DNA of 30,240 nt from a virus: positions 1 through 30,240 of IMG/VR virus record IMGVR_UViG_3300037847_000768; one strand, written 5' to 3'. How positions within the stretch are numbered: the first letter of the stretch is position 1; each line of letters opens with the position of its first letter. The position numbers and the translations under genes were made by a program. The notes beneath the pieces are model-generated. The model was not told where the DNA came from, searched no databases, and was given only the letters and a program-made list of their open reading frames with translations. Positions 1 to 30,240 of the stretch are shown one piece after another.

Positions 1-279
1 CCAAGTAACTTCGTAAACTTCGTATTTCCAAAACCCGAAAGGCTTGAAATTGATTGCTCCTTGATAAATATCTTCTTCAGTATTGTGTATAAAACTGTTT
101 TTTACGTATCTTTCGTTTGTTGTACCTTTAGCACCATAAGCATACTTTACTGTACCCGTCATATCGTTAGTAAACTTAAACAAATACCTAACTTTTGAGG
201 CGTCTACAGATGTGTGTATTCTCTTTTCTTCTAAACTTAAGTATGTATCTATCGACTGACTGTAAGCTCCTGTTATCAT
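1..279 (-). CDS. Structural protein, N-terminal part (runs off the left edge)
   Basis: The frame is open from ATG at 279 to the window edge, giving 93 residues that begin MITGAYSQSID and end KYEVYEVTW. It has alternating hydrophobic and polar residues typical of a beta-rich phage structural protein, with a central KVRYLFKFTNDMTG stretch. From memory, flavobacterial phages carry similar proteins near capsid or tail genes, whose later part has a PATETDV-like segment and ends in TNYLYY. The partial gene at the right edge has exactly that kind of C-terminus, so the two are probably one protein split by linearisation of a circular map. The start codon directly abuts a repeated 17-bp motif. Exact role unknown; adhesin or fibre-like and head-associated are both possible. 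Confidence 0.7.
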   Translation of the reverse strand, partial: MITGAYSQSIDTYLSLEEKRIHTSVDASKVRYLFKFTNDMTGTVKYAYGAKGTTNERYVKNSFIHNTEEDIYQGAINFKPFGFWKYEVYEVTW

Positions 280-294
280 ACTATATAAAGGGTA
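278..294 (-). repeat. 17-bp start-site motif, copy 1
   Basis: Minus-strand sequence TACCCTTTATATAGTAT, identical to the copy at 2756-2772. Its last two bases are the AT of the ATG at 279. It may be a promoter or a translation-initiation element. Confidence 0.6.
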
Positions 295-304
295 ATATAG
301 TAAA

Positions 305-460
305 TTATTTGTCTTTTGTTGTCTTAGAGGTACTTTTTTTAGTAAAATAGTCCTGTAATCCAAGTATCTCTACTTGATGTGATTTAACAGTGTCTAAAAG
401 TATAGAATAACCACCTGTACTTACTGTATGACCTTCGTATTGTTTTTTTAATTTATACAT
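305..460 (-). CDS. Small hypothetical protein, 51 aa
   Basis: ATG at 460 opens 51 codons ending in TAA (305-307). The product begins MYKLKKQYEGHTVSTGGYSI and ends in a lysine- and threonine-rich tail. It has no membrane segment and no cysteines. The gene lies after the strong terminator at 482-514 and just upstream of the truncated structural gene, so it is probably expressed with late genes by read-through or from its own signal. The VSTGGYSILLDT segment resembles small proteins I have seen next to phage tail genes, but I cannot name a family. Confidence 0.6.
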   Translation of the reverse strand: MYKLKKQYEGHTVSTGGYSILLDTVKSHQVEILGLQDYFTKKSTSKTTKDK

Positions 461-481
461 AATATTTTTTTTTGTAAAGTT

Positions 482-514
482 AAAAAAAAAGGGAGTTTTT
501 ACACTCCCCTTTTT
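482..514 (-). terminator. Rho-independent terminator after the probable tail-tube gene
   Basis: On the minus strand a perfect 6-bp stem GGGAGT/ACTCCC (503-508 with 491-496) and a short loop are followed by nine T. An A-run on the 5' side extends pairing with the T-run, so it could also work from the plus strand. It closes the capsid/tail-tube transcription unit. Confidence 0.85.
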
Positions 515-530
515 AAATATATAAAGTTCC

Positions 531-1085
531 TTATGCGTGTATCGTTGTTAATGTAAAGTTATCAAAAGGAACGGAAGAATATTGTCCTAACCTTAAACAT
601 GGAAAACTCTCCATACTAGTAAAGGTTAAATCGTATCCATTCATGTCACCAAATGCTGCACCGGAATTAGCTGTACCAGCTGTTAATTCACATCCGTTTT
701 CTACTCCAAACGCCCAGATTTCATTCTTACCTGCTGTTTGTTGGTATAGTTCTACAAATATAATTAGTCTGTTTTGTGCTAATAGTTTAATTTCGTTTCT
801 GTCATCTAGTGTTAATTTGTGAAGCTTTAGGTTTATAACGCCTTCATAAAATACTGTACCATTCTCAGTCGAACTTTGTATAGTTTCCACCATACTTGCT
901 TGACCTTTTGGTATCTTGTACCTATAATAACCATCACTATACCCACCAGCTCCTGCAATTTGAGTAAGAGCACCTGCAGAATGTGTAATTGTTAAATCTT
1001 CGTGTTGTGCAAAGTAAATGTTCTTTACACCACCCATGATGTCTTTACAGTCAAGTCCTCTACTTCTAGTTAATTCACAAGCCAT
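531..1085 (-). CDS. Probable major tail tube (or other major structural) protein, 184 aa
   Basis: The product starts MACELTRSRGLDCKD and contains IQSSTENGTVFYEGVINLKL, MNGYDLTFTSME and a PFDNFTL end. These resemble an abundant small structural protein of flavobacterial phages that I associate with the tail tube. It follows the major capsid gene by 26 bp and is closed by a strong terminator, which fits a highly expressed virion protein. Two cysteines lie in the first 13 residues. The start is the first ATG and has the TATAAAAC upstream context typical of this phage. Alternative: a head-completion or decoration protein. Structural role is likely; the exact assignment is moderate. Confidence 0.65.
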   Translation of the reverse strand: MACELTRSRGLDCKDIMGGVKNIYFAQHEDLTITHSAGALTQIAGAGGYSDGYYRYKIPKGQASMVETIQSSTENGTVFYEGVINLKLHKLTLDDRNEIKLLAQNRLIIFVELYQQTAGKNEIWAFGVENGCELTAGTANSGAAFGDMNGYDLTFTSMESFPCLRLGQYSSVPFDNFTLTTIHA

Positions 1086-1111
1086 GTTTTATAGTTTTTA
1101 AAGGTTATTAA

Positions 1112-2029
1112 TTAGTCTAATCTTACAATGTCTCCACCTTGTGCATGTTGTGTTCCACCAGTGAAACGAGCTACAACTCTTACGTTGTCTGATCCATCTA
1201 GTGTAGACATATCTAGCATACGGATTTCAGTAGTGTCAGAAATTAAATCTGTACCGAAAAATAAGTTAGATGCTTGAGCTGCACACATTTTGTTATCTAC
1301 CATTCCTGGACATACTGCAATTTTAATTCCGTTAAACATTGGAACAAATCCGTCACCCATGTTGTAAAGTCTTTCGTATCCTGCCGCTGCTTGGTTTGCT
1401 AAATACAATCTGTAAGAAGCTACAGACATATATATGTGTAAATCTTCTTTAGTATAAACAGCTGAAGGAATAGCGTCAGTTATAATGTTTAAGTTCTCAT
1501 CTATGTTAGCGTTTGTAAATGCTGTTCCAGCTCCTCCTTGATTATCTGCCTCTACAATAGCTGTATCATTCTCAAAGTGTCCGTTACCTGCATGCATAAA
1601 TCCTGTAAATTCTCCTGCGTCTGAGTCTATACCATTCCAGATGTTAGTTTCTACGTGATCTGCAATTGTGTCTGCTAAGTGAGAAACAACAAATGCTGAA
1701 AAGTCAGCTGACATTCCATTGTTAGAAGCTCCCGCTCTCATTTGAGCTGCTTGCCAATCTGCTAGTAAATCTTTTTTACAAAGATCTACGTTAATTTGTA
1801 GTTCTTTTGGGTTTAAAACTCTTTCTGTAAGAGTAAGTGTTCCCGCATCTGTAAAGTCACATGTAGCATCTACAATAAGTCCTGATGTAGCAACTTTTGT
1901 GATGTTTCTTTTAAACTTTACATTTTCTAATACTGTTAAGTATTCTAATGATTTTGAGCTTTTTAAAGCAGCTGAAATATACTGACCAGCATGTTCACCT
2001 GCATAGTTACTCGTAATACTAAATCCCAT
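1112..2029 (-). CDS. Major capsid protein, 305 aa
   Basis: The protein forms the phage head shell. Supporting features are the length (305 aa), the N-terminal AGEHAGQYISAAL, the central ADTIADHVETNIWNGID and a beta-rich end (VRVVARFTGGTQHAQGGDIVRLD), all typical of flavobacterial phage major capsid proteins, which are probably HK97-fold. The gene order also fits: it follows an acidic scaffold-like gene (2044-2739) and an XkdF-like protease gene (2783-3403) in the direction of transcription. There is no long N-terminal delta-like domain, consistent with a separate scaffold gene. Fold assignment is by family knowledge, not shown directly. Confidence 0.85.
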   Translation of the reverse strand: MGFSITSNYAGEHAGQYISAALKSSKSLEYLTVLENVKFKRNITKVATSGLIVDATCDFTDAGTLTLTERVLNPKELQINVDLCKKDLLADWQAAQMRAGASNNGMSADFSAFVVSHLADTIADHVETNIWNGIDSDAGEFTGFMHAGNGHFENDTAIVEADNQGGAGTAFTNANIDENLNIITDAIPSAVYTKEDLHIYMSVASYRLYLANQAAAGYERLYNMGDGFVPMFNGIKIAVCPGMVDNKMCAAQASNLFFGTDLISDTTEIRMLDMSTLDGSDNVRVVARFTGGTQHAQGGDIVRLD

Positions 2030-2043
2030 AATTTTTTGTTTTT

Positions 2044-2739
2044 TTAGTTATTATTTAAGTTATATAAAAATTTGTCTTTACCATTCAATTTATTGTATTC
2101 TTTTCTTGATAAAGGTTTGTTGTTTGTTGAAAATTTGTTTGTAGTTATTGGAGCACCCGCTGGTTTAGCTGATAACTCTATTACTTCCTCTTCTAAAGTT
2201 TCTTTGTAACCTCTTAAATCTTCTATTTGTGAAGATAACTCTGTTACCTCTGTTTTCACGTCACCTAACAATTCAGAAACAATATTTGCAACTTCTTTAA
2301 TAAGTTCTTCTTTGTTAAACTCAATTTCTTCAGTAGTTTTGATTTTTTTAGGATGTCTAGCTTCTTCTACTTCAGAAGGATTTGCAACTTCTTCAATAAT
2401 TTCTTCTTCCATTTCTACTTCTTCCTCATCTTCGTAATCTTCTTCTTTTTTAGCCTCTTCCTCTTCTACTGTTTCTTCTTCTTCTTCTTCTTCTAAAATT
2501 TCAGATATTACTCCTTCAGCTTCTACTTTGAAAGAAATACCGTCCTCTGTTTTATACTCTCCTTCTGGTAAGGGTATTGTTGTGCCATCTTCAGTTAGAA
2601 CAGAAATATCTACTCCAGGTTCTAAAGAGTCTGCACTTGAAACAACTATTGTTCCATCCTCTAGTTTAGTTTGGTACTCAAGATTTACCTCCTCAGTACT
2701 TAATCCTAGAGCTTTTAAGATTTGTTCTTTAATTTCCAT
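2044..2739 (-). CDS. Probable capsid scaffolding protein, 231 aa
   Basis: The protein is strongly acidic, with glutamate runs across roughly residues 80-125, followed by a predicted helical/coiled-coil part (IVSELLGDVKTEVTELSS, then a SQIEDLRGYKETLEEEVIEL helix) and a basic C-terminal tail (SRKEYNKLNGKDKFLYNL). Scaffolds of tailed phages typically combine an acidic helical body with a basic capsid-binding C-terminus. The position between the XkdF-like protease and the major capsid gene supports this. The N-terminal 75 residues look like a small beta domain and may be processed. A copy of the repeated 17-bp motif lies 17 bp upstream of the start. Confidence 0.75.
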   Translation of the reverse strand: MEIKEQILKALGLSTEEVNLEYQTKLEDGTIVVSSADSLEPGVDISVLTEDGTTIPLPEGEYKTEDGISFKVEAEGVISEILEEEEEEETVEEEEAKKEEDYEDEEEVEMEEEIIEEVANPSEVEEARHPKKIKTTEEIEFNKEELIKEVANIVSELLGDVKTEVTELSSQIEDLRGYKETLEEEVIELSAKPAGAPITTNKFSTNNKPLSRKEYNKLNGKDKFLYNLNNN

Positions 2740-2755
2740 AATAAATTTATTTGTT

Positions 2756-2772
2756 ATACTATATAAAGGGTA
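2756..2772 (-). repeat. 17-bp start-site motif, copy 2
   Basis: Minus-strand TACCCTTTATATAGTAT, identical to 278-294. It lies between the protease and scaffold genes, 16 bp before the scaffold ATG, so this copy does not overlap the start codon. Confidence 0.6.
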
Positions 2773-2782
2773 TAATTTTATG

Positions 2783-3403
2783 TTATTTGATTTTCAAAAT
2801 ACTTGCTAACGCATTTAATACTTCCTCATCTGTAAATTTAGGTTTACTTAATGCTTGCATTTTGTCTACAAAGTAACCTTCTATACTTAAACCTTTAAGT
2901 TCTCCACCTTTTATTTTCGACCACATTTCGTCATTGTCTATTTTCATCTTAACAAACCAAGTACCAATAGGTAAATCAAAGCCGTATAAGTTACTTTTGT
3001 CCTGATCACCTTCTTTGATCCAACTTTCAATTGTTGTAACCCCTGTTACCTTACTTTCGTGTTGATACGTAGCTTTATGATGGTTGTTATATCTTAAATA
3101 CATCTCTGAAGCTTGTCTTACAGTGTCTTTACTAAAAAATACATAGTAATCTTGGTCTTTTTCTGCATCGTATCTGTATATTTGTTTGTTAGGTATAAGG
3201 GCAGGACTAACTAACATTCTTTTCTCCTCATCTACTTTTGCTAACGTTAAATTGTTCTTTGATTTGTTAAAAAATACAAAGTCAACTTCAATTGCAGGAT
3301 CTGTAACTAAACTAATTGCGTCAATCGCTAAGTCTTTGTTGTCCTCACTAATTATTAACTCAGTAATTTTGTGGTATTTCTTTTTCTTTTTCTTTTTTGC
3401 CAT
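2783..3403 (-). CDS. Prohead protease, XkdF-like, 206 aa
   Basis: The protein resembles the XkdF-like family of phage head maturation serine proteases. The N-terminal half has the family pattern ISLVTDPAIEVDF (about residues 30-42) and SPALIPNKQIYR (66-77). The putative catalytic His is in TYQHES (H115) and the Ser in LKGLSIEG (S173), separated by DLPIGTWFVKMKI. It would cleave scaffold and capsid proteins during head maturation. The start MAKKKKKKKYHK is unusually lysine-rich because of a homopurine tract. It is followed by scaffold and capsid genes, the order expected for such a protease. Confidence 0.8.
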   Translation of the reverse strand: MAKKKKKKKYHKITELIISEDNKDLAIDAISLVTDPAIEVDFVFFNKSKNNLTLAKVDEEKRMLVSPALIPNKQIYRYDAEKDQDYYVFFSKDTVRQASEMYLRYNNHHKATYQHESKVTGVTTIESWIKEGDQDKSNLYGFDLPIGTWFVKMKIDNDEMWSKIKGGELKGLSIEGYFVDKMQALSKPKFTDEEVLNALASILKIK

Positions 3404-3412
3404 AATTTTATA

Positions 3413-5254
3413 TTAAATTGTTGATCTTCTATTTATATCAGCCATTTGAGCTTGACTGTCTGTTATTTCACTTTCTACAACAAACGCTTTCATTGGTTTT
3501 TCTTTCATATTACTTAATGTAAAAGATGTTGTACTTGCAGGGGTCATTGACTCTGTTATGTCTGTATTTCCTCCCCCATCTACACTTGCAACTTTTTCGT
3601 TTGCAATAGCTGCTATTTGTGCCGCTCCAATAGCCCCATGTATTCCAGCTTGTATAACTCCAAATGGCGCTGGTATATCTGCTAAAGCTCTTGTGATAGA
3701 CTTCCCAGTATTAAATGCTGTTTCAGAAATAGCTATACCTTTTTGTATTTTTTTGTTTTTACCTCCTAATAGTTTTGCTAATTCAAAAAGACTTGTTTGT
3801 ATATTTGCCTTAGCGTCTGCAACTTTTTGGTCTAACTCTATTTGTTCTTGAGCTAACTTATCTGATATTTCTTTTTCTTTAGCTGCTTTCTCCTCTGCTA
3901 ATTGCGCGTCTTTTTCTTTTTGTTTTTCTTTTTCTTCGTCTATTTTAGCTTGTTCCTCTTTTCTTAATTTTTCTTTACGATCTGCTTCTAGTTTATCAAA
4001 TTTTTCATTTATTAACGCTTCTTGTTCTTTAAAGTTTTCCGCATCTTTTATTTTTGTTAAAGCGTTTTGTCTGTCTTGTTCTATTTTTGCTGCTGCTCGT
4101 TTGTTGTCATCTTCTATTCTTAATAACTCTATTTCTTGTTCTAAAGTTCTTAATTGTTCTGCTTCTTGTTTTCTTTGTGCTTTTCTTTCAGATCTTCTTT
4201 GTTTTCTTCTATTCGCTCTTTCTTTTTCTTCTTGTTCTTTTTTTCTTTCTGCAGCTATTTCCTCTTGTACTTTTGCTATTCTGGCGTCTAAAGTATTTAT
4301 GTTATTTTGGAGTGTAGTCGTATTATTTTGTAGTGTTATAGTATTATTTTTTATAATTCTTTGACTATCTCTACTAAAATCACTTAAATTTTCTAAATCC
4401 TCAGCGTTTTTATTTAATTTTTCAGAATTTTCACTTAATGCGTTAATATTATCAGCAAGTGTACTTTTTAACTTTACTAACTTTTTTTCTGCTTCTGTAT
4501 TTGCTGCGTTTACATCTTGTTGTAGCTTTCTGTTTTTTATAAATTCTTCATTTTGTTTTGCTAACTCTCTGTTTAGATTTGCTTGTTGCTGTGTCGCATT
4601 ATCTGTAGCTGTTGCCCAATCATATACCGCTTTTCCTATTGCAATTATTGCCACTACTAACGCTCCTATACCTGTGGCTATAATAGCTAATTTTAGAGCC
4701 TTTAAACCAACAGTAGTTAGTTTTATTGCTCCTGTAAATACTTTTTGTGCTGTTGCTGCAACAACTGTAGCAGCTGCACTTGCCTTTGTTATTACTAAAC
4801 CTACTTTTGACTGTGCTATAGCTAATTTTTCTACTAAAACTCTTTTAGCTGTTGTAGCCATTAAAGCGGCTTCACTCATCATTCTAACTCCCTGGGCTAT
4901 TGCTATTGCAGATTGTACCTTAACTTGTATCTTTTCAAGGCTTTCACTTTCCATTCCCATTAAACCCATTGCACCCTGAGCTACTGCGAAACCACCGGCG
5001 ATACCTTCCCCCATCTTCAGGAAGGCTTCAGCTTTCTGTTGTGGTTCAAGACCTTCCATTTGTTTCTCAAGAGTTTTAACTTCAGATCCTGCTTTTTGTA
5101 TTTTAGAAGCTAATTTATTAAAAGCGTCACTACCTACCTCAACATCTTTAATTGCTTCTCTAGCGTCGTTTAACTCCTTTTCTAACTGTCCTATTGTCTT
5201 TACAGCTTTGTCTCCTCCTTTTATATTTAATTCTAATTCTACTTTTTCAGCCAT
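3413..5254 (-). CDS. Tail tape measure protein, 613 aa
   Basis: This long helical protein sets tail length. The N-terminus (VELELNIKGGDKAVKTIGQL) and the early helical repeats are typical of tape measures of Bacteroidetes phages. A hydrophobic Ala/Ile/Val-rich segment lies at about residues 180-215. It is followed by a very long charged coiled coil rich in K, E, Q and R (about 220-480) and a small-residue-rich C-terminal region. With the usual rule of about 0.15 nm per residue the tail would be roughly 90 nm, which suggests a siphovirus. Its position just upstream of the protease and capsid genes, not downstream of them, is unusual. Confidence 0.85.
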   Translation of the reverse strand: MAEKVELELNIKGGDKAVKTIGQLEKELNDAREAIKDVEVGSDAFNKLASKIQKAGSEVKTLEKQMEGLEPQQKAEAFLKMGEGIAGGFAVAQGAMGLMGMESESLEKIQVKVQSAIAIAQGVRMMSEAALMATTAKRVLVEKLAIAQSKVGLVITKASAAATVVAATAQKVFTGAIKLTTVGLKALKLAIIATGIGALVVAIIAIGKAVYDWATATDNATQQQANLNRELAKQNEEFIKNRKLQQDVNAANTEAEKKLVKLKSTLADNINALSENSEKLNKNAEDLENLSDFSRDSQRIIKNNTITLQNNTTTLQNNINTLDARIAKVQEEIAAERKKEQEEKERANRRKQRRSERKAQRKQEAEQLRTLEQEIELLRIEDDNKRAAAKIEQDRQNALTKIKDAENFKEQEALINEKFDKLEADRKEKLRKEEQAKIDEEKEKQKEKDAQLAEEKAAKEKEISDKLAQEQIELDQKVADAKANIQTSLFELAKLLGGKNKKIQKGIAISETAFNTGKSITRALADIPAPFGVIQAGIHGAIGAAQIAAIANEKVASVDGGGNTDITESMTPASTTSFTLSNMKEKPMKAFVVESEITDSQAQMADINRRSTI

Positions 5255-5257
5255 ATC

Positions 5258-6148
5258 TTAAAATGTTACTGCGTTTGTTTTATTTGTATGTAATTTTACT
5301 ACTGCATGCCATTGTATATCATGGTTTGCTAAACCTGCTATTTGTATCTTTAATGTATATGCTGTAGATGTATCTATTGTTTTTGTACCTAAACTTCCTG
5401 TCCTACCTAATTGTCTTGTAATTTTTGCGTTGTGTGTCATTGTTCCATCATTAGCTGTTCTTATAGTACCATGATATTCCATGCTATCATAATGTCCAGG
5501 TGTTCCACTACTCCCACCCGTGACTAATCCACTTAACCAAATCTCATATGTAGTTATACTGTTAGCCGGTAGTAATATTTCATTCTGTTTTGTATCATCT
5601 CCCTGTATATATAAATCAACATCAGATGTACTTGTTGTTTTTCCTGAAACTTGTAATACACTATATTGTAATAAACCTGCTTCACTATTAAACCCACCCC
5701 CACCAATACAAAACTCACTATTATGTGTTGCTTTTCCATGTTTTCCTAATACTGTAGAATTTACAATATCTTGTTGTGTTTCATTTTGTTGTCCTGCAAT
5801 TAAACAATTAGAATTATTACCTTTTGTGACGTTTCCGTTTCCTAATATTTGTGTGTTAATTGTTCCCTTTGTAAATCTGTTTTGGTCACCTAATGATTGA
5901 TTAGTTAAATTGTCATAATGATAGTCTAAACCTGTATTGAATACAAATGATCTACATGTTCCTGTTTTTTTATCGTATTTATATCCGTAAGCTTCACATG
6001 CTTTCTGATTAGGTACAACTTCTGTTGTTCCGTTTGTAAATAATACCGAACCATCTTCCTGTATATGTGTAGGTTTTATTTTAAACCCTTTTTTATATTT
6101 TACACCAGGTCTTGTAGGCGCTGGTGTTTCTCCTGTTCGCAGTGTCAT
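5258..6148 (-). CDS. Tail fibre / receptor-binding-like protein, 296 aa
   Basis: The N-terminus contains a small Cys-containing module (ACEAYGYKYDKKTGTCRSF). Residues about 80-160 form a run of short imperfect repeats (LGDQNRFTKG, ILGNGNVTKG, LIAGQQNE, VLGKHGKATHN, IGGGGFNS), a pattern like trimeric YadA-head beta-rolls. The C-terminal ~120 residues are beta-rich (ALKI-type strands). Such architecture is common in trimeric phage tail fibres. It lies between a large tail protein and the tape measure gene. Function is inferred from repeat architecture and position; no catalytic motif is visible. Confidence 0.65.
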   Translation of the reverse strand: MTLRTGETPAPTRPGVKYKKGFKIKPTHIQEDGSVLFTNGTTEVVPNQKACEAYGYKYDKKTGTCRSFVFNTGLDYHYDNLTNQSLGDQNRFTKGTINTQILGNGNVTKGNNSNCLIAGQQNETQQDIVNSTVLGKHGKATHNSEFCIGGGGFNSEAGLLQYSVLQVSGKTTSTSDVDLYIQGDDTKQNEILLPANSITTYEIWLSGLVTGGSSGTPGHYDSMEYHGTIRTANDGTMTHNAKITRQLGRTGSLGTKTIDTSTAYTLKIQIAGLANHDIQWHAVVKLHTNKTNAVTF

Positions 6149-6176
6149 AATAAATAAGTTTTTATTTTTGTGTTCA

Positions 6177-8891
6177 TTATGGTATCAATATTAATTCTAC
6201 ACTACTTAATTCGTAAGGTTTGTAGTCTATTTTATTAACTCTATATTCTCTATTCTTAATCCTAATCTTGTAGTAAAACTCAAAGTTTGCAATATCTGAT
6301 GGCGTTAGATATATTTTTAATTTAACAATTCTTGTATCCGGATTATATAATTCATCATAATAAGGACTCCAATATTGGTTATATAAATTATCTATTGGAA
6401 TGTTACCTATAGTACTAACTATTGCTCCTGTTTCGTAATTATAATCTTTTGTTCCTGGAATTGTAGGTACATCTGATAAATGTGAGAATTGTAAAAATCT
6501 ACTTGTACTTGCTGAAGACACACCATTTTGAGCTGGTATAACAATATCAGCTGCTGGTAAAGTTTTCCTACCGTTATTATATAGTATTCTAGGTTTATTT
6601 TTAAATCCTGTATACGTACCATCATCATTTGCTTTATATATTAAAGGAATAACAAAATCAGTATAAAAATTAGAAAACGCTGGACTAATTAATGTAGAAC
6701 TGTATATTGTTTTTATTTTTTCTTCTCCATCTAATGCAGTTAGTTCGTTATTGGGTATAAATTTAGTTCCGTATTGTTGTCCTGTAGTACCGAAATATAC
6801 ATTTTTAGTATGATCGTCTTTGTCTTCTGTATATTCAAATAATACGTTTTTCTTTAGTTTAAGAGGATTTAACTTGATTTCTGATATATCAACCTTATCT
6901 GTCCAGGTTAGTTCTTTATGTGTAATATATTGACTGTCTGCCGTTATAAATACATCACTATATGGTTCAATGATTAAGTTATTAGGATTATCTTTGTCTT
7001 GTAATGCTATCAAATTAAACATATCAAAAAAACCTTTAATAAAATCCCATTGCGATAAATCTCCTCTTGCTATTGTAAAAGCTTCTACCATATTTGTGTC
7101 AGAGCTAACAGTCATATTCATTTTTGTAAACAATGTTATACCTGTTCCTGCGTGATAAAATTCCTGGTCTACTGTTATACCTGAAACATTATTTAGTAAG
7201 TCTGTGTGAAATTTTAATTTATCACCATTATTCAAAGTAAAATCAAATTGTCTAATTACAGTTTGTGGTATTCCAGAAGTGTTTGTATTTAAAGTGTGTT
7301 GTGTTACTACTGAACTTATTGTATTGTCGTTTGTATCTGTATGTAAAACTTCTATTCCTAAAACATCAGGACCAATTGTATTTACTATTTGAAACCTTAT
7401 TGTACCTTGAACATTTGTGTTATCAGCTGACGCTGTAAATTCGTTAGTACTTGTATCAAATCCTGTAGGAATAGATCCTGTTGTAAATTGCATATTTTGA
7501 GAAGAAGTAGGTAACGTATAGTCTGCTGCAATACTCATAGTTTGCATACCATGAGCATTTACAGGTGTTATTCCTTCTCCCCAATTAAAGTCTATATACA
7601 AATTTGTAAAATCTGGAGTGTTAAAAAAATCACTACTATAAGTAAAACCCGCTTCATCAAATATACGATCTACTAAATATTTACAATTAATCCACGGTCT
7701 AAATGCGTCTTCTAGTTTAGACATTTTTACTTTATCGTCTGTAGAGTCAACGTAGGTTTCTCCATTCCATCTACAAAAAGGATATTTTATAGTATCTGTA
7801 GACCTAAAAGTACTTGTATTAGGCTCTGTAAATGTAACTGATCCTGTTTGACTTGCAACTATATTTGTTCTATTATAATCGTGTGACAATTCCAGAAAGT
7901 CAATGTCTGAAAACTTTTTGTCTTTTAAGCTATCAGCTAAAGTTATAGTTTCTGAATATAGATTTACATTATAACTTATTTCTCCATCTTTATCAGTAAC
8001 ATCTATAAGTCTTAAATATCCTTCAAATATTGTAAAACTATCTTCTTTTAATATGCACTTTGTTTTTTTATATGGATGAAAACTAAAAGCGTCATCATTA
8101 ATACTTTTAGTTACGTCAAATAAACTTGTAAAGATCTTATTGTTTCGTTTTGTTGCTGGTAATTTAAAAGGTTTACTAAAACTTTGTTTTTTCTCATGTA
8201 TATTTTTAAAATCATCTACACTTAAACTCAACGGTATATAACTTTCTTCATATAAATCACAAATAACCTGTCCGTCTTTATATTCATTTATTAATGGAGC
8301 ACTTCCTACACTTTCTTTTATTGATACTTCTCCTATTTCTAATTTCGAATTGTCATCATTTGTGTAATTAATTATTAGTAATTGTTCTGTATGTGTTGCT
8401 GTAAATGTAAAGGTATGCGTTCCTACACTTGCTGGTAGTCCTTGGTATAATATAGGATGGTATGTAGTACCTCCAATTGTAATAGGTGTGTTATGTCCTA
8501 TACTTGATAAACCTGTTGTACCTGCTAATCTTTGAACTTTTAATGTATAAGTTGAACCAATAGTAAGATTACTAATTAATTGATATATTCCAGATAAACT
8601 TGCCGGACTAGTGTTTGCACTATCAATAATTACTTTACCTCCTGTTATTGTTGCTGCATCTGCTACACCTATAAATCCTGTACTGTTATATTGTTGCCAA
8701 ACATTTGTAGGCGCTGGTAATAGACCTGAAGCAAAAAAATCCGTTATTGATAACATACTACCACTAAAACCTGTTCCTAATGTTCCTATATTAAAACTAT
8801 AATCACTTACATATTCTGTAAATACAGGAGTACCAATAACACTATATTGTCCTTCATAGTTTTGTGGAAATAAAATTAATTGTACACTCAT
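6177..8891 (-). CDS. Large tail / tail-tip protein with an N-terminal carbohydrate-binding-like insert, 904 aa
   Basis: This is the largest protein in the window. It starts MSVQLILFPQNYEG. Residues about 60-195 look like a jelly-roll carbohydrate-binding module (YQLISNLTIGSTYTLKV, THTFTFTATHTEQLLIINY, then KLEIGEVSIKES). From about residue 200 the body (KDGQVICDLYEESYIPLSLSV onwards, in pieces such as SFSKPFKLPATKRNN) resembles a conserved large tail protein of flavobacterial phages, probably tail-tip or baseplate hub. No lysozyme or peptidase motif is seen. Stop and start codons of this gene and the upstream 480-aa gene share base 8891. Tail location is well supported by context; the precise role is inferred. 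Confidence 0.65.
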   Translation of the reverse strand: MSVQLILFPQNYEGQYSVIGTPVFTEYVSDYSFNIGTLGTGFSGSMLSITDFFASGLLPAPTNVWQQYNSTGFIGVADAATITGGKVIIDSANTSPASLSGIYQLISNLTIGSTYTLKVQRLAGTTGLSSIGHNTPITIGGTTYHPILYQGLPASVGTHTFTFTATHTEQLLIINYTNDDNSKLEIGEVSIKESVGSAPLINEYKDGQVICDLYEESYIPLSLSVDDFKNIHEKKQSFSKPFKLPATKRNNKIFTSLFDVTKSINDDAFSFHPYKKTKCILKEDSFTIFEGYLRLIDVTDKDGEISYNVNLYSETITLADSLKDKKFSDIDFLELSHDYNRTNIVASQTGSVTFTEPNTSTFRSTDTIKYPFCRWNGETYVDSTDDKVKMSKLEDAFRPWINCKYLVDRIFDEAGFTYSSDFFNTPDFTNLYIDFNWGEGITPVNAHGMQTMSIAADYTLPTSSQNMQFTTGSIPTGFDTSTNEFTASADNTNVQGTIRFQIVNTIGPDVLGIEVLHTDTNDNTISSVVTQHTLNTNTSGIPQTVIRQFDFTLNNGDKLKFHTDLLNNVSGITVDQEFYHAGTGITLFTKMNMTVSSDTNMVEAFTIARGDLSQWDFIKGFFDMFNLIALQDKDNPNNLIIEPYSDVFITADSQYITHKELTWTDKVDISEIKLNPLKLKKNVLFEYTEDKDDHTKNVYFGTTGQQYGTKFIPNNELTALDGEEKIKTIYSSTLISPAFSNFYTDFVIPLIYKANDDGTYTGFKNKPRILYNNGRKTLPAADIVIPAQNGVSSASTSRFLQFSHLSDVPTIPGTKDYNYETGAIVSTIGNIPIDNLYNQYWSPYYDELYNPDTRIVKLKIYLTPSDIANFEFYYKIRIKNREYRVNKIDYKPYELSSVELILIP

Positions 8892-10333
8892 TACATTAAT
8901 TGACTTTTCTTTGTTTTATCTAACTCTATATTAAATGTATATTGTATTAATCTATCGTTAGCCTTTGTTTTTCTTGTGTGGCTAGTATTAGTTATTGTAG
9001 TAGGTTTAATATACTTTCTCATATAACCTTGATCTGCGTCATCTGTAGATCTTTGTTCTAATACATATACATCATTACTATTAAACAACTCCTCTAACCA
9101 TATTGCTTCCTCCTCTGTTATGTAATCAGTATTTAACACTATACTTTCTGTTGTCTTATTAGCAAAGTATTTCTTACCTCCTGTATGTCCATCCGGTCTA
9201 AATCTACTAGTATTCCAAGAACCCCCTATTTGTGTATAGGATTTTCTTTCAGTATTAAATGATCTAATAGACTTTTTTGTAAAATTATAATAATCCCAAA
9301 CACCAAATTTATTCAACCAAACTAAACGTATTGTTTCAAAGTTTTTACAGTCTTCTGTTTGATTATAAAATTTATATTCTTGAGTAATAGGACTAATAGG
9401 CCCGAACGCTTGTACTGTGTAATAATCCCAGTTAGATGGTATTGTTGTACTATCCCCTCTTAAATTACCTACTCCTACCCCTGCAAATTGTAATTTAACA
9501 TTACTATCTCCCATATATCCTGCATGTCCTCCATTAGCCGCTTGTATACTTTTTGTTATTAGAGAGCCTGTTGTTGCTCCGTTATAATAGAATTGAAACT
9601 TAAGCTTTGCAACTGAAGGGTATTGTTGTCCTGCTACCCCAACTTGAAAATCAAAATCATACTGACTAAAGAATGCAAGTGTTGCGTAATCATTATCTCG
9701 TATGTATTGTGTAGTCGGCGCGTTAGTTAAAAACTTATCAGTATTTCCATTTGCTATAAAACCCGCTTTATCTAAGTTAAAACCAAAGTTGCCTGAACTA
9801 TCTAAGTTTAAAATATCTGTATCATATAATACACCATTGTATAAAACATTAACATCTGTTACTTGATCAGAAGGATATTGTTCTGTTACAGGATCTTCAA
9901 TAGTGTCAGCCGCTTCTATATTAAATTTAACTTTAAAAAATCTAACAGAATTTCTATTAGTAGAAAACTTATCTATTTGATGTATTGTGTGAGGCGTTGT
10001 ATCTGAATATTGTTGAGCGTTATAACTACTCATGAAGTTATTGTTTACATTATGTACTGTTCCTCCTAAATAATCTGGACTAACATAGTTTTGTAAAATT
10101 GGACTTAAATCAAACATTCCGTAGCCTTTTCCATTTGGTGTTACCTTAAATATCCCTACTAAGTTTTCTGAATTTGTAAGCCCACTTTGCCTGTTATGTA
10201 CAAATACTTTTGCTGTATATTTTATTTTCTGTTTATTACCACCGATTGTAGAAGAGTCATATAATGTATATATAATTTGACTAGCTGCTGGTATTAATCT
10301 ATATTTCGGTTTTTGTTCTATTATTAAACTCAT
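8891..10333 (-). CDS. Tail protein, 480 aa, function not assigned
   Basis: The product begins MSLIIEQKPKYRLIPAASQI and is beta-rich, with a C-terminal part (ITEEEAIWLEELFNSNDVYV, then KPTTITNTSHTRKTKANDR) typical of a conserved large protein found before the tail-tip protein in flavobacterial phages. It overlaps the end of the HK97-gp10-like gene by four bases and touches the next tail gene, so it is translationally coupled to both. It may be a distal tail protein or baseplate component. No enzymatic motif, signal peptide or membrane segment is visible. Confidence 0.6.
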   Translation of the reverse strand: MSLIIEQKPKYRLIPAASQIIYTLYDSSTIGGNKQKIKYTAKVFVHNRQSGLTNSENLVGIFKVTPNGKGYGMFDLSPILQNYVSPDYLGGTVHNVNNNFMSSYNAQQYSDTTPHTIHQIDKFSTNRNSVRFFKVKFNIEAADTIEDPVTEQYPSDQVTDVNVLYNGVLYDTDILNLDSSGNFGFNLDKAGFIANGNTDKFLTNAPTTQYIRDNDYATLAFFSQYDFDFQVGVAGQQYPSVAKLKFQFYYNGATTGSLITKSIQAANGGHAGYMGDSNVKLQFAGVGVGNLRGDSTTIPSNWDYYTVQAFGPISPITQEYKFYNQTEDCKNFETIRLVWLNKFGVWDYYNFTKKSIRSFNTERKSYTQIGGSWNTSRFRPDGHTGGKKYFANKTTESIVLNTDYITEEEAIWLEELFNSNDVYVLEQRSTDDADQGYMRKYIKPTTITNTSHTRKTKANDRLIQYTFNIELDKTKKSQLM

Positions 10334-10884
10334 ATCATTTTCTGTATGTTCGTTTCAATATCTTTTCCAAAGTTCTTTTCTAACTCTTGTCTAAATTTTT
10401 TATAACTCATTGATAAAGGTTTTGTGTAATAACTAGCTGCTCTTATTCCTTTTCTCTTTACACTCTCTGCTATAGCAAATCCAAGACTTTTGTCTGTAAT
10501 AAATCTACCGTCTTTACCTCTACCTTTTAATCCCTTTCTCTTTGCGTATTTTCTGAATGTTCCTGTAGCGTTTTCTAATCCTCTTAGATTACTTGTAGAT
10601 CTAAACTTAAACGGACTAGGTTTTCTATTTCCTTCAGCGTCAATATATGTTCTTCTACTTTGTGTTCCGGAAACCCCTTTAGATACATATTTTCCATGAT
10701 CATCTGCTAAAAACTCTAATGAGTACCCATCCTGTTCAGTATTTACTTTAAAACCTAATGAATTTGATAGTTTTCCGGTATCATTCCTTCGTTTTAAAAT
10801 ACTTTTAGCTTGTCGGACTATATAACCCCCGTAACTGTTTAAATACTTCTCTAAGCTCGTAAAATTTAATCCGAATAAAGCCAT
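10330..10884 (-). CDS. HK97-gp10-like tail completion protein, 184 aa
   Basis: This small basic protein has features of the HK97 gp10-like head-tail joining/tail-completion group: a helical N-terminus with VRQAKSILKRRNDTGKLSNSL, then a beta segment (YSLEFLADDHGKYVSKGVSG), a basic linker, and a C-terminal helix (MSYKKFRQELEKNFGKDI). The pattern 'tGkLsnSl ... D.hgkYv.kGvsG' is the most telling. It sits between small structural genes and large tail genes, as expected for a neck protein. The assignment is by pattern memory. Confidence 0.6.
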   Translation of the reverse strand: MALFGLNFTSLEKYLNSYGGYIVRQAKSILKRRNDTGKLSNSLGFKVNTEQDGYSLEFLADDHGKYVSKGVSGTQSRRTYIDAEGNRKPSPFKFRSTSNLRGLENATGTFRKYAKRKGLKGRGKDGRFITDKSLGFAIAESVKRKGIRAASYYTKPLSMSYKKFRQELEKNFGKDIETNIQKMI

Positions 10885-11339
10885 TATACGCTAGCTATAA
10901 ATAATTCTACTTGTACATCTGTTGTAGACACTGGTTGTACTTCTATAGCAGACATATCATTTGTCATACTAGCCATTGCCGGGTCTCCATCAGCTTCTGC
11001 TACTGCTACATTTTCTCCATGATAGAGTAAATGAGACGCTCCAGGAGTAAGTCTAACTTGATAGTTAGTAGAACTTGTAGTAATTATACCTACTATTAAT
11101 TCCTGATCTGTGCTAAGGTTAGATACTCTGATATACCTTACATCATTTAAATCAATAGCACTTTCACTACCATGATTAGATGTAGCAAATTCTGCTATTG
11201 TTGTAATGTTAGAATGTGCTGCTGTTAGTGTTCTTTCTAAGGTATTGTTTATACCTGTTGTTGTAAGTGTATTTGTTGATCCCCTGTCGGAACCGTTAAT
11301 AATTACACTCTCTGTGATTGTTGTCGTTAAATCTGCCAT
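10884..11339 (-). CDS. Small structural protein, 151 aa
   Basis: The Thr/Ser/Asn-rich beta protein begins MADLTTTITESVIINGSDRG. It contains VRYIRVSNLSTDQELIVGI, a strand pattern common in small virion proteins of marine phages (decoration, fibre-base or tail accessory proteins). It lies between the 116-aa conserved phage protein and the gp10-like gene in an unbroken late block, so a virion role is likely. No cysteines and no transmembrane segment. A specific function cannot be given. Confidence 0.55.
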   Translation of the reverse strand: MADLTTTITESVIINGSDRGSTNTLTTTGINNTLERTLTAAHSNITTIAEFATSNHGSESAIDLNDVRYIRVSNLSTDQELIVGIITTSSTNYQVRLTPGASHLLYHGENVAVAEADGDPAMASMTNDMSAIEVQPVSTTDVQVELFIASV

Positions 11340-11340
11340 T

Positions 11341-11691
11341 TTATTTTTTATCTATTTGTTTTAATTTACTTATTGCCCAGTTAATACCACTTGAACCACC
11401 CCAAGCATCCCACATCAAACCACCACAACCTTCTGAGTATGGAACATCTTTATTTTGTTGGTGTCTTTTGAATGAAGCCATGCGAGCGATTGTATCTCTT
11501 GAGATGTTTTCGCGTCTTGCTAACTGGCCTGCTCGCGTCCACCCCACACGAGTTCCACAAGATGTTCCGTTCTCCTCTTTCCACTTTATAGCACGTTTTG
11601 CGTTATTTGTTGCTGATTGTGGGTAGTCATTGTAGCTTTCTAAATCTATACTTATTTTGTCAAGTTTTTCTAATATTTCGTTATAGTCCAT
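11341..11691 (-). CDS. Stand-alone conserved phage domain of unknown function, 116 aa
   Basis: After a short helix the protein shows a pattern I recognise from many phage structural polyproteins: YPQSATNNAKRAIKWKEENG, then SCGTRVGWTRAGQLARRE, SRDTIARMASFKRH and a C-terminal GCGGLMWDAWGGSSG. In other phages this domain is often attached to the protease/portal or another head protein. Here it is a separate gene between the tail-terminator-like gene and a small structural gene. The conserved Cys, Arg and Trp positions suggest a compact fold. Its role is unknown to me. Confidence 0.65.
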   Translation of the reverse strand: MDYNEILEKLDKISIDLESYNDYPQSATNNAKRAIKWKEENGTSCGTRVGWTRAGQLARRENISRDTIARMASFKRHQQNKDVPYSEGCGGLMWDAWGGSSGINWAISKLKQIDKK

Positions 11692-11736
11692 AAGTTATTT
11701 TTGGTGGTATTAATTGTATTGTTAATTTTCCTATTT

Positions 11737-12246
11737 TTATTTTACACATATTGTTGTATTGTCTATTGGTATATTACAACTATTTAATTCATTCTCTACT
11801 ATTACTCCTAAATCCATTACCCAACCTGCAACAGCATTGTCAAATCTTTCTGTGAATGGTTCACATGTAAAGTCGTTATCTATAAAATATCTAGGTTCTT
11901 CTCCTGAAGCTGCGTCATAATGATATAAAATTTCTCCTCTTTTTAATAAAGCTATAATATCGTTTTGTATTTCTAAACAATCACTTAATACTTCTTGTTC
12001 GTTACTATTATCTTCATTGACTAAGTCCATTACAAATAACTGAAAGTTAAATTGTCTTTGTCCTTGTGATATTCCAACTGATACAGGATTAATATGCAAC
12101 AAAGGAAATAAAGTATTTTTATCTAAATCAATATCCCATAAATCCCCTGTAGTAGTTGTGTTAATCTGTAAGTGTTGATTGCCTAAACAAACTAATGTAT
12201 CTACTACATTGTTATATGTCTTATATCTTATACTGTCTACGCTCAT
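11737..12246 (-). CDS. Tail terminator / tail completion-like protein, 169 aa
   Basis: The protein has the alpha/beta layout of small tail-completion proteins: an N-terminal helix (YKTYNNVVDTLVCLGNQHLQ), central strands (QRQFNFQLFVMDLVNED), a helix (SDCLEIQNDIIALLKRG) and a final strand pair (GWVMDLGVIVENELNSCNIP). It follows the tail-chaperone gene and its frameshift extension, overlapping the extension's 3' end. That position before neck and tail genes fits. The assignment rests on secondary-structure pattern and context. Confidence 0.55.
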   Translation of the reverse strand: MSVDSIRYKTYNNVVDTLVCLGNQHLQINTTTTGDLWDIDLDKNTLFPLLHINPVSVGISQGQRQFNFQLFVMDLVNEDNSNEQEVLSDCLEIQNDIIALLKRGEILYHYDAASGEEPRYFIDNDFTCEPFTERFDNAVAGWVMDLGVIVENELNSCNIPIDNTTICVK

Positions 12247-12478
12247 CTTCTATTTTTTGGTTATAATCCTGTTTGTAAGCTAAAAATGTAAATACCTCAT
12301 ACACAGGTTGTTTTGTTATTTTATTTATATTTAATATATTTTCATTTGCTAACATGTAGATTGTATTATACCAACCCCATTTACTTTCTATTGTTTCTCC
12401 AAACTTTGTTTCTCCTTCATTATCAGATCCTTCAAACACTTGTTTGAATGTATCAAAAGTTCTCTCTCTAAATTGTAA
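12221..12478 (-). CDS. -1 frame extension of the tail-chaperone-like gene (85 codons)
   Basis: In the -1 frame, codons are open from the T9 tract (12477-12485) to the stop at 12221. The product starts LQFRERTFDTFKQVFEGSDN and continues with a Trp-rich part (SKWGWYNTIYMLANENIL) and EVFTFLAYKQDYNQKIEDER. This composition matches the small helical T-type extensions that follow tail chaperones in flavobacterial phages. It has no convincing own start: the first usable codon is GTG at 12439 and would discard 13 plausible helix residues. I therefore read it as the frameshifted tail of the gene starting at 13011, giving a fusion of about 263 residues. A sequencing or natural indel in the homopolymer is the alternative. 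Confidence 0.65.
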   Translation of the reverse strand, partial: LQFRERTFDTFKQVFEGSDNEGETKFGETIESKWGWYNTIYMLANENILNINKITKQPVYEVFTFLAYKQDYNQKIEDERRQYKI

Positions 12479-13011
12479 AAAAAAACGCTAGCTGCATGTA
12501 CTTCTTTAACTGTTAGTTTCTTCTTAAATAAATTAGCTCTTTCTCTATCCGGTTTATACTCCTCTATTCTATACTTGTCTTTTAGTCTATTTGTTATCGG
12601 TCTATATAAAACAGACATAATCAAATGAAGGTTCTCGTCAATATCTTTCATATAAGTTTCCAAATCTACAAACTCTCCAAGTGTCATGTCTTCTAATTTA
12701 GGATGAAAACCATACTCAACATTATCTATTTCTACAATATGTTGTAATTCATCTTCCGGTTCTGTTTCTAAAAACTTTGTAAGATGTTGTCCTAGTTTTC
12801 CTATACTATTCAAATCTAACACATATAAATCTCTTTTAGGTATATCACTAATAGCGGATACAATTCGTAATACTTTCTCAATATCACTTACTTTAGCTTC
12901 ATCTTTTAATACCTTGTTAATTCTTTGGTATCTTCCAAGTGTTAATTCATCCCAGTGTTCCGGAATACTAAATTTAAATACTTTCTTACCTTTTGTAAGT
13001 TTTACATCCAT
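12388..13011 (-). CDS. Tail assembly chaperone-like protein (G-type frame), 207 aa
   Basis: Conserved flavobacterial phage protein with the core pattern FSIPEHWDELTLGRYQRI, then LGQHLTKFLETEPED, VEYGFHPKLEDMTLGEFVDL and a C-terminal helix DRERANLFKKKL. I assign it to the tail assembly chaperone group because a slippery T9 tract near its end (codons 176-179) leads in the -1 frame into an 85-codon extension, as in G/GT genes. In frame 0 it continues for 29 residues after the tract, rich in Lys and Leu and without the look of a conserved end. The start abuts the repeated 17-bp motif. Unlike in lambda it is far (about 7 kb) from the tape measure gene. Confidence 0.65.
   Translation of the reverse strand: MDVKLTKGKKVFKFSIPEHWDELTLGRYQRINKVLKDEAKVSDIEKVLRIVSAISDIPKRDLYVLDLNSIGKLGQHLTKFLETEPEDELQHIVEIDNVEYGFHPKLEDMTLGEFVDLETYMKDIDENLHLIMSVLYRPITNRLKDKYRIEEYKPDRERANLFKKKLTVKEVHAASVFFYNLERELLIHSNKCLKDLIMKEKQSLEKQ
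12477..12486 (-). promoter_or_regulatory. Slippery GTTTTTTTTT tract, candidate -1 frameshift site
   Basis: Zero-frame codons read GTT TTT TTT TAC, containing the classic heptamer T TTT TTT. A one-base backward slip puts ribosomes into an open frame of 85 codons. Transcriptional slippage on T9 would have the same effect. Confidence 0.65.
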
Positions 13012-13026
13012 AATATATAAAGGGTA
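13010..13026 (-). repeat. 17-bp start-site motif, copy 3
   Basis: Minus-strand TACCCTTTATATATTAT, 16 of 17 bases as in copies 1 and 2. It runs directly into the ATG at 13011 of the chaperone-like gene, in the same register as copies 1 and 4. Confidence 0.6.
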
Positions 13027-13041
13027 TTTGTTAATAATCGT

Positions 13042-14358
13042 TTATTGAACAAAATACTTACCAAAATTAGCATCTATCTCATAATACATTCTCATCATTA
13101 TAGCGTCTGCATAATCTGGAGAACGACCTAAAATACTTTTAGTTACGTCTTTTGGTATTATCTGTAATTTGTTATCTTTATCCATGTCTTTAGATCTTAC
13201 CTGTTCTAATTCTTCTATGATAAAATTTTTCTGTGTTATATCGTTTGTTTCAATTCCGATCTGACCTTTATTAATCATGTCGGCTAATTTATAATAACAT
13301 TGTGTTTTTATGTTCTGATAATTTTCTTTGTTTAATGGACGCCCGTTATTCTGAAAACCTTTACACCTTAATATATCAACTGCACCTCCACCAACTCCAT
13401 CCTCATCTAAAATTATATTACTTAGTCTTACACCTTCGTTCTGTTGTATTCTTTTAATTTCGTTTGTAATATCAGTTATGGAGGATTTACCGTAAGTTAT
13501 AATCTTTTTAATAGTTAATCCTTCCCAGTACATTATAACTGTCTTATCAGTTCCAAAACGTGCAACATCACAAGTAATGTATTTATCTCCCTCTAATCCT
13601 TTTTGTGAAAATAGATTAATTATAGCATCATAATTACACAAGTTATCTTCTCCTGCATTGTATTCCCAATTACCAAATAACAACCTTTGTTTAGATATTT
13701 CGTCTAATTTGTCTAATTGTCCTTTATAGTGAACTGAAATGTATGGGTTGTCATCAACTAGACTTTGTATAAACTTTTTATGTGGTTCTATTTTACCTTC
13801 TTTTGACGGTCGATAGTATTGTGTATATGTCCAGTTCTTTGATGGATTGCAAGTCAATAACAGTTTAGGAATTAATCCGTATGTATCTAACTTGTATCTA
13901 ATTCTTGAATTTACAATGTTCTTTGCTTTCTCTGTTATTTGATTAGCCTCGTCAATAAATGCTCCTGTAATTTCCAAACTACCCAAACTGTCGTAGTTAG
14001 GATCTGCGGGATAATGAAACAGGTCTTTTAACATTATCTCACTATCATTGTAGAATTTAATTATATTACTACTCGCATTAAAATTAAAATGTTTTCCTGC
14101 TATTATATTCCATTGACTACTAACCTCAAAAAATGTGTTTAATGTTGTTTTCTTCAAGTTATCCAACTTACTTCTACCCATTAAATATCTTGTTCCTGGA
14201 TATTTTAAACACATTATTATTACCCAAGCACACCCTATGAAACTTTTACCTCCTCCAGCTGCTCCTCCAAAAAGTATGTCGTTAGTTGTATTATCAAATA
14301 AATATTTTATTGCTCGTTTTTGTGTATTAGTAAAACTCGGACTAATATTCAATTCCAT
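13042..14358 (-). CDS. terL: Terminase large subunit, 438 aa
   Basis: The DNA-packaging motor ATPase and nuclease. N-terminal ATPase: Walker A GGAAGGGKS (31-39), Walker B TGAFIDEA (131-138), and the coupling-type motif LLLTCNPSKNW (166-176). C-terminal nuclease: ITCDVARFGTDKTVI with D264, a second acidic stretch ILDEDGVGGGAVD in the middle of the domain, and SPDYADAIMM near the end. The length is normal for the family. It overlaps the small-subunit gene by 17 bp and is followed by the chaperone-like gene. The portal gene, often next in line, is about 15 kb away on the linear map. Confidence 0.95.
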   Translation of the reverse strand: MELNISPSFTNTQKRAIKYLFDNTTNDILFGGAAGGGKSFIGCAWVIIMCLKYPGTRYLMGRSKLDNLKKTTLNTFFEVSSQWNIIAGKHFNFNASSNIIKFYNDSEIMLKDLFHYPADPNYDSLGSLEITGAFIDEANQITEKAKNIVNSRIRYKLDTYGLIPKLLLTCNPSKNWTYTQYYRPSKEGKIEPHKKFIQSLVDDNPYISVHYKGQLDKLDEISKQRLLFGNWEYNAGEDNLCNYDAIINLFSQKGLEGDKYITCDVARFGTDKTVIMYWEGLTIKKIITYGKSSITDITNEIKRIQQNEGVRLSNIILDEDGVGGGAVDILRCKGFQNNGRPLNKENYQNIKTQCYYKLADMINKGQIGIETNDITQKNFIIEELEQVRSKDMDKDNKLQIIPKDVTKSILGRSPDYADAIMMRMYYEIDANFGKYFVQ

Positions 14359-14689
14359 CTATATTGATGTTTATTTTTATAGGTTCTTCTCCAGTAGTAA
14401 TATCTAATTTGTTTTGTTCATTCCAACCTAATCTTGTCTTAGCTGCATGTATTACAACTGAAGGTATCTTATCGCTAACACATTCATAATACTTTGACTT
14501 GATAAAATCTTTTTGTATGTTATCAATTTCTTGCACCTGTCTAGCAAACTCCTCATCTTCTTTCAACCACTTATAATAGTTTGTCCTGGATAGATCTGTA
14601 TTTTTTAAAGCAGTTGTAATAACTCCTAAACTTGACTCTAAAGCCTTTAGTAATCTTTTTTTGTTAATCTTTGTTCTATTTTGCTCCAT
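14342..14689 (-). CDS. terS: Terminase small subunit, 115 aa
   Basis: DNA-recognition subunit of the terminase, immediately before terL. The N-terminal half contains a helix-turn-helix-like region (LGVITTALKNTDLSRTNYYK, then WLKEDEEFARQ), followed by a helix (IQKDFIKSKYYECV) and a C-terminal segment with IHAAKTRLGWNEQNK, the usual small-terminase ending pattern. I chose ATG at 14689 (MEQNRTKINKK), which has the TATAAA start context. The frame stays open to an ATG at 14731, but the extra 14 codons lie in or next to the tRNA-like element. Confidence 0.85.
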   Translation of the reverse strand: MEQNRTKINKKRLLKALESSLGVITTALKNTDLSRTNYYKWLKEDEEFARQVQEIDNIQKDFIKSKYYECVSDKIPSVVIHAAKTRLGWNEQNKLDITTGEEPIKININIDGIEY

Positions 14690-14705
14690 TTTATAAAAAA
14701 ATTTG

Positions 14706-14777
14706 AGCGTCAAGGTGGAGTCGAACCCCATCTTCTCACTGGATTGTGAGACGCTTTAACCGTTAAGCTATTGACGC
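14706..14777 (-). tRNA. tRNA-like element, isotype not assignable
   Basis: The 72-nt minus-strand sequence folds as a cloverleaf: a perfect 7-bp acceptor GCGTCAA/TTGACGC, T8-A9, D-arm GCTT/AAGC with GG in an 8-nt loop, and an anticodon-position hairpin TCTCA/TGAGA. The T-loop TTCGACT is normal. Odd points: the anticodon loop is 8 nt (CAATCCAG), or 6 nt if a sixth pair forms, so no anticodon can be read; two of five T-stem pairs are mismatched; and CCA is not encoded. It overlaps the 3' end of the mom-like gene, whose TAG stop supplies positions 8-10. It may be a degenerate tRNA or a tRNA-shaped RNA processing element between mom and terS. Confidence 0.6.
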
Positions 14778-15412
14778 TTATTTCCTAAATACATACCCGC
14801 TCCTTTTTCTTTAATTGTCGAGTATGGTAGATTTTCTACATTTAATTTACTTTTTTTGTCTATCAAATAAATATACCTCAATTGATAACCTTTTAACTTT
14901 TCAGCTCCAGTAAAATCTTTTTTACTAGTTCCATGTTTTGCAATTGTTTCTCCACTTGGTAATTTATATATTGTTGAATTTTTATTTATACCTGTTAGAT
15001 AAAATCCAGACGCTCTGTATATTGTTCCGTCTCCACATTGTGTTCCGTCTGCAAAACTTAGTATCCATTTTATTTGTGGTGCATTTTTTTTTATTAATTT
15101 TATACTTACACTTATACACCTACTTTCACTGTTCTTTGGTAATAATGAACTAAACCCCATCCTGTTTAACTCTAACATTTCATTCCACTTTGCGTTCATT
15201 CCTTTATTACTTGTCTCAACAAAATTTAAAATATTTCTTTTATCAATAGGATTTCCGTAAGACATAACTCCTCCAAGCTTATTATCTAAAAAACAACCAA
15301 AATGTAAAATTGAATTATTTACAACTTTACCACTATAGTGATGTTGTTTAATAAATTCGTTTGCTATTGTTGAATTTATAACTTTTACTTTTATTTCCTT
15401 TGCTCTACCCAC
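14768..15412 (-). CDS. mom: Mom-like DNA adenine modification protein, 214 aa
   Basis: Resembles phage Mu Mom, the GNAT-like enzyme that modifies adenine in DNA and protects it from restriction. In this protein HHYSG (24-28) would correspond to the Mu His-Tyr pair, SESR (R98) to its essential Arg, FADG (D122) to its Asp and TIYRASGF (Y132) to its Tyr. The D-to-Y spacing of 10 is as I remember it for Mu Mom. Other family patterns are LGGVMSYGNP, ELNRMGF and CGDGTIYRASGF. The gene overlaps the ParB-like gene by 22 bp and precedes the terminase genes, so it is probably expressed before packaging. The chemistry of the modification here is not known; Mu-type carbamoylmethyl adenine is an inference. 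Confidence 0.8.
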   Translation of the reverse strand: MGRAKEIKVKVINSTIANEFIKQHHYSGKVVNNSILHFGCFLDNKLGGVMSYGNPIDKRNILNFVETSNKGMNAKWNEMLELNRMGFSSLLPKNSESRCISVSIKLIKKNAPQIKWILSFADGTQCGDGTIYRASGFYLTGINKNSTIYKLPSGETIAKHGTSKKDFTGAEKLKGYQLRYIYLIDKKSKLNVENLPYSTIKEKGAGMYLGNKRQ

Positions 15413-15984
15413 TCTTTTACTATTTCATAAATTGCATTACCGTTCATATTCTCGTTACCAAATGTTTCGTCAAATATATTACTTTTTGCCGACTTTATAA
15501 ATTTAATTTGTTCTTTTATAAATTCAACTTGTTGATCAGCTAAAGTAAAAGTCATTTGTTGATACGGTTCTTTCTCATTTTCTGGTAAACTAAAATCGTC
15601 TGAAACTTCAATGTCATCTATGTTTTGCCAAACATCAAGTCCCCACTCAACTAAATCATTACTGTTCCATTCATTTGCTAATAAATTCCACTCCCATTCT
15701 CCAAAACCTACGTTGTCCTTTACAATAAATTCATCTTTTTGTTTTTGTGTTAATCCTTCCGCTATATCTATCCACACTTCTTTTAATCCAGCTTCTTTAC
15801 TAGCTTTTAATCTCATATTCCCTCCAAGAACTATCATGTTTTCATCAACGACTATCGGACGTAGTTTTAACATTTCAGGAAACTCTTTTATAGACTTAAC
15901 TAATTTATTAAACTTATCATTCTTAATTACTCTAGGATTTTTTGGATTAGATTTTATATTGTTTAACTTAACTAGTTTTCTCAT
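15391..15984 (-). CDS. ParB/sulfiredoxin-like domain protein, 197 aa
   Basis: N-terminal ParB-like domain: LNNIKSNPKNPRVIKNDKF (7-25), LVKSIKEFP, LRPIVVDENMIVLGGNMRLKA (41-61, the family's G-G-x-x-R core), then a linker with GFGEWEWNLLANEWN and LVEWGLDVW. In many phages this same N-terminal part is fused to a DNA methyltransferase domain. Here it instead ends with a separate segment (MTFTLADQQVEFIKEQI, GNENMNGNAIYEI) and overlaps a Mom-like gene. I infer a partner of DNA modification, perhaps DNA binding or nucleotide-dependent recruitment. It is not a typical partition ParB: no HTH domain and no ParA nearby. The start abuts motif copy 4. Confidence 0.8.
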   Translation of the reverse strand: MRKLVKLNNIKSNPKNPRVIKNDKFNKLVKSIKEFPEMLKLRPIVVDENMIVLGGNMRLKASKEAGLKEVWIDIAEGLTQKQKDEFIVKDNVGFGEWEWNLLANEWNSNDLVEWGLDVWQNIDDIEVSDDFSLPENEKEPYQQMTFTLADQQVEFIKEQIKFIKSAKSNIFDETFGNENMNGNAIYEIVKEWVEQRK

Positions 15985-15999
15985 AATATATAAAGGATT
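15983..15999 (-). repeat. 17-bp start-site motif, copy 4 (diverged)
   Basis: Minus-strand AATCCTTTATATATTAT, 15 of 17 bases as in copy 3. It runs into the ATG at 15984 of the ParB-like gene in the same register as copies 1 and 3. Confidence 0.5.
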
Positions 16000-16009
16000 T
16001 TTTAATTAA

Positions 16010-16237
16010 TTATTTTTCTACATTGTTGTGTTTGAAGTCGTTCCACAATTTATCCCCGTTCATGTGTTCCTCATTTCTTTTAATTTCCGGAAGTCCTTTG
16101 TATTCTTCTGTTCTTACTTGTTCCATATAAGTTTGACAACAAATAGCGTCTTTACAAACTAACTTAGATCCTACCGCTGTAAATTTTACTTTATATATAT
16201 CTCTAGTATTGCCGCATATATTACAAATAAACTTCAC
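16010..16237 (-). CDS. Small zinc-ribbon-like protein, 75 aa
   Basis: The GTG at 16237 is chosen as start because it overlaps the upstream stop as GTGA and directly precedes the Cys motif. The product begins (V/M)KFICNICGNTRDI and contains CKDAICCQTYMEQ, so a CxxC and a CxxxxCC set could bind zinc. The C-terminal part LPEIKRNEEHMNGDKLWNDF resembles small phage proteins found near replication and packaging genes in flavobacterial phages. Last gene of the early/middle block, 25 bp before the ParB-like gene. Confidence 0.65.
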   Translation of the reverse strand: MKFICNICGNTRDIYKVKFTAVGSKLVCKDAICCQTYMEQVRTEEYKGLPEIKRNEEHMNGDKLWNDFKHNNVEK

Positions 16238-16314
16238 AACCTTTCTTCTATTTGTGTTAATATATACATTCCTAATACAAAACCTACTCCAAATATTATT
16301 GCGTTTATTATCAT
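16234..16314 (-). CDS. 26-aa membrane microprotein
   Basis: The ATG at 16314 overlaps the preceding stop and the TGA at 16234 overlaps the next GTG start. The product begins MIINAIIFGVGFVLGMYIL and ends TQIEERL: one transmembrane helix followed by a short charged tail. The translational coupling on both sides is the main support for it being a gene. Confidence 0.5.
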   Translation of the reverse strand: MIINAIIFGVGFVLGMYILTQIEERL

Positions 16315-16484
16315 TTTGTCAAAAGGTATTCTAATAATTGTAATGGAGTGTAAATAGTTAATCCATCATTGTAGTTCTTATATATCTGTGTAAATTCTTG
16401 TTGTTCCTCATCAAAAGTCCATAAAGTTTTTACTCCGCTGTCTATTTGTTTTCTTAGTATGTTCTTAATGTTCTTGTATCTCAT
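16311..16484 (-). CDS. Hypothetical protein, 57 aa
   Basis: ATG at 16484 overlaps the upstream TGA as ATGA, and the stop at 16311 overlaps the start of the next microgene. The product starts MRYKNIKNILRKQIDSGVKT and includes LWTFDEEQQEFTQIYKN and a C-terminal TPLQLLEYLLTK helix. Soluble, mixed charge, no recognisable family. The four-base overlaps make an expressed gene likely. Confidence 0.6.
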   Translation of the reverse strand: MRYKNIKNILRKQIDSGVKTLWTFDEEQQEFTQIYKNYNDGLTIYTPLQLLEYLLTK

Positions 16485-16663
16485 TTTTTATATTTCAAAT
16501 ATTGTTGCTCTTCTGTTATATGTTTCTCCTCAATACCAAATTGCATTTCAAAACTATAGTCCTCTGTAATAATTTCAGGTATAACTAACTTACCATTTTT
16601 TATTATACTTTTTTTGTAGTAGTACTTTTTTGTTTTTCTACCTGCGTTTCTCCAGTTTTTCAT
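16481..16663 (-). CDS. Small basic hypothetical protein, 60 aa
   Basis: Begins MKNWRNAGRKTKKYYYKKS, a strongly basic Tyr-rich N-terminus, followed by a beta-like part (KLVIPEIITEDYSFEMQFGI) and an acidic end. It overlaps the DUF3310 gene upstream by 26 bp and the next gene by four. A nucleic-acid-binding role would fit the charge, but no family is recognised. Confidence 0.55.
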   Translation of the reverse strand: MKNWRNAGRKTKKYYYKKSIIKNGKLVIPEIITEDYSFEMQFGIEEKHITEEQQYLKYKK

Positions 16664-16961
16664 ATTTTTCTATTTCAAATTCTAAATGTGCAATAGCTTT
16701 AGTTAAACATTCTATTGGTGTATCGTGTTTATGATAAGATCGTAAAATGTAAGTAACTGCTGTTCCTAAATGATAAGTTAAATTAAAATTGTCACATACT
16801 TTCCTAGCTTCATACCCTTCTTTACCTTTATAGTATTCTGGAACTCTACAATCTTTTTTAGTTGGTGTCACATTATCCCACCTTGGATAATCTTTACTTT
16901 GTTTAGCGTTGTCTAAATTTCTATCTAGTTCCCAGTAGTATTTACTCTTGTGTTCTTTCAT
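16638..16961 (-). CDS. DUF3310 family protein, 107 aa
   Basis: Contains the DUF3310 pattern: EYYKGKEGYEARKVCDNFNL (about 42-61), TYHLGTAVTYILRSYHKHDT and ECLTKAIAHLEFEIEKY. DUF3310 includes phage proteins related to T7 gp1.7, a nucleotide kinase, so a role in nucleotide metabolism is possible; for this protein it is inference. The N-terminal 40 residues form a charged extension. It overlaps both neighbours, in a run of small early genes after the sigma-like gene. Confidence 0.75.
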   Translation of the reverse strand: MKEHKSKYYWELDRNLDNAKQSKDYPRWDNVTPTKKDCRVPEYYKGKEGYEARKVCDNFNLTYHLGTAVTYILRSYHKHDTPIECLTKAIAHLEFEIEKYEKLEKRR

Positions 16962-17340
16962 ATACTTTTTTTATACCTCTATAACATTGAGCTAAACAAC
17001 TATTACAATTAGTGTTTAATCTAAATCCTGTGTTATAAATTGTGTTATGTAATTCTATCATTTTCTTTTTTGCTTCTTTCGTCTTAGCTTCTCCTGTTTT
17101 TATGTCTTCCCATATTTCAAAAATTTCTTGTTTTAGATGTTCAGGTATTTCTTTAAGTTTTACATGTTCTGTCGCTTTCCATTTATTATCAGGACAACTC
17201 ATAATACTAATGCTTGCCTTAATTCTCATAAAACATTTACATTTTTTACAAGTCATTGTAGGTTTAAATAGGTATTCACAACCCCTACAAACTTCTAATC
17301 TAGCATTATATAAATCTTTACTTACAAAAAAATTACTCAC
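16942..17340 (-). CDS. Zinc-ribbon protein, 132 aa
   Basis: The N-terminus has a cysteine array: CRGCEYL (C19, C22), TCKKCKCF and SCPDNKW, arranged as in treble-clef or zinc-ribbon proteins of phages (DUF6171-like in pattern). A long charged helix follows (PEHLKQEIFEIWEDIKTGEA), and a second Cys set near the end (CNSCLAQCYRG) could form a second metal site. It starts eight bases before the end of the sigma-like gene and overlaps DUF3310. It is probably a small DNA- or protein-binding factor, perhaps with a role in transcription given its neighbour. Confidence 0.65.
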   Translation of the reverse strand: MSNFFVSKDLYNARLEVCRGCEYLFKPTMTCKKCKCFMRIKASISIMSCPDNKWKATEHVKLKEIPEHLKQEIFEIWEDIKTGEAKTKEAKKKMIELHNTIYNTGFRLNTNCNSCLAQCYRGIKKVYERTQE

Positions 17341-17866
17341 TTAACACTTCTTTTAAAATTTTTCTTACGTTATCTATAGTATTAAATAAACTATTTCTAC
17401 TTATACCTGTTTTCTTTGCTAATGTGTCCAGGGTTTCTTTATTCTCTACACTATAGTATAGTTTGTAAATTTCCTTATCATACCAATACATCTTGTCTAA
17501 CTCTTTATCTATTTGTTCGTAATACTCCCATGTTTTAACTTCTTCTGATGTATCAGTATAATTATATACAATGTAATCTACATTTTCTAAACTTGTTAAA
17601 TTATCGTAATACTTTGTATATGTAGAATAATATCTGTTCTTTTTAGAAGTAAAGTATCTTCTAATTGTTAAAGCAGAATATTTTATTAGTCCTTCTTTAC
17701 CATCTTTTTCGTATATATTGTTTAGAGTATCCTGGTTCATATTTAAAAAATACTCATATAACATTTGTACCGCATCGTTTATTTTATCTTGACAATTTGT
17801 GTATTGTCCTGCTATCCCTTTAAAAACAATTTCTAACTCTATTAAAGTTTTATAAACCTTACTCAT
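17333..17866 (-). CDS. Phage RNA polymerase sigma-like factor, 177 aa
   Basis: All-helical protein with a C-terminal HTH in the pattern of sigma region 4: YDKEIYKLYYSVENKETLDT, then LAKKTGISRNSLFNTIDNVR and KILKEVL. The first part (CQDKINDAVQMLYEYFLNMN, then LIKYSALTIRRYFTSKKN) resembles region 2 with its aromatic/basic stretch. Flavobacterial phages often carry such divergent sigma-like proteins. It could redirect host RNA polymerase to late promoters, possibly the repeated motif found at four late gene starts, but that link is speculation. Alternative: an RNA-polymerase-independent DNA-binding regulator. Confidence 0.65.
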   Translation of the reverse strand: MSKVYKTLIELEIVFKGIAGQYTNCQDKINDAVQMLYEYFLNMNQDTLNNIYEKDGKEGLIKYSALTIRRYFTSKKNRYYSTYTKYYDNLTSLENVDYIVYNYTDTSEEVKTWEYYEQIDKELDKMYWYDKEIYKLYYSVENKETLDTLAKKTGISRNSLFNTIDNVRKILKEVLSE

Positions 17867-18215
17867 TATTTATTTTTAATTTATGTAGATTTTCTACCAC
17901 TTTTATAGTTTTTGTATAAATTAATTGTTTTTGTATTTGTACCTGTAAATTATTTTCTTTATTAGTTATCCCGCATAAAAAACCACTACTCATTATTGAT
18001 AGTTGTAGTGGAATTATAGTTAAAAAATCGTAATAGTTTCCGGTATCGTATTGGTTTCCGTATTCATTATGATAGTCAATTATAGCCTTTAGGATCTCTG
18101 TGTATTCAATCTTTCTATCATCATCTTTTACTAGAGGAAAAATACCATCCAACACCGAAGTCATGTAGTCTTCAATCAGTACCTCATGTTCTATACAAGA
18201 GTAGATAGGTTTCAT
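17859..18215 (-). CDS. Hypothetical protein, 118 aa
   Basis: Start taken as ATG at 18215 (MKPIYSCIEHEV). An in-frame TTG lies nine bases upstream, but the ATG sits in the centre of a near-palindrome and needs no rare start. The protein is mainly helical (ILKAIIDYHNEYGNQYD, LQVQIQKQLIYTKTIKVVEN). It includes the hydrophobic stretch FLTIIPLQLSIMSSGFLCGI, which could be a buried core or one weak membrane segment. It overlaps the sigma-like gene by eight bases. No family recognised. Confidence 0.55.
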   Translation of the reverse strand: MKPIYSCIEHEVLIEDYMTSVLDGIFPLVKDDDRKIEYTEILKAIIDYHNEYGNQYDTGNYYDFLTIIPLQLSIMSSGFLCGITNKENNLQVQIQKQLIYTKTIKVVENLHKLKINNE

Positions 18216-18223
18216 GTGAAACA
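18208..18223 (-). promoter_or_regulatory. parS-like near-palindrome over a start codon
   Basis: Minus-strand TGTTTCACATGAAACC matches the bacterial parS consensus (TGTTTCACGTGAAACA) at 14 of 16 positions and contains the ATG of the 118-aa gene. It could be a protein-binding operator; chance resemblance is possible. Confidence 0.35.
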
Positions 18224-18268
18224 ATCTTACGAATACATTTGTTTAATTTTACATTTTTTATAAAAAAG

Positions 18269-18277
18269 TTATTCACA
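18269..18277 (+). promoter_or_regulatory. DnaA-box-like 9-mer (TTATTCACA)
   Basis: Plus-strand match to TTATNCACA at the end of the ninG-like gene, beside a short AT-rich intergenic stretch. About one match is expected by chance in a window of this size, so the weight is low. Confidence 0.25.
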
Positions 18278-18673
18278 ACTTTTCTTTAATATCTTTACTT
18301 TCTCTTTATAGTAATCAATTTTCTCAACATATTCATGTCTCATATACTTAACTGTAGACTTACTCATTAATACTAACTCATCAGATATACCTTCTCCAAT
18401 TCTTATATCTAATAGTTTCCCAAATGCATACTGTTCTCCTTGATTAAACATGTTACATCGAACACATTGTACTTGAACGTTAATCTCATTCCATCTTGTT
18501 GGCAAATGTCTTCTACTTTGAAAATGTCCTGCCTGTAGTTTTTTATAATGATCTATTTTACCACATGTCCAGCATTCAGTCCTTCCGTTTTCATCTGCAT
18601 GTCTTAGTCTAATATACAAACTAAACCATTTGTCTAGTTCTTTTTTTAGTTTAGGAATAGATTTGTTTTTCAT
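18269..18673 (-). CDS. ninG: NinG/Rap-like recombination nuclease, 134 aa
   Basis: Resembles lambda NinG (Rap), a structure-specific endonuclease that acts on recombination intermediates. The zinc/HNH-like core is visible: ECWTCGK (C34, C37), LQAGHFQSRRHLPTRW (about 46-61) and VQCVRCNMFNQGE (C70, C73). The length is shorter than lambda NinG, with a typical N-terminal LKKELDKWFSLYIRLRHAD helix. It shares one base with the upstream winged-helix gene (TAATG). It probably supports recombination-dependent replication or concatemer resolution with the SSB-like and initiator-like proteins. Confidence 0.85.
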   Translation of the reverse strand: MKNKSIPKLKKELDKWFSLYIRLRHADENGRTECWTCGKIDHYKKLQAGHFQSRRHLPTRWNEINVQVQCVRCNMFNQGEQYAFGKLLDIRIGEGISDELVLMSKSTVKYMRHEYVEKIDYYKEKVKILKKSCE

Positions 18674-18975
18674 TATCTTTCTTTTATTGTAGTATAAAAG
18701 TGTTCCGGTTTTCCATATATTCCTGTTTTTGTTTTAGACAGTTTAAATAAATATCCTTGTCTTTGTAAATTACTCATTGCTCTTCTTATACTTGTAAGAG
18801 GTACGTTTTTGTAAATTTTAAAATGTTCCCACACCTCTGAAGCTGTTAGATTTTTAAACATTGTGTTCTCAAATATAAAACGTACTATTTCTTCTTGTTT
18901 CATATTTGCTTTTTGTGCTTTTAAAAATTCTTCAATCGTTAAATTGTTTGTGTTGTGATAGTGTTTTGTTTTCAT
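18673..18975 (-). CDS. Winged-helix DNA-binding protein, 100 aa
   Basis: Residues about 25-95 give a winged-helix pattern: KQEEIVRFIFENTMFKNLTA, SEVWEHFKIYKNVPLTSIRR (recognition helix) and AMSNLQRQGYLFKLSKTKTG (wing), then KPEHFYTTI. This looks like a MarR- or ArsR-type regulator or a replication-associated winged helix. Overlaps the upstream 61-aa gene as ATGA and the ninG-like gene as TAATG, so it is co-translated with them. Target unknown. Confidence 0.7.
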   Translation of the reverse strand: MKTKHYHNTNNLTIEEFLKAQKANMKQEEIVRFIFENTMFKNLTASEVWEHFKIYKNVPLTSIRRAMSNLQRQGYLFKLSKTKTGIYGKPEHFYTTIKER

Positions 18976-19157
18976 AGTTTTAATTTTAATTGTTTGTTTT
19001 CTTTTATTTGTAATTCGTTAAATAATTCATGTATTTCTTTTCCTTTTAAATTACTAGTTATTCCAGTCATTAGTTTGTTTGCAATAAATGGATTATTTGT
19101 CATAGCGTCTACAATTAATCTGACTTTACTTACTGGATTTAATTCTTCTGATTTCAT
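18972..19157 (-). CDS. Hypothetical protein, 61 aa
   Basis: Starts MKSEELNPVSKVRLIVDAM and continues with NNPFIANKLMTGITSNLKGK and a helical lysine-rich end. ATGA overlaps on both sides tie it to the methyltransferase and the winged-helix gene. No family recognised. Confidence 0.55.
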   Translation of the reverse strand: MKSEELNPVSKVRLIVDAMTNNPFIANKLMTGITSNLKGKEIHELFNELQIKENKQLKLKL

Positions 19158-19780
19158 AATACGCTAGCTATTATTTCTATTAGTAATTGTTCTGGGATTT
19201 TACTTCGTTCATAGTTATTTTTTAATCCTTGTGTTCCTGTCCTAGAACCTCTTGGTGCATATTCGTGGTGACAATGTTTATTACCTGCATAACATTGTGG
19301 TTTTGGTCGCCAACCTTCAGTATTAAATATATCATAAATATGATTACTCCAAATATCCGTAGGTTTCATTCTGTTATCACCATAAGAACAATAAGTAATT
19401 GTTGTACGATTAATACCTTTTATTTTTCTACGCATTTTACCTACAGGGTTTTCTATAAAATAATATTCTGGTTTGTAGTGTTCTATTATTTCTAAAGTTT
19501 TATTAAGTATTTGCATTCCTAAAATAGCTTCTTTTGTCTTTGGTGTGTGGTCTTCGTTCCAATGATGCCCTATACTAGCTACACTAAAATACGTACAGGG
19601 GGGTGAAGCCCATATTATGTTTGGTCTAAATGGTACTTTACTATAGTCAAATTTTAATATATCTACTACATAATCTATATTTTTAAAGTCGTTTATATCT
19701 ACACTAAATACTTCTAAACCAAATTTTTCGGCTACTTTACCAAATGATCTACTACCTGCAAATAATTCTAGTGCTTTCAC
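19154..19780 (-). CDS. C5-cytosine DNA methyltransferase-like protein, 208 aa
   Basis: SAM-dependent DNA cytosine methyltransferase signature: motif I ELFAGSRSFG (5-14), motif II-like VFSVDIN with D28, catalytic motif IV WASPPCTYFS with C62, and motif VI YFIENPVGKMR (107-117). TTITYCSYGD follows and may stand for motif VIII. At 208 aa it is shorter than typical enzymes (over 300), with a compact target-recognition part rich in Cys/His (QCYAGNKHCHHEYAPRGSRT). Catalytic residues are intact. It may protect phage DNA from host restriction or act with the PP-loop and Mom-like genes; sequence specificity cannot be read. Confidence 0.8.
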   Translation of the reverse strand: MKALELFAGSRSFGKVAEKFGLEVFSVDINDFKNIDYVVDILKFDYSKVPFRPNIIWASPPCTYFSVASIGHHWNEDHTPKTKEAILGMQILNKTLEIIEHYKPEYYFIENPVGKMRRKIKGINRTTITYCSYGDNRMKPTDIWSNHIYDIFNTEGWRPKPQCYAGNKHCHHEYAPRGSRTGTQGLKNNYERSKIPEQLLIEIIASVL

Positions 19781-19962
19781 TGATTTCTTTTCACTATAAT
19801 TTTACTTAGTTTTATTAAGTCATTACAACTTTCTAACCATTCAAAAACTATTTCGTTTCGCTTGTATAATTCCCCATGTAAAGCAAAAAACATTGCGTCC
19901 TCATTACCTTTTGTTACTTGCATTAACCATTTTTCAAATGCTCTATATTTTTGTATTTTCAT
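19777..19962 (-). CDS. Hypothetical protein, 61 aa
   Basis: Starts MKIQKYRAFEKWLMQVTKGN; a compact helical protein with EDAMFFALHGELYKRNEIVF and a basic end. ATGA overlaps on both sides join it to the 126-aa gene and the methyltransferase gene. No family recognised. Confidence 0.55.
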   Translation of the reverse strand: MKIQKYRAFEKWLMQVTKGNEDAMFFALHGELYKRNEIVFEWLESCNDLIKLSKIIVKRNQ

Positions 19963-20339
19963 TTTATTAAATTAATTTTGTTTTCTATTTTATTAAGTCC
20001 TGTACCTGTTTTACTTCTATATTGTAAACGTTTATCTTGTCTAGCTGGTTCTTTGTCTGCATTATCCCAAATTAGCTGTCTATGTGCTTTTATCCACAAA
20101 TAATATGTCTGGACATTCAGAACAAATTTGTCTGTGTGTCTTACTCCATTGCGGAATGATTGTTGAATATCCTCAAAAGTTAAATTACTAAAATCTTGTA
20201 ATAAATCATAATATAAACTTTGTGCAAGTATTACAAGTGTCTTGTCATCTTTACTTTGTCCTAGTTCTACAAATGTCTTTGTTATTAAATCTAAACATTT
20301 TAGTTTTAAGTCCTTTTCTGTATATTGTTTTATTTTCAT
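19959..20339 (-). CDS. Phage replication-associated hypothetical protein, 126 aa
   Basis: The start is placed at ATG 20339 (MKIKQYTEKDLKLK), one base after the upstream stop; a longer in-frame version would overlap that gene by 32 bases with a less likely start. The protein is helical: LVILAQSLYYDLLQDFSNLT, FEDIQQSFRNGVRHTDKFVL and VQTYYLWIKAHRQLIWDN. This helical pattern recalls small phage proteins that load or regulate helicases, but I cannot name a family. A perfect TTATCCACA (20090-20098) is encoded by the YLWIK codons and is probably coincidental. Confidence 0.55.
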   Translation of the reverse strand: MKIKQYTEKDLKLKCLDLITKTFVELGQSKDDKTLVILAQSLYYDLLQDFSNLTFEDIQQSFRNGVRHTDKFVLNVQTYYLWIKAHRQLIWDNADKEPARQDKRLQYRSKTGTGLNKIENKINLIK

Positions 20340-20340
20340 A

Positions 20341-21192
20341 TTAATTTGCTTTACAAAAACAATCTGTTTCAAAATCCATATTATCGTCGAATAAGTTTCC
20401 TTGTTTTTTTCTTAATTCGTGTTGATCTTCAATAGTATTAAACGGCAACTCAGACTCATTTATTAAATCTCTTACAGTCTTGTTAGATCTTAAGTCAAAT
20501 CTAGGGTATTTTTCTGTTGTATATTTACTTTCTATATTATCCCACCACTCAGCGTCTCCAGGACTTTCTTTTATCATAGTCAATCTTTTTCTAACTGACT
20601 TTTTAAAACATAAATCACAGTTTCCTTGATAATCTTTTATTTGTAAATCAAAACATTGTTTATCCCACCAACTCCTAATAAAATTTACATCTATTTTTAT
20701 ATCGTCACATAATGGGTATATAAATTTTTTATTCTCTGCATGAATGCTTTTTCTATGTCTTTCGTCATATCTTATACCCATTGCTGTATATACTTCTTTA
20801 TATTTTAAGTCTTTAACATATTTATCCATAGGTCTTTGTTTTAATTCTCTTGTACAAATTGATGCAAAAGTGTTTGGTAATCCATACTTTTTAATCATTT
20901 CCTCAAAAGGTTCTCCGTTTCTACTTGCTGTTTTAAAATCTACTATTTTGTATGTAGTTGCTATTCCCTTTTCTTTATTAACTTTTGCTTCTAACCATAC
21001 TACATTTAAGTTCCATTCTTTATCACATTGATCTATAAATTTTAATGTTTCTTCTTTTTCTTTACCAGTATTAGCAAATAAAAAAACCTTATCATAATCT
21101 TTATACTTATCATATTCAATCAAAAATTTTGCCATAAAAGCTGATGTTCTACCACCTGAAAAGGTGCATACTAAAAGTTTTTTATTTTTCAT
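20341..21192 (-). CDS. PP-loop ATPase, PAPS-reductase/DndC-like, 283 aa
   Basis: N-terminal PP-loop SGGRTSA (12-18) within a KLLVCTFSGGRTS start, followed by VFLFANTGKEKEETLKFI (36-53), as in the PAPS reductase/ATP pyrophosphatase superfamily. Further conserved points are SICTRELKQRPM (C113), MGIRYDERHR (138-147) and a C-terminal CDLCFKK (C192, C195) that could bind a metal or Fe-S cluster. DndC of phosphorothioation systems and many phage proteins share this layout. No other dnd genes are here, so the substrate is unknown: DNA sulfur modification, nucleoside modification or sulfur metabolism are options. It is near the methyltransferase gene. Confidence 0.8.
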   Translation of the reverse strand: MKNKKLLVCTFSGGRTSAFMAKFLIEYDKYKDYDKVFLFANTGKEKEETLKFIDQCDKEWNLNVVWLEAKVNKEKGIATTYKIVDFKTASRNGEPFEEMIKKYGLPNTFASICTRELKQRPMDKYVKDLKYKEVYTAMGIRYDERHRKSIHAENKKFIYPLCDDIKIDVNFIRSWWDKQCFDLQIKDYQGNCDLCFKKSVRKRLTMIKESPGDAEWWDNIESKYTTEKYPRFDLRSNKTVRDLINESELPFNTIEDQHELRKKQGNLFDDNMDFETDCFCKAN

Positions 21193-21299
21193 ATAAATTG
21201 CGATATTAAGTACCCAGTTAAAATATAAAGTAATATAGAAATTGTAACATTTGTATAATATTTTTTTCTTTTATTTTTATTGTATTCTTCTAAATTCAT
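21189..21299 (-). CDS. 36-aa membrane microprotein
   Basis: ATG at 21299, two bases after the HTH gene stop; its TGA overlaps the next ATG (ATGA). The product starts MNLEEYNKNKRKKYYTNVT and ends with one hydrophobic helix ISILLYILTGYLISQFI. The coupling to the PP-loop gene suggests a real gene. Function unknown. Confidence 0.55.
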   Translation of the reverse strand: MNLEEYNKNKRKKYYTNVTISILLYILTGYLISQFI

Positions 21300-21301
21300 G
21301 T

Positions 21302-21538
21302 TTAATATATTAAGTCCATTATAAAGTTAGCGTCTACACCTGTTTCTTCACATATTGTTTTAACATAACGCATCTGTATTTTATCCGGGTTATCCATCCA
21401 CCTGTCAATGGTCATAGGAGTAACATCAAAATCCATAGACATACCCTGTCTGCTAAAACCTTCTTCTTTAAGAAATTTATGTAATTTACTTTTGTCTAAT
21501 GTTGTATAGTTTGCTTTTTTAAATCTTTTTACTTTCAT
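21302..21538 (-). CDS. Cro/CI-like helix-turn-helix protein, 78 aa
   Basis: Residues about 18-70 form a small HTH domain: LHKFLKEEGFSRQGMSMDFD, VTPMTIDRWMDNPDKIQM and ICEETGVDANFI. It has the DVTPMTIDRW recognition-helix pattern of phage Cro-type regulators. The N-terminus is basic (KVKRFKKANY). It overlaps the winged-helix replication gene as ATGA. Probably regulates early transcription. No divergent partner or lysogeny module is seen, so a CI-like lysogenic repressor is unlikely. Confidence 0.7.
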   Translation of the reverse strand: MKVKRFKKANYTTLDKSKLHKFLKEEGFSRQGMSMDFDVTPMTIDRWMDNPDKIQMRYVKTICEETGVDANFIMDLIY

Positions 21539-22194
21539 AATCCTAAATGTTTTTTAGCTTGTTCATAATTATTTAATTGTGCGTCTATTTTACTTGTCTT
21601 TGTTTTGTTCCAGGTTTTATCGTTTTTAGCCCATCTAGACAACCTCCTACCTATATCAAATGTTTTCTGCATTTCAAACTTCATTTTAGTTCCTTTCGGA
21701 TTTGTTTCAGTCCAATACTCGCAAAAATCATTACATAGTTCTGTAGAATATTTTGAGTTATAAACTTTTTCCTCAAATTCTTTTAAACGAATTGATATAT
21801 CTATAGTAGTATTATTTATTTTAATTTGTTTATTGTTATTAATAGTTGTTGATTTATTTGATGTCAAGTCCTTTAGAAAGTTAACAACTTGTTCTTCATT
21901 TATTTTAAAATGTATTTTAGCTGGAACTCCCATTCGCTTTGTTTCAATTAAATTTTCTTTTTTAAGAGTTTTAACAGCTTTACGTTGTTGATAAGGAGAA
22001 AGAGTAGTATCTTTAAAAATGTTTGTTTCAGTATTAAAAAAATGTCCTTCAACTAAAGTTTTGTTTTCTATAAAATATTGTTCTTTACTTATAAGATCTG
22101 CGAGTAGGACTGCCGCTTTTAATCCTACCCGCTTTGCTAACCTTTTATTAACTATTAAAAATGCAGTACTACTTAACAAGTGTTTCATCCTCAA
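21535..22194 (-). CDS. Winged-helix replication initiation-like protein, 219 aa
   Basis: N-terminal winged helix: LLSSTAFLIVNKRLAKRVGL, a helix KAAVLLADLISKEQYF, a recognition stretch TLSPYQQRKAVKTLKKENL (64-82) and a wing IETKRMGVPAKIHFKI. The C-terminal ~70 residues (FCEYWTETNPKGTKMKFEMQ, TFDIGRRLSRWAKN) resemble the end of many phage replication proteins that recruit host DnaB helicase. Residues 105-135 are an Asn/Thr-rich linker. It lies beside a DnaA-domain-IV-like gene and an SSB-like gene, forming a replication cluster. It overlaps the upstream gene by 26 bases. Confidence 0.7.
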   Translation of the reverse strand: MRMKHLLSSTAFLIVNKRLAKRVGLKAAVLLADLISKEQYFIENKTLVEGHFFNTETNIFKDTTLSPYQQRKAVKTLKKENLIETKRMGVPAKIHFKINEEQVVNFLKDLTSNKSTTINNNKQIKINNTTIDISIRLKEFEEKVYNSKYSTELCNDFCEYWTETNPKGTKMKFEMQKTFDIGRRLSRWAKNDKTWNKTKTSKIDAQLNNYEQAKKHLGL

Positions 22195-22717
22195 AAATTA
22201 TTTCTATTTTACAATCATAGTCTATAAGCGCTAACCTAATCAATTCCTGATTAAAACTAAAGTTTCTATAATCAGTATTTACAATTACTTGAAAGTCTTT
22301 CATTTCTACTTTTATAAATACACTAGGTTTGTCTGAATACTTAACTCCTGAATTAAAAAGATAAGACCTTAAGTCTTGTTCGTTTTGAAACACTTTTCTT
22401 TTTTGTTTTAATCTACAGTAATCTTCATAAATCTTGTCAAAAGTATTTCTATATGTGCTCCAATTATTGTAATAACTATCATGTTTATTAAAATAACTCA
22501 AAATGCTAGTCCGATCTTTATTTAAACAAGCTGCAATAATTTGTGGATGTATGTTTTTTTCTATCCTGGCTATATTAGACAAAACCTGCCTACATACCAC
22601 ATGTAGTTGTAATCTACTACTACTTGTTATTTCGCTAATGTCAAATCCGTAATTATTCTTGACTATTGCTAATAGTGTAGAAATAGTCTGTTTATCTGTA
22701 ATATTTGTTTTTCTCAT
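22169..22717 (-). CDS. DnaA-domain-IV-like origin-binding protein, 182 aa
   Basis: Residues about 31-86 resemble the DnaA C-terminal DNA-binding domain: TSSSRLQLHVVCRQVLSNIA, a central helix IARIEKNIHPQIIAACL, and LNKDRTSILSYFNKHDSYYN, where DRTSIL takes the place of the RDHTTV motif. The AAA+ ATPase region of DnaA is absent. The second half (KRKVFQNEQDLRSYLF, VFIKVEMKDFQVIVN) is different and may bind a partner. It may mark the phage origin or compete with host DnaA. Confidence 0.65.
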   Translation of the reverse strand: MRKTNITDKQTISTLLAIVKNNYGFDISEITSSSRLQLHVVCRQVLSNIARIEKNIHPQIIAACLNKDRTSILSYFNKHDSYYNNWSTYRNTFDKIYEDYCRLKQKRKVFQNEQDLRSYLFNSGVKYSDKPSVFIKVEMKDFQVIVNTDYRNFSFNQELIRLALIDYDCKIEIIFEDETLVK

Positions 22718-22719
22718 AA

Positions 22720-23199
22720 TTAAAAGGGTCTTTCCATGTCTACTTCAACAGATGGTATAGTTCCATACTTTGCGTATTCATATATTATGTCAGCATCTCT
22801 TAACATTTGTTCTACTGTACAATCCCCTTTACAAAACTCTACAGCTGATCTAACAGAACTTTGTCTCATTATTCTGTCCTCTTTATCTGTATCAATTACT
22901 TGTCCTGTTTTTGTCTTGTAAGTTTGTCCAGTTTCTCTGTCATAACTTGTTCCTCCATCACCGAACTTTTGCTCGTATGATCTTTCAAAATGTGGTTTAA
23001 TTTTAGGAAAATCGCCTCCATGATATTCATAACTTACTACATCTCCTTTTTTAAACTTGTCTTGATTTTCTGACTTAGACATGTATTGCCCAGTGTCTCC
23101 GTTAGTCATTTCAATATCATATTTATACATGATACCGAATTTACCTTCCCACGTTCCATTTGGTTGAACGTTTTTTACTGTTGATGTTTTTACTTTCAT
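22720..23199 (-). CDS. Probable single-stranded DNA-binding protein, 159 aa
   Basis: The N-terminal half has an OB-fold-like pattern: VKTSTVKNVQPNGTWEGKFG, MYKYDIEMTNGDTGQYMSKS, then QDKFKKGDVVSYEYHGGDFP. A flexible Gly/Thr/Asp-rich linker follows, then a helical acidic end (SVRSAVEFCKGDCTVEQMLR, DADIIYEYAK). OB-fold plus acidic C-terminus fits phage SSB proteins. It is two bases upstream of the DnaA-like gene and belongs to the same replication cluster. Confidence is limited because no invariant motif defines the family. Confidence 0.6.
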   Translation of the reverse strand: MKVKTSTVKNVQPNGTWEGKFGIMYKYDIEMTNGDTGQYMSKSENQDKFKKGDVVSYEYHGGDFPKIKPHFERSYEQKFGDGGTSYDRETGQTYKTKTGQVIDTDKEDRIMRQSSVRSAVEFCKGDCTVEQMLRDADIIYEYAKYGTIPSVEVDMERPF

Positions 23200-23209
23200 C
23201 TTTATATAT

Positions 23210-23509
23210 TTATTTATTTTGCCTACTCTTTAGATTTTCGGCTTCCTCTTTTTCTACAATGTCATCAATAACTTTATCTACATCTTTTAGAGCTAAGTCA
23301 TCAGGATGTTCCTCTTTATTAAGATCTTTTACATATTTTAATACACTTGCTCTAATCTCATCTATATGTAGCCATTCTAATAATTCAAATGCGTTAAAAA
23401 CAAGTGTTATATCCTCTCCATTATGGTCTTTACCTCTAAGATATACTTCATTCTCATATGATTGGAATGTATTAATATCGTGTATTGCTAAGTATCTTTC
23501 TTCTGTCAT
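23210..23509 (-). CDS. Acidic hypothetical protein, 99 aa
   Basis: Starts MTEERYLAIHDINTFQSYEN with beta-like strands (EVYLRGKDHNGEDITLVFNA) and a Glu/Asp/Lys-rich helical end (DVDKVIDDIVEKEEAENLK). Overlaps the 112-aa gene as ATGA. Its pattern, including FNAFELLEWL, is common among small early proteins of flavobacterial phages, but I cannot assign a function. Confidence 0.6.
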   Translation of the reverse strand: MTEERYLAIHDINTFQSYENEVYLRGKDHNGEDITLVFNAFELLEWLHIDEIRASVLKYVKDLNKEEHPDDLALKDVDKVIDDIVEKEEAENLKSRQNK

Positions 23510-23844
23510 AGTATTACTGGTATTTTATTATTATTATTATATTCTTGTATCATGTAATCTTTTATAGGTTCATCAAAACTATCTCTTAATTGCCAAGCAT
23601 GGTTCTTTAACATATGTGCAAATAGTCTATATATCTGTAATTCTGTTCCCACCACTATTACTTCCGAATACAACCTTTTGTAGTCTACACAATTTTCTGT
23701 TCCTCCGTACCCGTTATTTCTTGTGATACTTGCTTTTTGTAATGTAGGTTTTAACACCCATTGTTTAGCTACAACCTCTTTATTGTCTAGGTATTCCCCA
23801 GTGAAATAACACTTTGTAGGTTTGTTTAGATCTTTTATTTTCAT
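23506..23844 (-). CDS. Hypothetical early protein, 112 aa
   Basis: Starts MKIKDLNKPTKCYFTGEYLD. The CYFTGE segment resembles a short metal- or nucleic-acid-binding loop, but only two cysteines are present. A helix ELQIYRLFAHMLKNHAWQLR and a basic-neutral end follow. ATGA overlaps with both neighbours place it in the early operon. No family recognised. Confidence 0.55.
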   Translation of the reverse strand: MKIKDLNKPTKCYFTGEYLDNKEVVAKQWVLKPTLQKASITRNNGYGGTENCVDYKRLYSEVIVVGTELQIYRLFAHMLKNHAWQLRDSFDEPIKDYMIQEYNNNNKIPVIL

Positions 23845-24227
23845 GATAATTCTTTTATGATTTTATCGTAATCTTCTGTAGTACATTCACCGTTCCAAAT
23901 ATCATGTATATGTTCTGTTTCGTATAGTATTTCTTCTCCTTCTATATATACAAACATATTTACAACCTTTTCTGGACTTGATGTGTCTGTAGAAACTTCT
24001 CCAAAATTGTATTTTTCATATTGAACCACTTTATCAATCATTGTAAATACATCTAAGTCGTGTTTCTTAATCCATTGTCTAGCGTTGTAGTTTCCAATAA
24101 TATACATATCCTCATTGAAAATGTGATGGTGTAAATCACAAGCGTAATGTTCTTGTTCCCACGCTTTCATTTCTTTAAGTCTATCAATAGTGTGTTGATA
24201 AAGTTCTTCTGTTATAGTTTTTGTCAT
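23841..24227 (-). CDS. Hypothetical early protein, 128 aa
   Basis: Starts MTKTITEELYQHTIDRLKEM. A His/Asp-rich segment (CDLHHHIFNEDMYIIGNYNA) is followed by RQWIKKHDLDVFTMIDKV and an acidic end with HIHDIWNGECTTEDY. Such small acidic proteins are frequent in phage early regions. The gene is preceded by a structured intergenic hairpin (24254-24310). Function unknown. Confidence 0.55.
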   Translation of the reverse strand: MTKTITEELYQHTIDRLKEMKAWEQEHYACDLHHHIFNEDMYIIGNYNARQWIKKHDLDVFTMIDKVVQYEKYNFGEVSTDTSSPEKVVNMFVYIEGEEILYETEHIHDIWNGECTTEDYDKIIKELS

Positions 24228-24253
24228 AGTTTTTTTTTATTTTAAAAATGGAA

Positions 24254-24310
24254 GGAACATTATAATTATCAACTACCAAAGTGGTTTGTGATTTAAGATT
24301 ATAATGCTCC
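24254..24310 (-). repeat. Long imperfect inverted repeat in a short intergenic region
   Basis: Arms 24254-24266 and 24298-24310 pair over 13 bases with one mismatch, including a perfect CATTATAAT/ATTATAATG. The 31-nt centre holds a second small hairpin (ACCA-AAG-TGGT). On the minus strand this is the 5' leader of the 128-aa gene. It has no T-run of terminator type directly after the stem. Confidence 0.6.
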
Positions 24311-24316
24311 GACCAA

Positions 24317-24523
24317 TTAGAATTGTAATAATACAAATGATAATATAATAAATAAAGTCATTGTAAGTGTTCTCAATGCAATGTCTGAATATTTACTAAA
24401 GTCGTATTCTTTTATTTTCTCTATATTATAGTTAGAGTATTTGTTTTTAAACACAAAGTTAGCTGTGTCCTTAGCGTTTCTGTATTGAATAAATCCGGTG
24501 TTTTTGTTTGTAATTTTATACAT
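24317..24523 (-). CDS. Small membrane protein, 68 aa
   Basis: Starts MYKITNKNTGFIQYRNAKDT. A polar N-terminal domain is followed by a single C-terminal transmembrane helix (LRTLTMTLFIILSFVLLQF). The C-tail-anchored layout suggests the first ~45 residues are cytoplasmic. It follows the terminator after the leader gene, so its expression needs read-through. Could be a host-takeover or superinfection-exclusion protein, but nothing specific shows this. Confidence 0.55.
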   Translation of the reverse strand: MYKITNKNTGFIQYRNAKDTANFVFKNKYSNYNIEKIKEYDFSKYSDIALRTLTMTLFIILSFVLLQF

Positions 24524-24537
24524 AATTATATTTATTT

Positions 24538-24567
24538 AAAAAAAAAGCAGACAACTTTTGCCTGCTT
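24538..24567 (-). terminator. Rho-independent terminator / attenuator after the leader gene
   Basis: Minus-strand AAGCAGGCAAAAGTTGTCTGCTT forms about ten pairs (24545-24567) and is followed by nine T. It sits between the leader gene and the 68-aa gene, only about 190 bases from the early promoter. Confidence 0.9.
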
Positions 24568-24573
24568 GTGTTA

Positions 24574-24729
24574 TTATCTTTCTATTATTTCTACTAAATC
24601 GTCTTTAAATGTTTTCATAGCATATAATGTAGCGTCTTTAATATTCTCCATTTCTAAAAATGTAACATTCATACATCTTTTTCCATTTAAAGTTCTGTTT
24701 GTTAAATAGTAAATTTTAAATTTTCTCAT
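24574..24729 (-). CDS. Early leader protein, 51 aa
   Basis: ATG at 24729, about 30 bases downstream of the promoter -7 box, opens 51 codons ending in TAA. The product begins MRKFKIYYLTNRTLNGKRCM and continues NVTFLEMENIKDATLYAMKT to a charged end. It is the first gene of the early operon and is followed at once by a strong terminator, so it would be expressed on its own unless termination is overcome. No family recognised. Confidence 0.65.
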   Translation of the reverse strand: MRKFKIYYLTNRTLNGKRCMNVTFLEMENIKDATLYAMKTFKDDLVEIIER

Positions 24730-24760
24730 AATTTTATAAATCTTTTAATTAATAATAGAG

Positions 24761-24790
24761 CAAAGTAAAGCCTTTATTTTGGTTTGGCAA
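24761..24790 (-). promoter_or_regulatory. Bacteroidetes-type early promoter
   Basis: TTG (24788-24790), 20-bp spacer, then TACTTTG (24761-24767), a near match to the TTG / TAnnTTTG promoter of Bacteroidetes. It is in the largest intergenic gap and reads into the early genes. A 6-bp inverted repeat (24838-24854) lies upstream and could be an operator. Confidence 0.7.
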
Positions 24791-24916
24791 TGATTTTTAA
24801 CAAAAAAAAGTTTGTAAATATTTTTTACTATTTATAACTATATTAATTATATAGATAAATTAATGTATTTATATGTATTTTATGAGAAAGTGTCTTAAAT
24901 CGTCTCTAAAGGGGTT

Positions 24917-25636
24917 CTATAAAGACATCAACAAGTTTATTGGTAAAGTTCCATCGTTTAACACAACTGCACAAGCTACAGCTGGTTTTTTACCATATTT
25001 AGCGTAAGCCATAGCATAACTTTCATGATTTATTCCACAGCCTACCTGAGTGCCATAAACACGATAATTTTGTCCTACATAGTGTTCTGTATAACATTGT
25101 GTATGTAAATGACCCTGGACAGTATTCATCATATCAGCTCTACACTTAGTCCTGGCAGTACCTCCTTCACCGTGAATGTATTGAACATTATTTTTTACGT
25201 ATCTTTCTACGAAATTCCATTTAGGAGTGTTGAGGACTTCTTTATATGATTTTATCCACTTCTTAGGTATATCAGAAGTTTGTGCTTTCCTCATAATCAT
25301 ACGATCATGATTACCTATTATAACTGTAGCTTTTGGAAATGCTTTATACCATCTAGCAATCCTTTCTATTGCAAGATCTAATTCTACTCCACCACTCATA
25401 CCATCCGGATTAGTTTCATGGTATGAACTGTAGTGGTTATCTATTATGTCACCGATAAACACAACCTCATTACAATTAAACTTATCGTATTGTTCAATAC
25501 AAAATTCTAAATATGCGTCTAAACAGAAGGGTTCATGTAAGTCCCCTATGACTAGGACGTTTGAACTCTCCTGCTTACGCATCTTAATTAATCTGTCTAT
25601 CTCATGAGGTTTTAACCGGTATCGGTTGTTTCTCAT
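24917..25636 (-). CDS. Calcineurin-like metallophosphoesterase, 239 aa
   Basis: All metal-binding motifs of the calcineurin-like phosphoesterase family are present: GDLH (31-34), GDIIDNH (62-68), GNHD (108-111), IHGE with H155, and GHLH (175-178). The enzyme is likely a dinuclear-metal phosphodiesterase or phosphatase. Phage members of this family have been linked to nucleotide or nucleic-acid metabolism; the substrate here is unknown. It is the last gene of the lysis-type block, sharing one base with the small membrane gene. The stop is followed by a 187-bp gap with no clear terminator. Confidence 0.85.
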   Translation of the reverse strand: MRNNRYRLKPHEIDRLIKMRKQESSNVLVIGDLHEPFCLDAYLEFCIEQYDKFNCNEVVFIGDIIDNHYSSYHETNPDGMSGGVELDLAIERIARWYKAFPKATVIIGNHDRMIMRKAQTSDIPKKWIKSYKEVLNTPKWNFVERYVKNNVQYIHGEGGTARTKCRADMMNTVQGHLHTQCYTEHYVGQNYRVYGTQVGCGINHESYAMAYAKYGKKPAVACAVVLNDGTLPINLLMSL

Positions 25637-25791
25637 TACTTAATTCTGTTTGGTATAACTTTATCTACAAACCAAATAACCTTGTTAAGTAATGAGTTGT
25701 CTTTCTCTGAAGGTGTTAATCTAACAATTACTTCAAAGATAGCAATTAAACTCCAAATCAATGTAGTCCAATCAATGTTTGATAATTCCAT
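25636..25791 (-). CDS. Small membrane protein, candidate holin or lysis accessory, 51 aa
   Basis: Start placed at ATG 25791 (MELSNIDWTTLIW) after the M15 gene stop; a longer frame would begin inside the M15 gene. One membrane segment, WTTLIWSLIAIFEVIVRL (about 8-25), then a conserved-looking cytoplasmic part (LTPSEKDNSLLNKVIWFVDK, VIPNRIK). Proteins of this pattern are common in phages and prophages of Bacteroidetes next to lysis genes. A holin or spanin-like role is inferred from position and size only. Confidence 0.55.
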   Translation of the reverse strand: MELSNIDWTTLIWSLIAIFEVIVRLTPSEKDNSLLNKVIWFVDKVIPNRIK

Positions 25792-25808
25792 AATATAATA
25801 AAATTTAG

Positions 25809-26195
25809 TTAATATGTCCAAATTACGTTTTGTCTATGTCCTTCATATGTAGACAAATCTACATGGATAAAAGTGTCTGCAATACCTATTCTTGAAAAAC
25901 CTGCTAACACTAAAGCGTTAATAATTATCCATCTATCTCTACTATTACTACATGCAATATCTGCAGCAAGACCTTTTAAATGTGGTGATGTTCCTTTTTT
26001 AGCAGTCTTATACCCGCGTCTTGTAAGATCCTCTTGATACTCCTCTGTCCTATACCCACTGGTTATCAAAAACGGTATTTCTGCTAATCCACGAGCGTCA
26101 TCTAATTTCTCTAAAAACTCACTATTCATCATCATTCCACTACCTTTAAGATCTGGGCTGTCAAATTCTGAATGTTTAAAGTATTTTAAAGTCAT
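25809..26195 (-). CDS. M15-family peptidase (endolysin), 128 aa
   Basis: Peptidoglycan D,D/L,D-peptidase of the peptidase M15_3 type, probably the phage endolysin. The metal and catalytic residues are visible: SPHLKGLAADI (H72, D79), TFIHVDL (H111, D113), with FLITSGYRTEEYQ upstream. The YFKHSEF start is typical. No signal peptide, so release needs a holin. It is translationally coupled by TAATG to a 28-aa Cys gene and to a GTG-start membrane gene, and followed by another small membrane gene, a compact lysis cassette. Confidence 0.9.
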   Translation of the reverse strand: MTLKYFKHSEFDSPDLKGSGMMMNSEFLEKLDDARGLAEIPFLITSGYRTEEYQEDLTRRGYKTAKKGTSPHLKGLAADIACSNSRDRWIIINALVLAGFSRIGIADTFIHVDLSTYEGHRQNVIWTY

Positions 26196-26281
26196 TATTT
26201 TTTTTTACAATTAGTTTTACATGCTCCAAAACATACCTTTCCGTTAGATATGTAATATAAAAATTTACAAATATATTTCAT
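26195..26281 (-). CDS. 28-aa cysteine-rich microprotein
   Basis: ATG at 26281 and TAA at 26195 share a base with the upstream stop and the downstream M15 start (TAATG each). The product begins MKYICKFLYYISNGKVCFG and ends with ACKTNCKKK. Four Cys (5, 17, 21, 25) in 28 residues suggest a metal or disulfide knot. Coupling at both ends supports expression. Confidence 0.55.
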   Translation of the reverse strand: MKYICKFLYYISNGKVCFGACKTNCKKK

Positions 26282-26454
26282 TATTTATTTTTTTTATTGT
26301 GTGAATACCATCTATTTACAGTGTATCCAATAGTTAATACTAGTAATATTATTTTTAATATCATCTCTACCTCAGCAAATGTAGTAAATCCTATTACAGA
26401 ACTATTTACTATTATTGTTTCTGCGGTGTCCTTTGTTGCTGTTCTTAGTGGCAC
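26281..26454 (-). CDS. GTG-start membrane protein, candidate holin, 57 aa
   Basis: The frame runs from GTG at 26454 to TAA at 26281, which overlaps the next ATG. Residues 1-30 are polar (TATKDTAETIIVNSSVIGF), then comes a single membrane helix (ILKIILLVLTIGYTV, about 32-46) and a basic tail (NRWYSHNKKNK), an N-out/C-in layout often found in holin-like proteins of flavobacterial phages just before an M15 endolysin. An internal ATG (codon 31) would give only 27 residues. It overlaps a 37-aa frame in another reading frame; this one looks more protein-like at its C-terminal part. Confidence 0.55.
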   Translation of the reverse strand: MPLRTATKDTAETIIVNSSVIGFTTFAEVEMILKIILLVLTIGYTVNRWYSHNKKNK

Positions 26455-26515
26455 TTTTTATATATGTTTTTAAGGCTACTTCGTTTTTAACCTTCGGTTT
26501 ATAATTTTTTCTCAT
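26402..26515 (-). CDS. Basic 37-aa microprotein frame overlapping the holin-like gene
   Basis: ATG at 26515 shares a base with the stop of the connector gene (TAATG). The product begins MRKNYKPKVKNEVALKTYIK and ends in a basic Asn-rich tail. It may be a true gene, or simply the leader that couples translation to the GTG start at 26454, which lies inside it. Confidence 0.4.
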   Translation of the reverse strand: MRKNYKPKVKNEVALKTYIKSATKNSNKGHRRNNNSK

Positions 26516-27090
26516 TATGGGTTTAGATCAGGCGTTAAAAAATCATCTAACGTTATCCTACCTCCTCTATCTTTTGTTGTTGCTCTTTCTAAATTCATAC
26601 CTGAGTAGTAATTTGATTTAGAAGGACTAATATCTGCACCTGTGTTCGTATTGTATTCTGGATAACTAGAAGTGTTATGTCTTATGTAGTCTATTAGACG
26701 TTCAGTGTAAAATTCAGCTGTGTTTCTAATTTCTTCTCTTAAACTATTCATGTCTTCTTGACTCATACTTTCAATGTTCTCACTAGTCTTTACACCTATT
26801 CCGTTGTTAGATACTCTAACTCTAAGAAAAGGAAGACACTCATAAAAAGCCCAGTGTACAAGTGCATCCTGTATGTAGTCGTCTACAAGCGTTTGATAAG
26901 CACCGGATAAACTACTTCCGCTAATATCGCTCTGTAGCTTTACAAACAAATCTGTTCCTAGTTTTGTTTCTATATACTTCTTTTGTGCAACTTTTAAGTA
27001 TGGTAATATGAACTCATTGTCCACGTTACCTCCTAAGGCTGTACTGTCTTTTAGTTTGTTTTCTGATATAAAGAGTATGTAATTTGCCAT
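26515..27090 (-). CDS. Head-tail connector-like protein (DUF6712-like), 191 aa
   Basis: Starts MANYILFISENKLKDSTALG. A helical core follows (VAQKKYIETKLGTDLFVKL, YQTLVDDYIQDALVHWAFYE), then FLRVRVSNNGIGVKTSENIE and EFYTERLIDYIRHNTSSYPE. This is the pattern I know from DUF6712-type head-completion proteins of Bacteroidetes phages, which sit after the portal gene. Role at the portal-neck interface is inferred from context. No membrane segment. Confidence 0.7.
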   Translation of the reverse strand: MANYILFISENKLKDSTALGGNVDNEFILPYLKVAQKKYIETKLGTDLFVKLQSDISGSSLSGAYQTLVDDYIQDALVHWAFYECLPFLRVRVSNNGIGVKTSENIESMSQEDMNSLREEIRNTAEFYTERLIDYIRHNTSSYPEYNTNTGADISPSKSNYYSGMNLERATTKDRGGRITLDDFLTPDLNP

Positions 27091-27095
27091 TAGTA

Positions 27096-29072
27096 TTAAT
27101 TTAATCTAGCCCTATTAGGCATGTTATATGGTATTCTATTTACTTTCTGATCGTTTGCTTTAGGGTAAAAACCTCTACTCCTTGCTTCTACTGTTCCTAC
27201 AATGTCCGTTGCTTGTCTTATTTTTGTTCCTTTCTTTCCTTTTGCGTAAAAATAAATTTTTCTTCTCCAAAAATGACCACAATTTACACCACCCTTGTAT
27301 AACCATACATTATACGTCTTAGCTCCTTTAGGGCCGAAACCTGGGTTTACTTTTGTGTTGTTCATTTTCAATATATCTTCTTTACGATAAACTTTTCCAA
27401 TAGCAGCGGCTAACATCATTTTATTACAAAATTCTCTACTATTCCCTGCGTTTCTTCCCTCCGCATATTCATATCTAACTTTGTATAAATTTCCGTCTCT
27501 GTCAGTTCCGTCTTGTTTACTATCTAAGTCCGGTCTATTTCTTCCTGTTGTAGCAAATTCATACTTAGCTATATCGTTTAACTCAAACTCAAAGTCAAAA
27601 TCCTCGTGTTCCTCCTGGACTTCTGTATCTGATATTAAGTTCCATTCGTTTTCATCTATTACTTCTCCATGTTCTGCTAGAAATTTATCTAATTCTGTTG
27701 TTTCTTCATGATTTTCACAAGGCATGTAATAAGTCTTGCCATCTAACGTATGTTCGTGATACCCTTTACACCCCATCTTTTCAGCTTCTGCTTCAGCTTC
27801 TTCTATTGTATCATATAGAGGTAGATCCTCTCCGTCTCTTACCATACTACCAACCTTTGCTAATTTTTCTTCTTGGACTGCGTTTAATGGTGGTAATCCT
27901 AATTCCTCTCTTATCTCGTCTTGTGTCATCACTGACTTCATGTCCTCAATAGTAAATTTAGATGTAATTGGTTTGTTCTGTATAAACTCTAATGGTAGGC
28001 CTATATTGTTTACATCTAATATTTTACTGATACATTTTAATATAGTATTTTGATAAGGTTTTACTACAGTGTTTAAATACACTTCAAATGCACTATTTAA
28101 CTCATCTGCATTATTACCAAGTCCTGTGTCATTTTTTATACCCATAAGCATTGGTGACGTAACACGATGTCCTGTAAGTATATTTTGAACCAAAAGTTCT
28201 TGTAAAGCTAAGTATTGTTTGTCTGCATTAGCTACAGATATTGGTGTTATAACAGGTGTTTTAGTTTGATCGTCTGAAAACGTAAGTACAAATTTACCAC
28301 TAGCTTTTGCACCTGTAAATTTATTTTTAATACTATTCTCTATTTGCCACCTTTCTTCTTCGGTTGGTATACCATTAGAAAACGAAATAAAGTAACTCCC
28401 ACTGAAGCCGTTCTCTATATTTGACAAATGAAACTCTGCTACTCGTTGATCAATAAGAGCCCAATTACACGAAGCAGTGTAATCAGGTGTAAAATATATA
28501 TCCATATTTGGACTATATGTTCCTGTATAAATTATCTGACTAGGACTAGTTCTGTCGTTTAAATTAAATGCAGGTACTTTATGAGGTTTGTTTTTTCTAG
28601 TATTACTCCAATCAGAACAAACGTAATAGTGTTCTACTCTACCTAATTTATTTGGTTTACCTGCTCGTAATCTTTCAACTGGTACGTGATAAATCTCCGC
28701 AACCTCTGTACGTGCTTGGTTCCAAATAATGTTAATAGCAAATCCACCCTGTAATTTGTAGTCAAATGCTAACTTTTTTACTACTTCATGCAACGTCTCA
28801 CTACTATTAGCTTTAGCCATAAATCTTTTTAACTCAGCTTCTACTTGTAAATTGTCATTTTCTTTTACTGTTAAACCTTCTCCTGCAATCATGTCAGATG
28901 TAGCGTTAATAATTGCGGAATGTGTAGAACTGTTGTAATAGAGGTCAATTAAAAACTGAGGATACAGGTTGTTCCAATTTTCTGTACCATACTCTATCCA
29001 GTCCTTAGATATATTCTCAATGACTTTTGGCGCTGTTTGTGTTTCAAGATTTATGTTAAGTATTTTATCCAT
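27096..29072 (-). CDS. Portal protein with an additional C-terminal domain, 658 aa
   Basis: The first ~400 residues are portal-like: WIEYGTENWNNLYPQFLIDL, YYNSSTHSAIINATSDMIAG, FTGAKASGKFVLTFSDDQTK, MLMGIKNDTGLGNNADELNS and EDMKSVMTQDEIREELGLPP. The portal is the dodecameric channel for DNA packaging. Residues about 415-480 are an acidic Cys/His-containing linker (KMGCKGYHEHTLDGKTYYMP). From about 510 a separate domain begins (YEYAEGRNAGNSREFCNKMM, KVYRKEDILKMNNTKVNPGF, NVWLYKGGVNCGHFWRRKIY), known from minor head proteins of related phages. Total length is over 200 aa more than a simple portal. Confidence 0.85.
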   Translation of the reverse strand: MDKILNINLETQTAPKVIENISKDWIEYGTENWNNLYPQFLIDLYYNSSTHSAIINATSDMIAGEGLTVKENDNLQVEAELKRFMAKANSSETLHEVVKKLAFDYKLQGGFAINIIWNQARTEVAEIYHVPVERLRAGKPNKLGRVEHYYVCSDWSNTRKNKPHKVPAFNLNDRTSPSQIIYTGTYSPNMDIYFTPDYTASCNWALIDQRVAEFHLSNIENGFSGSYFISFSNGIPTEEERWQIENSIKNKFTGAKASGKFVLTFSDDQTKTPVITPISVANADKQYLALQELLVQNILTGHRVTSPMLMGIKNDTGLGNNADELNSAFEVYLNTVVKPYQNTILKCISKILDVNNIGLPLEFIQNKPITSKFTIEDMKSVMTQDEIREELGLPPLNAVQEEKLAKVGSMVRDGEDLPLYDTIEEAEAEAEKMGCKGYHEHTLDGKTYYMPCENHEETTELDKFLAEHGEVIDENEWNLISDTEVQEEHEDFDFEFELNDIAKYEFATTGRNRPDLDSKQDGTDRDGNLYKVRYEYAEGRNAGNSREFCNKMMLAAAIGKVYRKEDILKMNNTKVNPGFGPKGAKTYNVWLYKGGVNCGHFWRRKIYFYAKGKKGTKIRQATDIVGTVEARSRGFYPKANDQKVNRIPYNMPNRARLN

Positions 29073-29761
29073 TATAATGCGTTTAAGTAATTGTTTAAGT
29101 TGGTTCTATCAGAAGAACTTAGAGATTGATTTGTTACAACTATTTCAACACATATCCCATCAAAAGCCCCCATAACTCTGTCTAAGTTAAAATCTGGGGT
29201 TTTGTTTATTTCTGAGTCTTGTTGTGCTCCGTCTAAATACACTCTACAGTCGTCGCTACTGTCTCTCTCAAATCCTATGTTATAAAAAGTTCCTGTTGAA
29301 ATTGTGCTACATGTATAATTCATAGCTGTGCCTCCTCCTATTTTTGCTCTAAATTGTGTAGAAGTTTGTAATCTAAAAAAGTCGTCGTCTGAAGCACCAG
29401 TTGCGTCGTTAAACATTATATCGTTTGCTCCTGTGCTTATTGTGTCAAATTTTAGTCTAGAATAAAACGCAAACTCTCCTGTAAAATCTATTTGAGTAAT
29501 ATCTAGTTTGTTGTTTCCTGCACCCTCTACACCCCCTGTCGCTGCGTTATAAGTAAATCTAGACGCTGCTCCAGTCGCATTTTTTCCGTTTCCTGATTGA
29601 TCTGCCCATCCGTAGACCGCGTCTCCGTCTTCTGCTTCTGATCCGTCGCTTTCTGTAATTCCTATTCCTTTCCTAAACCAAAATTGTAATCCAGATAAAT
29701 CTGCAGGTGTAAATTCTCCAGATACTTGACTTCTTACTGTATTAGATAATCCTAATTTCAT
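29072..29761 (-). CDS. LamG/concanavalin-like virion protein, 229 aa
   Basis: After ~20 residues (PADLSGLQFWFRKGIGI) the sequence shows a LamG-like jelly-roll pattern: YGWADQSGNGKNATGA, FAFYSRLKFDTISTGANDIM, FFRLQTSTQFRAKIGGGTAM, TFYNIGFERDSSDDCRVYLD, and a last strand with GAFDGICVEIVVTNQSLSSS. Such domains bind carbohydrates or decorate virions. Sharing of single bases with both neighbours (TAATG) couples it to the portal gene and to a small structural gene. Probably a surface decoration or adhesion protein. Confidence 0.65.
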   Translation of the reverse strand: MKLGLSNTVRSQVSGEFTPADLSGLQFWFRKGIGITESDGSEAEDGDAVYGWADQSGNGKNATGAASRFTYNAATGGVEGAGNNKLDITQIDFTGEFAFYSRLKFDTISTGANDIMFNDATGASDDDFFRLQTSTQFRAKIGGGTAMNYTCSTISTGTFYNIGFERDSSDDCRVYLDGAQQDSEINKTPDFNLDRVMGAFDGICVEIVVTNQSLSSSDRTNLNNYLNAL

Positions 29762-30048
29762 TATAGAGTGTCGTTCTTATAAACTAATGCTAATCCTGTT
29801 CCTGATAATGTTATTGCTGTAAAGTTAAGAAATAAAGTTGTTCCAGCTGCGTAAGTTCTGTGTAAATCTGCATCTGTTCCTGTTACATTAGATCCTGTTG
29901 TTATAGCTGCTACTGTAGTTTCTACAGGAAAATGTACTGCATAATAACTAACTCCTGCAACAGCTGCTATAGCGTCTGTATCCTCTATAATTGTAACAGC
30001 TCCTTTACCTAATTGGTATCCTAATAATTCGTTTGTACTATCTGCCAT
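29761..30048 (-). CDS. Small structural protein, 95 aa
   Basis: Beta-rich, Gly/Thr-rich protein beginning MADSTNELLGYQLGKGAVTI, with YYAVHFPVETTVAAITTGSN and a final FTAITLSGTGLALVY. This pattern is frequent in small virion proteins of marine phages (fibre, decoration or spike-base type). It lies between the partial structural gene at the right edge and the LamG-like gene. Specific role not assignable. Confidence 0.6.
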   Translation of the reverse strand: MADSTNELLGYQLGKGAVTIIEDTDAIAAVAGVSYYAVHFPVETTVAAITTGSNVTGTDADLHRTYAAGTTLFLNFTAITLSGTGLALVYKNDTL

Positions 30049-30053
30049 AATTT

Positions 30054-30240
30054 TTAATTTGTATATAAATAATTTGTTTGTGAGCTAGGCTCGTATTTTG
30101 TATATTTTACTTGTTCTTGACCTGGCCTTTCTTGTATGTATACTTTACCTTCTTCTACTTTTCCTTTAACTACTCCGCCATTAACTGGAGGGGGTGAAAA
30201 TACTTCTGTTTCTGTAGAAGGCGCTGTACCTGTTCCTACA
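30054..30240 (-). CDS. Structural protein, C-terminal part (runs off the right edge)
   Basis: Open from the right edge to TAA at 30054-30056: 61 full codons starting VGTGTAPSTETEVFSPPP and continuing VVKGKVEEGKVYIQERPGQE to an end of SSQTNYLYTN. The APSTETEV and TNYLYTN segments match, from memory, the C-terminal part of flavobacterial phage structural proteins whose N-terminal part looks like the truncated gene at positions 1-279. Joined ends would give a protein of about 155 residues, but the reading frame at the exact junction is off by two bases, so a few bases appear to be missing. Confidence 0.7.
   Translation of the reverse strand, partial: VGTGTAPSTETEVFSPPPVNGGVVKGKVEEGKVYIQERPGQEQVKYTKYEPSSQTNYLYTN

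Follow-up and report, generated by a model that had tools for sequence, protein, structure and literature searches.

The stretch of DNA analysed here (hereafter the window), a linear record of 30,240 bp, belongs to a virus of bacteria. Four genes, all on the minus strand, follow one another in the order ParB-like gene, Mom-like gene, terminase small subunit-like gene (TerS) and terminase large subunit (TerL), which places the ParB-Mom pair immediately ahead of the two terminase genes. The first (15391..15984) encodes a ParB/sulfiredoxin-domain partner protein of 197 aa, assigned from PHROG matches, a structural model and PDB matches, and the second (14768..15412) a Mom-like DNA modification enzyme of 214 aa with a GTG start and a predicted GNAT-like fold. 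They overlap by 22 nt read in two coding frames (15391..15412), the ParB-like protein ending there in EQRK-stop and Mom beginning with MGRAKEI. Within the ParB-like gene we distinguished a core shared by cassettes with different modifiers (15625..15984, minus strand, about residues 1-120) and a Mom-specific C-terminal tail (15394..15603, minus strand, residues 128-197) that forms two helices in the model. TerS (14342..14731) was identified by PHROG (E 1.7e-4) and has a conserved position, and TerL (13042..14358) matched PHROG 2 (E 1e-30) and Pfam Terminase_6N. The reading frames, coordinates, 22-bp overlap and pre-terminase position given in a preliminary description of this DNA were exact, and its observation that the usual methyltransferase is missing also held, since Pfam and PHROG detected none fused to or beside the ParB-like protein, which is 197 aa long.

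A tRNA-like gene overlaps the 3' end of mom (14706..14777, minus strand; Rfam tRNA 44.6 bits against a gathering threshold of 29), on the downstream border of the cassette whose exchange is described below. It was also found in two other loci (L003 and L005). Its anticodon loop looks abnormal, and ARAGORN called no tRNA in the window, including this Rfam-matched copy.

Profile searches and modelling firmly identified the 214-aa protein as a true Mom homologue with a predicted Mom fold. It matched Pfam PF25680 with an E-value of 6.6e-47 (160.2 bits against a cut-off of 27.1) over the whole domain, residues 7-198 aligning with positions 2-201 of the 202 of the profile, and PHROG 1384 with an E-value of 6e-47; its identity with phage Mu Mom was 35.6%. 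The AlphaFold2 model, obtained with 36 relatives in the alignment, had a mean pLDDT of 91.8, and its best PDB match was the crystal structure of Mu Mom (8bv8; Foldseek E 7e-18, TM 0.72), followed by GNAT acetyltransferases. Both the Mom-like identity and the GNAT-like Mom fold anticipated in the preliminary description were thus recovered.

Nine columns were invariant among the relatives, H25, Y26, G48, G53, E81, R84, S97, G129 and Y132, which correspond to H58, Y59, G81, G86, E108, R111, S124, G156 and Y159 of Mu Mom; D122 (Mu D149) was conserved in at least 90%. Among the putative catalytic residues proposed previously, H25, Y26, D122 and Y132 were therefore well chosen, whereas R98 varies among relatives and S97 had been overlooked. 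The 8bv8 entry is titled "inactive mutant S124A", and the window Mom thus keeps, in S97, a residue known to matter. The active-site residues, including this equivalent of Mu S124, are all present. Mu Mom makes N6-carbamoylmethyl-adenine, and by analogy the window Mom is predicted to add a carbamoylmethyl-type group to the N6 of adenine.

The ParB-like protein scored 25.1 bits with Pfam ParB_N, just below the cut-off of 26.3, and matched the PHROG families of ParB/nuclease/MTase N-termini with E-values of about 1e-23. Its model (pLDDT 89.5) resembled ParB-CTP complexes, KorB and Noc in the PDB, with a fainter resemblance to sulfiredoxin and free serine kinase. Similarly, its A2 profile matched Spo0J/ParB (E 4e-14) and sulfiredoxin (E 2e-7). 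The Gly-x-x-Arg motif is present, with G55 invariant and R58 conserved in at least 90%. By sequence and by model, the protein is a member of the ParB/Srx superfamily with the ParB-N fold and the Gly-x-x-Arg motif. In the ParB of M. xanthus, Q52 and E93 (the Glu of GERR) have a role in CTP hydrolysis, and the mutants Q52A and E93A are represented in the PDB by 7bnr and 7o0n, with trapped nucleotide. Their equivalents are replaced here, by N16 for the former and by N56 or His for the latter, and standard CTP clamp behaviour is thus not a safe assumption. As regards the central parS-binding helix-turn-helix and the C-terminal dimer domain of partition ParBs, the alignment with ParBs of solved structure ends at about positions 99-122 and the remainder of the protein is the Mom tail, with model helices at 150-166 and 180-196. 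Within the cassette itself, inspected without a dedicated ParA search, no ParA was seen.

The preliminary description had proposed to look for the same gene pair across phage genomes. With the window Mom as bait in viral contigs, 80 close relatives were recovered and a ParB lay directly upstream of Mom in 79 of them; in the remaining one, just 29 nt of the contig precede Mom. With a Psychrobacter-phage Mom as bait, a ParB occupied this position in 71 of 72 new relatives, and the other contig begins inside an upstream tandem Mom. The latter set also contained the variants ParB-Mom-Mom and ParB-ParB-Mom. In contrast, no ParB was found beside Mu-type Moms (0/32 loci, within the flanking DNA examined) or beside the Mom genes of annotated phages whose flanks were inspected (0/12). 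The pair thus marks one large clade of Moms and not all Moms. In one locus (L318:1488-2792), a single in-frame ORF combines Mom with a tail-less ParB core and a C-terminal CxxC-type end, and adjoins an ordinary ParB-Mom pair. Tandem Moms (L113, L122, L145, L318 and others) include one divergent copy in which THSGGCKNDCG replaces SFADGTQCGDG, as if there were two Mom chemistries or a heterodimer.

Among 81 pairs from the relatives of the window Mom, 71 had a gene overlap of exactly 22 nt, and the Mom start was conserved (72 ATG, 8 GTG and 1 TTG). Such conservation in dozens of relatives rules out a chance overlap or a spurious reading frame. The arrangement recalls the mom/com operon of phage Mu, in which Mom belongs to the same family by sequence, fold and active-site residues and the upstream gene overlaps mom; the ParB-like gene occupies the position of com, and the conserved overlap has the geometry expected for re-initiation. 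The ParB-like protein could thus regulate mom expression as Com does, either by binding DNA or mRNA nearby or because its translation opens the mom start. However, no conserved RNA structure was found at the overlap (5 weak pairs, -0.6 kcal/mol), which led us to reject a Com-like RNA switch there, and a pure regulator would have no need of a tail matched to the enzyme family instead of to the locus, or of fusions with enzymes (ParB-MTase and Mom-ParB). We consider this explanation unlikely. The preliminary description was right to set the locus apart from Mu: the upstream gene encodes not the Com zinc-finger translational activator but a ParB-like protein whose tail is Mom-specific, the overlap gives no sign of an RNA hairpin, and the cassette lies by the terminase instead of at the genome end.

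A profile of the tail (residues 128-197), built from the clade of the window alone, detected this region in 79 of 79 Mom-adjacent ParBs of that clade and in 70 of 71 of those of the Psychrobacter-type set, the exception (L120) being a visibly diverged copy. The tail was found in none of 57 ParBs from Mom-less sister phages, whose cores are equally close, and was absent from the ParB-methyltransferase proteins that share contigs with ParB-Mom pairs. The possibility that the pairing was a by-product of using Mom as bait was addressed by searching with the tail alone (alignment A3), Mom not being used. This retrieved 16 loci in bacterial genomes, to which we added the best 80 of at least 574 loci in viral contigs. 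Among the 95 loci that could be evaluated, i.e., those with enough downstream DNA, Mom was adjacent in 94 according to the script and in all 95 on inspection; in the script exception (L284), the Mom ORF overlaps owing to an upstream start call, an artefact of ORF starts. Among the host names given in the genome records were Limnohabitans, Rodentibacter, Treponema, Larkinella, Saprospiraceae, Acidobacteria, Anaerolineae, Clostridia, Microbacteriaceae and candidate phyla. This spread over several phyla, together with the partner swaps described below, rules out that ParB-Mom is the private pair of one lineage.

There were counter-examples in both directions: two distant Moms (L221 and L267) lie next to ParBs without the tail, and Enterococcus phage fHoEfm07 carries a diverged tail on a ParB that is followed by TerS, without Mom. 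When two representative tails were searched against about 50,700 phage records, a single record matched, whereas hundreds of viral contigs do; the tail has thus been hidden by the isolates.

We then considered the pre-terminase slot, using the terminase of the window as bait (80 loci). A ParB-like gene was present upstream of TerS in 59 of these loci, among them every one of the 46 in which 2.5 kb or more of sequence precedes TerL. Its partners were diverse: a TET/JBP oxygenase (12 loci), a TAGT glycosyltransferase (10), both (8), a glycosyltransferase-like protein with weak Pfam support (6), a DXD glycosyltransferase with TAGT (5), a ParB-methyltransferase fusion with an AdoMet decarboxylase (4) and Mom (2). 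The 12 loci without a profile match comprised six ParB-methyltransferase fusions (3 recognised by Pfam and 3 by sequence), one separate methyltransferase, one TAGT, one DAM-like/GNAT protein and three sets of deazaguanine genes. In these last three (L204-L206), GTP cyclohydrolase and QueC were identified by Pfam, accompanied by a QueD-like gene and by a DpdA-like gene recognised by eye alone; their ParB is of a different type from that of the window, and their terminase is 84% identical. The preliminary description had tied the ParB-like protein to Mom-type modification. That it serves Mom is strongly supported by the Mom-specific tail and by the one Mom-ParB fusion ORF, but its core is not specific to Mom, being also found with TET/JBP, glycosyltransferase, methyltransferase and deazaguanine enzymes.

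The AdoMet decarboxylase-like gene (PF02675) lies directly after the ParB-methyltransferase fusion and before TerS (L211:1092-1382, L212:3887-4177, L268 and L269), which suggests a modification using decarboxylated AdoMet, e.g., aminopropyl transfer. Outside the family of the window, the ParB of Leptospira phage LE3 (L096:2950-4571) overlaps a gene for an ABC-ATPase/GNAT fusion, also in pre-terminase position, and this fusion is a candidate for another ParB-partnered modifier of the GNAT type; a scan with the Leptospira ABC-GNAT protein recovered one near-identical contig and nothing else. In the archaeal virus vir215, a pre-terminase ParB is fused to a second domain.

The location of the cassette directly before TerS and TerL in the window, in the Psychrobacter and Leptospira phages and in many contigs, as well as the ParB-TerS succession without Mom in fHoEfm07, would also be expected if the ParB-like protein were a packaging (terminase) factor lying beside modification genes by happenstance. 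We give this the least credence, because the modifier, and not the terminase, predicts the type of tail, because ParB also occurs in fusions with methyltransferases and, in one case, with Mom, and because several ParB-Mom pairs (L115, L126, L135 and L138) showed no terminase match in the flanking DNA available.

The diversity of the partners also bears on what the core itself may do. A ParB-like nuclease could cut unmodified DNA while the modifier shields that of the phage, in the manner of restriction-modification; some ParB/Srx proteins nick DNA (PMC12839542), the PHROG label of the core includes the word nuclease, and jumbo phages with Mom domains fused to endonucleases have been described (PMC7824862). 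Yet marks of different chemistry, on different bases, would then all have to inhibit one and the same core; we identified no catalytic nuclease signature in the ParB-like protein, and labels such as "ParB-like nuclease" are inherited. We regard this scenario as quite improbable. Alternatively, the ParB/Srx domain could perform a chemical step, such as a nucleotide-dependent activation of the donor or of the base. This would agree with the presence of free serine kinase and sulfiredoxin among its lower-scoring fold matches, and DpdB offers a precedent as a ParB-like ATPase serving DpdA (PMC12839542). The core, however, stays constant across modification of adenine N6 and pyrimidine C5, sugar transfer and deazaguanine modification, and is thus unlikely to do the chemistry; the partner enzymes use unrelated chemistries, Mu Mom requires no such protein, and the Cys of sulfiredoxin is absent at the Gly-x-x-Arg motif. 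A chemical role of the domain therefore seems very improbable to us.

A natural swap could be followed at the nucleotide level. One relative (L203) carries ParB-TAGT-TET where the window has ParB-Mom. Protein identity between the two is 84-92% for the six upstream genes, 93% for TerL and 94-99% beyond, against 51% for TerS, and their ParBs align at residues 3-128 alone, with 65% identity. With this closest terminase relative, DNA similarity ends at position 15625 of the window, which is the core/tail junction, and resumes at 14407. It also ends at 15625 in L207, which has a different modifier. L003 is the mirror case: its flanks are only about 40-74% identical to those of the window, yet its Mom is 97% and its ParB 83% identical.

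The same modularity was apparent in comparisons between partner classes. Similarity to the Mom-paired cores was 0.65-0.69 across partners, whereas tail similarity was 0.71 among Mom-paired ParBs and 0.06-0.11 between these and ParBs with other partners. The ParBs paired with an oxygenase and a glycosyltransferase have a shared tail of their own (0.48), as do those of the weak glycosyltransferase-like class (0.63), whereas other classes contain more than one tail type. Adjacency, a partner-specific tail and the exchange of the tail together with the modifier establish, at the level of sequence, both the partnership of ParB and Mom and its modular nature.

We therefore favour, with a probability of about 0.6, the view that ParB-Mom is a dedicated modification cassette in which the ParB-like protein is an accessory adaptor subunit for Mom. 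Mom would be the enzyme and the ParB-like protein its accessory subunit; the common ParB/sulfiredoxin core would contact DNA, and perhaps a nucleotide, while the short helical tail would dock Mom. The 22-nt overlap could couple translation and thereby ensure that both proteins are produced together, and the pre-terminase position would fit late expression, the DNA being modified before packaging. Since the same core occurs with other tails and modifiers in related phages, its job should be independent of the chemistry, most likely the loading or presentation of interchangeable modifiers on phage DNA; since the tail changes with the enzyme, it is most simply seen as a docking element. The physical docking, the loading on DNA, the timing and the chemical product are what we infer in this adaptor model. 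The ability of Mu-type Moms to work without any ParB was counted against it, as were the tail-less ParBs beside the Moms of L221 and L267, the diverged tail of fHoEfm07 and the replaced clamp residues. More tentatively, and with somewhat less than an even chance, the ParB core may be a universal docking and loading subunit with a tail coded for each partner, modifiers being swapped by recombination inside parB. Adenine acylation, methylation, TET oxidation and glycosylation would then be exchanged with one another while the delivery machinery is kept.

ParBc domains fused to or near phage DNA-modifying enzymes are already known, with a role called unknown (PMC12783734). In particular, ParBc (PF02195) genes of unknown function were reported near CmoX/CmoY, the enzymes of a phage cytosine hypermodification (PMC12783734); they resemble our case by this proximity to a base-modifying enzyme but concern another base and other enzymes, and no Mom, tail or swap was described there. 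The Dpd system also includes a ParB-like partner (the ATPase DpdB) of a DNA base modifier (DpdA) (PMC12839542); its enzyme and chemistry differ, and the ParB type of L204-L206 is not that of the window. The ParB-methyltransferase fusions (PHROG 498, ParB_N with N6_N4_Mtase) have the same core, a modifier that is likewise fused or adjacent, and the same slot in sister phages; unlike them, the window has a separate Mom gene and its ParB has its own tail. Many phages are known to encode Mom enzymes, which in some cases are nuclease fusions (PMC7824862). In the literature that we searched, neither the pairing of ParB with Mom nor partner-specific tails nor a swap slot was mentioned, although older surveys may have priority. 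Within these bounds, the association of ParB with modification is a known theme, of which a Mom-paired ParB with a partner-specific tail is a new variant. Because the tail is specific to Mom and is naturally exchanged together with the modifier, the role of ParB becomes a testable hypothesis, in which the core would be a shared platform and the tail a plug. If true, this would explain how phages quickly change the chemistry of their DNA, give a rule for finding new modifiers (look beside a ParB with an unfamiliar tail) and provide a means of directing DNA-modifying enzymes.

A described counterpart is the ORF16-ORF17 pair of Psychrobacter phage vB_PmaS_Y8A, which is the same pair with the same tail in pre-terminase position (Mom 51% and ParB 31% identical to those of the window). 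In the published annotation, the ParB is a partition protein, ORF17 is unnamed and ORF69 is Mom (PMC10434257). This phage (OQ059336.1) thus has two Mom genes, at 39393-40157 (L083) and 7125-7778, namely ORF69, which is annotated as Mom, and the ParB-linked ORF17, which is not. Two further genes were observed elsewhere in the window, both on the minus strand. A 208-aa ORF at 19154-19780 matched the C-5 cytosine methylases (PF00145, E 2e-5) and is possibly a second modification gene of the same phage, and a PAPS reductase-domain protein (PF01507, E 3e-9) is encoded at 20341-21192.
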